Source of the DNA: Cellulomonas sp. JH27-2
GTDB taxonomy: Bacteria > Actinomycetota > Actinomycetes > Actinomycetales > Cellulomonadaceae
Assembly (NCBI RefSeq): GCF_014837175.1
Contig: NZ_JACYFR010000005.1
Coordinates: forward strand, 1-64,000
DNA length: 64,000 nucleotides
Direction of reading: 5' to 3'
A program made the position numbers and the translations under genes. Positions 1-64,000 of this stretch are shown in pieces; positions within the stretch are counted from its first letter, which is position 1; each line of letters starts with the position of its first letter. The notes under the pieces are model-generated. The model had not been told where the DNA came from. It did not search any database and was given only the letters and a program-made list of their open reading frames with translations.

Positions 1-1
1 C

Positions 2-106
2 ACCGAGACCTACCGGTGCCTAAGACGTCAACTCGCCCGCACCATCTACAACACCCTCAACCACAGCCGAGCAGCCCACAGTGGCGCCCTCTCGGCCGCG
101 GCTTGA
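2..106 (+). CDS. 3' end of a probable IS110-family transposase (partial)
   Basis: An open frame enters from the left edge and stops at 104-106. The visible 34 residues contain ETYRCLRRQLARTIYNTLN, which resembles the conserved C-terminal tail of IS110-family transposases, where a basic R-C-L-[KR]-R helix precedes a short variable end. The family call rests on this tail alone. The stretch is richer in A and C than the genes that follow, consistent with a foreign element. No terminal inverted repeat is seen, but IS110 elements usually lack them. It could instead be the end of an unrelated protein; the catalytic DEDD domain would lie outside the window. Confidence 0.5.
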   Translation, partial: TETYRCLRRQLARTIYNTLNHSRAAHSGALSAAA

Positions 107-120
107 CATAGGAGATTCGC

Positions 121-825
121 ATGGCCGTCCCCGTCGTCCTGGTGCACGGCCTGCGCACGTCGTCGACGATGTGGCGCCCGCAGGTCGACGCGCTGCGGTC
201 GGCGGGCCACGAGGTGACGGCGGTGGACCTGCCCGGCCACGGGCGCAGGGTCGACGAGGAGTTCACGCTCGACGGCGCGGTGGAGACGGTCGCCGAGGCC
301 GTGCACGGCTCGGGCGGCCGGGCGCTCGTCGTCGGACTGTCGCTGGGCGGCTACACGGCGATCGCGCACGCCGCGCGACATCCGGAGCAGGTCGCGGGGC
401 TGGTGGCGGCGGGGTGCTCGACACGGCCGACCACCGTGGTGCTGCGCGGCTGGGAGGTGCTCGCCCGCGGCATCGGCCTGCTGCCGGACCGGGGTGCCTG
501 GCTCAACCAGGCCCTCGTGGACGTGACGCTGCCGGCCGACGGCGCGTTCGACGTGGGCGCGGGGGGCTTCGCGCTCGACGTGACGGTCCCGGTGCTGCGC
601 GCGATGCGGGCGGCGCGGCCCCTGGAAGACCTGGCGCAGGTCCAGGCGCCTGTCTGGGTCGTCAACGGCCGCTACGACCACTTCCGCGCGCAGGAGCGGC
701 GGTTCGTCGCGGCCTGCACGGACGCCCACCTCGTCGTGATCCCGCACGCGACGCACCTGGTCAGCGTGCTCGCGCCGGTCGCGTTCACGCGCGTGCTCCT
801 GGAGGTGGCGGCGCAGGTGGCGTGA
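121..825 (+). CDS. alpha/beta-fold hydrolase
   Basis: This 234-residue protein has the alpha/beta-hydrolase layout. An oxyanion-hole strand ends in VLVHG (residues 6-10), the nucleophile elbow is GLSLGG at 72-77 with Ser74, the likely acid is the Asp of GRYDHF near residue 182, and the catalytic His is in HATHL near residue 206. No signal peptide is present, so it is cytoplasmic. The length suits small esterases or lactonases of the BioH/MhpC type. The ATG is preceded by an AGGAGA Shine-Dalgarno sequence. The substrate cannot be read from sequence. It starts 14 nt after the transposase-like tail, so its upstream context may have been changed by an insertion. Confidence 0.85.
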   Translation: MAVPVVLVHGLRTSSTMWRPQVDALRSAGHEVTAVDLPGHGRRVDEEFTLDGAVETVAEAVHGSGGRALVVGLSLGGYTAIAHAARHPEQVAGLVAAGCSTRPTTVVLRGWEVLARGIGLLPDRGAWLNQALVDVTLPADGAFDVGAGGFALDVTVPVLRAMRAARPLEDLAQVQAPVWVVNGRYDHFRAQERRFVAACTDAHLVVIPHATHLVSVLAPVAFTRVLLEVAAQVA

Positions 826-828
826 GCG

Positions 829-1638
829 TCAGTGGGCGTCACCGGCGCCGCGCGGCAGGTCCCAGGCACGCACGCCGCCGACGATGCCCGCCTGGTTGGG
901 CACGACGACCACGTGCTCGCCGAGGCGTTCGAGCACGGTGGGGGAGATGTTCCGTGAGTTCCCGCCGCCCAGGTAGAGCCGGTCCCAGCGGAACACGGGC
1001 CACAGGCCCTCGACGACGCGCTGGACACGACGTGACCACAGGCCGTTGCCGAGGCGTCGACGCTCCGTCTGGCCGACGTACGCGTCGTACGTGACGCCCC
1101 ACCGCACGGGCGCGTGGGAGAGCTCGAGGTGCGGGGCGAGGCGGCCGCCGTCGAAGAGGGCGGCGCCCAGGCCCGTCCCGAGGGTGAGCATGAGCTCGAG
1201 GCCCGTGCCGGAGACCACGCCGGCGCCGTGCACCTCGGCGTCGTTGAGGACGAGCGTCGGCAACGCGAGGCGCTGCTCGACGAGCGCGCGGACGTCGCAC
1301 CCCGTCCACGCTGCCTCGAGGACGGGGTCGACGGCCGTCCGCGGGCCGGCGCGCGTGACGTAGTGGGGGGTCGCGACGACGACGCCGTGGCGGATCATCC
1401 CCGGCACACCGACGGTGACGCGCTGCGCGGCAGGTAGGTCGGCGGCGATCTGCGCGATCGTCTCGACCAGCACGGCAGGGGGCAGCGGGTACGGCGTGGG
1501 GACCCGGACCGCGGGTGCGTGCAGCGTCCCGTGCGCGTCGAGCACGGACGCCTTGATCCCGCTGCCGCCGCAGTCCACGGCCAGCGTGTAGGGAGCCACG
1601 TCGTGCGCGGCGGCGTCCGGGCGGGTCACAGAGGTCAC
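829..1638 (-). CDS. ROK-family sugar kinase, polyphosphate-glucokinase-like
   Basis: This 269-residue cytoplasmic kinase carries the ROK phosphate-1 motif DCGGSGIK (22-29), the catalytic LNDAE segment (131-135, Asp133) and the phosphate-2 motif LTLGTGLG (151-158). These resemble actinobacterial PpgK proteins, which phosphorylate glucose with polyphosphate or ATP. The usual ROK zinc-binding Cys cluster is absent, as expected for the PpgK branch. The C-terminal LYLGGGNSRN segment is the adenosine-site region. It converges with the hydrolase (3-nt gap) and diverges from truA. A glucose/polyP substrate is inference; other hexoses are possible. Confidence 0.8.
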   Translation of the reverse strand: MTSVTRPDAAAHDVAPYTLAVDCGGSGIKASVLDAHGTLHAPAVRVPTPYPLPPAVLVETIAQIAADLPAAQRVTVGVPGMIRHGVVVATPHYVTRAGPRTAVDPVLEAAWTGCDVRALVEQRLALPTLVLNDAEVHGAGVVSGTGLELMLTLGTGLGAALFDGGRLAPHLELSHAPVRWGVTYDAYVGQTERRRLGNGLWSRRVQRVVEGLWPVFRWDRLYLGGGNSRNISPTVLERLGEHVVVVPNQAGIVGGVRAWDLPRGAGDAH

Positions 1639-1667
1639 CGTATCCGCCCGTCGCCTACCGTGGGCGG

Positions 1668-2561
1668 GTGATCAGGCTGCGCTTGGACCTCGCCTACGAC
1701 GGCACGGACTTCGCCGGGTGGGCGTCGCAGCCGGGCCTGCGCACCGTGCAGGGCACGCTGGAGGCGGGCCTGGCGACGGTGCTGCGCACGGGTCCGCGGG
1801 GCACGCCGGCGCCGCGCGTGACCGTCGCCGGCCGGACGGACGCCGGGGTGCACGCGCGCGGCCAGGTGGCGCACGTGGACGTCGACGACGACGGCCTCGC
1901 CGCCGCCCGCGGCCGCAGCGAACGCGATCCGCTCGACGCGCTCACGTCCCGGTTGGCGGGTGTGCTGCCCGACGACCTGGTGGTGCGTCGCGTCGTGACG
2001 GCGCCGCGCGGGTTCGACGCGCGCTTCGGCGCGGTCCGACGGCGGTACGCGTACCGGATCTGCGACGACCCGGGCAGCCGCGACCCGTTGGCCCGCGCGC
2101 ACGTCCTGTGGCACCGGCGTCCGCTGGACGTCGAGGCGATGGCCGCCGCCGCTCGCCCGCTCGTCGGGCTGCACGACTTCGCGGCGTTCTGCAAGCCGCG
2201 CGAGGGTGCGACGACCATCCGCACGCTCGAGGTGTTCGGCTGGCGCCGTGACGAGCAGGGGCTCGTGGTGGCCGACGTGCAGGCGGACGCCTTCTGCCAC
2301 TCGATGGTCCGTGCGCTCGTCGGGGCGGCGGTGGCGGTCGGCGAAGGCCGGCGGCCGGTGGCGTGGCCGGCCGACCTGCTGGCCGGGCGGCGCCGCGACG
2401 CCGCCGCCCACGTGGTGGCCGCGCGCGGTCTGACGCTCGAGGCCGTCGAGTACCCCCCGGATGCCGAGCTGGCGGATCGCGCCGCGCAGACCCGGGCGCG
2501 TCGCGGCGCGATCGAGGGGATGGCTCAGGGCGCGGCAGCCGACGCGCTCGGCTGCTGCTGA
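1668..2561 (+). CDS. truA: tRNA pseudouridine synthase A
   Basis: TruA converts uridines 38-40 of tRNA anticodon stems to pseudouridine. This 297-residue protein shows the catalytic motif AGRTDAGVHA with nucleophile Asp58, the RRRYAYRI strand and the later FCHSMVRALVG segment typical of the family. It is a little longer than E. coli TruA, with a basic tail. The GTG start has no clear Shine-Dalgarno sequence; TACCGT lies 6 nt upstream, the spacing of a -10 box for a leaderless mRNA. It diverges from the ROK gene with 29 bp between the two starts. Confidence 0.95.
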   Translation: MIRLRLDLAYDGTDFAGWASQPGLRTVQGTLEAGLATVLRTGPRGTPAPRVTVAGRTDAGVHARGQVAHVDVDDDGLAAARGRSERDPLDALTSRLAGVLPDDLVVRRVVTAPRGFDARFGAVRRRYAYRICDDPGSRDPLARAHVLWHRRPLDVEAMAAAARPLVGLHDFAAFCKPREGATTIRTLEVFGWRRDEQGLVVADVQADAFCHSMVRALVGAAVAVGEGRRPVAWPADLLAGRRRDAAAHVVAARGLTLEAVEYPPDAELADRAAQTRARRGAIEGMAQGAAADALGCC

Positions 2562-2576
2562 CGTCGTCGGGCGAGG

Positions 2577-3023
2577 TCAGTCCTCGTCGTCGTCGTGGTA
2601 CCTGTCCTCGTCGACGTACTCCTCCTCGACCAGGTGCACGGCCGCCTCCTCGGCGCTCGCGGCGCCGCCCGAGACGCCCGCATCGAGGGCGAACGAGTCG
2701 TTCCCGCCGGCCTCGACGGCCTCGTCGTCGGCGACCAGGCGGCCGGCCCGGAACTCCTCGCGGTCGCCGCTGACCTTGGGACGCTTCTCCCAGACGTCGG
2801 GCTCCTCCTGTCGCGCCCGCTGGTCGATCGTCTCGCGGTGCGACTCCTCCCACGCGGTCTCGCCGTAGTGGGTGGCGCGGTCGCGCTGCGGCGGGCTGTA
2901 GCCCTCGTCGAGCAGGTCGTCGACGCCGCGGTCGACCAGCGTGTCCTCGCGCGAGAGCTGGTCGGTGTCGCCCTCGCTGCCGAGCTCGGGGTCCTGGCTG
3001 GTTCCGGAGGTGTCATCACTCAT
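2577..3023 (-). CDS. DUF5709-type acidic protein
   Basis: This is a 148-residue, very acidic protein of unknown function without signal peptide or membrane segment. It contains SREDTLVDRGVDDLLDEGYS (residues 24-43), a pattern I associate with the actinobacterial DUF5709 family, followed by RLVADDEA and an acidic C-terminus ending in DDDED. The family name is from memory of the pattern. AAGG lies about 7 nt upstream of the ATG. It converges with truA (15-nt gap). No biochemical role can be assigned. Confidence 0.8.
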   Translation of the reverse strand: MSDDTSGTSQDPELGSEGDTDQLSREDTLVDRGVDDLLDEGYSPPQRDRATHYGETAWEESHRETIDQRARQEEPDVWEKRPKVSGDREEFRAGRLVADDEAVEAGGNDSFALDAGVSGGAASAEEAAVHLVEEEYVDEDRYHDDDED

Positions 3024-3062
3024 CCCACGACCTTCGCACCCCGACGCGGGGTCCGCCAGAGG

Positions 3063-3362
3063 TCAGCGCTCGCAGGCGATGCCGTCCTTGTCACGGTCCA
3101 GCTTCTTGTTGGCGGCGTAGAGCGCGGCGCTGACCTTGGGCTTGTACGTCGAGGCCGCGCGGACCTTCTTTCCGTGCGAGGTCTTGGTGTTGTGGACCTT
3201 GGAGCTCTTGGCGACGCCGCCGGCGTACTTCTTGTGCAGAGCGGTGCAGTTCTTGTAGCTCGTCGCGTGGGCGGCGGTGTGGACGGGGGCGGCCTGGGCG
3301 GCGGCCGCCGGGACGACGAGCAGGGCGGCGGCCGTCACGACGGCGGCGAGGGTGCGGCGCAC
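3063..3362 (-). CDS. small secreted excalibur-domain protein
   Basis: This is a 99-residue exported protein. A signal peptide covers about residues 1-26 (MRRTLAAVVTAAALLVVPAA, then AAQAAP as cleavage region). The mature part has the excalibur pattern, a Cys near residue 39 in YKNCTALHKKY and a C-terminal DRDKDGIACE, which resembles an EF-hand calcium-binding loop. The GTG start at 3362 is chosen because GAAGGAG sits 5 nt before it and the signal peptide begins exactly there. A much longer minus-strand frame reading through this region is only a shadow of the genes on the other strand. Calcium binding is inferred from the family. Confidence 0.85.
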   Translation of the reverse strand: MRRTLAAVVTAAALLVVPAAAAQAAPVHTAAHATSYKNCTALHKKYAGGVAKSSKVHNTKTSHGKKVRAASTYKPKVSAALYAANKKLDRDKDGIACER

Positions 3363-3476
3363 GAGGACTCCTTCGAGGTGGGTGACGAGAGATGTATCGG
3401 CACAGCGGTGCTGTGTGATGACGGCGACGGTCGAAAGGATTCGTCGTGGGGGAGCAGCACCGTCCACACTCATCAT

Positions 3477-5159
3477 GTGGGACACATCGACATCGCAGGC
3501 GTGACCTACGTCCTGTCCGACGGACGCCAGCTGCTCGACGAGGTCACGTTCCGGGTGGCGGACGGGGCGCGCGTCGCCCTCGTCGGCCCCAATGGCGCGG
3601 GGAAGTCGACGCTCCTGCGGATCGTCGCGGGTGACGAGGCGCCACACGGCGGCACGGTCGGTCGAAGCGGCGGGCTGGGCGTCATGCGGCAGGACATCGG
3701 CCGGGTCGACGACGACCGGACGATCCGGGACCTGCTCGCGTCGCTCGCGGCGCCGGCGATCCGGGACGCGGCGATGGAGCTGGCGGCCGCCGAGCTGGGG
3801 ATCATGACGGTCGACGACGAGCCGGCGCAGATGCGGTACGCGCAGGCGCTCGTCGACTGGGCGGACGTGGGTGGCTACGAGGCCGAGGCGGGCTGGGACC
3901 GTGTCACCGACGCCGTCCTGTCGATCCCGTTCGACCGCGCGCAGGACCGCGAGGTCCGCACGTTGTCCGGCGGTGAGCAGAAGCGGTTGGTGCTCGAGGC
4001 GCTGCTGCGCGGGCCTGACGAGGTCCTGCTGCTCGACGAGCCCGACAACGCGCTGGACGTGCCCACCAAGCGCTGGCTCGAGGAGCGGCTGGTCGCCTCG
4101 GACAAGACCATCTTGTTCGTCAGCCACGACCGCGAGCTGCTGGCCCGCGTCGCGACGCAGGTGGCGACGTTGGAACCGACCGTCGTGGGGGCGTCGGTCT
4201 GGGTCCACGGCGGGAGCTTCGCGACGTACCACCAGGCCCGCGAGGACCGCCGCAACCGGCTCGAGGAGCAGCTGCGCCGCTGGGACGAGGAGCACGCCAA
4301 GCTCAAGGAGCTCGTGCTCACGCTGAAGACGAAGTCGGCTTTCAACGACGGGCTCGCCTCCCGCTACTCGGCCGCCCAGACCCGCCTGCGCAAGTTCGAG
4401 GAGGCCGGCCCGCCGACCGTCCTGGCCCGCGAGCAGCGCGTGCACGTGCGCCTCCGGGGCGGCCGGACCGCGAAGCGCGCCGTGGTGGCGACGCACCTGG
4501 AGCTGACGGGCCTCATGAAGCCGTTCGACCTCGAGGTGTGGTTCGGCGAGCGGGTCGCCGTGCTCGGGTCCAACGGATCGGGCAAGTCGCACTTCCTGCG
4601 CCTGCTGGCGGGCGGCGGCAGCGACCCCGGCCCCGAGCACCTGCCCGCGGGAGAGACGCCGGTGGCTCCGGTGAACCACGCCGGCCGGGTGGTCCTCGGG
4701 TCGCGCGTGCGGCCGGGCTGGTTCGCGCAGAACCACGCGCACCCCGAGCTCGTCGGGCGCACGCTGCTGGAGATCCTGCACCGCGGCGACGACCACCGAT
4801 CGGGCCTGGGGCGCGAGCAGGCGAGCCGAGCGCTCGACCGGTACGAGCTCGTCGGGGCCGCCGAGCAACGGTACGAGACGTTGTCGGGGGGCCAGCAGGC
4901 GCGCCTGCAGATCCTGCTGCTCGAGCTGGGCGGCGCGACCCTCCTGCTGCTCGACGAGCCGACGGACAACCTGGACCTCCACTCGGCGGAGGCGCTCGAG
5001 GCCGGGCTGGAGGCGTTCGAGGGCACGGTCATGGCGGTCACGCACGACCGGTGGTTCACGCGCACGTTCGACCGGTACCTCGTGTTCGGTGCCGACGGAT
5101 CGGTGGCCGAGACGCCCGAACCGGTGTGGGACACGGCGCGCGTGGTCCGCGCGCGCTGA
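3477..5159 (+). CDS. ABC-F family ATPase
   Basis: This 560-residue protein has two ATP-binding cassettes and no membrane domain, the ABC-F architecture. Cassette 1 has Walker A GPNGAGKST (37-45), signature LSGGEQ (163-168) and Walker B LLLDEPDN (184-191). Cassette 2 has GSNGSGKS (364-371), LSGGQQ (469-474) and LLLLDEPTDNLD (489-500). The charged linker at about 255-315 corresponds to the element that reaches the ribosomal P-site region in this family. Members either aid translation or protect ribosomes from antibiotics; sequence alone does not separate these. The GTG at 3477 begins the first cassette, but no Shine-Dalgarno sequence precedes it, so the GTG at 3501 remains possible. Confidence 0.88.
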   Translation: MGHIDIAGVTYVLSDGRQLLDEVTFRVADGARVALVGPNGAGKSTLLRIVAGDEAPHGGTVGRSGGLGVMRQDIGRVDDDRTIRDLLASLAAPAIRDAAMELAAAELGIMTVDDEPAQMRYAQALVDWADVGGYEAEAGWDRVTDAVLSIPFDRAQDREVRTLSGGEQKRLVLEALLRGPDEVLLLDEPDNALDVPTKRWLEERLVASDKTILFVSHDRELLARVATQVATLEPTVVGASVWVHGGSFATYHQAREDRRNRLEEQLRRWDEEHAKLKELVLTLKTKSAFNDGLASRYSAAQTRLRKFEEAGPPTVLAREQRVHVRLRGGRTAKRAVVATHLELTGLMKPFDLEVWFGERVAVLGSNGSGKSHFLRLLAGGGSDPGPEHLPAGETPVAPVNHAGRVVLGSRVRPGWFAQNHAHPELVGRTLLEILHRGDDHRSGLGREQASRALDRYELVGAAEQRYETLSGGQQARLQILLLELGGATLLLLDEPTDNLDLHSAEALEAGLEAFEGTVMAVTHDRWFTRTFDRYLVFGADGSVAETPEPVWDTARVVRAR

Positions 5160-5258
5160 CCGCGGCGCCATGCCGACCCGGAGGACGGCTCCGGCGAGCT
5201 CCGCAGCACGGCAATCCCTGCAGGGACACGGACTCGGTCCCCGTTGCAGGATCGAGAC

Positions 5259-6224
5259 ATGACAGAGACGAACCGTCTGCGGGAGATCCTGCAGCTGGTC
5301 GAGGACTCCTTGGACGAGCCCCGTCTCGCCGGCAGCGACCTGGCGCGGCGGGCGTACCTCTCGCGGTTCCACTTCGACCGCCTGGTGCACGCGACCCTGG
5401 GCGAGCCGACCGGACGTTTCCGGCGCCGTCTGCTGCTCGAGCGGGCGGCCTACCGGCTGGCCCGGGGGAACGACACCGTCATCGACGTCGCTGCCGAGGC
5501 CGGCTACGAGTCCCCCGACGCCTTCACCCGCGCCTTCGTGCGTGCCTACGGCTGCACGCCGAGCGCCGCCCGTCGCGGTGGTCCTCCCGGACCACGTCGT
5601 GACTTCCGGCTGCCGACACCGAGCAGCATCCACTTCCACCCGCCCGGCGGGCTCCGCCTGCCGGCACCCGAGAGGAGCGACGCCATGGACGTCCTCACGA
5701 AGATGTACGAGCACCACGTCTGGTTGACCGGCCAGATCGTCGACCGCCTGGACGGCGTGGACGACACCGCCCTCGACCGGTCCATCGGGCTGGACGTCGA
5801 GGGCATCGACGAAGCCCCGTCGCTGCGCGTCCTGACCGACCGCCTCGTGCGCCAGCTCGAGATGTGGGCGGCGGCCGTCGAGGGTGCGGAAGAGATCCCC
5901 GTCGGGGGGACGTCCGTCGGCCAGCTCCGCGAACGCCTCGACGACGCCGAACCGCGATTCCGTGCGGCGGTCGTCGAGCCGGTGCGAAACGGCCACGCCG
6001 ACGACGCCTTCGTCGACGCGACCTGCATGCCGCCCCAGACGTTCTCCTTGGGCGGGGTGCTGGCGCACGTCCTGACGTTCTCCGCCGTGCGGCGGACGCT
6101 CGCGGTCGGGGCACTGGCGACGGCGGGAGTGGACGACCTGGGATCGGGGGACCCGATGGGGCACGTGGGCGGCACGGGCGACGACGCCTCGACGATCTCC
6201 CGCACCTTCGTCGAACGCCGCTAG
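5259..6224 (+). CDS. AraC-type HTH fused to a DinB-like domain
   Basis: The protein is 321 residues. Residues 8-104 form an AraC/XylS double helix-turn-helix with the typical AEAGYESPDAFTRAFVRAYG second half. After a Pro-rich linker (105-140) comes a roughly 170-residue helical region starting MDVLTKMYEHHVW (about 143), resembling DinB/YfiT-like domains with His near 152-153. The order HTH then DinB suggests a one-component regulator whose sensor is a DinB fold, or a regulator joined to a thiol-dependent transferase. The ATG at 5259 follows GCAGGA; a TTG at 5244 would add five residues. The upstream 99 bp contains the palindrome CCCTGCAGGG. Confidence 0.8.
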   Translation: MTETNRLREILQLVEDSLDEPRLAGSDLARRAYLSRFHFDRLVHATLGEPTGRFRRRLLLERAAYRLARGNDTVIDVAAEAGYESPDAFTRAFVRAYGCTPSAARRGGPPGPRRDFRLPTPSSIHFHPPGGLRLPAPERSDAMDVLTKMYEHHVWLTGQIVDRLDGVDDTALDRSIGLDVEGIDEAPSLRVLTDRLVRQLEMWAAAVEGAEEIPVGGTSVGQLRERLDDAEPRFRAAVVEPVRNGHADDAFVDATCMPPQTFSLGGVLAHVLTFSAVRRTLAVGALATAGVDDLGSGDPMGHVGGTGDDASTISRTFVERR

Positions 6225-6251
6225 GCCCGGTGGCGGCCCGCCGCTGCACGG

Positions 6252-6851
6252 TCACGCCACGAGCAGCACCGCGAGCGTCGCCATGACGGCGGCCACCACC
6301 AGGTCGAGTGCCCGCCAGGCTGACGGCCGCGCGAAGAGCGGCCGCAGCCCGCGGGCCCCGAAGCCCAGCACGGTGAACCACGCGACGCTGGCGACACCGG
6401 CACCTGCCCCGAACGACCACGCGGCCGGGTCGTGCTGGTGCGAGAGCGAGCCCAGCAGCACCACGGTGTCAAGATAGACGTGCGGGTTGAGGAAGGTGAG
6501 CGCCAGGCACGTGCTCACGATCGGACCGCGCGCGGCGGGACCGCTGGCTGCGGGGTCGAGCACCGCCGGGCGCCGGGCACGACGCACGGCGTTCGTCGCG
6601 AGAACGAGCAGGAACGCGGCACCACCCCATCGCGTCGCGGACAGGACGTGCGGGTGGGACGTCACGACGACGCCCAGGCCGGCGACACCGCACGCGATCA
6701 GCAGGAGGTCCGCTCCGGCGCAGACGGCGACGACGGGCAGCACGTGCTCGCGCCGAAGCCCCTGGCGCAGGACGAAGGCGTTCTGGGCGCCGATCGCGAC
6801 GATGAGCGAGAGACCGGCGAAGAACCCGGCGAGCAGAGCGGTGGTGGACAC
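6252..6851 (-). CDS. LysE/ArgO-family amino-acid exporter
   Basis: This 199-residue integral membrane protein has about six hydrophobic segments. The N-terminal helix contains the family signature GAQNAFVLRQGL (about residues 20-31), and TFLNPHVYLD occurs in the middle, both typical of LysE/ArgO basic amino-acid exporters. The GTG start at 6851 puts the first helix at the very N-terminus; no better start lies upstream. It is transcribed divergently from a LysG/ArgP-type regulator with 72 bp between the starts, the classical lysE-lysG arrangement. Export of lysine or arginine is inferred from family and context. Confidence 0.88.
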   Translation of the reverse strand: MSTTALLAGFFAGLSLIVAIGAQNAFVLRQGLRREHVLPVVAVCAGADLLLIACGVAGLGVVVTSHPHVLSATRWGGAAFLLVLATNAVRRARRPAVLDPAASGPAARGPIVSTCLALTFLNPHVYLDTVVLLGSLSHQHDPAAWSFGAGAGVASVAWFTVLGFGARGLRPLFARPSAWRALDLVVAAVMATLAVLLVA

Positions 6852-6923
6852 GGTGGACGACGCTAGGAACCACCAGACATGAAGTCCAGCGCATGTTTCT
6901 GAAGATGCATTAGAATCTCTCAC

Positions 6924-7859
6924 ATGGCACTGGATGCGGACCAGCTCGCGGCCCTGGCTGCGGTGGCCCAGGAAGGCAGCTTCGACGCCGCTGCCCAGCG
7001 GCTTCACGTCACACCGTCGGCCGTCAGCCAGCGCGTCAAGGCGCTCGAGCAGGCCGTCGGCCGCGTGCTCGTGCTGCGCACGCGGCCCTGCCGCGCGACG
7101 CCGGACGGTGAGGTCCTCGTGCGGCTCGCGGGGCAGCAGGAGCTCCTGGGCAGGGACGCGATGGCGCAGCTGCAGCCGCCGCGCTCCCGCAACCCGCGCG
7201 CTCCGGTCGCCGCCCGCCGACTGGCCGTCGCCGTGAACGACGACTCGCTGTCCACCTGGTTCCCGGCCGCGGTCGCCGACCTGCCGGCGGACGTGCTCCT
7301 CGACGTCCGGCGCGAGGACCAGGACCTGTCCGCCGACCTGCTGCGCGACGGGACTGTGATGGCCGCCGTGACGGCTGATCCTCGCGTGGTGCAGGGATGC
7401 CGGGTGCAACGCCTCGGCGCCATGCGCTATCTGGCCGTCGCCGCAGGTCAGCGACGTGCGCAGTGGTTTGGCGACGGGGTCGGTGCGGAGGCGTTCGCCG
7501 CGGCGCCGTTGCTCGCGTTCAACCGGGAGGACGGGCTGCAGGAGCAGTTCGTCGCGAGCGTCGTCGGGCGGCGCACCGTCACGCCGAACGTGCACCACGT
7601 CCCCTCGCAGCAGGCGTTCGTCGCGCTGATCCGCGCCGGGCTGGGGTGGGGGATGGTGCCCGAGGCCGCCGCACGCGAGCTCATCGCGGCCGGCGACGTC
7701 GTCGAGGTCAGCCCCGGCCGCCAGCTCGACGTCCCCCTGTACTGGCAGCACTGGGCGCTGCGCACGCCCACGCTCGACGACCTGACCGAGCGCGTCACGC
7801 GTGCCGCCGCGGCGGCACTGCGGCCGGTGCGCCGGCACGGGCCGCCGTCGGCGCGTTGA
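6924..7859 (+). CDS. LysR-type regulator, LysG/ArgP-like
   Basis: This 311-residue LysR-family activator has a winged HTH at residues 1-60 (AALAAVAQEGSFDAAAQRLH, then TPSAVSQRVKALE) followed by a periplasmic-binding-like effector domain. In Corynebacterium, LysG binds lysine, arginine or histidine and switches on lysE; the divergent exporter next door supports that role. TAGAAT lies 7 nt before the ATG with no Shine-Dalgarno sequence, so the transcript is probably leaderless. Its operator should lie in 6852-6923. Effector identity is inference. Confidence 0.9.
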   Translation: MALDADQLAALAAVAQEGSFDAAAQRLHVTPSAVSQRVKALEQAVGRVLVLRTRPCRATPDGEVLVRLAGQQELLGRDAMAQLQPPRSRNPRAPVAARRLAVAVNDDSLSTWFPAAVADLPADVLLDVRREDQDLSADLLRDGTVMAAVTADPRVVQGCRVQRLGAMRYLAVAAGQRRAQWFGDGVGAEAFAAAPLLAFNREDGLQEQFVASVVGRRTVTPNVHHVPSQQAFVALIRAGLGWGMVPEAAARELIAAGDVVEVSPGRQLDVPLYWQHWALRTPTLDDLTERVTRAAAAALRPVRRHGPPSAR

Positions 7860-7883
7860 TCCCGCGCGCGGAGGACCCTGATT

Positions 7884-7913
7884 TTGACCGTCCGCGGAGC
7901 CCCCGGGTAATCT
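7884..7913 (+). promoter_or_regulatory. promoter of rplM-rpsI
   Basis: A -35 box TTGACC (7884-7889) and a -10 box TAATCT (7908-7913) are separated by 18 nt, a good match to the vegetative actinobacterial sigma consensus. Transcription would start near 7920, giving a leader of about 170 nt before the GTG of rplM. No other promoter this strong is seen between lysG and rplM. Confidence 0.7.
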
Positions 7914-8029
7914 TGTGAGTCGTTGTGCGTCCCCGAACGCTGGCCGGTGTACTCAGCACCCGCCGCGTCGGCAGGGCAGGTGATCCCACTCGCCGGTCCG
8001 CGGATGCCACCGACCAGCCATCATCGGCA

Positions 8030-8048
8030 CACCCGCGGCTTGCGGGTG
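8030..8048 (+). other. hairpin in the rplM leader
   Basis: A perfect 7-bp inverted repeat CACCCGC / GCGGGTG with a 5-nt loop lies in the predicted 170-nt leader, about 40 nt before the rplM start codon. Leaders of ribosomal-protein operons often carry control structures, but I recognise no known leader class here. Confidence 0.45.
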
Positions 8049-8089
8049 CTCGCCGTGACACGACGCAACACGAAACGAAGGCTACGACC

Positions 8090-8539
8090 GTGCGCACGTA
8101 CACCCCGAAGCCCGGCGACGTCGAGCGGAACTGGTACGTCATCGACGCGACCGATGTCGTCCTGGGCCGCCTGGCCACTCATGTGGCCACGTTGCTGCGC
8201 GGCAAGCACAAGGCGACCTACGCTCCCCACGTCGACGGCGGTGACTTCGTCATCGTCATCAACGCGGAGAAGATCGCGCTGACCGGCAACAAGCGTGAGA
8301 CCAAGCTCGCGTACCGGCACTCCGGCTACCCGGGCGGCCTCCGCGCCACCACGTACAAGGACCTGCTGGACAAGAACCCCGAGCGGGCGATCGAGAAGGC
8401 CGTCGCGGGCATGATCCCCAAGACGAGCCTCGGCCGTCAGCAGCTCGGCAAGCTCAAGGTCTACGTGGGCGGCGAGCACCCCCACGCGGCCCAGCAGCCC
8501 CAGCCCTTCGAGATCACCCAGGTCGCGCAGCAGGCCTGA
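8090..8539 (+). CDS. rplM: 50S ribosomal protein L13
   Basis: This 149-residue L13 protein has the family blocks [16 protein letters not shown] (15-30), [18 protein letters not shown] and [18 protein letters not shown]. It binds 23S rRNA early in 50S assembly. The GTG at 8090 is chosen because an AAGG precedes it and the product then matches the usual length; earlier in-frame codons would add a non-conserved extension. It is the first gene of rplM-rpsI (32-nt gap), the standard bacterial pair. Confidence 0.97.
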
Positions 8540-8571
8540 GGCCGCAGCGCGTAGAGACGACAGGAATCACC

Positions 8572-9060
8572 GTGGCAGAGACGACGGTCGACATCGACCT
8601 CGAGGGCGACGAGACCCCCACCAGCTACACCTCCGAGACCGCTGCGCCCACCGGCCGCGGCCAGAGCATCACGGCCCCCGGCCAGGCGCTCGGTCGTCGC
8701 AAGGAGGCCATCGCCCGCGTTCGCCTGGTGCCCGGCACCGGCGAGTGGACGATCAACGGGCGCAAGCTCGAGGACTACTTCCCGAACAAGGTTCACCAGC
8801 AGCTGGTGAACTCCCCGCTGAAGCTCGTGGACGTCGAGGGTCGCTTCGACGTCGTCGCGCGCATCACCGGTGGTGGCGTCTCCGGCCAGGCCGGTGCGCT
8901 GCGCCTGGGCATCGCCCGTGCGCTCAACGCGATCGACGCCGAGCACAACCGCCCGGCGCTGAAGAAGGCCGGTTTCCTGACCCGCGACGCCCGCGTCGTC
9001 GAGCGCAAGAAGGCCGGTCTCAAGAAGGCCCGCAAGGCTCCGCAGTACTCGAAGCGCTGA
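8572..9060 (+). CDS. rpsI: 30S ribosomal protein S9
   Basis: This is S9, 162 residues with an actinobacterial N-terminal extension of about 35 residues before the conserved [18 protein letters not shown] block. The C-terminus ends in the invariant [12 protein letters not shown] tail, whose last Arg reaches the P-site tRNA. It is co-transcribed with rplM and followed by a strong hairpin terminator. The GTG start follows ACAGGA. Confidence 0.97.
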
Positions 9061-9077
9061 TCCACGCGCCTCGCACG

Positions 9078-9112
9078 ATGGCCCCGGCCGGTCGCACGAC
9101 CGCCGGGGCCAT
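9078..9112 (+). terminator. terminator after rpsI
   Basis: An 11-bp perfect inverted repeat ATGGCCCCGGC / GCCGGGGCCAT encloses a 13-nt loop that can itself pair GGTC with GACC. It lies 17 nt after the rpsI stop. No T-run follows, which is usual in high-GC actinobacteria. Confidence 0.8.
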
Positions 9113-9186
9113 CGGCATGTCCGGATGTACCGGCACACGTGCCGCCGCAGGACTAGCGTGCTGCGGGAACGACGAAGGGGTCTGAC

Positions 9187-10533
9187 ATGGGTCAGCTGTT
9201 CGGGACCGACGGGGTCCGTGGGCTCGCCAACCGCGACGTGACGGCCGAGCTCGCGCTCGACCTGTCGGTCGCGGCCGCGCACGTCCTGGGGAGCCGAGGC
9301 GAGTTCGTGGGGCACCGGCCGCGGGCCGTCGTCGGGCGCGACACGCGCATCTCCGGCGAGTTCCTGGCGGCGTCGGTGGCTGCGGGTCTCGCCTCGGCGG
9401 GTGTCGACGTGCTCAACATCGGCGTGCTGCCCACCCCGGCCGTCGCCTACCTGACGGCGTCGCTCGGCGTCGACATCGGCGTGGTGCTGTCCGCCTCCCA
9501 CAACGCGATGCCCGACAACGGGATCAAGTTCCTGGCGCGCGGCGGGCACAAGCTCGACGACGACCTGGAGACGGCGATCGAGGCGCGGATCGGCGAGGAG
9601 TGGGAGCGGCCGCTCGGCGGTGACGTCGGCCGGATCCGGATCGACCCGGGCAGCGCCGGGGCGTCGTACGTCGAGCACCTCGTCGGCACCATCGACACAC
9701 CGCTGACGGGTCTGCGCATCGCGGTCGACTGCGCCAACGGCGCGGCCAGCGAGGTGGGTCCGGCGGCGCTGCGGGAGGCCGGCGCGGACGTCGTCGTCAT
9801 CAACGCGTCCCCGGACGGCCGCAACATCAACGAGAAGTGCGGTTCCACGCACCCGGAGCAGCTGCAGGCGGCCGTGGTCGCGTCGGGTGCCGACCTCGGC
9901 GTCGCGTTCGACGGGGACGCCGACCGCTGCCTGGCGGTCGACGCGTCGGGCGTCCTGGTCGACGGCGACCAGATCATGGGTGTGCTGGCGGTCGCGATGC
10001 GTGACCGCGGGGAGCTCGTCGAGGACACCCTGGTCACCACCGTCATGAGCAACCTGGGTCTGCGGCTGGCGATGCGCGACGCGGGCATCGCGACCGTCGA
10101 GACGGGGGTGGGGGACCGCTACGTCCTGGAGGCGATGCGGGCCGCGGGCTTCAGCCTCGGTGGCGAGCAGTCCGGTCACATCATCATGGCTCGCCACGCC
10201 ACGACGGGCGACGGTGTCCTGACCGCGCTGCAGCTCGCCGCACGCGTCCGGGCGACCGGCCGGCCGTTGCACGAGCTCGCGGGCATCGTCCGGCGTCTGC
10301 CGCAGACCCTCGTCAACGTCAACGGCGTCGACAAGGCGCGCACGGACGACGGTGTGCTCGCCGACGCAGTCAAGCGGGCCGAGGCCACGCTGGGCGACAC
10401 CGGGAGGGTGCTGCTGCGTCCGTCCGGTACGGAGCCGCTGGTGCGTGTCATGGTCGAGGCCGCGACCCAGTCCGCCGCCGACCGCGTGGCCGCCGAGCTC
10501 GCGGACGTGGTCCGCGACCGGCTCGCGCTGTAG
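9187..10533 (+). CDS. glmM: phosphoglucosamine mutase
   Basis: GlmM interconverts glucosamine-6-phosphate and glucosamine-1-phosphate on the route to UDP-GlcNAc. The 448-residue protein begins with the typical LFGTDGVRG, has the active-site serine loop SASHN (102-106, phosphoserine Ser104), the Mg-binding loop FDGDADR and the C-terminal phosphate-binding [13 protein letters not shown] clear AAGGGG precedes the ATG. It follows the ribosomal pair as in many actinobacteria and is followed 15 nt later by def. glmS lies 2.5 kb downstream, so two steps of the UDP-GlcNAc route sit close together. Confidence 0.97.
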
Positions 10534-10548
10534 CTGTCGAGGGCTGAC

Positions 10549-11196
10549 GTGACCGATCGTGACCGCGCCCTGCGGGAGCTCGCGCTGCGCCTGCTCGACG
10601 ACGCGGGGGCCGGGTCCGCACCCATCGTGCGTGCGGGCCACCCCGCCCTGCGCGGTGTCGCCGTGCCCTACGACGGCCAGCTGGACGACGACGAGCTGGC
10701 GGGTCTGCTCGCGCTGCTGCACCGCACGATGCGGGCCGCCCCGGGGGTCGGCCTGGCCGCGCCGCAGGTGGGTCTGCCGCTGGCGATCGCGGTGGTGGAG
10801 GACCCCGGTGTGGCGTCGCAGGAGGTGGCTTCCGTGCGCGAGCGTGTGCCGCTGGAGTACCGGGTGCTGCTCAACCCGGCGTACGAGCAGGTCGGGGACG
10901 ACCGCGTCGCGTTCTACGAGGGCTGCCTCAGCGTGCCCGCGTACCAGGCGGTCGTCGCGCGGTGGCGCGCGGTGCGCCTGACGGGCCAGGACGAGCACGG
11001 CCGGGCGCTCGACGAGGTCGTGACCGGGTGGCCGGCGCGCATCGTCCAGCACGAGACCGACCACCTGGGCGGGATGCTGTACCTGGACCGTGCCGAGCTC
11101 CGGTCGCTCGCCGCGGCCGACGAGACGGGCCTGCGATGGGCGTCGCAGCCGCGTCCCGAGCTCGCCGCCGAGGCGCTGGGGTTCCCTCTGCCCTGA
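10549..11196 (+). CDS. def: peptide deformylase
   Basis: This metalloenzyme removes the formyl group from nascent proteins. The 215-residue product has all three motifs: GVGLAAPQVG (66-75), EGCLSVP (124-130, metal ligand Cys126) and QHETDHLGG (167-175, with His168, Glu169 and His172). The third motif normally reads QHExDHLxG, so this one is intact. The GTG start follows GAGGG at 5 nt. A C-terminal extension of about 40 residues beyond the third motif is common in actinobacterial copies. It probably forms a short operon with glmM. Confidence 0.95.
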   Translation: MTDRDRALRELALRLLDDAGAGSAPIVRAGHPALRGVAVPYDGQLDDDELAGLLALLHRTMRAAPGVGLAAPQVGLPLAIAVVEDPGVASQEVASVRERVPLEYRVLLNPAYEQVGDDRVAFYEGCLSVPAYQAVVARWRAVRLTGQDEHGRALDEVVTGWPARIVQHETDHLGGMLYLDRAELRSLAAADETGLRWASQPRPELAAEALGFPLP

Positions 11197-11330
11197 CCAT
11201 GGGACCGGTCACAGTTTGCTCACGATCGGGTCGCGAGGCCTAACGATCGTGCATCGAACGGGTGAATGGACGTCACCCGCTCGTACGCTCGGACGTGGGT
11301 CGGCGCCGTCGCCACCCTCCACCACGTGGC

Positions 11331-11347
11331 ACCCGCTCGGAGCGGGT
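11331..11347 (+). other. hairpin upstream of lipoprotein gene
   Basis: A 7-bp perfect stem ACCCGCT / AGCGGGT with a 3-nt loop lies 134 nt after def and just before the Shine-Dalgarno sequence of the next gene. It may be a weak terminator for glmM-def or part of the leader of the lipoprotein mRNA. Confidence 0.4.
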
Positions 11348-11379
11348 TCCTCGTCGCGCGCCGGGAAGGAGAGGGCACC

Positions 11380-11988
11380 ATGGCCACGCGTCGCGCTGTC
11401 GTCGCCCTGCTCGGCGCGTGCACGCTCGGGCTCCTGGCGGGGTGCAGCGCCGACGACGGCGGGGCCGACTCCGCCGGGTCGTCGGCGGCCGCCGTCGTCG
11501 CACCCGCCGCGGACTGCCAGTCTCCCCAGGTCCTGGACGCGCTGGGCCTGACGCCCGCGCCCGGTACGGCCGCGACGACGCCCTCGTCCGCGACGCCGCA
11601 CCCGGACGCACCCTCGGAGGGGACCGTGCCGCGCACATTCGTCGCCGTGAGCGCGCTCGCGTGCACGCCGGGCGGCCAGCTCACCGACTCCGCCGGGACG
11701 TGGAGCTCGGTGCAGGCCACGAGCCGCGACGGTGACATGACGGCGCTGAAGTCGGCCCTCGAGCTGCCGTCGCGCGAGTCCACCGACACCGCCACCTGCG
11801 ACGACGTGCCGCTGCAGCTGTGGCTCGTGGATGCGCTCGGCCGGGCCGTGCGCGTCCAGGTGCCCACGGACGCCTGCGGCGTCGGGCCACGTGCGGAGGT
11901 CGGCAAGGCCCTCGCGGGTCTCACGACCACGGACACCGCGACCTACCCGGTCGGGCTGCTCGTCCCGTCGTCGTCCCCGAGCCCGTAG
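11380..11988 (+). CDS. putative lipoprotein
   Basis: This 202-residue exported protein has a lipoprotein signal: basic MATRR, a hydrophobic core and the lipobox LLAGC with Cys22 as the lipid-modified residue. The mature part has a low-complexity Asp/Ala/Ser/Thr linker and several Cys residues (in ADCQSPQ, ALACTPG, TATCDD and TDACG) that could form two disulfides. I recognise no family. The ATG follows GGAAGGAGAGG. It is probably anchored on the outer face of the membrane. Confidence 0.75.
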   Translation: MATRRAVVALLGACTLGLLAGCSADDGGADSAGSSAAAVVAPAADCQSPQVLDALGLTPAPGTAATTPSSATPHPDAPSEGTVPRTFVAVSALACTPGGQLTDSAGTWSSVQATSRDGDMTALKSALELPSRESTDTATCDDVPLQLWLVDALGRAVRVQVPTDACGVGPRAEVGKALAGLTTTDTATYPVGLLVPSSSPSP

Positions 11989-12029
11989 GCCTCAGGTCTC
12001 CGACCCCTAAGCCTCAGGTCTCCGACCCC
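11989..12029. repeat. short tandem duplication at a gene end
   Basis: The 19-mer gcctcaggtctccgacccc occurs at 11989-12007 and again, identical, at 12011-12029, a 22-bp period. The array starts directly after the lipoprotein stop and ends just before the convergent coaA stop. It resembles three other short duplications at gene ends in this window. Confidence 0.85.
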
Positions 12030-12034
12030 AGCCC

Positions 12035-12982
12035 TCAGATCTTGCGCAGCCGCACCCGCTCGACCGAGTGGTCGCGTCCCTTCGTGAGCACCAGGTCGGC
12101 GCGGCTGCGCGTCGGCAGGATGTTCTGCTCGAGGTTCGGGGCGTTGATGGTGTCCCAGATGCGCTCGGCGCGTTCAACGGCCTCGTCGTCGGACAGTGCG
12201 GCGTACCGGTGGAAGTACGAGTTCGGGTCCGCGAACGCGGTGCTCCGCAGCGACAGGAACCGGTCGACGTACCACTGCCGCACGTCCGGCGTGCGGGCGT
12301 CGACGTAGATGGAGAAGTCGAAGAAGTCGCTGACCGCGAGGTTGGACGCGCCCTCCGTGCTGGGTCGTGCGGGCTGCAGCACGTTGAGACCCTCGACGAC
12401 GAGGACGTCGGGCCGCTCCACGACGATCTCGCGCCCGGGCACGATGTCGTACGTCAGGTGGTCGTAGACGGGGGCCCGGACCTCGGGCCGTCCGGCCTTC
12501 ACCTTGGAGATGAACCGCAGCAGCGCGCGCCGGTCGTACGACTCCGGGAAGCCCTTGCGCTCCATCAGACCGCGGCGCTCGAGCTCGGCGTTCGGGTAGA
12601 GGAACCCGTCGGTGGTGACGAGCTGGACGCGCGGCGTGGCGGGCCAGCGGGCCAGCAGCTCGCGCAGCAGGCGGGCGGTCGTGGACTTGCCGACGGCCAC
12701 CGAACCGGCGACGCCGATGACGAAGGGCGTCGCGACGATGTCCTCGCGCAGGAAGGTGCTCGACGCCTGGTGCAGGCCGCGCGTCGCCTCGACGTAGAGG
12801 TCGAGCAGGCGGGAGATGGGACGGTAGATCGCGTCGACCTCTGCCAGGTCGATGGGGTCGCCCAGACCGGCGAGCCGCTCGACGTCGGCGTCGGTGAGCG
12901 GCAGGGGCGTGGAGGCCGACAGGCGTGTCCACGCCTCCCGGTCGAGGTCCACGTACGGCGTGGACGGGGTCAGCGCGGGCAC
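12035..12982 (-). CDS. coaA: type I pantothenate kinase
   Basis: CoaA phosphorylates pantothenate, the first and regulated step of coenzyme A synthesis. The 315-residue protein carries the P-loop [12 protein letters not shown] (90-101), then the TTDGFLYPN substrate loop and [13 protein letters not shown], all typical of prokaryotic type I kinases. CACAAT lies 6 nt before the GTG and no Shine-Dalgarno sequence is seen, suggesting a leaderless mRNA. It diverges from glmS with 113 bp between the starts. Confidence 0.95.
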
Positions 12983-13095
12983 GGTCCGATTGTGCCGGAC
13001 GCGGGCCGTCGGGACCCGCCCGGGCTGCGGGCGCGCGGTGTGACGTCCGCCGCGCGGCTCCGGGAGCGTCGTCGGCCCCGGATAGACTCGCCGCC

Positions 13096-14952
13096 ATGTG
13101 TGGAATCGTGGGTTACGTCGGGAGCCAGCAGGCCAGCGGACGTCCGCTGGACGTCGTGCTCGAAGGGCTGCGGCGCCTGGAGTACCGCGGCTACGACTCG
13201 GCCGGTGTCGCCCTCGTCGGTCCGGGCACGGGCCTCGAGACGGCGAAGAAGGCCGGCAAGCTGGCCAACCTCGTGGAGGAGCTCGACGCGCGCCCGCTCG
13301 ACGACTCCACGGCCGCCATCGGTCACACGCGGTGGGCGACGCACGGCGGGCCCACGGACACCAACGCGCACCCGCACGTCGCCGGGCGTCTCGCCCTGAT
13401 CCACAACGGGATCGTCGAGAACTTCGCGTCGCTCAAGGCCGAGCTGGTCGCCGACGGCGTCGAGTTCGTCTCCGAGACGGACACGGAGGTCGCCGCTCAC
13501 CTCGTCTCGCGCGCCTATGACGCGTCGGGCGACCTGACCGCCGCCATGACGAGCGTCGTGCGCACGCTGCACGGCACGTTCACGTTGCTGGCCGTGCACG
13601 CCGACGACCCGAGCACCGTGGTCGGCGCGCGGCACGACTCGCCGCTCGTCGTCGGCCTCGGCGAGGGTGAGAACTTCCTCGGCTCGGACGTGTCGGCCTT
13701 CATCGCGCACACGCGTGAGGCGCTCGAGCTGGGCCAGGACCAGGTCGTGACCATCACGCCCGACGACGTGCGCGTGACGGACTTCGACGGGCAGCCCGCC
13801 CAGGCCCGCCGCTACACGGTGGACTGGGACGCCGCCGCCGCGGAGAAGGGCGGCTTCCGCTCCTTCATGGACAAGGAGATCCACGACCAGCCGCAGGCCG
13901 TCGCGGACACCCTGCTGGGCCGCACGGACGCGCGCGGTCGCCTGGTGCTCGACGAGGTCCGCATCGACGAGTCCGTGCTGCGGGCCGTCGACAAGATCGT
14001 CGTCATCGCCTGCGGGACCGCCGCGTATGCCGGCCACGTCGCCAAGTACGCGATCGAGCACTGGTGCCGCATCCCGGTGGAGGTCGAGCTCGCGCACGAG
14101 TTCCGCTACCGCGACCCCGTGGTGAACGAGCGCACGCTCGTCGTCGCCGTCTCGCAGTCCGGCGAGACCATGGACACGCTCATGGCCGTGCGCCACGCCC
14201 GCGAGCAGGGCGCGAAGGTCCTCGCCATCGTCAACACCCACGGCTCGACGATCCCGCGCGAGTCCGACGCGGTGCTCTACACGCACGCCGGCCCGGAGAT
14301 CGCGGTCGCCTCCACCAAGGCGTTCCTCTCTCAGATCACTGCCGCCTACCTGCTGGGGCTCTACCTGGCGCAGCTGCGCGGCAACAAGTACGCCGACGAG
14401 GTCACGGAGATCCTGCGCGAGCTGCGGGCGATGCCGGAGAAGATCCAGCAGGTCCTGGACCGTGCGGGCCGGGTGCGCGAGATCGCGCGCTGGATGGTCG
14501 ACACGCAGTCGGTGCTGTTCCTCGGCCGGCACGTCGGGTTCCCCGTCGCGCTGGAGGGCGCGCTCAAGCTCAAGGAGCTCGCCTACATCCACGCCGAGGG
14601 ATTCGCGGCGGGCGAGCTCAAGCACGGTCCCATCGCGCTCATCGAGCCCGGTCAGCCGGTGTTCGTCGTCGTGCCGTCCCCGCGTGGCCGGGACTCGCTG
14701 CACTCCAAGGTCGTCTCCAACATCCAGGAGATCCGCGCCCGCGGCGCGCGCACGCTGGTGATCGCCGAGGACGGCGACGAGGCCGTGCGGCCGTACGCCG
14801 ACGAGGTGTTCTACGTGCCGCAGTCGCCCACGCTGCTCGCGCCGCTGCTGGCCGTGGTGCCGCTGCAGGTCTTCGCGTGCGAGCTCGCGACGGCCAAGGG
14901 TCTGGACGTCGACCAGCCGCGCAACCTCGCCAAGTCCGTCACGGTCGAGTAG
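13096..14952 (+). CDS. glmS: glutamine-fructose-6-phosphate aminotransferase
   Basis: GlmS makes glucosamine-6-phosphate from fructose-6-phosphate and glutamine. The 618-residue protein starts MCGIVGYVG with Cys2 as the N-terminal nucleophile once Met is removed. It has the glutaminase block YRGYDSAG and two SIS sugar-isomerase domains (SQSGETMDT and the C-terminal half), ending in [15 protein letters not shown] lies 7 nt before the ATG, suggesting a leaderless transcript. The next gene overlaps its stop by one base, so glmS, the MazG-like gene and acpS form one translational unit. Confidence 0.97.
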
Positions 14953-15296
14953 TGGAGATCGCGGCCGCGCAGCGCGAGATCGAGACGATCTCGCGGGTCT
15001 ACGGCCGCCTGTTCGACGTCGAGCGGACCGACGACTGGCTCGTGCTCAAGCTGCACGAGGAGGTCGGCGAGCTGACGCAGGCGTTCCTCAACCGCTCCGG
15101 CCGGACCCGCGACCGGGGTCTGAGCGCGGGGGAGGCCGACGACGCCGTGCGGGCGGAGCTCGCCGACGTGCTGGCTCACGTGCTGCTGCTCGCCGAGCGT
15201 TTCGGCGTCGACCTCGACGCCGCCCTCGAGGACAAGTGGTTCCAGTACCGGCATCTGATCACGGACGCCGACCGCACGGACGGGCCGGCCGCATGA
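14952..15296 (+). CDS. MazG-like nucleotide pyrophosphohydrolase
   Basis: This 114-residue all-alpha NTP-pyrophosphatase has metal-binding positions HEEVGEL (35-41, Glu36, Glu37, Glu40) and a second set in AELADVLAH (Glu69, Asp72), the EExxE...ExxD pattern of MazG/dUTPase-like enzymes. Such proteins clear non-canonical nucleotides; the substrate is unknown. The GTG start shares its first base with the last base of the glmS TAG. Its ATGA overlap with acpS indicates translational coupling. Confidence 0.82.
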
Positions 15297-15646
15297 TCGT
15301 CGGGGTGGGCATCGACGTCGTCGACGTCGCGCGCTTCGTCGCGACTCTGCACCGCGTGCCGTCACTGCTCGAACGGCTCTTCACGCCCGAGGAGCGCGAG
15401 ATGCCCGAGACCTCCTTGGCGGCGCGGTTCGCCGCCAAGGAGGCCATCGCCAAGGCGCTCGGCGCCCCGCCGGGGATGAGCTGGCAGGACGCGACCGTCC
15501 GACGGGTCGCCGGTGCGCAGCCCGTCGTCGAGGTCACCGGGACCGTGCAGGCACGGGCCGACGAGCTGGGCGTGAGCCGGTTCCACCTCTCGATCTCGCA
15601 CGACGCCGGCATCGCGTCGGCGATCGTGATCGCGGAACGCGACTGA
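15293..15646 (+). CDS. acpS: holo-[acyl-carrier-protein] synthase
   Basis: AcpS transfers 4'-phosphopantetheine from CoA to acyl carrier protein. The 117-residue product has the metal-binding [10 protein letters not shown] (Asp8) and the second motif [13 protein letters not shown] (Glu50), plus the LSISHD strand near the C-terminus. The ATG overlaps the previous stop as ATGA. A 10-bp duplication begins at its stop codon. Confidence 0.95.
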
Positions 15647-15666
15647 CGGCTCGGGGCTGACGGCTC
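15643..15666. repeat. short duplication spanning two stop codons
   Basis: The 10-mer ctgacggctc occurs at 15643-15652 and 15657-15666. The first copy contains the acpS stop; the second runs into the stop of the convergent SDR gene. Only 18 bp separate the two genes. Confidence 0.7.
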
Positions 15667-16432
15667 AGGCGCGCCCCATGCCCTGGCCGCCGGCCGCCTC
15701 GATGCGCTGCCCCGTCACCCAGCCCATGCCCTCGGCCAGGATCGACGCGGCGGCGCGACCGACGTCGTCGGGCTCCCCGACCCTGCCCATCGCGCTCGAT
15801 GCCGCGATGCGCTCGCGGTACTGCTCGTTGTCGCGGATGTTGCCGCCGGCGAAGTCCGTCGCGGTGGCGCCGGGCGCCAGCACGTTGACCGCGATCCCGC
15901 GGCTGCCGAGGGACTTGGCCAGGTAGCGGCTGTAGACCTCGACGGCACCCTTCATGGCGGCGTACACCGAGTACGCGGGGTTGACGAGGTTGACGGTGAG
16001 GCCGGTGGAGACGTTGAGGATGCGGCCGCCGTCCGCGATCAGCGGCAGCAGCTCCTGGGTGAACATGACGACGCTCAGGACGTGGACGTCGAACAGGCGC
16101 TGGACCTCGTCGGCGTCGGTGGCGCCCAGCGGCGTCTCGCCGGACGAGCCCGCGTTGTTCACGAGGATGTCGAAGGTGTCGCGCGACCAGACGTCGCGCA
16201 GCGCGGAGCGGACGGAGTCGGCGAACGTCGCGTGCGATCCCAGGTCGGTGGTCTCGAGCGGCAGCGCGACGGCGCGGCGCCCGGCCGCCTCGACGGCCGC
16301 CACCACGTCGGCCGCCTCGGTTGCGCCGGTGCGGTAGGTGATCAGCACGTCGACGCCGCTGTCGGCGAGGGCGAGGGCGGTGGCGCGGCCGAGGCCGCGG
16401 GAGCCGCCGGTGATGAGGGCGATGCGAGTCAC
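15665..16432 (-). CDS. SDR-family oxidoreductase
   Basis: This 255-residue classical short-chain dehydrogenase/reductase has nucleotide motif GGSRGLG (9-15), NNAG (92-95), Ser142 and the YxxxK pair Tyr157/Lys161. The Arg after the glycine motif suggests NADP(H). The GTG start at 16432 is chosen because AAAGG lies 8 nt upstream and the fold begins at once. It is divergent from an XRE/MmyB-type regulator, an arrangement seen repeatedly in actinobacteria, so it is probably repressed by that neighbour. The substrate is unknown. Confidence 0.88.
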   Translation of the reverse strand: MTRIALITGGSRGLGRATALALADSGVDVLITYRTGATEAADVVAAVEAAGRRAVALPLETTDLGSHATFADSVRSALRDVWSRDTFDILVNNAGSSGETPLGATDADEVQRLFDVHVLSVVMFTQELLPLIADGGRILNVSTGLTVNLVNPAYSVYAAMKGAVEVYSRYLAKSLGSRGIAVNVLAPGATATDFAGGNIRDNEQYRERIAASSAMGRVGEPDDVGRAAASILAEGMGWVTGQRIEAAGGQGMGRA

Positions 16433-16559
16433 GAGGGTGCCTTTCGTCGGAACGTCGGTGCGTCCATGCTGCGTCGCGGCGCCGTGCGCAACCAGGCCGA
16501 GCCTGTCCGGGGATCGGCGATCCCTGGTTCCGGGGCGGGCCACCACGCACCATGGACCC

Positions 16560-17405
16560 ATGGACCGCACCCAGCTCGCCGACTTCCTGCGCACGCGTCG
16601 CGAGGCGATCCAGCCCGAGGACGTGGGCCTGCCGCGGGGGCAGCGCCGCCGGGCGCGCGGGCTGCGCCGCGAGGAGGTGGCGGCGCTGTGCGGGATGTCG
16701 GCCGACTACTACGGGCGGCTCGAGCAGGGCCGCGGCCCGACGCCGTCGGAGCCGATGCTCGCCGCGATGGCCCGCGGTCTGCGCCTGACGACGGCCGAGC
16801 GCGACCACCTGTTCCGGCTCGCGGGTCACCACGCCCCGGATCGCGTCGGCGTCGACGAGCACATCGCCCCCGGCATCCTGCGCATCCTCGACCGGCTGCA
16901 GGACACCCCGGCGCAGGTGGTGACGGAGACCGGTGAGACGCTCGCGCAGACGCCACCGGCCGTGGCGCTGCTGGGGGACCAGACGTCGTACACCGGCCTC
17001 GCGCGTTCGACCGTCTACCGCTGGTACGCGGACCCCGCCTCGCGCGACGTCTACCCGCGCGAGGACCACGCGGAGCGTGGTCGCACGTTCACGGCCGAGC
17101 TGCGGGGCGCGTACGCCCGCGGTGGCCGCGGATCACGCGCGGCCGCGATCGTCGAGGCGTTGTCGGCCCGGAGCCCGGAGTTCGTGGCGGTGTGGGCCGA
17201 GCACGACGTCGACGACAAGCACGCCCGGACCAAGCGCATCGCGCACGCCGAGGTCGGCGTCCTGACGCTCGAGTGCCAGACGCTGCTGGACACCGACAGC
17301 GGTCAGCGCCTGCTGGTGTTCACCGCCACGCCGGGCTCGCCCGACGCGGACCGGCTCGCGCTGCTCGCCGTGATCGGTGCGCAGCGGATGAGCTCGTCGG
17401 GCTGA
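16560..17405 (+). CDS. XRE-family regulator with MmyB-like ligand domain
   Basis: This 281-residue regulator has an N-terminal HTH (about residues 1-75) containing LRREEVAALCGMSADYYGRL, the standard start of the MmyB/XRE group. A C-terminal PAS-like ligand domain follows (about 100-275), with the WYADPASRDVYP segment typical of these proteins; some members bind fatty acids. It faces the SDR gene across 127 bp and probably controls it. The frame starts at ATG 16560; an ATG at 16552 is out of frame. Confidence 0.88.
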   Translation: MDRTQLADFLRTRREAIQPEDVGLPRGQRRRARGLRREEVAALCGMSADYYGRLEQGRGPTPSEPMLAAMARGLRLTTAERDHLFRLAGHHAPDRVGVDEHIAPGILRILDRLQDTPAQVVTETGETLAQTPPAVALLGDQTSYTGLARSTVYRWYADPASRDVYPREDHAERGRTFTAELRGAYARGGRGSRAAAIVEALSARSPEFVAVWAEHDVDDKHARTKRIAHAEVGVLTLECQTLLDTDSGQRLLVFTATPGSPDADRLALLAVIGAQRMSSSG

Positions 17406-17426
17406 GCCGTGTGTCGTCGGCTCAGC
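17401..17426. terminator. bidirectional hairpin containing both stop codons
   Basis: GCTGAGCC (17401-17408) and GGCTCAGC (17419-17426) form a perfect 8-bp stem with a 10-nt loop. The stop of the XRE gene (17403-17405) and the minus-strand stop of the oxidoreductase (17422-17424) both lie in the stem, so the two convergent genes share one compact terminator. Confidence 0.6.
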
Positions 17427-18417
17427 GCAGCTCGGGGATCACCTGGGACTCGAACAGCTCCATGCTGCTGCGGTCGTAGGCCGCGTCGGCGAAGTAGATG
17501 ATCGCGTAGCCGAGGCCGAGCCCCGCCATGTGCTGCAGCTTCTCGACGACCTGCTCGACCGTGCCGACCAACGGGCCGTTGCGGAAGTCCTCGGCGAGCT
17601 GCGGTGCCCGCTCGGGCAGCGTGAGGGCGTAGTGCTCCTCGATCCACGCGATCCGGTCGTCGACGTCCGCCTGCGTCTCGCCGATGACGATGTTGTAGTT
17701 GGCCGACCGCACGATCTCGTCGAACGGCCGCCCGATGGCGTCGCAGTGCCCACGCAGCACGTCGGACTTGTGCGCGAACGTCTCGGGCGTGCCGTCGAAG
17801 TTGGTGTACTGCGCGTGCTCGGCCGCGATGCGCAGCGTCTTGCGCTCGCCGCCACCGGCGATCCACAGCGGGGGGCCGTCCTCCTGCAGCGGCAGGGGAG
17901 CGAGCTGCGCGCCGGCCACCTGGTAGTGCTCGCCGTCGAGCGTCGCGACACCGTTGGTCCACAGCTGCTTGAAGATCTGGACGCCCTCGTCGAGCATCGC
18001 GATCCGCTGGCCGGCGGTCGGGAAGCCGTAGCCGTAGGCGCGCCACTCGTGCTCGTACCAGCCGGCGCCGATGCCCATCTCCACGCGTCCGCCGGAGATG
18101 ACGTCCGCCGTCGCGGCGACCTTCGCCAGGTAGGCGGGGTTGCGGTACGCCATGCACGTGCACATCTGGCCGAGGCGCACGCGGCTCGTCGATGCGGCGA
18201 AAGCGCTGATCAGGCTCCACGCCTCGTGCACGGACTCCCCGTTGGGCTCCGGGACCGCGTGGAAGTGGTCGTACACCCACAGCGACTCCCACCCCTCGGT
18301 GGCGTCGACGTGCTGCGCGAGGCCGTTCATCACCGCCCAGTGCTCGCGGGGCTCGATGCCCGTCAGGTCCTGCCGCCAGCCTTGGGGGATGAAGGTTCCG
18401 AAGCGCATGCTCCGCAC
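17422..18417 (-). CDS. LLM-class (luciferase-like) F420-dependent oxidoreductase
   Basis: This 331-residue TIM-barrel flavin/F420 enzyme of the luciferase-like monooxygenase family shows the N-terminal MRFGTFIPQGW strand, ESLWVYDHFH, the SGGRVEMGIGAGW block and WIAGGGERKTL, which is the phosphate-binding region. Actinobacterial members mostly use F420 and act on varied substrates; none can be assigned here. The GTG at 18417 is used; an internal ATG at 18408 would remove three residues. Confidence 0.85.
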   Translation of the reverse strand: MRSMRFGTFIPQGWRQDLTGIEPREHWAVMNGLAQHVDATEGWESLWVYDHFHAVPEPNGESVHEAWSLISAFAASTSRVRLGQMCTCMAYRNPAYLAKVAATADVISGGRVEMGIGAGWYEHEWRAYGYGFPTAGQRIAMLDEGVQIFKQLWTNGVATLDGEHYQVAGAQLAPLPLQEDGPPLWIAGGGERKTLRIAAEHAQYTNFDGTPETFAHKSDVLRGHCDAIGRPFDEIVRSANYNIVIGETQADVDDRIAWIEEHYALTLPERAPQLAEDFRNGPLVGTVEQVVEKLQHMAGLGLGYAIIYFADAAYDRSSMELFESQVIPELR

Positions 18418-18467
18418 GTTACCCCGCCCGTGTGGCCCGTGCGGCAGGGAGCCGACAAGATGGACGT

Positions 18468-19976
18468 GTGCTGCTCTCCTGGACGTCCGCGCAGGTCCGC
18501 GCCGCCGAGGAGCCCCTGCTCGCGGCGGGGGTCCCGCTCATGGACCGGGCCGCCTTCGCGCTCGCGACGCGCGTGGGCGCGCTGCTGCGCGAGCGACGGG
18601 GGCGGACGACCGGTGCGCGTGTGCTGCTCCTGGTGGGGCCGGGCAACAACGGTGGTGACGCGTTGTTCGCGGGCTCGCACCTGGCCCGCCGGGGAGTGCG
18701 CGTCGTCGCCGTCACGGCCGGCGACCGTGTGCACGGTGCCGGGGTCGCCGCGCTGCGCGAGGCGGGAGGGCTGGTCGCTCGCGCGAACGACGACGTGCGG
18801 GCGCTGGCCGCCGCCGCGGACGTCGTGCTCGACGGCCTGCTCGGCATCGGTGCGTCCGGCGGTCTGCGCGGTCGGGCGGCGGAGCTCGTCGCACTGGTCG
18901 GGCAGGGGCGCGAGGACGACGAGGCGCCGGCGCTCGTCGTGGCGGTGGATGCGCCGTCGGGCATCGGCGTCGACGACGGCGCCGTGAGCGGGAGCGTGCT
19001 GCCGGCGGACGTCACGGTGACGTTCGGCGGCGCGAAGCCGGGGCTCCTGCTGCCGCCGGCGACCTCCGTGGCGGGTCGGGTCGAGGTCGTCGACGTCGGC
19101 CTGGAGCTGCCGGACGCACCGGCGGTCGCGCGCCTCGAGGACGACGACGTCGCCGACCTGTGGCCGGTGCCGGGGCCGCAGGCGCACAAGTACACGCGTG
19201 GAGTCGTCGGCGTGATCGCCGGTGCGCGCCGCTACCCCGGGGCCGCGGTGCTCTCGACGACCGCCGCGGTGCTGACCGGCGTGGGCATGGTCCGCTATCT
19301 CGGTGACGTGGCCGACCTGGTGGTGGCGCGTCGACCGGAGGTCGTGCCGGGGGTCGGGCGGGTGCAGGCGTGGGTGTTCGGTCCGGGCGTCTCGCCCGAC
19401 GACGCTGCGCAGCGCCGCCGCATCGAGCACGCGTGGGAGGGGGTGCAGCAGCGCGGTGAGGCCGCGGTGTGCGACGCCGGCGCGCTGGCCCTGCTGCCCG
19501 CGCACGTCGGTCCGCACGTGATCATCACGCCGCACGCCGGCGAGCTCGCGACCGTGCTGGGCACACGGGGGGAGCGTGTCGACCGGGCCGGCGTCGAGGC
19601 GGAACCGGTGCGCTGGGCTCGCCGGGCGCACGAGCTGACCGGGGCGACCGTGCTGCTCAAGGGGCACGTGACCGTCGTCGTCGGCGCCCAGGAGGCGGTC
19701 TACACGCAGGCCGACGCGCCGGCCTGGCTCTCGACCGCCGGGTCGGGCGACGTGCTGGCCGGCCTGCTCGGCGCGTTGCTCGCGGGCCGGGCCGACGACA
19801 TCCACGAGGACCCGTCGCTCGCCGCCGCGCTGGGTGCCGCGGCCGCGCTGGTCCACGGGCGCGCCGCGCACCGGGCCAACCCGCACGGGCCCGTGAGCGC
19901 CCGGATGGTCGCCCGCGCGCTCCCGGACACGATCGCGGAGCTGCTCACCGGGCGCACCGCACACCCGTCCGCGTGA
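18468..19976 (+). CDS. nnr: bifunctional NAD(P)H-hydrate epimerase/dehydratase
   Basis: This 502-residue fusion repairs damaged NAD(P)HX. The N-terminal YjeF_N epimerase half has GPGNNGGDALF (57-67). The C-terminal ADP/ATP-dependent dehydratase half has HAGELATVLG, the nucleotide-binding LLKGHVTVV and the catalytic AGSGD (424-428, Asp428). The GTG at 18468 begins the conserved region; an upstream in-frame GTG at 18432 would add 12 non-conserved residues. It heads a coupled operon, since the next gene's GTG overlaps its TGA. Confidence 0.94.
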   Translation: MLLSWTSAQVRAAEEPLLAAGVPLMDRAAFALATRVGALLRERRGRTTGARVLLLVGPGNNGGDALFAGSHLARRGVRVVAVTAGDRVHGAGVAALREAGGLVARANDDVRALAAAADVVLDGLLGIGASGGLRGRAAELVALVGQGREDDEAPALVVAVDAPSGIGVDDGAVSGSVLPADVTVTFGGAKPGLLLPPATSVAGRVEVVDVGLELPDAPAVARLEDDDVADLWPVPGPQAHKYTRGVVGVIAGARRYPGAAVLSTTAAVLTGVGMVRYLGDVADLVVARRPEVVPGVGRVQAWVFGPGVSPDDAAQRRRIEHAWEGVQQRGEAAVCDAGALALLPAHVGPHVIITPHAGELATVLGTRGERVDRAGVEAEPVRWARRAHELTGATVLLKGHVTVVVGAQEAVYTQADAPAWLSTAGSGDVLAGLLGALLAGRADDIHEDPSLAAALGAAAALVHGRAAHRANPHGPVSARMVARALPDTIAELLTGRTAHPSA

Positions 19977-20596
19977 GCGGCACGTCCGCCTCGCTCGACG
20001 AGGCGCTGGGGCGTGCCCGCGCGCTCGTGGCCGACGGGAGCCGCCGGTTGCTCGGCATCGCGGGTGCGCCCGGCGCGGGCAAGTCGACGCTCGCGGCGCA
20101 CGTCGCTGACGAGCTCGGCGGACGGGCCGTCGTCGTCCCGATGGACGGCTTCCACCTGGCGCAGAGCGAGCTGGAGCGGATCGGGCGCGCCGACCGCAAG
20201 GGTGCGCCCGACACGTTCGACGCGGCGGGCTTCGTGGCGCTGCTGCGGCGGCTGCGGGTCGCGGACGCCACCGTCTACGCGCCCGAGTACCGGCGCGACC
20301 TGCGCAACCCCGTCGCCGGCGCGATCGCCGTGCCGCCGGACGTGCCGCTCGTCGTCGTCGAAGGGAACTATCTGCTGCTGTCGTCGCACGGGTTCGGGCC
20401 GGTCGCGGACCTGCTCGACGAGGCATGGTTCGTCGCGCCCGACGACGACCTGCGGCTGGACCGCCTCGTCGCACGGCACGTCGCGTTCGGCAAGACGGCG
20501 CAGGCCGCGCACGACTGGTCGCACGGACCCGACGAGGCGAACGCGCGCCTCGTCGCGGCGACCGCGGCGCGTGCGGACCTGCGGGTGGTCCCGTGA
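19973..20596 (+). CDS. P-loop nucleoside/sugar kinase family protein
   Basis: This 207-residue kinase of the uridine kinase/phosphoribulokinase superfamily has P-loop GAPGAGKST (31-39), the substrate segment MDGFHLAQSELERIG, RKGAPDTFDAAGF, and VVVEGNYLLL as Walker B-like strand. This combination occurs in proteins labelled nucleoside/nucleotide kinase or fructokinase FrcK-like. The substrate is not deducible. The GTG start overlaps the nnr stop (GTGA), and alr follows after 46 nt, so it belongs to the nnr-alr-tsaE operon. Confidence 0.8.
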   Translation: MSGTSASLDEALGRARALVADGSRRLLGIAGAPGAGKSTLAAHVADELGGRAVVVPMDGFHLAQSELERIGRADRKGAPDTFDAAGFVALLRRLRVADATVYAPEYRRDLRNPVAGAIAVPPDVPLVVVEGNYLLLSSHGFGPVADLLDEAWFVAPDDDLRLDRLVARHVAFGKTAQAAHDWSHGPDEANARLVAATAARADLRVVP

Positions 20597-20642
20597 CGTG
20601 CTGCTGCGCCGGGAGCGGAGCGGGGATGGGAGACTGGAGCCC

Positions 20643-21806
20643 GTGAGCTGGTTCCCCGCGCGTGCCGTGATCGACGACGCCGCCATCGCCGCCAACGTGC
20701 GCAGCCTCGCCGCCCACGCCCCGACCGCGCAGGTCATGGCGGTCGTCAAGGCCGACGCCTACGGGCACGGCCTGGTGCCGAGCGCCCGCGCTGCCCTGGC
20801 CGGTGGGGCCGCGTGGCTCGGCGCGGCCCAGGTGGGCGAGGCGATCGAGCTGCGCCGCGCGGGCGTCGTCGGGCCCCGCGTCCTGACCTGGCTCTACGCA
20901 CCCGGCGCCCCTCTCGCCGACGCGCTCGCGGTCGACCTGGACCTGTCCGTCGCCGCGCCGTGGGCGCTGGACGAGGTCGCGACCGCCGCGCGCGTCGTCG
21001 GGCGTCCGGCCCGCATCCACCTCAAGGTCGATACGGGTCTGGGGCGCAATGGTCTGACCCCCGACCAGCTCGCGGGCCTGCTGCCGGACGCGCTGCGCGC
21101 GCAGGCCGAGGGGGCGGTCGAGATCGTCGGCGTGTGGTCGCACCTGGCGTTCGCCGACGAGCCCGAGCACCCGACCGTGCGCGCGCAGGAGCAGGTGTTC
21201 GCGGACGCCGTCGCGCTCGTCGAGAGTGCCGGTGCCCACCTCGAGGTCCGGCACCTGGCCAACTCCGCCGCCACGCTGACCGCGCCCCGCGCGCATTACG
21301 ACCTCGTGCGGCCGGGCATCGCGGTCTACGGGCTCTCGCCCGTCCCGCAGCTCGGCTCGTCGGCCGACTTCGGGCTCGTGCCGGCCATGACGGTCGAGGC
21401 CGAGCTGGCCACCGTCAAGCCCGTCCCCGCGGGCCACGGCGTGTCCTACGCGCACCAGTACGTCACGCCGCGCGACACCGTCCTCGGGATCGTGCCGATG
21501 GGGTACGCCGACGGGGTGCCGCGGCACGCGTCGGGCACGCAGGACCACGTCGGCGGCCCCGTCCAGGTGGGTGGCCGCCGGCTGGGCGTGGCCGGCCGCG
21601 TCTGCATGGACCAGGTGGTGGTGGACCTGGGCCCGGACGCGACCGAGGTCGCGGGGGACCGCGTCGTGCTGTTCGGGAACGGCGCGGACGGCGGCCCGAC
21701 GGCCCAGGACTGGGCACAGGCCGCGGGCACCATCTCGTACGAGATCGTGACCCGGCTGGGCGCGCGCGTGCCGCGCTCGCACATCAACTCGGAGGGACAG
21801 CAGTGA
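20643..21806 (+). CDS. alr: alanine racemase
   Basis: Alr makes D-alanine for peptidoglycan. This 387-residue PLP enzyme has the Schiff-base Lys36 in AVVKADAYGHG, the second catalytic base Tyr269 in GVSYA, and RVCMDQVVVDLG near the C-terminus. The fold is TIM barrel plus beta domain. The GTG start follows TGGAG. Its stop overlaps the GTG of tsaE. The position next to the t6A genes is common in actinobacteria. Confidence 0.96.
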   Translation: MSWFPARAVIDDAAIAANVRSLAAHAPTAQVMAVVKADAYGHGLVPSARAALAGGAAWLGAAQVGEAIELRRAGVVGPRVLTWLYAPGAPLADALAVDLDLSVAAPWALDEVATAARVVGRPARIHLKVDTGLGRNGLTPDQLAGLLPDALRAQAEGAVEIVGVWSHLAFADEPEHPTVRAQEQVFADAVALVESAGAHLEVRHLANSAATLTAPRAHYDLVRPGIAVYGLSPVPQLGSSADFGLVPAMTVEAELATVKPVPAGHGVSYAHQYVTPRDTVLGIVPMGYADGVPRHASGTQDHVGGPVQVGGRRLGVAGRVCMDQVVVDLGPDATEVAGDRVVLFGNGADGGPTAQDWAQAAGTISYEIVTRLGARVPRSHINSEGQQ

Positions 21807-22357
21807 GCGAGCAGACCATCGTCCGGCTCCCGGACGCCGACGCGACGCGCGGCTTCGGTCGTGCGCTGGCCGACATCCTGCGGGCGGGGGACCTCGTGGT
21901 CCTGACCGGTGATCTGGGCGCCGGCAAGACGACGCTGACCCAGGGCCTCGGCGCGGGCCTGAACGTGCGCGGTCAGGTCGCGTCGCCCACGTTCATCATC
22001 GCGCGCGAGCACCCGCCGCTGCCGCGCCCCGACGGCTCGCGCGGCCCGGCCCTCGTGCACGTCGACGCCTACCGGCTGGGCTCGCTCGACGAGGTCGACG
22101 CGCTGGACCTGGACGCGAGCCTGGACGAGGCCGTCACCGTCGTCGAGTGGGGGGCCGGCTGGGTCGAGGGGCTGTCCGCCGACCGTCTGGAGGTCGCGAT
22201 CCAGCGGCCGCGCGGCGGCCAGGCGGACGGGACCGCCGACACGCCGTCCGGCGCCGAGGCCGACGACCCCGCCGGCGGCGAGCGCGTCGTGACCGTGACC
22301 GCCGTCGGACCGCGGTGGGACGGCGTCGCCCTCCCGAGCGCACCAGTGGCAGGCTGA
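21803..22357 (+). CDS. tsaE: tRNA threonylcarbamoyladenosine synthesis ATPase TsaE
   Basis: TsaE is the ATPase that partners TsaB and TsaD in t6A37 tRNA modification. The 184-residue protein has Walker A GDLGAGKTT (36-44), SPTFIIAREH and the VHVDAYRLGS and VEWG segments typical of the family. About 40 residues near the C-terminus are low complexity (Gly/Asp/Ala-rich), longer than in E. coli. It is coupled to alr by a GTGA overlap and separated from tsaB by 4 nt. Confidence 0.93.
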   Translation: MSEQTIVRLPDADATRGFGRALADILRAGDLVVLTGDLGAGKTTLTQGLGAGLNVRGQVASPTFIIAREHPPLPRPDGSRGPALVHVDAYRLGSLDEVDALDLDASLDEAVTVVEWGAGWVEGLSADRLEVAIQRPRGGQADGTADTPSGAEADDPAGGERVVTVTAVGPRWDGVALPSAPVAG

Positions 22358-22361
22358 GACC

Positions 22362-23036
22362 GTGCCCGTCCTCGCTCTCGACACCTCCGGCGCGGTCGCC
22401 GTCGCCCTGACCGACGACGCCGGGGCCGTCCTCGCCGCCCGCTCCGACGACCAGCAGCGCCACCACGCCGAACTGCTCGCCCCGATGATCGCGGCCGTCC
22501 TGGCCGAGGCCGGTGTCGACCGCCGCGACCTGTCGGCGGTCGTGGTCGGTACCGGCCCCGCGCCCTTCACCGGGCTGCGGGTCGGGCTGGTCAGCGCCCG
22601 CACGCTCGCGCTCGCCCTCGGCGTCCCCGCGCTCGGCGTGCCGTCGCTCGACGCGATCGCCGCGGCCGCGTCGCGCGACCTCGAGCCGGGTGCCGACATC
22701 GTCGTCGGGACGGACGCCCGCCGCCGCGAGGTCTACTGGGGCACGTACCGCGTCGTCGGCGCGGGCTCGGTCGAGGTCGTCCTACCCCCGCAGGTGGGTG
22801 CGGCGGCCGACGTCGTGGTCCCGGCCGGTGCGACCGTCGTCGGGCGAGGCGCGCTGCTGTACCCCGACCTGGGCGCCGGCTCGGTCGACGGGCACCTCCT
22901 GGACCCGGACCCCGCCGAGCTGGCTCGCCTGGCGATCGAGCGCCGGGCGCAGGGCCTGGACCTGCCGACCGTGCCGCTGTACCTGCGCCGGCCGGACGCC
23001 GTGCCGAGCGCCGCGAGCAAGCGCGTCCTGGGCTGA
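22362..23036 (+). CDS. tsaB: tRNA threonylcarbamoyladenosine biosynthesis protein TsaB
   Basis: This 224-residue ASKHA-fold partner of TsaD starts VLALDTSGAVAVAL and contains the GTGPAPFTGLRVGL block that defines TsaB. It has no catalytic metal site of its own and dimerises with TsaD. The GTG start is 4 nt after the tsaE stop. A 14-bp duplication covers its stop codon and the rimI start. Confidence 0.94.
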   Translation: MPVLALDTSGAVAVALTDDAGAVLAARSDDQQRHHAELLAPMIAAVLAEAGVDRRDLSAVVVGTGPAPFTGLRVGLVSARTLALALGVPALGVPSLDAIAAAASRDLEPGADIVVGTDARRREVYWGTYRVVGAGSVEVVLPPQVGAAADVVVPAGATVVGRGALLYPDLGAGSVDGHLLDPDPAELARLAIERRAQGLDLPTVPLYLRRPDAVPSAASKRVLG

Positions 23037-23059
23037 CGTCGGCATGGCTGACGTCGGCA
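23031..23059. repeat. tandem duplication across the tsaB-rimI junction
   Basis: The 14-mer ggctgacgtcggca occurs at 23031-23044 and 23046-23059. The first copy holds the tsaB stop; the rimI ATG (23044-23046) bridges the two copies, so the duplication supplied the first codons of rimI. Confidence 0.8.
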
Positions 23060-23535
23060 CGCCCGCGCTGCGCGTCCTGACGCGCGCCGACCTGCCCGCG
23101 CTCGAGCGCATGGAGCGCGAGCTGTTCGGCTCGGGGGCGTGGTCGCGCGCGATGCTCGCCGAGGAGCTCGACGGCCCGGGGCGCTGGTACGTCGGCGTCG
23201 AGGACGCGGGCGCGCTCGTCGGCTACGCCGGGCTGTGGTTCGACGGCGACGACGCGCAGGTCATGACGATCGGCACCGATCCCGCCCACCAGGGTCGCGG
23301 CCTGGGGCGCGTCATGCTCGACGCGCTCGTCGCGCAGGCCCGAGCGTGGCGAGCCGCGTCCCTGCTGCTGGAGGTCCGGGTCGACAACGAGCCCGCGCTG
23401 CGGCTGTACCGCGGCGCCGGCTTCGAGCAGCTCGGGCTGCGCAAGGGCTACTACCAGCCCGAGAACGTCGACGCCTGGACGATGCGGCTGCCGCTCGTCG
23501 CGGGTCCCGTCACCACCGGAGGAGAGGCACCATGA
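23044..23535 (+). CDS. rimI: ribosomal-protein-alanine N-acetyltransferase
   Basis: This 163-residue GNAT acetyltransferase has the acetyl-CoA motif DPAHQGRGLGRVML (about 80-93), preceded by MTIGTD and followed by LEVRVDNEPALRLYRGAGF, the RimI signature. RimI acetylates the N-terminal Ala of ribosomal protein S18 in E. coli; in actinobacteria the tsaB-rimI order is conserved. It overlaps the next gene by ATGA. Confidence 0.9.
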   Translation: MADVGTPALRVLTRADLPALERMERELFGSGAWSRAMLAEELDGPGRWYVGVEDAGALVGYAGLWFDGDDAQVMTIGTDPAHQGRGLGRVMLDALVAQARAWRAASLLLEVRVDNEPALRLYRGAGFEQLGLRKGYYQPENVDAWTMRLPLVAGPVTTGGEAP

Positions 23536-24368
23536 CCAGTCGCGACGAGGTCCTCGTCGACGCACCCACCCTTGCCGACCTGCTCGCCGGCGACGAACCG
23601 CCCGTGCTGCTGGACGTGCGCTGGGCCCTGGGCCGCACGGACGGTCGCGACCAGTACCTGGAGGCGCACCTGCCGGGCGCGGTCTTCGTCGACCTGGACG
23701 CCGAGCTGGCCGCGCCGCCGAGCGCTCAGGACGGCCGCCACCCGTTGCCCGCGGTCGACGACCTCGAGGCCGCGGCGCGCCGCTGGGGTGTGCGCGACGG
23801 CGGTGCGGTCGTGGTCTACGACGCCGGTCCGGGGACGTCGGCGGCGCGTGCGTGGTGGCTGCTGCGGTGGGCCGGCCTGGCCGACGTGCGCCTGCTGGAC
23901 GGCGGTCTCGCGGCGTGGCAGGCAGCCGATCTCGCGGTCGAGGCCGGCGACGTGGAGGCCGAGGCCGGCGACGTCGTCGTGCGACCCGGCGGCATGCCGA
24001 CGATCGACGCCGACGGTGCCGCGACGTGGGACGGCCCGCTCCTGGACGCCCGGGCGACGGAGCGCTTCGTCGGCGACGTCGAACCCGTCGACCCGCGCGC
24101 TGGCCACATCCCGGGCGCGGTCTCCGCGCCGACGGCCGACAACGTCGGCGCCGACGGCACGTTCCTGGCCCCCGAAGCGTTGCGCGACCGCTTCCGCGCG
24201 CTGGGAGCCGCCGCCGGCGCACCCGTCGCGGTCTACTGCGGTTCCGGCGTGACGGCTGCCCACCAGATCGCGGCCCTGGCCGCGGCGGGCATCGACGCCG
24301 CCCTCTACCCGGGCTCGTGGTCGCAGTGGTCGAACGACGCCGCCCGCCCGGTCGCGACGGGGATCTGA
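23532..24368 (+). CDS. thiosulfate/3-mercaptopyruvate sulfurtransferase
   Basis: This 278-residue protein has two rhodanese domains. The N-terminal one (about 1-130) is inactive, with VYDAGPGTS where the active loop would be. The C-terminal one has Cys236 in VYCGSGVTA as the sulfur carrier. This matches SseA/rhodanese enzymes that move sulfane sulfur to cyanide or other thiols. The ATG overlaps the rimI stop and follows GGAGAGG. A tandem duplication begins at its stop codon. Confidence 0.92.
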   Translation: MTSRDEVLVDAPTLADLLAGDEPPVLLDVRWALGRTDGRDQYLEAHLPGAVFVDLDAELAAPPSAQDGRHPLPAVDDLEAAARRWGVRDGGAVVVYDAGPGTSAARAWWLLRWAGLADVRLLDGGLAAWQAADLAVEAGDVEAEAGDVVVRPGGMPTIDADGAATWDGPLLDARATERFVGDVEPVDPRAGHIPGAVSAPTADNVGADGTFLAPEALRDRFRALGAAAGAPVAVYCGSGVTAAHQIAALAAAGIDAALYPGSWSQWSNDAARPVATGI

Positions 24369-24391
24369 GGGCGTCGCTCTGAGGGCGTCGC
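24364..24391. repeat. 14-bp tandem repeat at the sulfurtransferase stop
   Basis: The unit tctgagggcgtcgc is present twice without spacing (24364-24377, 24378-24391). The first unit contains the sulfurtransferase TGA and the second repeats it, giving two in-line stop-containing copies. Confidence 0.85.
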
Positions 24392-24406
24392 TCGAAGGGC
24401 GGGTCG

Positions 24407-24949
24407 TCAGGCTGGTTCGCGCGCCAGGTCGACGAGCCACGTGGGATCGGACCCGCGGCTGAGCTCGACCTGCTGCCAGAACGCCACCACGGCCGCCTGC
24501 TGCGCATCGCTGAGGTAGTGTCCGGCGGCCTTCGACCGTTCGACGCCGACGAGGCCCGAGATCATCACCCGAACCGTGCGGTCGCCCTGGGTCTCCGTGC
24601 GGATCACACGGTTCCCGTCGCCCGGGACGCACGACGGCGCGGCGTCGCTCGCGTCGTCGCAGACCACGCCGCTCAGCTCGCCCTCCTGGAAGATCAGGAT
24701 CGGGGCCTCGCGCCCGGCCTCGTCGATCTGGGTGCTGGCCGACAGCATCTGGAAGTACGGCGGGAGGGACGTCGGTGCCAGGGCGTCGTGCCGGGCCCGG
24801 ACCTGCACAGCGGCTTCCCTGCTCATGGTCACCATCGGATCCTCGGTGGGCGTGCTGGTACTGCCCACCCCCGTCGTGACCGCCACCCCGGCAGCGGCGA
24901 CGCCCGCGACGGCGACACCACCCCAGAACGCTCGACCGAGACCGATCAC
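24407..24949 (-). CDS. hypothetical membrane-anchored protein
   Basis: The product is 180 residues. A single hydrophobic segment (about residues 8-27, GGVAVAGVAAAGVAVTTGVG) could be a signal anchor. The rest is soluble, with two Cys (in VVCDDAS and SCVPG) that may form a disulfide outside the cell. The GTG start follows AAGGGGG. I recognise no domain. It lies between two terminator-like regions and converges on the sulfurtransferase. Confidence 0.65.
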   Translation of the reverse strand: MIGLGRAFWGGVAVAGVAAAGVAVTTGVGSTSTPTEDPMVTMSREAAVQVRARHDALAPTSLPPYFQMLSASTQIDEAGREAPILIFQEGELSGVVCDDASDAAPSCVPGDGNRVIRTETQGDRTVRVMISGLVGVERSKAAGHYLSDAQQAAVVAFWQQVELSRGSDPTWLVDLAREPA

Positions 24950-25019
24950 GGTTCCCCCTTGTTCCGCCGCCGCGTAACGGACGGCACGGGACGAACGTAG
25001 CGGACCCGGACGTGCGGGA

Positions 25020-25049
25020 GGGCCGCGATCCCGGGTGGGATCGCGGCCC
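25020..25049 (-). terminator. terminator after the nitroreductase-family gene
   Basis: A perfect 13-bp stem (GGGCCGCGATCCC / GGGATCGCGGCCC) with a 4-nt loop lies 21 nt downstream of the minus-strand stop at 25071. It also separates that gene from the start of the next minus-strand gene. Confidence 0.85.
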
Positions 25050-25070
25050 TCGCCGTGCTGCGTCAGCCGG

Positions 25071-25712
25071 TCAGACGGTCAGGGAGACCTCGTCGTAGGT
25101 GTGGCGGGCGCCGCGGGGGTAGTGCGTGCCCTCGCCCTCGCGGTGGCCGACGTTGATGATGAGCTGGCTCTGCCAGCCGTTCTCGGCGAAGAACTCGGCG
25201 TCCACGCCGGCGGTGTCGAGGCCGGCCATGGGGCCCGCGTCCAGACCGGCGGCACGCAGGCCGACGATGAGGTAGCCGAACTGGATGAGCGTGTTCATGC
25301 GGGCCATCTGCTCGCGCTGCTCGACCTGCGGGTCCAGGGCCTCGCCGAGGGCGGCCATGTGCGGCGCCAGCGTCGGCATGTGGCGGTGGAAGCCGGGGTC
25401 CGAGGCGACGATCAGCGTCACCGGCGCGGCCAGCACGCGGTCGCGGTTGCCCTCGTTGACGTGCTTCGACAGGCGCTCGCGGGCCTCGGGCGTGCGCACG
25501 ACGAGCAGGCGCAGCGGCGTGGTGTTGATCGCGGTGGGGCCCCACTTGATGAGGTCGTAGACACCGGCGAGCTCCTCGTCGGTGACGGGCTCGTCCGTGA
25601 ACGCGCCGACGGTCCGCGCGGAGCGGAACAGCAGATCGGCGACGTCGTCGGCGACGGCGAGCGAGGGCGTGGGGAAGTCGAGTCCGTCGAGGACGGTCGT
25701 GTCAGTGGTCAT
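25071..25712 (-). CDS. nitroreductase-family protein, RutE/HadB-like
   Basis: This 213-residue FMN-dependent oxidoreductase of the nitroreductase superfamily has FRSARTVGAFTDEPV near residue 30, WGPTAINTTPLRLLVV (about 62-77) and GPMAGLD, the pattern of malonic semialdehyde reductase RutE and its relatives. No rut genes are nearby, so the pyrimidine role is not supported. The ATG at 25712 is preferred; a TTG at 25730 would add six residues. The promoter region has the direct repeat TTGAA-CC-TTGAA just upstream of the ATG. Confidence 0.85.
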   Translation of the reverse strand: MTTDTTVLDGLDFPTPSLAVADDVADLLFRSARTVGAFTDEPVTDEELAGVYDLIKWGPTAINTTPLRLLVVRTPEARERLSKHVNEGNRDRVLAAPVTLIVASDPGFHRHMPTLAPHMAALGEALDPQVEQREQMARMNTLIQFGYLIVGLRAAGLDAGPMAGLDTAGVDAEFFAENGWQSQLIINVGHREGEGTHYPRGARHTYDEVSLTV

Positions 25713-25799
25713 AACTGATTCAAGGTTCAACGATCGGGACGTGTTCCGTGATCAGGCGTGATGCTCGTCACCGTGCGTCCCACCCCTATCCTGGGGCGC

Positions 25800-26840
<1,041 letters not shown>

Positions 26841-26895
26841 GGATTCCAGGGATCCGGCGCGTCGGGCGAGCCGACTCCTCGGAATCGTCCGGGCG

Positions 26896-28044
26896 TCAGA
26901 GCGGGCGGGCGGCCTTGAACTCGGCGACCAGGGAGTCGGCGACGGCGCTCAGGTCGCCCGCGTTGCGGCGGGCAACGGCTCGTTGGCGCTGGTACGACGC
27001 GCCCCGCCGCAGGATGACGCGCACCTGCTCGAGCTCCTCGGTGCAGCCGAGGCGTTCCGCGACGGGTGCGAGGTCGGCGAGCCACTTCTGGACGGAGTCG
27101 GTGACGAGCTCCTCGTCGCCCGCGTCGTTCGTGATGATGATCGCGTCCATGCCGTACCGGGCCGAGCGCCACTTGTTCTCCTGCGCGAACCACGGCGGCA
27201 GCGTGGGGAGCTGCTCACCGCGGTCCAGCATCGAGGAGAAGTGCTCGACGAAGCAGTGCGTGAGCGCCGAGATGGCGCCGACCTCGAGCAGGTTCGTCGC
27301 GCCGTCCGCGATGCGCATCTCAAGCGTGCCGAACCGCGGGGCGGGGCGGATGTCCCAGCGGACCTCGTCGAACTGGTCGATGACACCCGTGTGCATCATG
27401 TCGCCGACGTACTGCTCGAGCTGCTCCCAGCGGTCGAACCCGAACGGCAGGCCGGCCGTGGGCAGCTGCTGGAAGAGCAGCGCGCGGTTGGAGGCGTAAC
27501 CGGTGTCCTTGCCGGCCCAGAACGGGGACGACGCCGACAGCGACTGGATGTGCGAGAACACCGTGAGCATGGCGCGCGAGATCGGCAGCACCTTGTCCCG
27601 GTCCTCGATGCCGACGTGCACGTGGACGCCGTAGATGAGCATCTGCCGGCCCCACCACTGCGTGCGGTCGATGAGCGTGGCGTAGCGCTGCTTGTCGCTG
27701 ACCTTCTGCGTGTCCCAGTGCGCGAAGGGGTGCGTGCCGCCGCCCATGAGGTCGATCCGCAGCGGCTCGGCAGCGGCGGCGACCTCGGCGAGGGCCTCGC
27801 GCAGGTCCTCGACCGCCTGGCCGATCGTCACGCACTTGCCTGACGACACCTCGACCGTGTTGCGCAGGAGCTCCTGCGTGATGTGGGGGTGGTCGGTGCC
27901 GTCGGCGGGCCGCACGGCCGCGAGGATGGTCTCCGCGGCCTGGCGCAGGTCGCCGGAGTCCGCGTCGACGAGCGCGACCTCCCACTCGATCCCGACCGTG
28001 GACCGCTCCGAGCGCGCAAAGGGCAGCTGCACCGCGTCCGCCAT
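26896..28044 (-). CDS. carboxylate-amine ligase, YbdK/GCS2 family
   Basis: This 382-residue protein of the glutamate-cysteine ligase type 2 family starts with STVGIEWEVALVD (the ATP/Mg-binding GxExE region) and has MGGGTHPFA, GVHVHVGI, and RPAPRFGTLEMRIAD. E. coli YbdK has weak glutamate-cysteine ligase activity, and actinobacterial relatives lack a clear role; mycothiol producers do not need glutathione. It is coupled to the methyltransferase upstream by a TGATG overlap. It converges with tsaD. Confidence 0.88.
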   Translation of the reverse strand: MADAVQLPFARSERSTVGIEWEVALVDADSGDLRQAAETILAAVRPADGTDHPHITQELLRNTVEVSSGKCVTIGQAVEDLREALAEVAAAAEPLRIDLMGGGTHPFAHWDTQKVSDKQRYATLIDRTQWWGRQMLIYGVHVHVGIEDRDKVLPISRAMLTVFSHIQSLSASSPFWAGKDTGYASNRALLFQQLPTAGLPFGFDRWEQLEQYVGDMMHTGVIDQFDEVRWDIRPAPRFGTLEMRIADGATNLLEVGAISALTHCFVEHFSSMLDRGEQLPTLPPWFAQENKWRSARYGMDAIIITNDAGDEELVTDSVQKWLADLAPVAERLGCTEELEQVRVILRRGASYQRQRAVARRNAGDLSAVADSLVAEFKAARPL

Positions 28045-29225
28045 CACACCACCTCCACGACGAGCACCTGCTGGTGACCGGCCACGCGGGTCAGGACGAT
28101 CGTCGCACCCTGGTCCCCGCGCAGGTCGAGCTGCTTGCGCAGCTGCTCGGGGACGACCGCGGTGCCGCGCTTCTTGATGGTGAGGCGGCCGACGCCGCGC
28201 TCGCGCAGGTAGGTGCGCAGGCGCTTGAGGCCGAACGGCATGGTGTCGAGGACGCGGTACGCCGTCGCGGTGGGGGTAGGGACCAGGTCGTCGGACGTCA
28301 CGTAGGCGATCGTCGGGTCGACGAGCCTCCCGTGCACGCGCTGGGCGACCTCGCCGACCAGGCCCGAGCGGATCACGGCCCCGTCGGGCTCGTAGAGATA
28401 GGCGCCCACCGGTCCCGCCTCCGCATCGAAGGGGCCGTCCGGTCCGGGCGCGACGACGGTCGACGCGCCGTCGGCGAGCAGGAGGGCCGAGCGGCCCGGC
28501 CCTTCGGGCGCCAACGGACCGAACCACAGCCCGACCTCGACGACGTCGCCGCCCACGGAGACCCACTGGGCGTGCGCGTCGTCGGGCAGCGCGCTGTGCG
28601 GGATGCCGGGACCGAGCTTGAGGCCCAGGGCGGGGACCTTCTCCCGCAGCGACAGCACCGCGTCCAGCGGGGGAGCGTAGGCCGACGGGTCGAACAGGCG
28701 GCTGCCGTGCGCGGTGCGCCGGGCCGGGTCCGCGTACAGCCCGTCGATGCCGGTCAGGTCCTGCGTCAGGCCGTCCCCGTGCCGGACGGTGGCCTCGGGG
28801 AAGTGCCGCAGGTTCACCGTGGCGATGGCGGCCGTCATCTCGTCGACGTCGGACGCGGTGACGCGCAGCCCCACACCCGCGAACGCCATCGCGTCCGCCC
28901 CGATCCCGCACGTCAGGTCAGCGACGTGCGTCAGCCCGGCGTCGCGGTAGCGCCGGGCGTGGTGCGCGGCGACCTCCAGCCGGGTCGCCTGCTCCAGGCC
29001 CGCCTGCGTGAAGAGCATGCCGTCGGCGAAGTCGCCCAGCTTGGTGTGGGCCTTGGCGCGCAGCCGCGACTGGGTGAGGGCAGCGGAGACGAGCACCGGG
29101 TCGAGGCCTTCGGCGCGCAGCCGCTGCGACAGCGGCATGGCCAGCTTCTCGTCGTACGGTGGCAGCGCGGACAGCAGCGCCCACCCGTCGGGGGCGAGCA
29201 GGGCGGTCAGGCCGGCGGCGTCCAC
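28044..29225 (-). CDS. class I SAM-dependent methyltransferase, THUMP-like
   Basis: The product is 393 residues. The SAM motif is VADLTCGIGADAM (101-113), with an acidic TASDVDE strand after it and DPARR at 166-170. The C-terminal third contains FGLKRLRTYLRERGVGRLTI, which resembles the THUMP-like region of proteins annotated with a class I methyltransferase domain; an RNA target is likely. The GTG start at 29225 follows AAGGA at 8 nt and replaces a longer frame reaching back into the groES promoter. It is co-transcribed with the YbdK-like gene. Confidence 0.8.
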   Translation of the reverse strand: MDAAGLTALLAPDGWALLSALPPYDEKLAMPLSQRLRAEGLDPVLVSAALTQSRLRAKAHTKLGDFADGMLFTQAGLEQATRLEVAAHHARRYRDAGLTHVADLTCGIGADAMAFAGVGLRVTASDVDEMTAAIATVNLRHFPEATVRHGDGLTQDLTGIDGLYADPARRTAHGSRLFDPSAYAPPLDAVLSLREKVPALGLKLGPGIPHSALPDDAHAQWVSVGGDVVEVGLWFGPLAPEGPGRSALLLADGASTVVAPGPDGPFDAEAGPVGAYLYEPDGAVIRSGLVGEVAQRVHGRLVDPTIAYVTSDDLVPTPTATAYRVLDTMPFGLKRLRTYLRERGVGRLTIKKRGTAVVPEQLRKQLDLRGDQGATIVLTRVAGHQQVLVVEVV

Positions 29226-29306
29226 GCGCCGATCCTTGCACGCGGTCGTCGTCCGCCGCGCCGCGAGGAGCCGGCCGTTCGCCCGCAGCGAGCACGAGTC
29301 CGACTT

Positions 29307-29333
29307 CTGGCACTCAGGTTGACCGAGTGCTAA
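29307..29333. promoter_or_regulatory. CIRCE operator (HrcA site)
   Basis: CTGGCACTC (29307-29315) and GAGTGCTAA (29325-29333) form the CIRCE inverted repeat with the standard 9-nt spacer (consensus TTAGCACTC-N9-GAGTGCTAA). It overlaps the -35 box of groES, so HrcA would block polymerase. A second, imperfect copy lies at 29354-29379. Confidence 0.9.
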
Positions 29334-29347
29334 CGCGTTCCTAGAGT
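29319..29347 (+). promoter_or_regulatory. groES promoter
   Basis: A -35 box TTGACC (29319-29324) and a -10 box TAGAGT (29342-29347) have a 17-nt spacer. Transcription would begin near 29354, inside the second CIRCE-like repeat, leaving a leader of about 115 nt. Confidence 0.75.
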
Positions 29348-29353
29348 TGGCAA

Positions 29354-29379
29354 CTGGCACTCTCGGATCGAGTGTGCCA
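29354..29379. promoter_or_regulatory. imperfect second CIRCE-like repeat
   Basis: CTGGCACTC (29354-29362) and GAGTGTGCCA (29370-29379) are separated by 7 nt rather than 9, and the right arm has two extra bases. Two CIRCE copies precede groES in several actinobacteria; this one may be weak or decayed. Confidence 0.55.
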
Positions 29380-29468
29380 ACGCGCCCCAGGTCCCGGCAC
29401 CCGCGACGACGTGGCCCGACGGCGTACCAACATCGCTGAACTACTCACACGCGAAGGGGAGGTCCGCT

Positions 29469-29765
29469 GTGTCGGTCTCCATCAAGCCCCTCGAGGACCG
29501 GATCGTCGTCAAGACGCTCGAGGCAGAGACGACGACCGCCTCCGGTCTCGTCATCCCGGACAGCGCCAAGGAGAAGCCCCAGGAGGGCGAGGTCCTGGCG
29601 GTCGGCCCCGGTCGCATCGACGACAACGGGAACCGCGTGCCGCTCGACGTGGCCGTCGGCGACAAGGTCATCTACTCCAAGTACGGCGGCACCGAGGTCA
29701 AGTACGCCGGCGAGGAGCTGCTGATCCTCTCGGCTCGCGACATCCTCGCGGTCGTCGTCAAGTGA
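29469..29765 (+). CDS. groES: co-chaperonin GroES
   Basis: This 98-residue GroES forms the heptameric lid of GroEL. It has [15 protein letters not shown], the mobile-loop region [15 protein letters not shown] and [13 protein letters not shown]. The GTG start is preceded by GGGGAGG. It is controlled by a CIRCE-overlapped promoter and is followed by a strong terminator, with no groEL downstream. The chaperonin partner must be elsewhere in the genome. Confidence 0.97.
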
Positions 29766-29794
29766 TCTGAGGGGGCGCCACCCGGCGTCCCGCG

Positions 29795-29837
29795 CGGCCC
29801 CCGCGGAGCTCGTCCACGACGAGCGCCGCGGGGGCCG
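29795..29837 (+). terminator. terminator after groES
   Basis: A perfect 12-bp stem CGGCCCCCGCGG / CCGCGGGGGCCG encloses a loop that can pair GCTCGT with ACGAGC, giving a long hairpin, followed by TTCTCGT. It starts 30 nt after the groES stop and ends the transcript before any groEL. Confidence 0.85.
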
Positions 29838-29855
29838 TTCTCGTCGGCGCGGGCG

Positions 29856-30110
29856 TCAGCCGTCCGCGCACACCGCGAGGGTGTCGCCGGTCGTGAGGTC
29901 CGCACACGTCTGCCGCGTGACGACCTGCTCGCCGAAGGAGTCGGCGGTGGAGTCCGTGGTCATCTCGATGCCGTCGATGCCCGCTCCGGTGCGGTACCGG
30001 GTGACGATCGGGTCGCCCTCGGTGGTCCAGCTCGTGAGCTGCAGCTCGGCGCCGGTCCCGTGGGCGGCCTCGGCTCCGGCGCGCAGGCACGCCCACGCCT
30101 CGTCCGGCAC
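29856..30110 (-). CDS. hypothetical protein, possibly a truncated lipoprotein
   Basis: The frame is 84 residues from the first usable start (GTG 30110). Reading continues upstream without a stop to about 30210, giving PASCGTFGAQGREQ just before the start. That looks like the mature N-terminus of an actinobacterial lipoprotein, but there is no hydrophobic signal, no lipobox and no ATG/GTG/TTG. The C-terminus has a Cys pair (TCADL and VCADG) plausible for an exported protein. Either the gene has lost its signal sequence or it is an unusual short cytoplasmic protein. I do not recognise the family. Confidence 0.45.
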   Translation of the reverse strand: MPDEAWACLRAGAEAAHGTGAELQLTSWTTEGDPIVTRYRTGAGIDGIEMTTDSTADSFGEQVVTRQTCADLTTGDTLAVCADG

Positions 30111-30173
30111 CTGCTCGCGGCCCTGCGCGCCGAACGTCCCGCACGACGCCGGCGGGCGGGTCGGGATGTGCAG

Positions 30174-30203
30174 AACCCCACCGATCGGGTGACCGGTGGG
30201 GTT
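30174..30203 (-). terminator. terminator after the whiB-family gene
   Basis: A perfect 10-bp inverted repeat AACCCCACCG / CGGTGGGGTT with a 10-nt loop lies 26 nt downstream of the minus-strand stop at 30230. It separates that transcript from the hypothetical gene at 29856-30110. Confidence 0.8.
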
Positions 30204-30229
30204 CGCGGAGATTCAGGTCGGGTGGAGCG

Positions 30230-30526
30230 TCAGACGGCGCGTGTGGTGCGCGTGCGCTGCGACAGGATCGCGGCCCGCTCGTCCTCGGACAGGCCGCCCC
30301 ACACGCCGTAGGGCTCGCGCACCTGGAGCGACTGCTCGCGGCACTCCTTCATGACGGGGCAGGTGGCGCAGATCGCCTTGGCCGCCTCGGCGCGGCGCCG
30401 GCGGGCCGACCCACGCTCGCCCTCGGGGTGGAAGAAGAGGTCCTGGTCGGCGTCGCGGCACGCGCCGTCGAACTGCCACTCCCACAGATCCATCACCGGT
30501 CCGGGGAGTCGCGAGATCTCGGCCAT
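30230..30526 (-). CDS. WhiB-family iron-sulfur regulator, WhiD/WhiB3-like
   Basis: This 98-residue Wbl protein has four cluster ligands Cys23, Cys53, Cys56 and Cys62 and the turn GVWGG (74-78) that contacts sigma-A. The N-terminal LPGPVMDLWEWQFDGACR and FFHPEGERGSAR match WhiD of Streptomyces and WhiB3 of mycobacteria better than WhiB1 or WhiB2. The cluster senses redox or NO in studied homologues. AGGAGG precedes the ATG. The neighbourhood (groES, a bldM-type gene, guaB) supports the WhiD assignment. Confidence 0.93.
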   Translation of the reverse strand: MAEISRLPGPVMDLWEWQFDGACRDADQDLFFHPEGERGSARRRRAEAAKAICATCPVMKECREQSLQVREPYGVWGGLSEDERAAILSQRTRTTRAV

Positions 30527-30871
30527 GAGTTCCTCCTGAGGCTTCTGCGGCGCCGGGCGCCGGCCGTCTGTGCTGCACGGTCATGGGTGGTGCGAAGTTC
30601 GGGTGCCGCCGTGGCGACGAGCGAAACGTTACAACCGCGCCAGAAGTTGTTCAAGGCCCGTTCGCAAGTTTTCTTGCTGAATCGAAATCCACAGGGTTGT
30701 CCCAAGGCTGTGGCTGAGCCGATGTGCGCACCGTGGCCCGTGATCGTCGCGATCATGCAGGTGGTGCGCGCGTCGGGCGGACGTGTCGTGACGATCGTCA
30801 CCCGTCAGCGCGTCGGGTCTGACCCGCGAGGTTCGGCGCGCGCCGCCGCGCACGGCTGGCAGAATCGCGCC
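30527..30871. other. 345-bp divergent intergenic region
   Basis: This gap between the whiD-like gene and the MerR-type gene is the longest gene-free stretch of the window and less GC-rich than its surroundings (30590-30720). It holds a perfect hairpin GCAAG-TTTT-CTTGC (30664-30677) and a second stem CCACAG / CTGTGG (30689-30694, 30708-30713). No convincing ORF is present. It must contain the whiD-like promoter and probably operator sites; CAGAAT 6 nt before the MerR ATG is its likely -10. Confidence 0.6.
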
Positions 30872-31891
30872 ATGACCGGATCCCGCGACGAGCGTGCGAG
30901 CGGCGCGGACGCGATGCCGGCGCGATCGGACCGGCCGAACCCATCGGGCGGCGGTGTGGAGGCCGGTGCCGGGGACGGCGTGCCGGCCGACGGGCCCGCG
31001 CTCGCGGTCGCGGCGGTCGCTCGGAGGCTGGGTGTCGCGCCGGCGACCCTGCGCACCTGGGACCGGCGGTACGGGCTCGGCCCCAGCGAGCACTCGGCGG
31101 GTGCGCACCGGCGCTACTCGCCCCAGGACGTCGAGCGCCTCGTCGTCATGCGTCGGCTCACGCTCGAGGGTGTGGCTCCGGGGGAGGCGGCGCGAGCGGC
31201 GCTGAGCGGCGCCGCGCTGCCGGGACCGGGGCTTGCCGCCGTGACGCACGCGCCCGCGGTCGTCACCGTCTCGATGGTCGTCGACGCCGCGATGGTCGAC
31301 GACGCCGCCGCCTGCGGTCGTCTGCTGGCCATGGACCCCGACGGGGACGTCACGCGCTGGTGGACGGACCTCGCCGCGCCCGTCCTCGAGGCGCTGGCCC
31401 GTCGGACGGTCCTGGACCGACCCGGTGCCGATGCAGCCCGCACCGTGGAGCACGCCGCGCTCGACGCGCTGCGGGCACGGACGGGTCCGCGGTCCGCGCG
31501 CCCGGCGCCCGTCGTCCTCGTCCTGTGCCCCGTCGGCGTCTCGCGTCCCCTCGTCGCCCACGTCCTCGCGGCGGCCCTGGCCGCGGAGGGTCTCGATGCG
31601 CGCATCGTCGGCGGACCGACGGGTGAGCGCCAGGTGCTCGAGCTCGTCGCGATGACCCGACCGCGCGCCGTCGTGACGGTCGCGCCGCGTACGGCGCGGG
31701 ACGTGGCTGCGGTGGCGCGCGTGGGCGCCGAGCACGCGGACGTGCCGCAGTTCGTCATGTCGGCCGACGTCGCCGACCTGGTGATCCCCGTCGGTGCGTC
31801 GATCCACCGGGCCCGGACCCTGCAGGGACTGGTGCCCGAGGTCCTCGCCGTGGCGTCCGCCGGGTCGACGCCCGAGGCAATCCGCCCATAG
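30872..31891 (+). CDS. MerR-family regulator with B12-domain-like C-terminus
   Basis: The product is 339 residues. After a disordered N-terminus (1-43) comes a MerR winged helix (about 44-112: VAAVARRLGVAPATLRTWDR and HRRYSPQDVERL). Residues about 130-320 follow the plan of cobalamin-binding MerR regulators of the CarH/LitR type: a four-helix part, then a Rossmann-like part (VVLVLCPVG, ARIVGGPTGERQVLELV). I do not see the DxHxxG cobalamin motif, so it may sense something else. CAGAAT lies 6 nt before the ATG (leaderless-type start). Confidence 0.8.
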   Translation: MTGSRDERASGADAMPARSDRPNPSGGGVEAGAGDGVPADGPALAVAAVARRLGVAPATLRTWDRRYGLGPSEHSAGAHRRYSPQDVERLVVMRRLTLEGVAPGEAARAALSGAALPGPGLAAVTHAPAVVTVSMVVDAAMVDDAAACGRLLAMDPDGDVTRWWTDLAAPVLEALARRTVLDRPGADAARTVEHAALDALRARTGPRSARPAPVVLVLCPVGVSRPLVAHVLAAALAAEGLDARIVGGPTGERQVLELVAMTRPRAVVTVAPRTARDVAAVARVGAEHADVPQFVMSADVADLVIPVGASIHRARTLQGLVPEVLAVASAGSTPEAIRP

Positions 31892-31935
31892 AGCCTCCTA
31901 ACCGGCGCGTCAAGACGGCGATCGGGGCAGATTAC

Positions 31936-31959
31936 GGACACCGGCTAACGTCGGTGTCC
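31936..31959. promoter_or_regulatory. palindrome upstream of the bldM-type gene
   Basis: GGACACCG (31936-31943) and CGGTGTCC (31952-31959) form an 8-bp inverted repeat with an 8-nt centre, 45 bp after the MerR stop and 70 bp before the bldM-type ATG. It could be a terminator or a dimer-binding operator; its position suits autoregulation. Confidence 0.45.
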
Positions 31960-32029
31960 CGCCCCGCCGATACCCAGGGAACAGCTGACGTGGTCGTCGG
32001 CGAATTCCGGTCCGGGGGAGGTAGCACGC

Positions 32030-34292
<2,263 letters not shown>

Positions 34293-34308
34293 CGACCTCG
34301 CACGCAGG

Positions 34309-34344
34309 AACGCCGCGCCCGGCGACGATCGCGGGCGCGGCGTT
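34309..34344. terminator. bidirectional terminator between guaB and the HTH-MurA gene
   Basis: A perfect 13-bp stem AACGCCGCGCCCG / CGGGCGCGGCGTT with a 10-nt loop lies in the 72-bp gap between the two convergent stops and can serve both directions. Confidence 0.85.
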
Positions 34345-34364
34345 GGCGTGTCAGGGCTTCCGGC

Positions 34365-35936
34365 TCAGTCGCGGAACGTCTCGATCTGCGCGCCCAGCTC
34401 GACGAGGCGCTCCTGGAGCTGCTCGTAGCCGCGGGCGATGATGTCGACGTCGCGCAGCACCGCGGTGCCCTTGCTGGCCAGCATCGCGAGCAGGATGACG
34501 ACCGCGGGGCGCAGGGCGGGCGGGCACGAGATCTCCGCGCCCGACCAGTGCGCCGGGCCGGAGACCTGCAGGCGGTGCGCGTCGAGCAGCCGGACGTCGG
34601 CACCCAGCCGGGTCAGGTCCGTCAGGTGGATCGCCCGGCCGTCGTAGACCCAGTCGTGGATGAGCGTGGTGCCCTGCGCGCACGCCGCGATGGCGGCGAA
34701 GAACGGCAGGTTGTCGATGTTGAGGCCCGGGAACGGCATCGCGTGGATCTTCTCGATCGCATGCAGCTCGCTGGGGTGCACCGTGATGTCCACGAGGCGC
34801 GTGCGGCCGTTGCGGGCGGCGTACTCGGCCGACAGCGTGACACGCTGACCCATCTCCGCCAGCGTGGCCAGCTCGATCTCCATGAACTCGATCGGCACCC
34901 GGCCCACGGTGATCTCGGAGTGCGTCACGATCCCCGCCGTGAGCAGGCTCATGGCCTCCACGGGGTCCTCGGAGACGGCGTACTCGACGTCCGCGTCGAT
35001 GACCGAGCGGCCGTGCACGCGCAGCGTCGTCGTCCCGATGCCGTCGATCCGCACGCCCAGCAGCTCCAGGTAGAAGCACAGGTCCTGGACCATGTAGTTG
35101 GGGCTCGCGTTGCGGATGGTCGTGACGCCGTCGCGGCGGGCGGCCGCCATGATGACGTTCTCCGTCACGGTGTCGCCGCGCTCGGTGAGGACGACGGACA
35201 GGTCGTGTGTGCTGGGGGCGTCCACGACCGCCTGGTACTCGCCCGCGGTGGCGGTGATCGACAGGCCGAACGGGCGCAGGCCCACCATGTGCGGCTCGAC
35301 GGTGCGCGTGCCGAGGTCGCAACCGCCCGCGTAGGGGAGCCGGAACTCGTCGCGGCGGCCCAGCAGCGGGCCCAGGAACATGATGATCGACCGGGTGCGC
35401 CGCGCGGCGTCGGCGTCGATGCTGTCGAGGTCCAGGCCGTCCGGCACCTGGATCTCCAGGTCGCGGCCGTCGGGTGACCACACGGCCCGCACGCCGATCG
35501 AGCGCAGCACGGTGACGATGCGGTCGACCTCGACGATCCGCGCGACGCCGCGCAGCCGCGTGGTGCCGCGGTTGAGCAGCGACGCGCACAGCAGCGCGAC
35601 CGCGCCGTTCTTGGACGTGTTGACGTCGATCCGGCCGCTGAGCGGGTGGCCGCCGTGCACGCGCAGGTGCGTGCGCTGCGGGCCGCCGAGCGTGACGATG
35701 GGGGAGTCCAGCGCTCCGCCGATGCGGGTGAGCATCTCGAGGCTGACGTTCTGCGCGCCCTGCTCGATGCGGTGCACAGCCGACTGGCTGGTGCCGAGGC
35801 GCTCGGCGAGCTGGGCCTGCGTGAGGCCGCGGTGCTGGCGGGCCGAGCGGACCAGCGACCCGACCGCCAGCAGCGGGTCGGGGGCGATCGGCAGTGCGGC
35901 CGTGGTGGTGGGGACGAAGGACTCGGTCGTCGTCAT
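34365..35936 (-). CDS. XRE-type HTH fused to a MurA-like enolpyruvyl transferase
   Basis: The product is 523 residues. Residues 26-80 are a Cro/XRE helix-turn-helix (LTQAQLAERLGTSQSAVHRI at 38-57). Residues about 88-520 are a complete EPSP/MurA double-barrel domain. Key MurA residues are kept: Lys109-Asn110 (SKNGA), loop Cys206 in YAGGCDLGTR with Arg211, FPGLNIDNL, and the late LRPAVV Arg. It could thus be an active UDP-GlcNAc enolpyruvyl transferase that also binds DNA, or a regulator sensing UDP-GlcNAc/PEP. Two TGAGATA palindromes lie upstream. The start ATG has TACGCT 7 nt before it (leaderless). Confidence 0.88.
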   Translation of the reverse strand: MTTTESFVPTTTAALPIAPDPLLAVGSLVRSARQHRGLTQAQLAERLGTSQSAVHRIEQGAQNVSLEMLTRIGGALDSPIVTLGGPQRTHLRVHGGHPLSGRIDVNTSKNGAVALLCASLLNRGTTRLRGVARIVEVDRIVTVLRSIGVRAVWSPDGRDLEIQVPDGLDLDSIDADAARRTRSIIMFLGPLLGRRDEFRLPYAGGCDLGTRTVEPHMVGLRPFGLSITATAGEYQAVVDAPSTHDLSVVLTERGDTVTENVIMAAARRDGVTTIRNASPNYMVQDLCFYLELLGVRIDGIGTTTLRVHGRSVIDADVEYAVSEDPVEAMSLLTAGIVTHSEITVGRVPIEFMEIELATLAEMGQRVTLSAEYAARNGRTRLVDITVHPSELHAIEKIHAMPFPGLNIDNLPFFAAIAACAQGTTLIHDWVYDGRAIHLTDLTRLGADVRLLDAHRLQVSGPAHWSGAEISCPPALRPAVVILLAMLASKGTAVLRDVDIIARGYEQLQERLVELGAQIETFRD

Positions 35937-35947
35937 GCGGCCGAGCG

Positions 35948-35965
35948 TATCTCACGGATGAGATA
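35948..35965. promoter_or_regulatory. operator 1 upstream of the HTH-MurA gene
   Basis: TATCTCACGGATGAGATA is a perfect 7-bp inverted repeat with a 4-nt centre. On the minus strand it lies between a -35-like TTGCCA and the -10-like TACGCT, so binding would block the promoter. It is 11 bp upstream of the ATG at 35936. The probable binder is the gene's own HTH. Confidence 0.7.
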
Positions 35966-36011
35966 TGGCAACGGGTTTGACCCGGAGATTTCGCCCACAG
36001 CCTGCTCGACA

Positions 36012-36029
36012 GATGTCAGGTGTGAGATA
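36012..36029. promoter_or_regulatory. operator 2 upstream of the HTH-MurA gene
   Basis: GATGTCA-GGTG-TGAGATA repeats the architecture of the site at 35948-35965: an identical right arm, 5 of 7 matching left-arm bases and the same 4-nt centre. The two sites are 64 bp apart centre to centre, close to six helical turns, which would suit cooperative binding or a loop. Confidence 0.6.
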
Positions 36030-36043
36030 TCAGCAGGTCCGCG

Positions 36044-36763
36044 TCACCACAGCGTGCCGACGGGTTCACGCACGGGCCAGTGGCCGGCGGCGCCGGGGCC
36101 GTCGAGGCCACGCTCGGTGCGCCACGCGTTGAACGCCTCGGCCCACGCCCGGTGCGCCGTGACCTGGTAGGCGTGCAGCTCGTCGAGGTCCAGGTCCGCC
36201 AGGTGCGGGAAGCGCCCGACGATGCGCTCGAGCACGTCCAGGGTCGCGACGACGTCCACGTCCGCGCTGTGCAGCGAGCCGGACTCCGTGACCTCGTAGT
36301 ACCCGCACAGGTCGACGAGCTTGCGCTTGCCCTGCCGGTAGCGGTCCGCGGCGCGGTCGAGGACCAGCGGGTCGATGACGGGCCGCGGGTCGCAGCACAG
36401 CCGGTCGGGGACCGTGGGCAGGCGGTGGCGGCGCAGCTCGGCGTCCAGCAGGCACAGGTCGAATGCGGCGTTGTAGGCGACGACCGGGACGCCGTCGCGC
36501 ATCGCCTGGGCGATCTCCTCCGCGATCTCGTCGAGCGCCCCCGCCGGCGCCACGCCGTGCTCCTGCGCGTGCTCGGTGGAGATGCCGTGGATCTGTGCCG
36601 CGGCCTCCGGGATCGGCACACCCGGGTCGATGAGCCAGGTGCGGATCGTCGTGCCGCCGGCGTCCCGGCGCACGAGCGCCGCGGTGACGATGCGGTCGGA
36701 GTCGACGTCGACGCCCGTCGTCTCGGTGTCGAAACCGAGCAGGGGTCCCGCGCTCCAGGTCAT
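36044..36763 (-). CDS. DEDDh 3'-5' exonuclease
   Basis: This 239-residue exonuclease of the DnaQ/RNase T class has Exo I FDTETTG (11-17, Asp12, Glu14), Exo II VAYNAAFD and Exo III in HSADVDVVATLDV (His then Asp). IHGIS follows Exo I as in DnaQ. There is no polymerase partner or helicase domain, so it is a stand-alone exonuclease of repair or RNA turnover. The ATG at 36763 follows a purine-rich GAGGACG. It lies upstream of and in line with the HTH-MurA gene, separated by the 107-bp operator region. Confidence 0.88.
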   Translation of the reverse strand: MTWSAGPLLGFDTETTGVDVDSDRIVTAALVRRDAGGTTIRTWLIDPGVPIPEAAAQIHGISTEHAQEHGVAPAGALDEIAEEIAQAMRDGVPVVAYNAAFDLCLLDAELRRHRLPTVPDRLCCDPRPVIDPLVLDRAADRYRQGKRKLVDLCGYYEVTESGSLHSADVDVVATLDVLERIVGRFPHLADLDLDELHAYQVTAHRAWAEAFNAWRTERGLDGPGAAGHWPVREPVGTLW

Positions 36764-36916
36764 CGTCCTCGTCCTTCGTCGTGCTCTGTCGTCCTTCGTC
36801 AGCATCGCACCGGCCACCGACACGACCCGGCAGGCGGCCCCGCGTGCCGCGGATCGGGTCGAACCGGCAGGTGGGCCGGTTCGGGTGTGCGACGTCGGCC
36901 CCGGTAGCCTGGGCGG

Positions 36917-38041
36917 GTGAGCAACGAGATCGAGATCGGACGCGGCAAGCGAGGCCGCCGCGCGTACTCCTTCGACGACATCGCCGTGGTGCCCTCGCGC
37001 CGCACGCGCGACCCCGAGGAGGTCTCGGTCGGCTGGCAGATCGACGCCTACCACTTCGACCTGCCGGTCGTCGCGGCCCCGATGGACTCGGTCATGAGCC
37101 CCGACACCGCGGTGGCGCTGGGCCGCCTCGGCGGGCTCGGTGTCCTGGATCTCGAGGGACTGTGGACGCGCTACGACGACCCGACGCCGCTGCTCGCCGA
37201 GATCGCGGAGCTGGACGCCTCGCGCGCCACCGCCCGCATGCAGGAGATCTACGAGGCGCCGATCCGCCCCGAGCTCATCACCGAGCGGCTGCGCCAGGTC
37301 CGCGACGCGGGCGTCACCGTCGCCGGGGCTCTGTCGCCACAGCGCACGCAGGAGCACTGGCGCACGGTCGTCGACGCCGGCGTCGACCTGTTCGTCATCC
37401 GCGGCACGACGGTCTCCGCCGAGCACGTCTCCGGCCACGCCGAGCCGCTCAACCTCAAGCGCTTCATCTACGAGCTCGACGTGCCCGTCATCGTCGGCGG
37501 TGCGTCCACGTACACCGCGGCCCTGCACCTCATGCGCACCGGCGCCGCGGGCGTCCTGGTCGGCTTCGGCGGCGGCGCCGCGCACACGACGCGCACGTCG
37601 CTCGGCATCCACGCGCCCATGGCGACCGCGGTCGCGGACGTCGCCGCGGCGCGTCGCGACTACCTCGACGAGTCTGGCGGCCGCTACGTGCACGTCATCG
37701 CCGACGGAGGAGTGGGCCGCTCGGGCGACCTGGTCAAGGCCGTCGCGTGCGGGGCCGACGCCGTCATGCTGGGAGCCGCGCTCGCTCGTGCCACCGACGC
37801 ACCCGGCCGCGGGCACCACTGGGGGCCCGAGGCGCACCACAGCAAGCTGCCCCGCGGCGAGCGCGTGGAGGTCGGCACGGCCGGCAGCCTCGAGCAGATC
37901 CTGTTCGGCCCCGGTCACACCGCGGACGGCACGCTCAACCTCATCGGTGCACTGCGTCGCGCGATGGCGACCACCGGGTACTCGGATCTCAAGGAGTTCC
38001 AGCGCGTCGAGGTCGTCGTCTCGCCCTACCAGCCGCACTGA
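36917..38041 (+). CDS. guaB3: GuaB3-family IMP dehydrogenase-related protein
   Basis: This 374-residue TIM-barrel protein has no CBS domains. It starts EIGRGKRGRRAYSFDDIAVV and contains VVAAPMDSVMSP, then FVIRGTTVSAEH where catalytic IMPDH has the Cys-Thr-Thr loop. The active Cys is therefore missing and XMP formation as in GuaB is unlikely by the standard route. The family is conserved in actinobacteria and cyanobacteria; its role was unclear for long. TAGCCT lies 6 nt before the GTG start. Confidence 0.93.
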   Translation: MSNEIEIGRGKRGRRAYSFDDIAVVPSRRTRDPEEVSVGWQIDAYHFDLPVVAAPMDSVMSPDTAVALGRLGGLGVLDLEGLWTRYDDPTPLLAEIAELDASRATARMQEIYEAPIRPELITERLRQVRDAGVTVAGALSPQRTQEHWRTVVDAGVDLFVIRGTTVSAEHVSGHAEPLNLKRFIYELDVPVIVGGASTYTAALHLMRTGAAGVLVGFGGGAAHTTRTSLGIHAPMATAVADVAAARRDYLDESGGRYVHVIADGGVGRSGDLVKAVACGADAVMLGAALARATDAPGRGHHWGPEAHHSKLPRGERVEVGTAGSLEQILFGPGHTADGTLNLIGALRRAMATTGYSDLKEFQRVEVVVSPYQPH

Positions 38042-38054
38042 GCAGACGGGGCGT

Positions 38055-39068
38055 TCAGCGCGGCGGTCCGCCCGTGTCGACGACGTGCCGGAACAGGCGC
38101 TCGTAGTCGTCGATCATCCGGGCGGCGGAGAACCGGGCGACCGCGTCCGCCCGGCACGCCGCACGGTCGAGGCCCCCGACCATGCGTACCGCCGCCACCG
38201 CCTCGTCGACGCTGCCGACGAGCGCCCCGGAGACGCCCGGCCGCACGATCTCCGGCATGGACCCACGCGCCCAGGCGACCACCGGTGTGCCCGTGACCAG
38301 CGACTCCACCACGGACAGGCCGAACGGCTCGTCGAACGCGATGAGGTGCAGGAGGGCGACGGCGCCGCCGAGCAGCCGGTCCCGCTCCGTCGGGCCCACC
38401 GGTCCGACGTAGGTCACGGACCGACCGTCGACCAGCGGTGCGACCTCCTCGCGGTAGTACCGCTCGTCCTGCACGATGCCGGCGATGACGAGCGGCAGCC
38501 CCGCGCGCCGCGCGACCTCGACCGCCGCCGCCGTCCCCTTGTCCGGGTGGATCCGGCCGAGGAACACCAGGTATTCGCCGGTCCCGGCCCCCAGGCTGAA
38601 GCCGTCGACGTCGATGCCGTGGTGGATGGTCGCGGCGTACGTCAGGTCCGGGTGCCGGTCCGCGTCGCTGATCGCGACGTAGTGCGCGACGTCGTCGTAC
38701 GCCCGGAACACCGGCACGATCCGCTCCGAGGAGAAGCCGTGGATCGTGGTCACCACGGGGGTGCGGGTGAGGCGGCTGAAGACGAGCGGGAGGAAGTCGA
38801 ACTGGTTCGAGACGACGTCGAACTCCTCGGCGGCCTCGAACAGCCCCGCGATGTGCAGCGCCTCGTGCACCTTCGCGTCGAGCGACCGGTCCTCCTCGTA
38901 GCCCGTGGGCGCCGTGGCTCGCAGCCGCGCGGACGTGAGTGAGTCCGCGGTCGCGAAGAGCGTGACGTCGTGGCCGCGCTCGACGAGCCCCTCGGTGAGC
39001 GTCGAGGCGACCTGCTCCCACGGCCCGTAGTCGCGCGGTGGGACCCGGTGCGCGATCGATGCCAGCAC
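38055..39068 (-). CDS. family 4 glycosyltransferase
   Basis: The product is 337 residues with a GT-B fold. The N-terminal half starts LASIAHRVPPRDYGPWEQV, the acceptor-side glycine-rich loop. The C-terminal half has FLGRIHPDKGTAAAVEVA and the E-x7-E motif in EPFGLSVVESLVTGTPVVA, diagnostic of retaining GT4 enzymes. It is cytoplasmic. The GTG at 39068 follows AGGA at 5 nt; the preceding codons read VRIA, which fits the fold, so the true start may be a few codons upstream. It is divergent from the GT4/GH130/cupin operon (214-bp gap) and probably acts with it. Confidence 0.85.
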   Translation of the reverse strand: MLASIAHRVPPRDYGPWEQVASTLTEGLVERGHDVTLFATADSLTSARLRATAPTGYEEDRSLDAKVHEALHIAGLFEAAEEFDVVSNQFDFLPLVFSRLTRTPVVTTIHGFSSERIVPVFRAYDDVAHYVAISDADRHPDLTYAATIHHGIDVDGFSLGAGTGEYLVFLGRIHPDKGTAAAVEVARRAGLPLVIAGIVQDERYYREEVAPLVDGRSVTYVGPVGPTERDRLLGGAVALLHLIAFDEPFGLSVVESLVTGTPVVAWARGSMPEIVRPGVSGALVGSVDEAVAAVRMVGGLDRAACRADAVARFSAARMIDDYERLFRHVVDTGGPPR

Positions 39069-39162
39069 GGCGATCCTGACGGCAGCCTCCCGGGGTCGTC
39101 TGCGAGCCTACGTCGGGTGCAGCGCGTCGGCGCGGGTTACCCTTGCCGGGCACCACCATCTG

Positions 39163-39182
39163 GACCGGGTTCCGACCCGGTC
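39163..39182. promoter_or_regulatory. inverted repeat between divergent glycosyltransferase genes
   Basis: GACCGGGT-TCCG-ACCCGGTC is a perfect 8-bp inverted repeat with a 4-nt centre in the middle of the 214-bp divergent region 39069-39282. It may be an operator acting on both directions. Confidence 0.45.
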
Positions 39183-39282
39183 ACGGCGCGGACCCTCGGG
39201 TCGGCGCCCGGGACGCGGCCCCCCTCCTCTCCGTGCACGGCGGCACCCTTGCCGCGATCCAGCCACGCGAGAGCAGGACTGT

Positions 39283-40431
39283 ATGGGCGTCAGCCTCGGC
39301 ATCGTGTCCACCTATCCCTCGACCCAGTGCGGCATCGCGACGTTCTGCGAGTCGTTGGTCATGGCCCTGGCCCGTGCCGGCGCACAGGTGGGCGTGGTCC
39401 GGGTCGTCGACGAACCGGACCGGCCGAGGGCCCCCGTCGTCCACGACTGGGTGGCGGGGGAGCAGGGCGCGACGCAGCGCGCGGCCGCGGTGCTCGACGG
39501 GTTCGACGCGGTGCTCGTGCAGCACGAGTACGGGATCTTCCCCGGTGCGGACGGCGAGGAGGTGCTCGACGTCGTGGCGCGCCTGCACGTCCCTGTCATC
39601 ACCGTGCTGCACACGGTCCTGACCCAGCCGACCCCCAACCAGCACCGCGTGCTCGCCGGCCTCGTGGCGCGCTCGGCGGCGCTCGTGACCATGACCGAGA
39701 CGGCTCGCGACCGCCTGCTCGCCGGCTGGGTCGTCGACCCGACGCGCGTCACCGTCATCCCGCACGGCGCCGTGGACAACCGCAGCCATGTCGTGGGCGC
39801 GTGGACAGCGGTCCCGCCCGAGCGACGCACGGTGCTCACGTGGGGGCTGCTGTCCGAGGGCAAGGGCATCGAGTGGGCGCTCCTGGGCCTCGCGGAGCTG
39901 GGCGAGCGGATCGCGCTGCCGACGTATGTCGTGCTCGGACAGACCCACCCGCGCGTCCTGGAGCGGGAGGGCGAGGCGTACCGCGACCGGCTGGTCCGGA
40001 TGTCGCGGGACCTCGGCCTGGGCGACACCGTGCGGTTCGACGGCCGCTACCTGGCCGGTCCGGTCCTGCGTCGCGCCGTGCGCGCGTGCGACGTGGTGCT
40101 GCTGCCGTACGACTCGCGCGACCAGGTCACGTCGGGTGTCCTGACCGAGGCGGTCGCGGCGGGCAAGCCGGTCGTGTCCACGGCGTTCCCGCACGCCGTC
40201 GAGCTGTTGTCGGGCGGTGCGGGTGCCCTGGTCCCGCAGCGTGACCCGTCGGCCATCGCCGCGGCGCTCGAGCGCGTGCTGACCATCGACGGCGTCGCCG
40301 AGCGGATGGCGGCCGTCGCCCGTGGGCTGACACGCGAGCTGCTGTGGCCCACGGTCGCCGAGCGGTACGTCGCGCTCGCGGCCGGGCTGCGCGACGCGCG
40401 GGGCGCGGCCGCCCTCCGCCCCGCCGTCTGA
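39283..40431 (+). CDS. family 4 glycosyltransferase, first gene of the GH130 operon
   Basis: This 382-residue GT-B enzyme has the N-terminal loop STYPSTQCGIATFCESL (9-25) typical of GT4 enzymes, VLVQHEYGIFPG, and the donor half LTWGLLSEGKGIEWAL. Its C-terminal region SGVLTEAVAAGKPVVSTAFP supplies the E-x7-like donor site. No membrane segment is seen. The ATG lacks a strong Shine-Dalgarno sequence (GAGCAGGA 5 nt upstream). The stop overlaps the next start (TGATG). A mannose or related donor is inference from the GH130 and cupin neighbours. Confidence 0.88.
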   Translation: MGVSLGIVSTYPSTQCGIATFCESLVMALARAGAQVGVVRVVDEPDRPRAPVVHDWVAGEQGATQRAAAVLDGFDAVLVQHEYGIFPGADGEEVLDVVARLHVPVITVLHTVLTQPTPNQHRVLAGLVARSAALVTMTETARDRLLAGWVVDPTRVTVIPHGAVDNRSHVVGAWTAVPPERRTVLTWGLLSEGKGIEWALLGLAELGERIALPTYVVLGQTHPRVLEREGEAYRDRLVRMSRDLGLGDTVRFDGRYLAGPVLRRAVRACDVVLLPYDSRDQVTSGVLTEAVAAGKPVVSTAFPHAVELLSGGAGALVPQRDPSAIAAALERVLTIDGVAERMAAVARGLTRELLWPTVAERYVALAAGLRDARGAAALRPAV

Positions 40432-41444
40432 TGGACGCGCGGCTGCGCTTCGACCACCTGGAACGGCTCGCGACGCCGACGGGTCTGTACGAGCACGCTC
40501 GCGGGGTGGTCCCGCGCGTCGAGCACGGGATGTGCGTGGACGACGTCGCCCGCGCGCTGCTCGTCGCCGCGCGGACCCCGGAGCCCGACGGGGGGCTGGT
40601 GGCACTCACCGATATCTTCCTGGCGTTCCTCGCCGACGCGCAGGCGCCCCAGGGGCTCATGCACAACCGACGCACCGCCGGCGGCGACTGGGTCGACGTG
40701 CCGTCGGCCGACGACCACTGGGGCCGTGCGCTGTGGGCGTGGGGAACGGCGGTGCGACGGTCGTCGTCGACCGCGGTCGTCGCCGGGGCGCGGCACGCGG
40801 CACACGTGGCGATGGCCGCCCGCTCCGTCCACCCGCGGGCGACCGCCTACGCGGCGCTGGGTGCCGTGCAGATCCTCGCCGCGGCACCCGATGACACCCG
40901 CGCCTTCGCCCTCCTGCGTGACGCCCGCGTCGCGCTCCGGGCGGACCCACCGGGCCCGGGCGCGCGCTGGCACTTCGGGCGGCTGACGTACGCCAACGCG
41001 GTGCTGCCCGAGGCGATGATCGCGATCGGTGACGCTCTCGGTGACGCCGACCTGCTGCGCGACGGCCTCGCGCTGCTGGAGTGGCTGGTCGACGAGCAGA
41101 CGACGGGCCGTCACCTGTCGGTGGTACCCGCCGGCGGTCGAGGGCCCGGTGACGCACGGCCCGGCTTCGACCAGCAACCGATCGAGGTCGCGTGCCTGGC
41201 GGAGGCGGCCACGACCGCCTGGTCCGCGACCGGGGTCGACGACTGGCTCGGCGTGCTGGCCATGTGCGTCGGGTGGTTCGAAGGCGACAACGACGGCGCG
41301 CTGCCGATGCGCGACGCCACGACCGGCGGCTGCTACGACGGGCTGCTGCGCGGTTCGGTGAACACCAACCAGGGTGCCGAGTCGACCCTGGCGTGGCTCG
41401 CGACCCAGCAGCTCGGCCTGGCGGGCGTGCGGGCCGTGCGATGA
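40431..41444 (+). CDS. uncharacterised alpha/alpha-toroid-like protein of the GH130 operon
   Basis: The product is 337 residues, mostly alpha-helical. Repeated helix pairs with conserved aromatic and acidic positions (GMCVDDVARALLVA, WVDVPSADDHWGRALWAWG, FDQQPIEVACLAEAA, YDGLLRGSVNTNQGAEST) resemble six-hairpin glycosidase or lyase barrels. DDHWGR and NQGAEST are the best active-site candidates. No signal peptide, so it acts in the cytoplasm. The ATG overlaps the upstream stop by one base and the stop overlaps the next start, so the stoichiometry with its neighbours is coupled. Catalysis is inference. Confidence 0.75.
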   Translation: MDARLRFDHLERLATPTGLYEHARGVVPRVEHGMCVDDVARALLVAARTPEPDGGLVALTDIFLAFLADAQAPQGLMHNRRTAGGDWVDVPSADDHWGRALWAWGTAVRRSSSTAVVAGARHAAHVAMAARSVHPRATAYAALGAVQILAAAPDDTRAFALLRDARVALRADPPGPGARWHFGRLTYANAVLPEAMIAIGDALGDADLLRDGLALLEWLVDEQTTGRHLSVVPAGGRGPGDARPGFDQQPIEVACLAEAATTAWSATGVDDWLGVLAMCVGWFEGDNDGALPMRDATTGGCYDGLLRGSVNTNQGAESTLAWLATQQLGLAGVRAVR

Positions 41445-42931
41445 GTCCCGACCCCGACTGGGTGCGACGGACCGACGTGGCGCTGCGCCCGGACCGGGCC
41501 CGCGTGGTGAGCGCCCTGTTCCTGCCCGGCCAGGAGACGGTGACCGCGGGCGAGTCGCGGTCCGCGCAGGTGGTGGAGCGGGTGCTGGCCCTGTCCGACG
41601 ACGACGTCGCCGCCGAGCTCGACGAGCTGGCGCGGGCCTTCGACGAGCGTCACCGCGACCTGCGGACCGTGTGGGCCGAGCACTTCGCTCTCGTCGAGCA
41701 CCGCGTCCCGGACCCGCGCGCGCTCGGCGCGGCGCGGCGCCTCCTCGTCGGCGCGGCCTTCACGCACGAGGTCGCGATCGAGGGTGCGGCGCTGTGCAAC
41801 CCGTCGATCGTGCCGCACCCCGACCAGGCGGGGCTGGCCCCCGGGGCGACGCGGTTCGTCCTGACGCTCCGGGCGGTCGCCGAGGGGCACGTGTCGGGCG
41901 CGGAGCTGCGCGCGGGGACGATCGACGCGGCCGGGTCGATCATGCTGGACGCCGCCCCGAGGTTCGCGGTCCGGGCGGACGCGCGCCCGGCGTCGTACTC
42001 GCGGGCGGGCTTCGAGCACCAGCTCGACGACTTCGGCGGGGACCTGACCAACGCCCGCTTCGTGCTCGCTTCGCTCGGCGACACGTTCGACCGCGACGAG
42101 CTCGACCGGGCGCTCGCGGCACTGCGTGAGCAGAAGCTCACGCGGGGAGCGGCGGTGCGCACGATCGAGCTGTTCGAGCGGATGGCGGACTGCTCGTACG
42201 CGGTGGAGTTCCCGCCGGACTCCGCCCTGGCGGAGCGCGTGCTGCTGCCCCGCGGTCCCGCGGAGAGTCACGGCATCGAGGACGTGCGGATGGTGCGCTT
42301 CGACTCCGGCGAGTACGTGGGCACCTACTCCGCGTACGACGGCTACCGGGTGTATATGCAGATGCTGCGGACCTGGGACTTCGTCTCGTTCACCGCGACG
42401 GCACTGAGCGGTCCGGGCACGCGCGACAAGGGCCTGGCGCTGTTCCCGCGCGCGGTCGGTGGCCGCCACCTCGCCCTCGCGCGAGCCGGCCGGGAGAGCA
42501 ACGGCGTCTGCGCCTCGGCGGACCTGCTGCGCTGGGACGAGCCCGTGCCTGTGCAGCGGCCCGAGCAAGGGTGGGAGGCCGTCCAGCTCGGCAACTGCGG
42601 GTCCCCGATCGAGACCGAGCAGGGGTGGCTTGTGCTCACCCACGGCGTGGGTCCGATGCGCGTGTACAGCATCGGCGCCGTGCTGCTCGACCTCGAGGAC
42701 CCGACCGTGGTCGTCGGCCGCCTGCGCCGCCCGCTGCTGACGCCCGCGCCCGACGAACGGTCCGGTTACGTGCCGAACGTCGTCTACTCGTGCGGCGCGA
42801 TGGTCCACGGCCGCACGCTCGTCCTCCCGTACGGGCGGAGCGACACGACGACCGGGATCGCCCTGGTCGACCTCGACGCGCTGCTCACCGAGCTGCGCAC
42901 GGGAGCACCCTCGACGAAGGAGGACCGATGA
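41441..42931 (+). CDS. GH130-family glycosidase/phosphorylase
   Basis: The product is 496 residues. A helical N-terminal domain (about 1-260) contains CNPSIVPHPDQ (119-129), and a five-bladed propeller domain follows from about 265 with the GH130 hallmark GIEDVR (278-283), then YSAYDG, GKGLALFPR-like RDKGLALFPRAVGG and HGVGPMRVYSIGAVLLD. GH130 enzymes phosphorolyse or hydrolyse beta-mannosides. It is cytoplasmic, which fits a phosphorylase or a glycogen-like storage enzyme. Coupled on both sides by ATGA overlaps. Confidence 0.85.
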   Translation: MSPDPDWVRRTDVALRPDRARVVSALFLPGQETVTAGESRSAQVVERVLALSDDDVAAELDELARAFDERHRDLRTVWAEHFALVEHRVPDPRALGAARRLLVGAAFTHEVAIEGAALCNPSIVPHPDQAGLAPGATRFVLTLRAVAEGHVSGAELRAGTIDAAGSIMLDAAPRFAVRADARPASYSRAGFEHQLDDFGGDLTNARFVLASLGDTFDRDELDRALAALREQKLTRGAAVRTIELFERMADCSYAVEFPPDSALAERVLLPRGPAESHGIEDVRMVRFDSGEYVGTYSAYDGYRVYMQMLRTWDFVSFTATALSGPGTRDKGLALFPRAVGGRHLALARAGRESNGVCASADLLRWDEPVPVQRPEQGWEAVQLGNCGSPIETEQGWLVLTHGVGPMRVYSIGAVLLDLEDPTVVVGRLRRPLLTPAPDERSGYVPNVVYSCGAMVHGRTLVLPYGRSDTTTGIALVDLDALLTELRTGAPSTKEDR

Positions 42932-43326
42932 CCGATCCGCACGCGGAGTTCTCGCGCACCCAGCTGCAGGACAAGCCGTGGGGCCACGAGGCCATCTACG
43001 CGGCGGGAGAGCACGGGTACGTCGGCAAGCTCATCGCCGTGACGGCCGGGCATGCGTTGAGCCTGCAGTTCCACGAGGAGAAGGACGAGACGCTGAGCGT
43101 CGTCTCCGGAGAGGCGACCTTCGAGCACGGCGTGTCGGCGGACCGGCTCGTGTCGCGGGTCATGCGGCCGGGGGACACCGCGCACGTGCCCGCGAGGCTG
43201 CTGCACCGGATCACCGCGACCAGCGACCTCGTGTTCGCGGAGTCCTCGACGGCCGCACCGGGATGGCGCGACGACGTCACGCGGCTCGAGGACCGGTACG
43301 GCCGCGGCGGCACGACGAAGCCGTGA
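42928..43326 (+). CDS. cupin-domain protein, phosphomannose-isomerase-like
   Basis: This 132-residue single cupin has motif 1 SLQFHEEKDETLSVVSGEA (about 50-68; His and Glu metal ligands) and motif 2 PGDTAHVPARLLHRI (about 87-101; His ligand). PWGHEAIYA at the N-terminus resembles the C-terminal domain of type II phosphomannose isomerases. It could isomerise or bind a hexose phosphate made by the GH130 enzyme. AAGGAGG precedes the ATG, which overlaps the upstream stop. Confidence 0.82.
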   Translation: MTDPHAEFSRTQLQDKPWGHEAIYAAGEHGYVGKLIAVTAGHALSLQFHEEKDETLSVVSGEATFEHGVSADRLVSRVMRPGDTAHVPARLLHRITATSDLVFAESSTAAPGWRDDVTRLEDRYGRGGTTKP

Positions 43327-43330
43327 CCTG

Positions 43331-43350
43331 CCGCCTCGCTGCTGAGGCGG
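43331..43350. terminator. bidirectional terminator between cupin and importer genes
   Basis: CCGCCTC-GCTGCT-GAGGCGG, a 7-bp stem with a 6-nt loop, fills the 27-bp gap between two convergent stops. Confidence 0.6.
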
Positions 43351-43353
43351 GGC

Positions 43354-44214
43354 TCAGCGCAGCGCGTCGGCCGGCAGCGGCGACTCCGGGGCGGAGCGCT
43401 CGTCGTCGCTCGCCGCTGCCGTGCCGCTGTGGTGCCGGCCGACCGGCAGGACCAGCGGCGTCCGCGACACCGGGTCGGTGATGACGCGGGCCGACATGCC
43501 GAACACGTCGGCGACCATCTGCTCGGTGACGACCTCGGCGGGGGAGCCCTGCGAGTACAGGCGTCCGGAGCGGATCGCCACCAGGTGGTCGGCGTAGCGC
43601 GCGGCGAGGTTGAGGTCGTGCAGGACCATGACGATCGTCGTCCCGCGCCGCCGGTTCAGGTCCGTGAGCAGGTCCAGGACCTCGACCTGGTGCGCGACGT
43701 CGAGGAACGTCGTCGGCTCGTCGAGCAGCAGCACGTCGGTCTGCTGGGCCAGGGCCATCGCGATCCAGACGCGCTGGCGCTGTCCGCCCGACAGCTCGTC
43801 GATCGAGCGGTCCGCGAGGTCCAGGGTGTCGGTCGCGGCGAGGGCCTCCTCGACCGCGACGTCGTCGTCGTGCGTCCAGCGCCGGAACCAGCCCTGGTGC
43901 GGGTAGCGGCCGCGACCGACGAGGTCGGCGACCGCGATGCCCTCGGGGCTGACCGGCGTCTGGGGGAGCAGGCCCAGCACGGTGGCGACCTCGCGCGACG
44001 GGAGGTCGCCGATGGGCCTGCCGTCCAGCAGCACGGTGCCCGAGGTGGTCTTGAGCAGACGAGCCATCGCGCGCAGCAGGGTGGACTTGCCGCACGCGTT
44101 GGCCCCGACGATCGTCGTGATCGCACCCTGCGGGATCTCGAGCGTCATGTCGTGGACCACGACGCGCTCGTCGTACCCGATCGTCGCGGCCTCGACGGCC
44201 AGCGTGTGCTTCAC
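43354..44214 (-). CDS. iron-siderophore ABC transporter ATPase (FecE-like)
   Basis: This 286-residue ATPase has Walker A GANACGKST (37-45), signature LSGGQRQR (141-148) and Walker B LLLDEPT (162-168), and the LGLLPQTPVSPEGIAVADLV Q-loop region of the FepC/FecE branch. A C-terminal extension of about 30 residues is unconserved. Last gene of a four-gene import operon, overlapping the permease by 4 nt. Iron control is expected from the iron box at the head of the operon. Confidence 0.93.
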   Translation of the reverse strand: MKHTLAVEAATIGYDERVVVHDMTLEIPQGAITTIVGANACGKSTLLRAMARLLKTTSGTVLLDGRPIGDLPSREVATVLGLLPQTPVSPEGIAVADLVGRGRYPHQGWFRRWTHDDDVAVEEALAATDTLDLADRSIDELSGGQRQRVWIAMALAQQTDVLLLDEPTTFLDVAHQVEVLDLLTDLNRRRGTTIVMVLHDLNLAARYADHLVAIRSGRLYSQGSPAEVVTEQMVADVFGMSARVITDPVSRTPLVLPVGRHHSGTAAASDDERSAPESPLPADALR

Positions 44215-45272
44215 AGGGATCCTCCCGAGCGGTTGGACCTGGCCAGGAGCCAGAGCAGGTAGGGCGCGCCCAGCACGCCGGTGACGACCCCCACCGGGAA
44301 CCGGAGGCCCAGCAGGTGCTGACCGGCGTAGTCACCGACGAGCACGAGCAGCGCGCCGACGAGCGCCGCCGGCCACAGCAGCGGTCCGCTGCCGCGCACC
44401 AGACGGTGGGCGATGGGGCCGGCAAGGAACGCGACGAACGCGATCGGCCCGGCGGCCGCGGTACCGACGGAGACGAGGGCGACGGCCACGACCAGCAGCA
44501 CGAGCCGGCTGCGGTCGGCGGAGACACCGAGCGCGGTCGAGGCGTCGTCGCCCAGCTGGAGCGCCGAGAGCGGACGGGACAGCACGGTCGCGAGCGGCGC
44601 GAGAACCGCGACGGCGACCGCGAGCGGGCGGACGACCGGCCAGAAGGCAGAGTTCAGGCTGCCGGTGAGCCAGCGCATCGCCTCGTTCACGTCGTAGATC
44701 GCGGCGCGGGACAGGGTGTACGAGATCACGGAGTCGAGCATCGCCCCGACCGCGATGCCGATCAGGATCAGGCGCGTGCCGTGCACGCCGCGACGCCACG
44801 AGAGCGCGTAGATGACCCCGGCCACGCCGATGCCGGCAGCGACGGCGACGGCCGACAGGGCCGGCCCGCTGATGCTGAAGGCCGTGATGGCGACGACCGC
44901 TGCGGCGCTCGACCCCGCGCTGATACCGATGACGTCGGGGCTGGCCAGGACGTTGCGGAGCATGGTCTGGAACATGACACCGCCCATGCCGAACGCGATC
45001 CCGACCAGGATCCCGGTCAGCGCGCGGGGCAGTCTCAGGTCGCCGACCGTGAAGCTCGCACCGTCGACGTGCTGGCCCAGGACGACGCGGAACACGTCGA
45101 CCGGCGAGTACGAGCGCTCGCCGACGCACAGCGTGAGAAGAGTGACCGCGAGCAGGGCGACGACGAGCACGACGAGCACCAGCCGCCAGCGGCGCGACCG
45201 GGCACGCCGGCCGGCACCGACGAGGGCACCGGGAGCCGCGGCGGACGCGGGGGTGGTCAGGGTCGCTGTCAC
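44211..45272 (-). CDS. FecCD-family iron transport permease (second)
   Basis: This 353-residue permease has about ten membrane helices. It has DLRLPRALTGILVGIAFGMG (about 80-99), GISAGSSAAA and GPIAFVAFLAGPIAHRLVRG, the BtuC/FecCD signatures including the ATPase-docking loop near HRLVRG. It pairs with the permease upstream to form the heterodimeric channel. Overlaps both neighbours by 4 nt. Confidence 0.93.
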   Translation of the reverse strand: MTATLTTPASAAAPGALVGAGRRARSRRWRLVLVVLVVALLAVTLLTLCVGERSYSPVDVFRVVLGQHVDGASFTVGDLRLPRALTGILVGIAFGMGGVMFQTMLRNVLASPDVIGISAGSSAAAVVAITAFSISGPALSAVAVAAGIGVAGVIYALSWRRGVHGTRLILIGIAVGAMLDSVISYTLSRAAIYDVNEAMRWLTGSLNSAFWPVVRPLAVAVAVLAPLATVLSRPLSALQLGDDASTALGVSADRSRLVLLVVAVALVSVGTAAAGPIAFVAFLAGPIAHRLVRGSGPLLWPAALVGALLVLVGDYAGQHLLGLRFPVGVVTGVLGAPYLLWLLARSNRSGGSL

Positions 45273-46321
45273 AGCTCACGCACCTTGCTGCGGCGGATGA
45301 TCACGATGAAGAACGGGGCGCCGAGAAGCGCCGTCATGATGCCGACCTCGAGGTCCTGGGGGCGGGTCAGGATGCGGCCCAGGACGTCCGCGCCCAGGAG
45401 CAGCGCGGCGCCGAACGCGGCGGAGTACGGCAGGAGCCAGCGATGCGTGGGTCCCGTGAAGGTGCGGGCCAGGTGGGGCATGACCAGGCCGACGAAGGCG
45501 ATGGGGCCGGCGATCGCCGTCGCGGAACCCGCCAGCAGGACGGCGGCGGCGGCGCCCAGCAGCCGGATGCTCCCGGTCCGCTGACCGAGCCCGACGGCCA
45601 GGTCGTCCCCGAGCGCGAGCGCGTCGAGCCCACGGGCCGACGCCAGCGCCAGCAGCGCACCGACGACGAAGAACGGCAGGACCTCGCCGATCTGCGTGAA
45701 GTCGGCGCGGCCGAGGGAGCCGACCTGCCAGAACCGGAAGCTCTCGAGCACGTCGTTGCGGGCGAGCAGGACCATGGAGACCATCGAGCTGATGGCGGCG
45801 GTCGTCGCGGCGCCGGCCAGCGCGAGCTTGAGCGGTGTGGCGCCCTCGCGGCCCAACGAGCCGATGGCGTACACGAGCCCGGCCGCCAGGGCGGCGCCGA
45901 GGAACGCGAGCCAGATGTACTGGTTCAGGTCGGAGAGGCCGAACCACGCGATGCCGACGACCACGAGCAGCGACGCACCGGCGTTGACGCCGAGGATCCC
46001 CGGGTCGGCCAGCGGGTTGCGCGTCAGGCCCTGCATGACGGCGCCGGCCAGGCCGAGCGCGGCACCGACGAGCAGGCCCAGCACGGTGCGGGGGATGCGG
46101 GCGTGCACGGCGGCCTGTGCGATGTCGTCGGGCGCGGGGTTCAGGACGCCACCGACGACGTCCGGCCAGCTGACGACGCGGGAGCCGAACGCGAGCGACG
46201 CGACGGAGAAGAGCACCAGCACCGCGACGCAGACGAGCAGGCCCAGCACGCGTCGCCGACGCATCGACACCGGCCGCCCCCCCCAGGGGGCGACCGGTGT
46301 GGGTGCTGGTGCCAGGGTCAT
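45269..46321 (-). CDS. FecCD-family iron transport permease (first)
   Basis: This 350-residue polytopic permease has ARIPRTVLGLLVGAALGLAG, GVNAGASLLVV and GPIAFVGLVMPHLARTF, which are the conserved BtuC-type elements. The ATG at 46321 follows the binding-protein stop after 7 nt; a longer upstream frame is the shadow of the binding-protein gene. It forms the membrane channel with the second permease. Confidence 0.93.
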   Translation of the reverse strand: MTLAPAPTPVAPWGGRPVSMRRRRVLGLLVCVAVLVLFSVASLAFGSRVVSWPDVVGGVLNPAPDDIAQAAVHARIPRTVLGLLVGAALGLAGAVMQGLTRNPLADPGILGVNAGASLLVVVGIAWFGLSDLNQYIWLAFLGAALAAGLVYAIGSLGREGATPLKLALAGAATTAAISSMVSMVLLARNDVLESFRFWQVGSLGRADFTQIGEVLPFFVVGALLALASARGLDALALGDDLAVGLGQRTGSIRLLGAAAAVLLAGSATAIAGPIAFVGLVMPHLARTFTGPTHRWLLPYSAAFGAALLLGADVLGRILTRPQDLEVGIMTALLGAPFFIVIIRRSKVREL

Positions 46322-46328
46322 GCGTAGG

Positions 46329-47387
46329 TCACTTGACGTTCTTGGCCGCGGCCTCGAACAGGTCGAGGTACTTGTCGAGGCCCCACGGCACGGACAGGAT
46401 CGTCGGGCCGGAGGTCGACGCCGCGAACGGGGTGTTGTCCGGGACGACGACGACCGCACCGTTCTTCACCGCGGGGATCTTGCCGAGCAGCGGGTCCTTC
46501 TGCAGCCACGCGAGCGTGGTGTCGTCGCCGTAGGTGACGAGGATGTCGGCGTCGGAGAGCTTGTCGGCGTTCTCCGAGCTGATGTACCCGCCGAACCCGG
46601 TGAGCTCGCTGAAGCCGGCCACCGAGGGCGCCACCTTCATGCCGAAGTCCTCGACGTACTGCACGCGGGCGTCGACGCCGGTGTAGATCCAGAGCTTGCT
46701 CTTGTCGGCCTTGTCGGCGGCCGTGTAGACGAACGTCTTGCCGGCGATGTCGGGCCGGGTCGCGAGCGCGCTCGTGATCTGCTTCTCGATCTCGTCGATC
46801 TTGGCCTGCGCCTCGGCCTTCTTGCCGATGGCCTCGCCGTCGACCAGGGCCATGTCGCGCCAGTTGGTGCCCCACGCGACCGTGGGGAAGGAGACGGTGG
46901 GGGCGATCGCCGAGAGCGTCGTCCAGTCCTCCTTCGTGATGCCGGACTGGGCGGCGAGGATGACGTCGGGGTTCGTGTCGTTGACGGCCTCGAAGTCGGT
47001 GCCGTCGGTCTCGTCGAACAGCTGGGGCGCCTTGTCGCCTGTCGCGCCGAGCTTCTGCAGTGCGTCGTACGCCCACGGCAGGACGCCGTCGCCGTTGTCG
47101 TCGCCGTAGTTCGCCTTGGCGAAGCCGACGGGCACGATGCCCAGCGCGATCGCGACGTCCTGGTTGCCCCACGCGATGCTCGCGACGCGCTCAGGCTGCT
47201 TGTCGATCGTCGTCTCGCCGAACGTGTTCTTGAGCGTCACGGGGAACGCGTCGGCAGCGGCGGAGGCCGTGTCGCTGGACGTCGCGGCGGGCGTGGCGTC
47301 GTCGTCGCCCGACGAGCAGGCGGCCAGGGCCAGGGCCGCGACGGCGGCAAGAGCAGCGAGCCGGGCGGGCCGGAGTGCGGTGCGCAT
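46329..47387 (-). CDS. iron-siderophore ABC transporter binding lipoprotein
   Basis: This 352-residue lipoprotein has signal MRTALRPARLAALAAVAALA with lipobox LAAC and Cys24 as anchor, then a Ser/Thr/Asp linker and a FepB/FhuD-type bilobed domain (FGETTIDKQPERVASIAWG, then a late YGDDTTLAWLQ). It captures ferric siderophore or haem outside the membrane; the ligand is unknown. The ATG at 47387 starts the signal peptide, with AGGACT just upstream. The operon's iron box is 25 bp before it. Confidence 0.92.
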   Translation of the reverse strand: MRTALRPARLAALAAVAALALAACSSGDDDATPAATSSDTASAAADAFPVTLKNTFGETTIDKQPERVASIAWGNQDVAIALGIVPVGFAKANYGDDNGDGVLPWAYDALQKLGATGDKAPQLFDETDGTDFEAVNDTNPDVILAAQSGITKEDWTTLSAIAPTVSFPTVAWGTNWRDMALVDGEAIGKKAEAQAKIDEIEKQITSALATRPDIAGKTFVYTAADKADKSKLWIYTGVDARVQYVEDFGMKVAPSVAGFSELTGFGGYISSENADKLSDADILVTYGDDTTLAWLQKDPLLGKIPAVKNGAVVVVPDNTPFAASTSGPTILSVPWGLDKYLDLFEAAAKNVK

Positions 47388-47411
47388 GGGAGTCCTCGGA
47401 TCGGGATCGGA

Positions 47412-47430
47412 TAAGGCGAGCCTCACCTTA
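47412..47430. promoter_or_regulatory. iron box (IdeR/DmdR-type operator)
   Basis: On the minus strand the site reads TAAGGTGAGGCTCGCCTTA, 14 of 19 matches to the consensus TTAGGTTAGGCTAACCTAA. It lies 25 bp upstream of the binding-protein ATG, where IdeR/DmdR with Fe2+ would repress the importer operon. Confidence 0.85.
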
Positions 47431-47515
47431 CGGCCCGCGGACCCGATCCGGGAATCGGGACGTGCGTCACAAGCCCGTTCCCACACCCGTTCATGTCCGA
47501 ATGACTTTGAATCTC

Positions 47516-47544
47516 TTGACATCTGTCCGTTTCGAGTCCATTCT
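47516..47544 (+). promoter_or_regulatory. promoter of the fructose PTS operon
   Basis: A perfect -35 TTGACA (47516-47521) and a -10-like CATTCT (47539-47544) are 17 nt apart. The hexamer TGTCCG occurs on both sides of the -35 (47494-47499 and 47524-47529), exactly 30 bp apart, and may be half-sites for the DeoR-type repressor. Confidence 0.65.
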
Positions 47545-47594
47545 CAGTGTCAGAAGGGCCGGAACGGACCGGTTCGCAGGACATCGGAGCTGAT

Positions 47595-48356
47595 GTGTAC
47601 GCACCGGAGCGGCACCAGAAGATCCTCGCCACCGCGCGGGCCGACGGTCGGGTCGACGTCGCGGGCCTCGCGGCCACCCTGGACGTGACACCGGAGACGA
47701 TCCGGCGCGACCTCACCGCGCTCGAGCGGCACGGGCTGGTCCGGCGCGTCCACGGCGGGGCCATCCCCGTCGAGCGGCTCGGCTTCGAGCCCGGCATCGC
47801 AGACCGCGAGGGCATGCTCGCAGGGGAGAAGGAGCGCATCGCCAAGGCAGCGCTCGACGAGCTGCCGGACGGTGGGGCGGTCATCCTCGACGCCGGCACC
47901 ACGACCGTCCGCCTGGCCGAGCTGCTGCCCGACGACCGCGACCTCACAGTCGTGACGCATGCGCTCCCCGTCGCGACGGTCCTCGCGCCGCGGCCCAACA
48001 TCACGCTGCACCTCGTCGGGGGGACCGTGCGTGGGCGGACCCTGGCGGCCGTCGGGTCCTGGGCCCTGCGCGAGCTGGGCGAGATCCACGCCGACGTCGC
48101 CTTCCTGGGGACCAACGCCATCAGCGTCGAGCACGGGCTGAGCACACCGGACCTGTCGGAGGCCGCGGTCAAGCAGGCGCTCGCCGCGGCGGCCCGTCGC
48201 ACGGTGGTCCTCGCGGACCACACCAAGCTGGGCCGCACCGACTTCGCGCACGTGGCGCCGCTGTCCGCCGTGGACACGCTCATCACCGACTCCGGCGCGG
48301 CCGTCGAGCTGGTCGACGAGCTCGAGGCCGCCGGCCTGCAGGTGGTGCGCGCATGA
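47595..48356 (+). CDS. fruR: DeoR-family repressor of the fructose operon
   Basis: This 253-residue regulator has an N-terminal winged HTH (about 5-57, RVDVAGLAATLDVTPETIRR, then RRVHGGA, the DeoR signature) and a C-terminal sugar-phosphate-binding domain (VILDAGTTTVRLAE, GGTVRG, TPDLSEAAVKQAL). The GTG at 47595 follows CGGAG at 6 nt and begins the conserved HTH; an upstream GTG would add 16 residues. The ligand is likely fructose-1-phosphate or a related ester, by context. The stop overlaps the fruK start. Confidence 0.9.
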   Translation: MYAPERHQKILATARADGRVDVAGLAATLDVTPETIRRDLTALERHGLVRRVHGGAIPVERLGFEPGIADREGMLAGEKERIAKAALDELPDGGAVILDAGTTTVRLAELLPDDRDLTVVTHALPVATVLAPRPNITLHLVGGTVRGRTLAAVGSWALRELGEIHADVAFLGTNAISVEHGLSTPDLSEAAVKQALAAAARRTVVLADHTKLGRTDFAHVAPLSAVDTLITDSGAAVELVDELEAAGLQVVRA

Positions 48357-49300
48357 TCGTCACGCTCACCCCCAACCCGAGCCTCGACCGCGCGCTCGAC
48401 GTGCACCGGCTGGTGCCCGGCGAGGTCGTCCGCGCGACGGCCGTCCACGTCCACCCGGGCGGCAAGGGCACCAACGTCAGCCGCGCGCTGGTGCGGCACG
48501 GGGTCGCGTCGCGCGCAGTCCTGCCCGTCGGCGGCGCGGACGGTGAACGGCTCGTCGAGCTGCTGGCCGCGCAGGGTGTCCCGGTGGTGGCGGTCCCCGT
48601 CGCCGGCGACACCCGCACCAACATCACGCTCGCGGAGCGGTCGGGGACCACGACGAAGATCAACGCCCCCGGCGCCACACTGTCGGGCGCGGAGGTGGAC
48701 GCCCTCCTCGGTGCCCTCGCCGCGGCGCTCGACGGCGCGAGCGGGCTCGTCGCCGCCGGGAGCCTGCCCTCGGGTGCCACCGACGACCTCTTCGTCCGCG
48801 CCGCCGCGCTCGCGGCGGACCGCGGCATCCCGTTCGCGCTCGACACCTCGGGCGAACCGCTCGAGCGGTCCGCGCGTGCGGGCGGGCTGGACCTGCTCAA
48901 GCCCAACGACAACGAGCTCGCGGCGCTCGTCGGGCGCCCGCTGACCACCGTGGGGGACGTCGTCGACGCCGCCCGCGAGGTGATCGCAGCCGGGACGCGG
49001 TACGTGCTGGTGTCGCTCGGCGCGCACGGCGCGCTGCTGGTCACCGGCGAGCGCACGTGGTGGGCCGGCGGCGAGCCGCTGGTCCCGCTGTCCACCGTCG
49101 GCGCGGGGGACATGACCCTCGCCGGCTTCCTGTCTGCGGACGGCCCCGCCGCCGACCGCCTCCGCACGGCCGTCGCGTGGGGGCGCGCGGCCGTGCGCAT
49201 GCCCGGTACCGCCGTACCGGATCCCGCAGCCGTCGACCTCGCCGCCGTGCGGGTGCTCGAGGCCCCCGACCCCCGCCTCACCCCGAAGGAGCTGCTGTGA
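48353..49300 (+). CDS. fruK: 1-phosphofructokinase
   Basis: FruK phosphorylates the fructose-1-phosphate delivered by the PTS to fructose-1,6-bisphosphate. The 315-residue PfkB-family enzyme starts IVTLTPNPSLDRALDV, has HPGGKGTNVSRAL (about 34-46), KPNDNELAAL and the catalytic VGAGD (249-253, Asp253). ATG overlaps the fruR stop by 4 nt and its TGA overlaps the next GTG. Confidence 0.95.
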   Translation: MIVTLTPNPSLDRALDVHRLVPGEVVRATAVHVHPGGKGTNVSRALVRHGVASRAVLPVGGADGERLVELLAAQGVPVVAVPVAGDTRTNITLAERSGTTTKINAPGATLSGAEVDALLGALAAALDGASGLVAAGSLPSGATDDLFVRAAALAADRGIPFALDTSGEPLERSARAGGLDLLKPNDNELAALVGRPLTTVGDVVDAAREVIAAGTRYVLVSLGAHGALLVTGERTWWAGGEPLVPLSTVGAGDMTLAGFLSADGPAADRLRTAVAWGRAAVRMPGTAVPDPAAVDLAAVRVLEAPDPRLTPKELL

Positions 49301-49752
49301 GCACCCCACTCATCACCGCGGACCTGGTCGCCGTCGACCTGGCCGCAGCGGACCGCGACGACGCGACCCGCCACCTCATCGGCCTGCTGGCCGCGGCCGG
49401 CCGCGTCACCGACGCCGACGGCTTCCACGCCGACGTCCGGGCCCGCGAGGCGCAGATGGCGACGGGGATGCCCGGCGGGATCGGCCTGCCGCACGCCCGC
49501 TCGGAGCACGTCACCGCGCCCAGCCTGGCCATCGGCCGGCTGACGCAGGGCGTCGACTGGGGTGCCCCCGACGGCCCCGCGACGCTCGTCTTCCTCATCG
49601 CCGCGCCCGCGACGGGCGAGGGCGACCACCTGCAGATCCTGGCCGCACTGGCGCGGCGTCTGGTCCACGAGTCGTTCACGACCTCGCTGCGGGAGGCGCC
49701 CGACGCCGCCACCGTCGCCGAGATCGTCACCCGAGAGGTCGTGCCGTCATGA
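49297..49752 (+). CDS. PTS fructose EIIA component
   Basis: This 151-residue EIIA of the fructose/mannitol type has the phosphorylated His66 in GIGLPHARSEHV. It takes phosphate from HPr and passes it to EIIB. The length is that of a stand-alone domain. The GTG start overlaps the fruK stop; its own stop overlaps the EIIBC start. Confidence 0.93.
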   Translation: MSTPLITADLVAVDLAAADRDDATRHLIGLLAAAGRVTDADGFHADVRAREAQMATGMPGGIGLPHARSEHVTAPSLAIGRLTQGVDWGAPDGPATLVFLIAAPATGEGDHLQILAALARRLVHESFTTSLREAPDAATVAEIVTREVVPS

Positions 49753-51275
49753 AGTTCGTCGCCGTCTCCTCCTGCCCCACGGGCATCGCCCACACGTACA
49801 TGGCCGCAGAGGCGCTCGAGCAGGCCGGCCGCGCCGCCGGCCACGAGGTCGTCGTCGAGACCCAGGGTGCCGCCGGCTCGACACCCCTCGACCCCGCCGT
49901 GATCGCCGCGGCCGACGGCGTCATCTACGCCGCGGACCTCGAGGTCCGCGACAAGGAGCGCTTCGCGGGCAAGCCGTTCGTCGACGTGGGTGTGAAGAAG
50001 GCCGTGCACGACGCGCCGGGCGTCCTGGCCGCGGCGATCGCCGCGGTGGAGGCGGGAGTGCCTGCCGCCACGTCGGCCGCCGTGCACACGCCGTCGCCCG
50101 CCACCAAGGTGGACAGGAACGCGAGCGTCGGTACCCGGGTCCGGCAGTGGCTCATGACCGGCGTCAGCTACATGATCCCGTTCGTCGCCGCGGGCGGCAT
50201 CCTCATCGCGCTCGGCTTCATGCTGGCCGGGATCGCGTGGGACGGCGGCAACGGCGCCGTCGAGGTCACCAAGATCCCGGTCACCGACCTCGTGTCGAAC
50301 TTCGACCCGACGTCGCTGCAGCAGTGGTCGGCGGTGCTGTTCCAGACCGGCGCGCTCGCGTTCGGGTTCCTGGTGCCGGTGCTGTCCGGGTTCATCGCCT
50401 ACGCGATCGCCGACCGGCCGGGCCTCGTGCCCGGGTTCGTCGGTGGCGCTGCGTCCGTCGCCGTCGGCGCCGGCTTCCTGGGCGGCCTGGTCACCGGCTT
50501 CGTCGCCGGTGGTCTGGCCTGGTGGATCAGCCGCTGGAACGTGCCGAAGGGCGTGCGCGGGGTGATGCCCGTCGTCGTGACGCCGCTGCTGAGCTCGCTG
50601 CTCGTCGGCATCATCACCCTCGTCGTCATCGGTCGGCCCATCGCCGCCGCGATGGACCACCTCAGCGACTGGCTCAACGGCCTGTCGGGGAACAACCTGG
50701 TGCTGCTGGGGGCCCTGCTCGGCGCGATGATGGGCTTCGACCTGGGTGGTCCGGTCAACAAGGTCGCCTACACGTTCGCCGTGACCGGCCTCGCGACGGA
50801 AGGCCTGACGGCCGACGCGAACCAGTACAAGATCATGGCCGCGGTGATGGCCGCCGGCATGGTCGCGCCGCTGGCCATGGCGCTCGCGACGACCGTCCGC
50901 AAGAGCCTGTTCACCCATGCCGAGCGCGAGAACGGCAAGGCCGCGTGGCTGCTGGGTGCCTCGTTCATCTCCGAGGGCGCCATCCCGTTCGCCGCGGCGG
51001 ACCCGTGGCGCGTCATCGTGTCCTCCGTGGTCGGCTCGTCGGTGGCCGGTGCGGTGTCGATGGCGTTCGGCGCCGGACTGCGTGCCCCGCACGGCGGCAT
51101 CTGGGTGCTGCCCCTGATCTCGAACTTCTGGGGCTTCCTGGTCGCGGTGCTCGTCGGCATGGTCATCAGCTGCGCCATCGTCATCGCGCTCAAGAGCGCA
51201 CGCCCCAGCGCGGTCGTCCAGGCCGAGCAGGCCGCCGACGCCCAGCTCGCCGCCGCCGTCGCCACGGCCGCCTGA
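49749..51275 (+). CDS. fruA: PTS fructose EIIBC component
   Basis: The product is 508 residues. EIIB (1-100) has the phosphocysteine Cys9 in SSCPTGIAHTYMAAE. EIIC (about 125-480) has eight or more membrane helices beginning MTGVSYMIPFVAAGGILIA, the fructose-specific signature. Transport and phosphorylation give fructose-1-phosphate. EIIA is a separate gene upstream instead of fused, otherwise the order matches FruA. Confidence 0.95.
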   Translation: MKFVAVSSCPTGIAHTYMAAEALEQAGRAAGHEVVVETQGAAGSTPLDPAVIAAADGVIYAADLEVRDKERFAGKPFVDVGVKKAVHDAPGVLAAAIAAVEAGVPAATSAAVHTPSPATKVDRNASVGTRVRQWLMTGVSYMIPFVAAGGILIALGFMLAGIAWDGGNGAVEVTKIPVTDLVSNFDPTSLQQWSAVLFQTGALAFGFLVPVLSGFIAYAIADRPGLVPGFVGGAASVAVGAGFLGGLVTGFVAGGLAWWISRWNVPKGVRGVMPVVVTPLLSSLLVGIITLVVIGRPIAAAMDHLSDWLNGLSGNNLVLLGALLGAMMGFDLGGPVNKVAYTFAVTGLATEGLTADANQYKIMAAVMAAGMVAPLAMALATTVRKSLFTHAERENGKAAWLLGASFISEGAIPFAAADPWRVIVSSVVGSSVAGAVSMAFGAGLRAPHGGIWVLPLISNFWGFLVAVLVGMVISCAIVIALKSARPSAVVQAEQAADAQLAAAVATAA

Positions 51276-51301
51276 GCCCGCCACCCGGAGAGGAAACCAC
51301 C

Positions 51302-51589
51302 ATGTCCCAGCGCACCGTCGCCGTCGCCTCCCGCGTCGGCCTGCACGCCCGGCCCGCCATGATCTTCACGCAGGCCGTCGAGGCCTCGGGCGTCCCGGTC
51401 ACCATCGCCCGCCCGGGCGGCGAGCCCGTCGACGCCGGGTCGATCCTGTTCGTGATGTCGCTCGGCGTGCCGTCGGGCGAGGAGGTCAGGCTCGAGGCCG
51501 ACGGCCCCGACGCCGACCGCGTCCTCGACGAGCTGGTCACCCTGCTCGCGACGGACCTCGACGCACCAGAAGCCTCGGAGGCGTCGTGA
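51302..51589 (+). CDS. ptsH: phosphocarrier protein HPr
   Basis: This 95-residue HPr has the phosphorylated His15 in VGLHARPA and Ser47 in DAGSILFVMSLG in place of the regulatory Ser46. It is slightly longer than usual because of an acidic C-terminal tail. GGAGAGG precedes the ATG. It overlaps ptsI by 4 nt. Confidence 0.95.
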   Translation: MSQRTVAVASRVGLHARPAMIFTQAVEASGVPVTIARPGGEPVDAGSILFVMSLGVPSGEEVRLEADGPDADRVLDELVTLLATDLDAPEASEAS

Positions 51590-53292
51590 CCACCGGCGTC
51601 GCGGTCGTCCTGCAGGGTGTCGGCGTGGGGCGCCGGGCCGCGGTCGGGCCGGTCGCCCGGGTCCAGCCCGTCCCCGCGGTGCCGGGCGACGCGCCGCTCG
51701 TGGTCGGCGGCGAGGTCCTGACGGGGGAGCGGGCGCAGGAGGTGGTCTCCCGGGCGTTCGCCGACGTGTCCGCCGCGCTGGCCGGCCAGTCGCGCCGCGC
51801 CACCGGCACGGTCAAGGACGTCCTGGCGGCCACGGCGCAGATGGCCGACGACCGCGCGCTGCGCAGCCAGGTGCTGACGCGCGTCGGCGCGGGCGAGCCG
51901 GTCGTGGCCGCCGTCGACGGGGTCGTCGAGACGTTCGCGACGATGTTCACGCAGGCCGGCGGCTACCTCGCCGAGCGCGTCACCGACCTGCGCTCCGTGC
52001 GCGACCGCGTGGTCGCGGCGGCGATGGGGCTGCCGGCGCCGGGCGTGCCCGAGCTCACGGAGCCGTCGGTCGTCGTCGCGACCGACCTGGCGCCCGCCGA
52101 CACCGCCGCGCTCGACCTCGACAAGGTCCTCGCGATCGTCACCGAGCTGGGCGGACCCACGGGGCACACCGCGATCATCGCCGGGCAGCTCGGCCTGCCG
52201 TGCCTGGTGCGCGTGCACGGGGTCACGGACCTGGCCGACGGGACGCGGGTAGCGGTCGACGCTGCGAGCGGGCTGGTCACCGTGGACCCCGACGACGCGC
52301 TCGTGGCGGAGCTCGACCGCCGCGCGGCGGCCGAGCGGGCACTCGAGTCCGACACCGACGCCGGAGCCACCGCCGACGGGCACACCGTGCAGCTCCTGGC
52401 CAACATCGGCACCGCCGCCGATGCCGTCCGGGTCGCGGGCACTGCCGCGGAGGGGGTCGGGCTGTTCCGGACCGAGGTGCTCTTCCTCGAGGCCACCGCC
52501 GAGCCGACGGTCGCCGAGCAGTCCGCCGCGTACGCCGCGGCCCTGGCAGCGCTGCCCGGCCGCAAGGTCGTCGTGCGCACGCTCGATGCGGGCGCCGACA
52601 AGCCGCTGGCCTTCGCGACCCAGCCGGACGAGGAGAATCCCGCGCTCGGCGTGCGCGGCTACCGCCTGGTGCGCACCAACGCCGACCTCGTCGAGCACCA
52701 GCTCGAGGCCCTCGCCCAGGCGCAGCGCAGCACGGGGCAGGCGCCGTGGGTCATGGCGCCCATGATCGCGACCGCCGACGAGGCGCGCGACTTCGCGCGC
52801 CGCGCCCGGGCGCACGGCATCGAGCGCGTCGGCGTCATGGTCGAGGTGCCGTCCGCGGCGCTGCGCGCGGCCGAGATCCTCGCGGAGGTCGACTTCGTCT
52901 CGCTCGGCACCAACGACCTGGCGCAGTACACGATGGCGACCGACCGGCTGCGCGGTGAGCTGGCCGACCTGCTGGACCCGTGGCAGCCGGCCGTGCTGGA
53001 CCTGGTCGCGGCGACCGCCCGCGCAGGGACGCAGCTCGGCAAGCCGGTGGGTGTCTGCGGCGAGTCGGCCGCCGACCCGGTGTTCGCGCTCGTGCTCGTC
53101 GGGCTCGGGGTGACGAGCCTGTCGATGTCGTCGGGTGCGCTGCCCGCCGTGCGGTTCGCGGTGCGGAGTCACACCCTCGAGCGGTGCCGCGAGCTGGCCG
53201 CAGGGGCGCTCGCGGCGGCGTCGGCACAGGCCGCGCGCGACGTCGTCGTCGACGGGCTGGACCCGGACGTCCGCGCGGCGCTGGGCGTCTGA
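51586..53292 (+). CDS. ptsI: PTS enzyme I
   Basis: Enzyme I autophosphorylates from PEP and charges HPr. The 568-residue protein has the active His194 in GGPTGHTAIIA, the PEP-binding barrel with FRTEVLFLEATAEPT and MVEVPSAAL, SLGTNDLAQYTMATDR and the acid Cys in GVCGESA near residue 487. The GTG start overlaps the ptsH stop. Its place in the fructose operon means this locus encodes every component of one PTS. Confidence 0.96.
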   Translation: MTTGVAVVLQGVGVGRRAAVGPVARVQPVPAVPGDAPLVVGGEVLTGERAQEVVSRAFADVSAALAGQSRRATGTVKDVLAATAQMADDRALRSQVLTRVGAGEPVVAAVDGVVETFATMFTQAGGYLAERVTDLRSVRDRVVAAAMGLPAPGVPELTEPSVVVATDLAPADTAALDLDKVLAIVTELGGPTGHTAIIAGQLGLPCLVRVHGVTDLADGTRVAVDAASGLVTVDPDDALVAELDRRAAAERALESDTDAGATADGHTVQLLANIGTAADAVRVAGTAAEGVGLFRTEVLFLEATAEPTVAEQSAAYAAALAALPGRKVVVRTLDAGADKPLAFATQPDEENPALGVRGYRLVRTNADLVEHQLEALAQAQRSTGQAPWVMAPMIATADEARDFARRARAHGIERVGVMVEVPSAALRAAEILAEVDFVSLGTNDLAQYTMATDRLRGELADLLDPWQPAVLDLVAATARAGTQLGKPVGVCGESAADPVFALVLVGLGVTSLSMSSGALPAVRFAVRSHTLERCRELAAGALAAASAQAARDVVVDGLDPDVRAALGV

Positions 53293-53405
53293 GGGCGTCG
53301 GCGTGCTGCCCGTCCGGGCGGCACGCCGCGCCGACCGATCGACTGGCCGATAGACGGCGCGGCGCGTCGCCGGTCCGGGCCGGACTCGCGCGTACGCTGG
53401 CGAGC

Positions 53406-55052
53406 ATGGCGCACGATCCTTCCGGAACCGGCCCCGCCGAGCTGTACGACCCCGAGTCGGACCCGCTCGCGACGTACGTGCTGGAGCCCGACGACGTCCG
53501 ACCGCTGCTGGCCCGCATCGTCGCGTCGCCCGGCGCCTCGACGCACACGTCGCTCGCACCGTTCACGGGCGCCCCGATCGCAGCGGTGCCGCTGTCGACG
53601 CCCGACGACGTGGCGCGCGCGGCCCGCACGGCCCGGGCGGCACACCGGCTGTGGGCCGCCCGTCCGCTGCACGAGCGCACGGCGGTCCTCCTGCGCTTCC
53701 ACGACCTGGTGCTCGACCGGCAGAGCGACGTGCTCGACCTCATCCAGGTGGAGAACGGCAAGGCCCGCGTCGCGGCGTTCGAGGAGGTCGCCGACATCGC
53801 GCTCGTCGCCCGCCACTACGCCGCGCGCGCCGGCCGCTACCTGCGCACGCGTCGCGTCCCCGGCGTGGTCCCGGGCCTGACGAGCACGCGCGTGCTGCGC
53901 CACCCCGTCGGTGTGGTCGGCATCATCGCGCCCTGGAACTTCCCCCTCACGCTGACGATCGGCGACGTCCTGCCCGCGCTCGTGGCCGGCAACGGCGTGG
54001 TGCTGCGGCCCGACCCGCAGACGGCGCTGACCGCGCTGTGGGCCGCCGAGCAGCTCGAGGAGGCCGGGCTGCCGGCCGGCCTGCTGCAGGTCGTCGTCGG
54101 CGACGGGCCGACGGTCGGCGCGGCCGTCGTCGAGCACGTGGACCACGTGTCGTTCACGGGCTCGACGCGGACGGGGCGGATCGTCGCAGCCCAGGCGGGC
54201 GAGCGTCTGGTCCCGGCCACACTGGAGCTCGGTGGCAAGAACCCCATGTACGTGGCGGAGGACGTCGACGTCGAGGTCACGGCCGAGGGTGCCGTGCGCG
54301 CGTGCTTCGTCGGCACCGGCCAGGTGTGCGTCTCGATCGAGCGGATGTACGTCCACGAGGACGTGTACGACGACTTCGTCGAGGCGTTCACGCGCCGCAC
54401 GCGTGCGCTACGCCTGGGCGCCGGGCTCGACTACCGCGCCGAGGTCGGGTCGCTGACCTCGGCGGCGCAGCTCGCGACCGTCGTCGAGCACGTCGAGGAC
54501 GCCGTCGGGCACGGCGCCACCGTGCTGGCCGGGGGCGTGCACCGCGCCGACCTGGGCCCGTGGTTCTACGAGCCGACGATCCTGACGGACGTCCCCGAGC
54601 AGGCGCGCCTGTACCGCGAGGAGACGTTCGGCCCCGTGGTCGCGCTGTACAAGGTCGCGTCCGACGACGAGGCCGTGGCCGCCATGAACGACAGCGAGTT
54701 CGGCCTCAACGCGAGCATCTGGACCGCCGACACCCGCCGCGGCGCCGCGCTCGCACGCCGCGTCCGGGCCGGCAGCGTCAACGTCAACGAGGGGTACGTC
54801 GCCACGTGGGGTTCGGTCGGCGCACCGCAGGGTGGCGTCGGCTCGTCGGGCCTCGGTGCCCGCCACGGTCGTGAAGGCCTGTGGGAAACGACCCGCCTGC
54901 AGACCGTGGCCGTCCAGCACGGCGTGCACGGGCTCGCGGGCGGCCGCATCCCGAGCATCGGGCTGAACCGGCTCTTCGAGCTCGGCACCGCGACCTGGCC
55001 GGCCGTCTACACCGAGCTGCTGCGCGTCATGAGGGCTGCCCGCCTGCCCTGA
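53406..55052 (+). CDS. succinate-semialdehyde dehydrogenase, GabD2-like
   Basis: This 548-residue aldehyde dehydrogenase has catalytic Glu274 in LELGGKN and Cys308 in GTGQVCVS. GIIAPWNFPLTLTIGD at 172-187 matches the NADP-type SSADH family of actinobacteria. The usually invariant Lys before the cofactor phosphate site (VVLKP) is Arg201 here (VVLRPDPQT). It is longer than most ALDHs because of N- and C-terminal extensions. TACGCT lies 7 nt before the ATG (leaderless type). The exact substrate remains inference. Confidence 0.88.
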   Translation: MAHDPSGTGPAELYDPESDPLATYVLEPDDVRPLLARIVASPGASTHTSLAPFTGAPIAAVPLSTPDDVARAARTARAAHRLWAARPLHERTAVLLRFHDLVLDRQSDVLDLIQVENGKARVAAFEEVADIALVARHYAARAGRYLRTRRVPGVVPGLTSTRVLRHPVGVVGIIAPWNFPLTLTIGDVLPALVAGNGVVLRPDPQTALTALWAAEQLEEAGLPAGLLQVVVGDGPTVGAAVVEHVDHVSFTGSTRTGRIVAAQAGERLVPATLELGGKNPMYVAEDVDVEVTAEGAVRACFVGTGQVCVSIERMYVHEDVYDDFVEAFTRRTRALRLGAGLDYRAEVGSLTSAAQLATVVEHVEDAVGHGATVLAGGVHRADLGPWFYEPTILTDVPEQARLYREETFGPVVALYKVASDDEAVAAMNDSEFGLNASIWTADTRRGAALARRVRAGSVNVNEGYVATWGSVGAPQGGVGSSGLGARHGREGLWETTRLQTVAVQHGVHGLAGGRIPSIGLNRLFELGTATWPAVYTELLRVMRAARLP

Positions 55053-55104
55053 TCCGGAGGCCGAACCAGGCCCACGCGGCGGCGCTTCCTGCCAGGATGC
55101 ACGC

Positions 55105-56049
55105 ATGACGACTGCGACCGCGCTGCTGGTCGATCCGGCGGTCGTGCCGTCGGTGCCGTACGCGGGCTGGGGGCGCCGCGTGCTGGCTTCCCTGCTCGAC
55201 GCGGCCGTCCTGAGCGCGGTCGCCTGGCTCAGCACGGGAGCGACGCTCGGCTGGGACGCCGCGATCGTCGTGTGGGGATGGAGCGGGGAGCACCGCTCGT
55301 CCTGGTGGATCGTCGCCGCCTACGTCGGCATGCTCGTCCTGCAGGCCCGCACCGGGAGGACGCCGGGCAAGCAGGTGGCGGGCGTCGTGGTGGTCCGGGA
55401 ACGCGACGGCCGGCCGGTGGGGCTCCTGGGCACCGTCGGGCGCACGCTCGCGCACCTGCTCGACGCGATCCTGTTCATCGGCTACCTGCGCCCGCTCTGG
55501 GATCCGCGCCGGCGGACGTTCGCCGACTCGCTCGTTGGCTCCGTGGCGCTGGTGAGCGCGTCGCGGTGGACGTCGGGCCCCCGGCGCTCCCGCGTCGCCA
55601 CCATCGCCGCGACCGTCGCTGTCGCCGGTGCGCTCACCCTGGTCCTGACGCCTGCCACGGTCAAATCTGCCGGAGCAACCTCCTGCCGCGTGCCCGCGGG
55701 TGTCGAGCTGGACGGGCTCTGGTGGGACGTGGCTCCGGGCGTCGAGACGCGCCTGGGCATCACGCGCACGCGACCCGACGCCCCGGAAGGCACAGTGGTG
55801 TGGAGCACGTCGACCACCGTCCCGGCCGAGGACGGGACGCAGCTCGAGGTGCGCGCGGAGGACGGCCGGGTGGTCGGGAGCGCCACCTTCGACGCCGGCA
55901 CGCTCGCCGACGACTACTCGGGCAGCGAAGAGCTGACGATCCCCACCCTGGGTGGTCCGGTCGACGTCGACGCGCTCCCGGTGTCCGCCCGGCTGGTGCG
56001 ACGGGACGGCACGGTCGTCGAGCTGTGCGCGACGAAGGACCGTGCCTGA
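55105..56049 (+). CDS. RDD-domain membrane protein
   Basis: The product is 314 residues. The N-terminal half is an RDD domain: GWGRRVLASLLDAAVL, then three or four membrane helices with GRTPGKQVAGVVVV (the RDD family core) and RRRTFADSLVG. A further helix (about 165-185) precedes a 125-residue beta-rich C-terminal part, probably outside the cell, with two Cys (SCRVP, ELCATK). Function unknown. CAGGAT lies 6 nt before the ATG. Confidence 0.8.
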   Translation: MTTATALLVDPAVVPSVPYAGWGRRVLASLLDAAVLSAVAWLSTGATLGWDAAIVVWGWSGEHRSSWWIVAAYVGMLVLQARTGRTPGKQVAGVVVVRERDGRPVGLLGTVGRTLAHLLDAILFIGYLRPLWDPRRRTFADSLVGSVALVSASRWTSGPRRSRVATIAATVAVAGALTLVLTPATVKSAGATSCRVPAGVELDGLWWDVAPGVETRLGITRTRPDAPEGTVVWSTSTTVPAEDGTQLEVRAEDGRVVGSATFDAGTLADDYSGSEELTIPTLGGPVDVDALPVSARLVRRDGTVVELCATKDRA

Positions 56050-56084
56050 CGCAGCCGGTGACGCTCCCCGGCGGTGCGTCGCGC

Positions 56085-56449
56085 TCAGCCCGCGGCGATG
56101 ATCGAGCAGATGTTGCCCGCCGGGTCGGTGAACCACGCGATGAGCGGGCCGTCGTTCCTGGCCACGTAGTCGTCGTCCGTCGTGTCGCCGTACTTCTCGA
56201 ACGGGACGCCGCGCTCGCGCAGCGCCGCGACCGTGCCCGGTACGTCGTCGACCGCGAAGTTGAGCACGGTGTACGACGCCGGCTGGTGCGCGGGACCCTT
56301 GGGGTACCCAGCACGTCCTTGCCGCTCAGGTGCAGCCAGAGCATGCCGTGGTCCACGCTCACGTCGAGGCCGAGGGTCTCGCCGTAGAACGCCTGCGCGG
56401 CGGGGACGTCGTCGGTCGAGAACCCGCTGAACGCGTTGCTGAGATCCAT
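56085..56449 (-). pseudogene. frameshifted VOC (glyoxalase-like) protein gene
   Basis: The first part reads MDLSNAFSGFSTDDVPAAQA from ATG 56449 to about GKDVLG at 56310; the second part continues one frame over as YPKGPAHQPASY, then VLNFAVDDVPGT, to the stop at 56085. One base is missing near 56307-56308: restoring it gives a 121-residue VOC protein, the usual length, with a contiguous DVL-x-YPK joint. Either the gene is recently inactivated or the base is a sequencing error. Glyoxalase/dioxygenase-type relatives bind metals, but the substrate is unknown. Confidence 0.85.
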
Positions 56450-56465
56450 GCTGTGCTCCGGTTCG

Positions 56466-57710
56466 TCAGGCGTGCCCCACCGCTGCGGGGTCCGCGTCGT
56501 CGCGGGACAGGCCCGCACCCTCGGTGACCTCGAGGGCCTGACGCGCGATGGCCAGCTCCTCGTTCGTCGGCACGACGAGGACCGTCGTGCGGCTCCAGTC
56601 CGCGGAGATGATCGTCGGCGCCTTCTTGCGCCCGGCGTTGCGCTCGGGGTCGAGCGCGATGCCGAGGCCTTCGAGCCCTGCGCAGGCGGCGGCACGGACC
56701 TCGTCGTCGTTCTCGCCCACGCCCGCGGTGAATACGAGCACGTCGAGCCGGCCCAGCACCGCCAGGTACGCCCCGATGTACTTCTTGAGCCGGTGCGCGT
56801 AGACCTCGAGCGCCACGCGGGCGTCCTCGTCACCGTCGGCGACGAGCTGGTGGATCGCGCGCAGGTCGTTCTCCCCGGCCAGGCCCTTGAGGCCCGAGCG
56901 GCGGTTGAGCAGGTCGTCGACGTCGTCGACGCTCATGCCCGCGTTGCGTTGCAGGTGGATGAGCACCGCGGGGTCGAGGTCGCCCGACCGGGTGCCCATC
57001 ACGAGGCCCTCGAGCGGCGTCATGCCCATCGACGTGTCGACCGCCTTGCCGCCCAGCACGGCAGACGCCGACGCGCCGTTGCCCAGGTGCAGCACGATCG
57101 TCGCGAGGTCCTCCACGTGCCGGTCCAGCACGCGTGCCGCCTCGTGCGCGACGAAGTGGTGCGACGTGCCGTGGAACCCGTAGCGCCGCACGCCGTGCTC
57201 GCGCGCGACGTCGCGGTCGATCGCGTACGTCGCCGAGGCCGGGGGCAGGCCGTGGAAGAACGCCGTGTCGAACACGACGACGTGAGGGACGTCCGGGAGG
57301 AGCTCGCGCGCGACGCGGATGCCGGTCACGTTGGCGGGGTTGTGCAGGGGAGCCAGCGGCGAGAGCGCGTCGATCTGCGCGACGACGTCGTCGTCCACGA
57401 GCACGGGCGTGGAGAAGACCGACCCGCCGTGGACGACGCGGTGCCCGACGGCGACGACACCGGCCGACGTGAGGTCGGGGCCGACCTCCTCGAACAGTCC
57501 CAGCACGGCGCGAAGGCCCTCGCCGTGGTCGCCGATCGGCTGCTCCCGCTCCACGGTCGTGTCGCCGGACGTGTGCTTCAGCGTCGCGGAGTCCTCGCCG
57601 ATCCGCTCGACGATCCCGGAGGCGACGGCGGTCCCCACGACGGGGTCGACCAGCTGGTACTTGATCGACGACGACCCGGAGTTGACGACCAGGACGGTGG
57701 CGGTGCTCAT
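56466..57710 (-). CDS. ackA: acetate kinase
   Basis: AckA converts acetyl-phosphate and ADP to acetate and ATP. The 414-residue ASKHA-fold kinase has VVNSGSSSIK (8-17), GHRVVHGG, DTAFFHGLPP, HGTSHHFV and the GNGASASA and GVGEND blocks. Its ATG overlaps the pta stop by 4 nt (ATGA), so pta-ackA is one translational unit. Confidence 0.97.
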   Translation of the reverse strand: MSTATVLVVNSGSSSIKYQLVDPVVGTAVASGIVERIGEDSATLKHTSGDTTVEREQPIGDHGEGLRAVLGLFEEVGPDLTSAGVVAVGHRVVHGGSVFSTPVLVDDDVVAQIDALSPLAPLHNPANVTGIRVARELLPDVPHVVVFDTAFFHGLPPASATYAIDRDVAREHGVRRYGFHGTSHHFVAHEAARVLDRHVEDLATIVLHLGNGASASAVLGGKAVDTSMGMTPLEGLVMGTRSGDLDPAVLIHLQRNAGMSVDDVDDLLNRRSGLKGLAGENDLRAIHQLVADGDEDARVALEVYAHRLKKYIGAYLAVLGRLDVLVFTAGVGENDDEVRAAACAGLEGLGIALDPERNAGRKKAPTIISADWSRTTVLVVPTNEELAIARQALEVTEGAGLSRDDADPAAVGHA

Positions 57711-59791
57711 CGGGTCTCCTGCGTGGTGTCGGACGCGGCCTGCGCCTGGATGGCGGTGATCGCGACGGTGTTGACGATGTCCTGCACGAGCGCGCCGCGC
57801 GACAGGTCGTTGACGGGCATCCGCAGGCCCTGCAGCACCGGCCCGATGGCGACGGCGCCCGCCGAGCGCTGGACGGCCTTGTAGGTGTTGTTGCCGGTGT
57901 TGAGGTCGGGGAAGACGAAGACGGTCGCGCGACCGGCCACGGCGGAGTCCGGCAGCTTGGTCTTCGCGACCGACGCGTCGACGGCCGCGTCGTACTGGAT
58001 CGGGCCCTCGATCGACAGGTCGGGTCGGCGCTCGCGGACCAGCGCGGTCGCGGCGCGCACCTTCTCCACGTCCGCCCCCGTGCCGGACTCGCCCGTGGAG
58101 TAGGACAGCATCGCGATGCGCGGCTCGATGCCGAACTGCACCGCGGTCTGCGCGGAGGAGATGGCGATGTCGGCGAGCTGCTCGGCGCTCGGGTCGGGGA
58201 TGACGGCACAGTCGGCGTAGACCAGGACGCGGTCCTCGAGGCACATGAGGAAGCAGCTCGACACGCTGTTGACGCCGGGACTCGTCTTGATGATCTCGAA
58301 CGACGGCTTGATGGTGTGCGCGGTGGTGTGTGCCGCCCCCGACACCATGCCGTCCGCGAGCCCGAGCTTGACCATCAGCGTGCCGAAGTACGACACCGAC
58401 GGGACGATCTCGCGGGCCCGCTCGACGGTCATGCCCTTCGCGGCGCGCAGCTGCGCGTACTGCTCCGCGAACCGGGTCACCCACTGCTCGTCGTGCGGGT
58501 CGATCACGTCGGCGTCGTCGAGCGACAGCCCCAGCTCGGTGGAGCGCGTGCGGATCGCGGTCTCGTCGCCCAGCAGCGTCAGGCGCGCGACCCCGCGCTG
58601 CAGCAGCGTGGACGCGGCCCGCAGGATGCGGTCGTCGTCGCCCTCCGGAAGGACGATGTGCTTGCGGTCGGCGCGAGCCCGGTCCAGGAGCTCGTACTCG
58701 AACATGAGCGGCGTGACGACCTCGGGCCGGGCCACGTCGAGTGCCGCGAGCAGGGCGGGGCCGTCGATGTGCTGCTCGAACGTCGCCAGCGCGGTGTCGA
58801 CCTTGCGCTGCGAGTCGGCCGTCAGACGTCCGCGTGTGGAGGCCGCCGCGCTCGCGGAGCGGAACGAGCCGAGCGTCGTCGCGATGATCGGCAGGCGGCT
58901 GCCCAGCCCCTCGATGAGACGCGCGATGGTGGGAGCCGGGCGGAAGCCGCCGTTGAGGATGATGCCCGCCAGGTTGGGGAAGCCCTCGGCCTGGTGGGCG
59001 AGCAGCAGGCCCAGCAGCACGTCGGACCGGTCGCCCGGGGTGATCAGGACGGCGCCGTCGGCGAGCCGGTCCAGCAGGTGCTCGATGGACATGGCGCCGA
59101 CGAGCACGTCGAGCACCTCGCGTGCGAGCAGCTGCTCGTCGCCGGAGATGAGCTCGCCGCCCACGGAGTCCATGAGCTGGCGGACGGTCGGCGCCGTGAG
59201 CAGGGGTTCCTCCGGGAGGGCCCACGCCGGGATGTCCGCGCTGGTCAGCGCCGCGCGGACGGCGTCGAGCGAGCCGGGGGCCGTGCGGTTCGCGACGACC
59301 GCGGTGACCTGGGCGTGGTTCGCGTGCAGCTCGGCCACCGCGACGGACGCGGCCTGCGCGACGCCGTCGGGCGTGCGGCCGCGCCCGTTGACGACGAGCA
59401 CGACCGGCGCGCCCAGGTTGGCGGCGATGCGCGCGTTGTAGGCCAGCTCGGTGGGGCTGGCGACGTCCGTGTAGTCGGTGCCGACCACGACGACGGCGTC
59501 GCACCGGTTCGCGACCTCGTGATAGCGCGTCACGATGCGCGACAGCGCCGCCTCCGGGTCCGGGAGCAGCTCCTCATAGGTCACCCCGATGCACTCGTCG
59601 TACTCCAGGTCGACGCCGTCGTGCTCGAGCAGGAGCTCGAGGACGAAGTCCTTCGTCTCGGTCGAGCGCGCCACGGGGCGGAACACCCCCACGCGCTGCA
59701 CGGTGCGGCTCAGGAGGTCGACCAGACCCAGTGCGACGACGGACTTGCCGGTGTCACCCTCGGGTGAGGCGACGTAGATGCTGCGGGCCAC
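57707..59791 (-). CDS. pta: phosphate acetyltransferase
   Basis: Pta interconverts acetyl-CoA and acetyl-phosphate. The 694-residue long form has an N-terminal P-loop-like domain (YVASPEGDTGKSVVALGLVD), a central DRTGG domain and the C-terminal PTA_PTB catalytic domain (about 365-690, KHIVLPEGDDDRILRAA, MVSGAAHTTAHTI, FPDLNTGNN). The GTG start has no hairpin of its own upstream; the xfp terminator sits 59 nt before it, so pta probably has its own promoter. Confidence 0.96.
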   Translation of the reverse strand: MARSIYVASPEGDTGKSVVALGLVDLLSRTVQRVGVFRPVARSTETKDFVLELLLEHDGVDLEYDECIGVTYEELLPDPEAALSRIVTRYHEVANRCDAVVVVGTDYTDVASPTELAYNARIAANLGAPVVLVVNGRGRTPDGVAQAASVAVAELHANHAQVTAVVANRTAPGSLDAVRAALTSADIPAWALPEEPLLTAPTVRQLMDSVGGELISGDEQLLAREVLDVLVGAMSIEHLLDRLADGAVLITPGDRSDVLLGLLLAHQAEGFPNLAGIILNGGFRPAPTIARLIEGLGSRLPIIATTLGSFRSASAAASTRGRLTADSQRKVDTALATFEQHIDGPALLAALDVARPEVVTPLMFEYELLDRARADRKHIVLPEGDDDRILRAASTLLQRGVARLTLLGDETAIRTRSTELGLSLDDADVIDPHDEQWVTRFAEQYAQLRAAKGMTVERAREIVPSVSYFGTLMVKLGLADGMVSGAAHTTAHTIKPSFEIIKTSPGVNSVSSCFLMCLEDRVLVYADCAVIPDPSAEQLADIAISSAQTAVQFGIEPRIAMLSYSTGESGTGADVEKVRAATALVRERRPDLSIEGPIQYDAAVDASVAKTKLPDSAVAGRATVFVFPDLNTGNNTYKAVQRSAGAVAIGPVLQGLRMPVNDLSRGALVQDIVNTVAITAIQAQAASDTTQETR

Positions 59792-59850
59792 GGTGGGGCT
59801 TCTCCTGTGCTGGTCGAGCGGGGGTGGTGCTCGTGCTGGTGCGGTTCGTG

Positions 59851-59885
59851 AGCCGGGGAGGGCCCGGTGCGGGCCCTCCCCGGCT
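59851..59885 (-). terminator. terminator after xfp
   Basis: A perfect 15-bp stem AGCCGGGGAGGGCCC / GGGCCCTCCCCGGCT with a 5-nt loop starts 7 nt downstream of the xfp stop. It is the strongest hairpin in the window and separates xfp from pta-ackA. Confidence 0.9.
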
Positions 59886-59892
59886 GGTTCAG

Positions 59893-62370
59893 CTACTCGT
59901 TGTCACCGCCGGTCGAGAGCGTCGCCTCGACCTGGCTGCTGTCCGCCGCGTCCTGCGCGTCGGGCCACACCCAGTCGCGCACCTCGGGCAGGTCGTCGCC
60001 GTGCTCGCGGGTGTACTGGCGGGCCGTGATGCGCGCGTCCTGCATCTTCTGGCGCAGGTTGGCCTGGGTGGTGGCCAGGTGCGGCACGTTGTCGATGACG
60101 TCGATGACCAGGCGGTAGCGGTCCAGGTCGTTGAGCATCACCATGTCGAACGGCGTCGTCGTCGTCCCCTCCTCCTTGTACCCGCGCACGTGGATGTTCT
60201 TGTGCCCGTTGCGGCGGTACGTGAGGCGGTGGATGAGCCATGGGTAGCCGTGGTAAGCGAAGATCACCGGCCGGTCCGCCGTGAACAGGCCGTCGAACTC
60301 CTTGTCCGACAGACCGTGCGGGTGCTCCCGCTCGTCCTGCAGACGCATGAGGTCGACGACGTTGATCACGCGGACCTTGAGGTCCGGGATCTCGCGGCGC
60401 AGGATGTCGGCCGCGGCCAGCACCTCGAGCGTCGGGACGTCGCCGGCTGCGCCGAGCACCACGTCGGGCGCCTCGCCGGCGACCTCGGTGCCCGCCCACT
60501 CCCAGATGCCCAGGCCGCGCGTGCAGTGCGCGACGGCCTGGTCCATGGTCAGGAAGTTGGGGGCCGGCTGCTTGCCGCTGACGACGACGTTGACGTACTG
60601 CCGGCTGCGCAGGCAGTGGTCGTACGTCGACAGCAGGGTGTTCGCGTCCGGCGGCAGGTACACCCGCACGACGGACGCCTTCTTGTTGACCACGTGGTCG
60701 ATGAACCCGGGGTCCTGGTGGCTGAACCCGTTGTGGTCCTGGCGCCAGACGTGGCTGGAGAGCAGGTAGTTGAGGCTCGCGATGGGCCGGCGCCACGGGA
60801 TCTCGTCGGTCACCTTGAGCCACTTGGCGTGCTGGTTGAACATCGAGTCGATGATGTGGATGAACGCCTCGTAGCAGTTGAACAGCCCGTGGCGGCCCGT
60901 CATGAGGTAACCCTCGAGCCATCCCTGGCACTGGTGCTCCGAGAGCATCTCCATCACGCGGCCCGCGCGGGCCAGGTGCTCGTCGACCTCCTCGCCGTAG
61001 AACTGCGCGTTCCACTGCTTGTCGGTGACCTCGAAGACGGACTGGAGCCTGTTCGACGCGGTCTCGTCAGGCCCGAAGATCCGGAAGTTGTCCGGGTTCT
61101 GCCGGATGACGTCCGTGAGCCAGTTCCCCAGGATGCGCGGAGCCTCCGCGAACGAGCCGCCCGGCGTGGGGACGTCGACGGCGTAGTCGCGGAAGTCGGG
61201 CAGGCGCAGGTCCTTGAGCAGCAGGCCCCCGTTCGCGTGCGGGTTGGCGCTCATCCGCAGGTCGCCCTCCGGGGCGAGCGCGGTGATGTCGGCGGAGACC
61301 TTGCCGTCCTCGTCGAACAGCTCGTCGGGCCGGTAGGACGACAACCAGTCCTCGAGCACCTTGAGGTGTTCCGGGGTGTCCCGGGCGTTGGCCAGCGGCA
61401 CCTGGTGGGCGCGCCACGATCCGGTCGTCTTCTTGCCGTCGATGTAGTCCGGCCCGGTCCAGCCCTTGGGCGTGCGGAACACGATCATGGGCCAGCGCGG
61501 ACGCTGCTCGTTGCCGTCAGCCGCCGAGCGCTTGATCTCCGCGATCTCGTCCAGGACCTCGTCGAGCAGCGTCGCGAACCGGCGGTGCACGTCCAGGTGG
61601 GACTCGTCGTCGAAACCGGCGACGAACATGTGCGGCTTGTGGCCGTAGCCCCGCATCAGGGAGTCGAGCTCGTCGTCCTCGATGCGGTCCAGGACCGTCG
61701 GGTTGGCGATCTTGTACCCGTTGAGGTGCAGGATCGGCAGGACGACGCCGTCCTGGTTGGGGTTGACGAACTTGTTGGAGTGCCAGCTGGTGGCGAGCGG
61801 GCCCGTCTCCGCCTCGCCGTCGCCGACGATGGCGGCCACGAGCAGATCCTTGTTGTCGAACGCGGCGCCGTACGCGTGGCTCAGCGCGTAGCCGAGCTCG
61901 CCACCCTCGTGGATGGACCCCGGCGTCTCCGGCGCCACGTGGCTGGGGATGCCGCCCGGGAAGGAGAACTGGCGGAACAGGCGGCGCAGGCCCTCCGCGT
62001 CCGGCGTCATGTCCGGGTACACCTCGGTGTACGTCCCGTCGAGGTACGCGTCCGCCACCAGGCCGGGTCCGCCGTGGCCCGGACCGATGATGTAGATCGT
62101 CGACTGCTGGCGCGCGGCGATGGCGCGGTTGAGGTGCGCGTACAGGAAGTTGAGGCCCGTCGTGGTGCCCCAGTGGCCCAGCAGACGGGGCTTGACGTGG
62201 TCACGCGTCAGGGGTTCCCGCAGCAGCGGGTTGTCCAGGAGGTAGATCTGGCCCACCGACAGGTAGTTCGACGCGCGCCACCACTTGTCGATCCTGGCCA
62301 GGGTCTCGTCGTCGATCTGACCGCCGCTGCCAGTCCGCCAGGCGGTGGGCTCGGTCGTCGTCGTGCTCAT
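59893..62370 (-). CDS. xfp: phosphoketolase
   Basis: Xfp splits xylulose-5-phosphate or fructose-6-phosphate with phosphate into acetyl-phosphate plus glyceraldehyde-3-phosphate or erythrose-4-phosphate. The 825-residue TPP enzyme has GPGHGGPG near residue 70, the TPP/Mg motif [19 protein letters not shown] and later [13 protein letters not shown], all family hallmarks. Start ATG 62370 follows GGGGAG; a longer frame upstream is not conserved. The next genes downstream, pta and ackA, turn its acetyl-phosphate into acetyl-CoA or ATP plus acetate. Confidence 0.96.
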
Positions 62371-62531
62371 GCGTGCTCCCCGTCGTCGGCCGCCAGGGGT
62401 TGTGCCTGACGGTTCGGTTACACCCTCCTGCGCGCCCGCCAAGGTCGACCGGGACCTCGGTCCCCGACGAGCCGCGGCACGTCATGGCACGCACCGTCCA
62501 TACAACCGCACATTCGCCTGCGGCGCAGCGG

Positions 62532-62554
62532 GCGTCGCGCATCTCACGCGACGC
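62532..62554. promoter_or_regulatory. palindrome between xfp and the SURF1 gene
   Basis: GCGTCGCG-CATCTCA-CGCGACGC is a perfect 8-bp inverted repeat with a 7-nt centre, midway in the 281-bp divergent region 62371-62651. A transcription-factor site is likely; no regulator is encoded next to it. Confidence 0.45.
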
Positions 62555-62651
62555 GGGCAGTCGAGCCTCTGCGCAGGTCATCTGTGTTTTCGACGACCGT
62601 CGCGACGGACCCACCGATCCGGACCGGACCGTCGACGGGTTACCGTGGAAC

Positions 62652-63584
62652 GTGCCCGATCCCGCGACCGTGACGCCGCCGACCGGCGACCCCGCCGCGC
62701 CCGGTCGCGGCGAGGGCGCGTCGACGGGCTTCGAGCCGCCGGTCGCACGACCGGACGAGCGTGGCCTCCCGTCCGATCCGCCGTCGGACCCGTGGGGCGT
62801 CGCGCCCCGGCGTCCGCCGACGACGATGCTGCGGGCCGCCGTGCGGCCGCGCATGATCGTGCTGCTCGTCGTCCTGCTGGGAGCCGCCTACGTCTGCGGC
62901 AGGCTCGGCGCGTGGCAGCTCGACCGGGCCCAGATCCGGGGAGCCGGCGCCGAGGCGAAGCACGTCGCCGCGCAGATGGCCGCCCCCGCCGTGCCGATCG
63001 ACGAGGTGCTCGCACCCCAGACGTCGTTCCGTGGTGACGCCGTGGGGCGCAAGGTGAGCGCGGTGGGGACGTACGACGCCGACGGGCAGCTGCTGGTGCC
63101 GGACCGCGCGCTCGACGACCGCACCGGCTACCTGATCCTGACGCCGCTGCGGACCGCCGACGGCGTCCTGCCCGTGGTCCGCGCCTGGATCCCGACGCCG
63201 GACCTCGCCTCCGCCCCTCCGCCGGGGACCGTCACCGTCACGGGCTACCTGCAGGCGTCCGAGCAGGCGGGCAGCGGCATCGGCGACGGGCGGACGGACG
63301 CGATCAGCTCGGCCGAGCTGATCGGCACCTGGGGTGGGCCCATCTGGACCGGGTACCTGGTCCTGGCGTCGTCGGACCCGCCGCAGCCCGTGGACCTGGC
63401 CCTGCTGGGGCTGCCGCGCGCCCCCGGCCAGGGGCTCAACATCCAGAACCTCGCCTACGCCGCGCAGTGGTGGATCTTCGGCTCCTTCGCCGTGCTCCTG
63501 TGGCTGCGGCTGGTGCGCGACGAGGCACGCGGCGACTCCGACGACGACACGGATGACCGTGAGGCGGCACCCTCCGCAGGCTGA
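62652..63584 (+). CDS. SURF1-family cytochrome oxidase assembly protein
   Basis: This 310-residue protein has the SURF1 plan: a Pro-rich cytoplasmic N-terminus (1-60), a membrane helix (about 68-84), a large outside domain with LGAWQLDRAQ, DRTGYLILTPL and NIQNLAYAAQWW, and a second helix near the C-terminus (about 267-285, WWIFGSFAVLLWLRL). SURF1 proteins help haem-a insertion in cytochrome oxidase. The GTG at 62652 is the first start inside the frame's conserved composition; TACCGT lies 5 nt upstream. Confidence 0.85.
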   Translation: MPDPATVTPPTGDPAAPGRGEGASTGFEPPVARPDERGLPSDPPSDPWGVAPRRPPTTMLRAAVRPRMIVLLVVLLGAAYVCGRLGAWQLDRAQIRGAGAEAKHVAAQMAAPAVPIDEVLAPQTSFRGDAVGRKVSAVGTYDADGQLLVPDRALDDRTGYLILTPLRTADGVLPVVRAWIPTPDLASAPPPGTVTVTGYLQASEQAGSGIGDGRTDAISSAELIGTWGGPIWTGYLVLASSDPPQPVDLALLGLPRAPGQGLNIQNLAYAAQWWIFGSFAVLLWLRLVRDEARGDSDDDTDDREAAPSAG

Positions 63585-63591
63585 GGGCTGA

Positions 63592-64000
63592 TCAGCGTTC
63601 GGGCGGGCGGCGCCGCAGCTGTTTGACGCTGCGACGCCGTTGCTCGTCGGCCTTGCGGCGCTCGCGGGACGCGCGGCTCGGGCGGGCGGCGCGTCGCGGG
63701 GGCCCCGGGGGAGCAAGGGCCTCGTCGAGCAGTGCCGTGATGCGAGCGACCGCGGCCTCGCGGTTGCGCAGCTGCGAGCGGTGCTCGGAGGCGGCGACGG
63801 TGAGGATCTCGTCGTGCAGCCGATGGGCCAGTCGCACGACGGCGCGCTCACGCTGGGCCTCGCTCGCCCAGGCGATGCCGTCCAGGTCCACGGACAGCTC
63901 CACGCGGGAGTCGGTCGTGTTCACGCCCTGCCCTCCCGGTCCGCTCGAGCGCGAGAAGCGCCACGCGAGGGCGTCGTCGGGCACGACGACACCCCCGCGC
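63592..64000 (-). CDS. arfB: ArfB-type peptidyl-tRNA hydrolase (5' end beyond window)
   Basis: The protein resembles release-factor-like ribosome rescue factors. It has the GGQ motif in RSSGPGGQGVNTTDSRVEL and a C-terminal basic tail (SRERRKADEQRRRSVKQLRR) that enters the mRNA channel. The visible reading continues in frame to the window edge past the GTG at 63984 (preceding residues read GVVV, the usual strand before PDDAL), so the true start lies beyond position 64000. ArfB frees stalled ribosomes by hydrolysing peptidyl-tRNA. It converges with the SURF1 gene. Confidence 0.92.
   Translation of the reverse strand, partial: RGGVVVPDDALAWRFSRSSGPGGQGVNTTDSRVELSVDLDGIAWASEAQRERAVVRLAHRLHDEILTVAASEHRSQLRNREAAVARITALLDEALAPPGPPRRAARPSRASRERRKADEQRRRSVKQLRRRPPER

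Follow-up and report, generated by a model that had tools for sequence, protein, structure and literature searches.

The product of one gene of Cellulomonas sp. JH27-2 joins an XRE-type helix-turn-helix (HTH) to a MurA-fold enolpyruvyl transferase and, as judged from sequence, is very likely a MurA that controls its own supply, that is, an autorepressing and divergent but working enzyme. MurA is essential, catalyzes the first committed step of cell-wall synthesis and is the target of fosfomycin. The gene lies in a 64,000-nucleotide stretch of DNA that was analyzed as a whole and is referred to as the window (Table 1). The enzyme-repressor fusion is real and conserved, and represents a variant within both the MurA enzymes and the trigger enzymes. 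It is well supported as an enzyme-repressor because a dedicated predicted operator lies at its own start and because the enzyme would be needed where it is the sole MurA-like gene. This operator is an addition to an earlier, sequence-only reading of the window, which had described an HTH before a full and apparently intact enolpyruvyl-transferase domain.

Table 1. Features of the HTH-MurA gene and its upstream region, in window positions
Feature	Position	Strand	Basis or remark
HTH-MurA coding sequence	34365..35936	-	523 aa, ATG start, ORF exact; Pfam/NCBIfam matches
XRE-type helix-turn-helix, residues 26-80	35697..35861	-	HTH_3 match and predicted helices
MurA-fold enolpyruvyl transferase domain, residues 88-523	34368..35675	-	Pfam, PDB matches, structure comparison
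Loop Cys206 codon (= E. coli MurA C115)	35319..35321	-	invariant in 80/80 proteins
-10-like hexamer TACGCT	35944..35949	-	shares two bases with the O1 end; 7 bp before the ATG, leaderless layout
Operator O1 (predicted), perfect palindrome TATCTCA-N4-TGAGATA	35948..35965	.	extends into the -10-like hexamer of the gene's promoter
Operator O2 (putative), degenerate second copy, 2/14 arm bases differ	36012..36029	.	64 bp upstream of O1

Architecture and distribution of the fusion

The two-domain layout proposed in the sequence-only reading was borne out by Pfam for both domains, by the helices of an AlphaFold model and by the MurA fold. Pfam HTH_3 matched residues 29-80 with 47.5 bits (curated cut-off 23) and EPSP_synthase residues 94-511 with 148.9 bits (cut-off 22.8), and NF006015 (BzdR-type) was matched by the HTH alone, over residues 22-85. 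The model, built from a 43-row alignment (mean pLDDT 85.8), has four HTH helices, at residues 21-35, 40-47, 51-58 and 66-76. The structure search covered residues 87-523, and the HTH assignment rests on Pfam and the predicted helices. Residues 88-523 superimposed on MurA structures with Z-scores of up to 46.6 and an rmsd of about 2 Å, the top match being 1eyn (Z 46.6, rmsd 2.0 Å, 414 residues aligned). Of the 35 matches of a PDB sequence search 32 were MurA, the rest being NikO and two to the HTH. The top NCBIfam matches were likewise MurA models; the window protein falls below the cut-off of the murA equivalog TIGR01072 (285.5 against 392.7 bits), as do all five relatives scored (292.8-309.8 bits), two of them from species in which the fusion is the sole MurA, and it satisfies the broader subfamily model NF006873 (301.7 bits against a cut-off of 297).

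Since 86 of the 296 class genomes sampled, a number confirmed by recount, keep the fusion at 60-70% identity, the fusion is not a chance product. After the fusions, the best matches in class genomes are MurAs without an HTH, sharing about 35% identity. A search of a 296-genome phylum sample with the enzyme half matched 12 genomes at E <= 1e-60; all belong to the same class and all hold the fusion, and no HTH-free member of the fusion clade was found among them. All 20 fusions in a 42-protein tree cluster as a single group (100/98), separate from both types of HTH-free MurA. The named loci considered below are the best 80 of 572 relatives, and include the genera Cellulomonas, Oerskovia, Cellulosimicrobium, Curtobacterium, Geodermatophilus, Streptomyces, Aeromicrobium, Mumia and Nocardioides; the nearest named relatives are Cellulomonas and its kin, with 81-84% identity in the 43-row alignment. 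Residue counts over the 80 proteins of this set show T49-S-Q-S-A53, R56, E58, G60, Q62 and N63 of the HTH segment to be family-invariant. The idea of a mobile copy was given up, as a plasmid collection gave two records at 60-80% identity, on replicons of 2.8 and 11.9 Mb, with the remaining 132 records all below 60%.

No conserved neighbor gene was seen beyond close relatives in the 32 loci compared. The earlier proposal of a link to the UDP-GlcNAc supply genes glmS and glmM was accordingly dropped, although glmS was correctly placed in the window: genes for glmS and alanine racemase occupy 12925-14952 and 20013-21806, roughly 13-21 kb from the fusion gene. IMP dehydrogenase-like and IMP-dehydrogenase-related proteins (identified by eye) flank the fusion gene at 32784-34292 and 36917-38041; the nearer of the two, guaB-like, recurs in 7/32 loci, all from close relatives, and an aconitase-like neighbor is found in 4/32.

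A predicted operator at the gene's own start

Immediately 5' of the ATG, O1 reads TATCTCA-CGGA-TGAGATA. Across the best 80 of 572 relatives, a 310-bp stretch at the gene start contains this palindrome in every case, with 0, 1, 2 or 3 mismatches in 8, 50, 11 and 11 loci, respectively, whereas among the 2023 other 310-bp segments of the same loci 24 hold a copy with 2 mismatches and none a copy with 0, 1 or 3. Allowing up to 3 mismatches over whole loci yielded 30 outside sites, of which one sits within the L042 gene and 29 are a different fixed 18-mer, TATCTCGATGTCGAGATA, in Streptomycetaceae loci.

The palindrome is joined to a promoter-like layout. Its last two right-arm bases open a TANNNT hexamer (T in 80/80, A in 78/80 and T in 77/80 named loci), and the hexamer is separated from the start codon by 6-8 bp in 73/80, an arrangement typical of leaderless actinobacterial transcripts. 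Alignment of the 80 named loci on the palindrome showed no conserved -35 element; a candidate in the window, TTGCCA, lies 16 bp upstream of the -10 (by eye). A protein sitting on the palindrome would thus extend into the -10, and a palindromic operator at the target promoter, a trait of XRE repressors, is present as a sequence prediction.

The same site is found at the gene in nearly every fusion-carrying genome, and is at background level elsewhere. At up to 1 mismatch it accompanies the gene in 68 of 80 genomes with the fusion, and there are just five non-self sites in these 80 genomes in total, as against five, spread over four genomes, in 80 control genomes of the class that lack the fusion; the reversed pattern gave one site in each set. 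Ten of the 12 genomes missed at this threshold hold a copy with 2-3 mismatches in the proper position, and six of six additional fusion-carrying genomes have one with no more than 1 mismatch, bringing the total to 84 of 86. With the palindrome at the gene's own start in 84/86 genomes and other sites no more frequent than background, a dedicated autorepressor, as opposed to a general regulator of wall genes, is the very probable role of the protein, and autorepression of its own gene by HTH-MurA can be regarded as highly probable.

The sequence-only reading had offered a trigger enzyme, or a repressor that reports UDP-GlcNAc and PEP levels. A bifunctional enzyme-repressor with an operator at its own start, serving in places as the sole MurA, is the part that has stood, whereas reporting to other genes has not: the 3.73-Mb genome of the window's strain holds no operator copy at up to 2 mismatches besides O1 and the adjoining O2. 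That the protein reports UDP-GlcNAc/PEP by repressing a broader cell-wall regulon, a reading favored by the architecture alone, is therefore very unlikely; the non-self sites are as frequent as in control genomes, in a scan for the full palindrome from which weaker or half-site targets could have escaped.

O2, at about six helical turns (64 bp) from O1, lies within the intergenic gap, provided that the exonuclease-like frame ending at 36044 is the upstream gene. For 18 of the 22 Micrococcales loci (one tie), the best second match to the palindrome is found at an upstream distance of 63, 64 or 74 bp, corresponding to six or seven helical turns; this second copy is weak, in that it beats all 200 random resamplings in 6 of the 22 loci only. 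No favored distance was apparent in loci outside Micrococcales.

The 18-mer TATCTCGATGTCGAGATA is invariant over its 29 copies in Streptomycetaceae loci. In L081 it is placed some 315 bp before the fusion gene, near a divergent aconitase-like gene (by eye), with an iron-box-like sequence alongside; other such sites are in L069, L072, L096 and L108. It resembles a binding site for a different regulator.

The enzyme half as a probable working MurA

The residues singled out in the sequence-only reading, K109-N110, C206, R211 and R502, are all there in the alignment, and K22, N23, R91, C115, R120, D231, D305, R331, R371 and R397 (E. coli numbering) are kept in 80/80 proteins, with the catalytic and PEP residues likewise intact in 11/11 additional fusions. 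The description of the enzyme as apparently intact holds for these positions, but not for S162, G164 and D369, which are replaced by G254, T256 and P473 (numbering of the window protein) in all 80 proteins aligned, and by the same G, T and P in the 11 additional fusions. The pyrophosphate-side loop is rewritten in 80/80, from S162-V-G-A-T to G-D-T-V-T. According to the available part of a mutational scan of E. coli MurA, these three positions are among the ten least tolerant, accepting only S or T at 162, G at 164, and D or E at 369, and S162 and G164 contact the UDP pyrophosphate (PMC9842644). C. jejuni MurA appears, from an alignment inspected by eye, to carry T at both 162 and 164. The replacement of S162, G164 and D369 is the main tension in the evidence.

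The genomic setting bears directly on this tension. The question raised in the earlier reading, whether the genome has another murA without an HTH, is answered by such a murA-like gene in the window's genome, in addition to AroA and the fusion. The term MurA paralogue is incomplete, as in 34 genomes (one a MAG) the fusion has AroA as its only companion and is the sole MurA-like gene. An EPSP_synthase Pfam scan of 51 of the 86 fusion-carrying genomes, chosen for spread, found exactly two enolpyruvyl-transferase genes in 26, nine of them single contigs, and the partner was AroA in 26/26; of 19 more of the 86, G156 and G081 likewise have two such genes and the other 17 have three or more matches. 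Eight of 33 named genomes also have two genes, with AroA as partner in 8/8, namely Rarobacter faecitabidus, Micrococcales bacterium KH10, Serinibacter arcticus, Mumia quercus, Nocardioides halotolerans, Aeromicrobium Root344, Aeromicrobium 9AM and one Cellulomonas MAG, in which incompleteness may be the cause. Because the only other enolpyruvyl transferase in these genomes is aroA, and because MurB is matched in 33/33 of those that are not MAGs (in one, G166, under the curated cut-off), the fusion should, on gene content, be the working MurA there. Since the sole-MurA species carry the same changes at S162, G164 and D369, these changes should suit MurA function, which suggests that joint replacement is possible at active-site positions that are all but immutable in E. 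coli MurA. In the genome of locus L045, Paraoerskovia sediminicola, which also carries the fusion, an HTH-free enolpyruvyl-transferase gene is apparently in two overlapping pieces (G304:C1:2515055-2516319), reflecting a frameshift or sequencing error.

These data weigh on two other views of the C-terminal domain. It might have lost catalysis and serve as a ligand sensor for the HTH, comparable to the shikimate-kinase-like domain of BzdR, as could be argued from the 80/80 replacement of positions that hardly vary in E. coli MurA (PMC9842644, available part) and from the score below the TIGR01072 cut-off. Such a pseudo-enzyme is unlikely in view of its being the sole MurA-like gene in 33 non-MAG genomes, each with a murB match, and of the invariance of the catalytic Cys, the Lys-Asn pair, Asp305 and the PEP arginines. 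Alternatively, the domain might transfer enolpyruvate to another acceptor, as a NikO-like enzyme outside peptidoglycan synthesis. This was favored at first, from the rewriting of the pyrophosphate-side loop in 80/80 proteins, and was abandoned once many genomes turned out to have no MurA-like gene besides the fusion. These genomes need UDP-GlcNAc-enolpyruvate for MurB, and their fusions share their residues with the rest; the nearest structures, moreover, are MurA (Z <=46.6), ahead of NikO (40.8) and EPSP synthases (<=36.4), making a different acceptor very unlikely.

A separation of the two halves has occurred in genus g6, which contributes both of the two genomes among the 86 that lack the operator. 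In a comparison of five g6 species, four have neither the operator nor the usual HTH recognition residues: T49-S-Q-S-A53...Q62-N63 has become M-T-G-T-D, M-T-E-T-D or M-T-E-Q-D...H-D, and three of these species have also lost R56. Intact HTH residues, together with an operator copy with 1 mismatch, are found in the fifth species (G600, 89% complete). The -10-like hexamer, as TACGAT, and the leaderless start are still there in the genus. The enzyme half has 67% identity to that of the window in the four operator-less species and 66% in the fifth, with all catalytic residues checked being kept, a pattern of regulatory decay beside a preserved enzyme that also speaks against a pseudo-enzyme. By Pfam scan each of the five species has one other enolpyruvyl-transferase gene, which is AroA in the one checked (G273). 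In G081, a 10-contig g6 genome, the fusion gene (L225 / L236, G081:C1:1261855-1263362) is frameshifted near residue 402; in what is apparently the only MurA-like gene, this is probably an assembly error.

The joint loss is probably a single event but, read at the sequence level, ties this HTH to this operator and shows the enzyme half outliving its regulation; the genus offers a natural set in which enzyme and regulator functions have separated. An ordinary constitutive MurA with a vestigial HTH would fit these four species, which have lost both recognition residues and operator, but as an account of the family it is extremely unlikely, given recognition residues that are invariant in the 80 proteins of the named set and an operator present in 84/86 genomes.

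Proposed circuit and relation to known systems

In the proposed mechanism, the C-terminal domain would act as a divergent yet functional UDP-GlcNAc enolpyruvyl transferase, while the N-terminal XRE domain, presumably as a dimer, would bind TATCTCA-N4-TGAGATA in the leaderless promoter of its gene, at the -10. Binding at O1 would block transcription of the gene, repression being assumed rather than activation. Operator binding may be weakened by what the MurA domain binds, the likeliest ligand being UDP-GlcNAc, alone or together with PEP, and an effect of ligands on DNA binding is somewhat favored. In the preferred version, accumulating UDP-GlcNAc would draw the substrate-bound enzyme off the operator, so that more enzyme is made. 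The fusion would then be a homeostat for lineages that have no other MurA, and a self-inducing reserve enzyme for those, like that of the window, that have a second one. Autorepression set by protein concentration, with no ligand effect, is a simpler alternative that fits the data equally well.

A more specific form of the preferred, ligand-responsive version can be put forward tentatively, as possible but somewhat short of an even chance: a MurA that reads its own substrate load, in which apo or idle enzyme would sit on O1 (with a second dimer on O2 in Micrococcales), and enzyme closed on UDP-GlcNAc, including that alkylated by fosfomycin at Cys206, would be released. If so, a block of MurA would directly induce more MurA, and the committed step of peptidoglycan synthesis would be self-sensing in a large part of the Actinomycetes. 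Autorepression, if true, would by itself constitute a built-in control of an antibiotic target. A whole clade that appears to carry transcriptional control on the MurA chain, with many species having no other MurA, makes the setting of precursor supply testable.

The trigger enzymes PutA, BirA and NadR combine a metabolic enzyme and a transcription factor in one polypeptide, and HTH-MurA resembles them in having an enzyme and a predicted transcription factor on one chain. To our knowledge, no trigger enzyme is the committed enzyme of peptidoglycan synthesis. With the MurA/MurZ enzymes (E. coli MurA, C. jejuni 5ujs) the fusion shares the fold, the loop Cys, the Lys-Asn pair, the catalytic Asp and the PEP arginines, and 33 non-MAG genomes with a MurB match have no other gene of this kind. 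Unlike them, it has an N-terminal XRE domain, a rewritten pyrophosphate loop and a lost D369 position, and it forms a separate clade with a dedicated predicted operator.

A member of the family may already bear a name. SCO5998 of Streptomyces coelicolor, called MurA2, is separated from the aconitase gene SCO5999 by a region with a predicted DmdR1 site (PMC12161575) and has a SigB-dependent promoter (PMC8346170), as reported in the available parts of these papers. The published SigB promoter sequence could be aligned, with 1-8 mismatches over 36 positions, 222-372 bp upstream of the matched start in six of the 10 Streptomyces loci tested. Because this promoter sequence aligns upstream of the fusion in 6/10 Streptomyces loci, and because the divergent neighbor in L081 is aconitase-like, as is SCO5999, SCO5998 is very probably, by sequence and context, the S. 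coelicolor member of the HTH-MurA family. Given the distal SigB promoter upstream, O1 is not the sole input in Streptomyces. The accounts of MurA2 in the available parts of PMC12161575 and PMC8346170 include neither an HTH nor autoregulation, and in open-licence PMC papers, within the parts available, no account was found of an HTH-MurA fusion, its operator or its autoregulation.

The nearest known architecture is that of BzdR, as described in the available part of PMC3602430. BzdR and HTH-MurA both place an N-terminal DNA-binding (XRE) domain before a metabolic-enzyme fold, which is a shikimate-kinase-like domain in BzdR and a MurA fold in HTH-MurA. The enzyme domain of BzdR is inactive and the protein controls benzoate genes (PMC3602430), whereas HTH-MurA, as predicted from its sequence and genomic setting, would still have to work as an enzyme and would have its own gene as the target.
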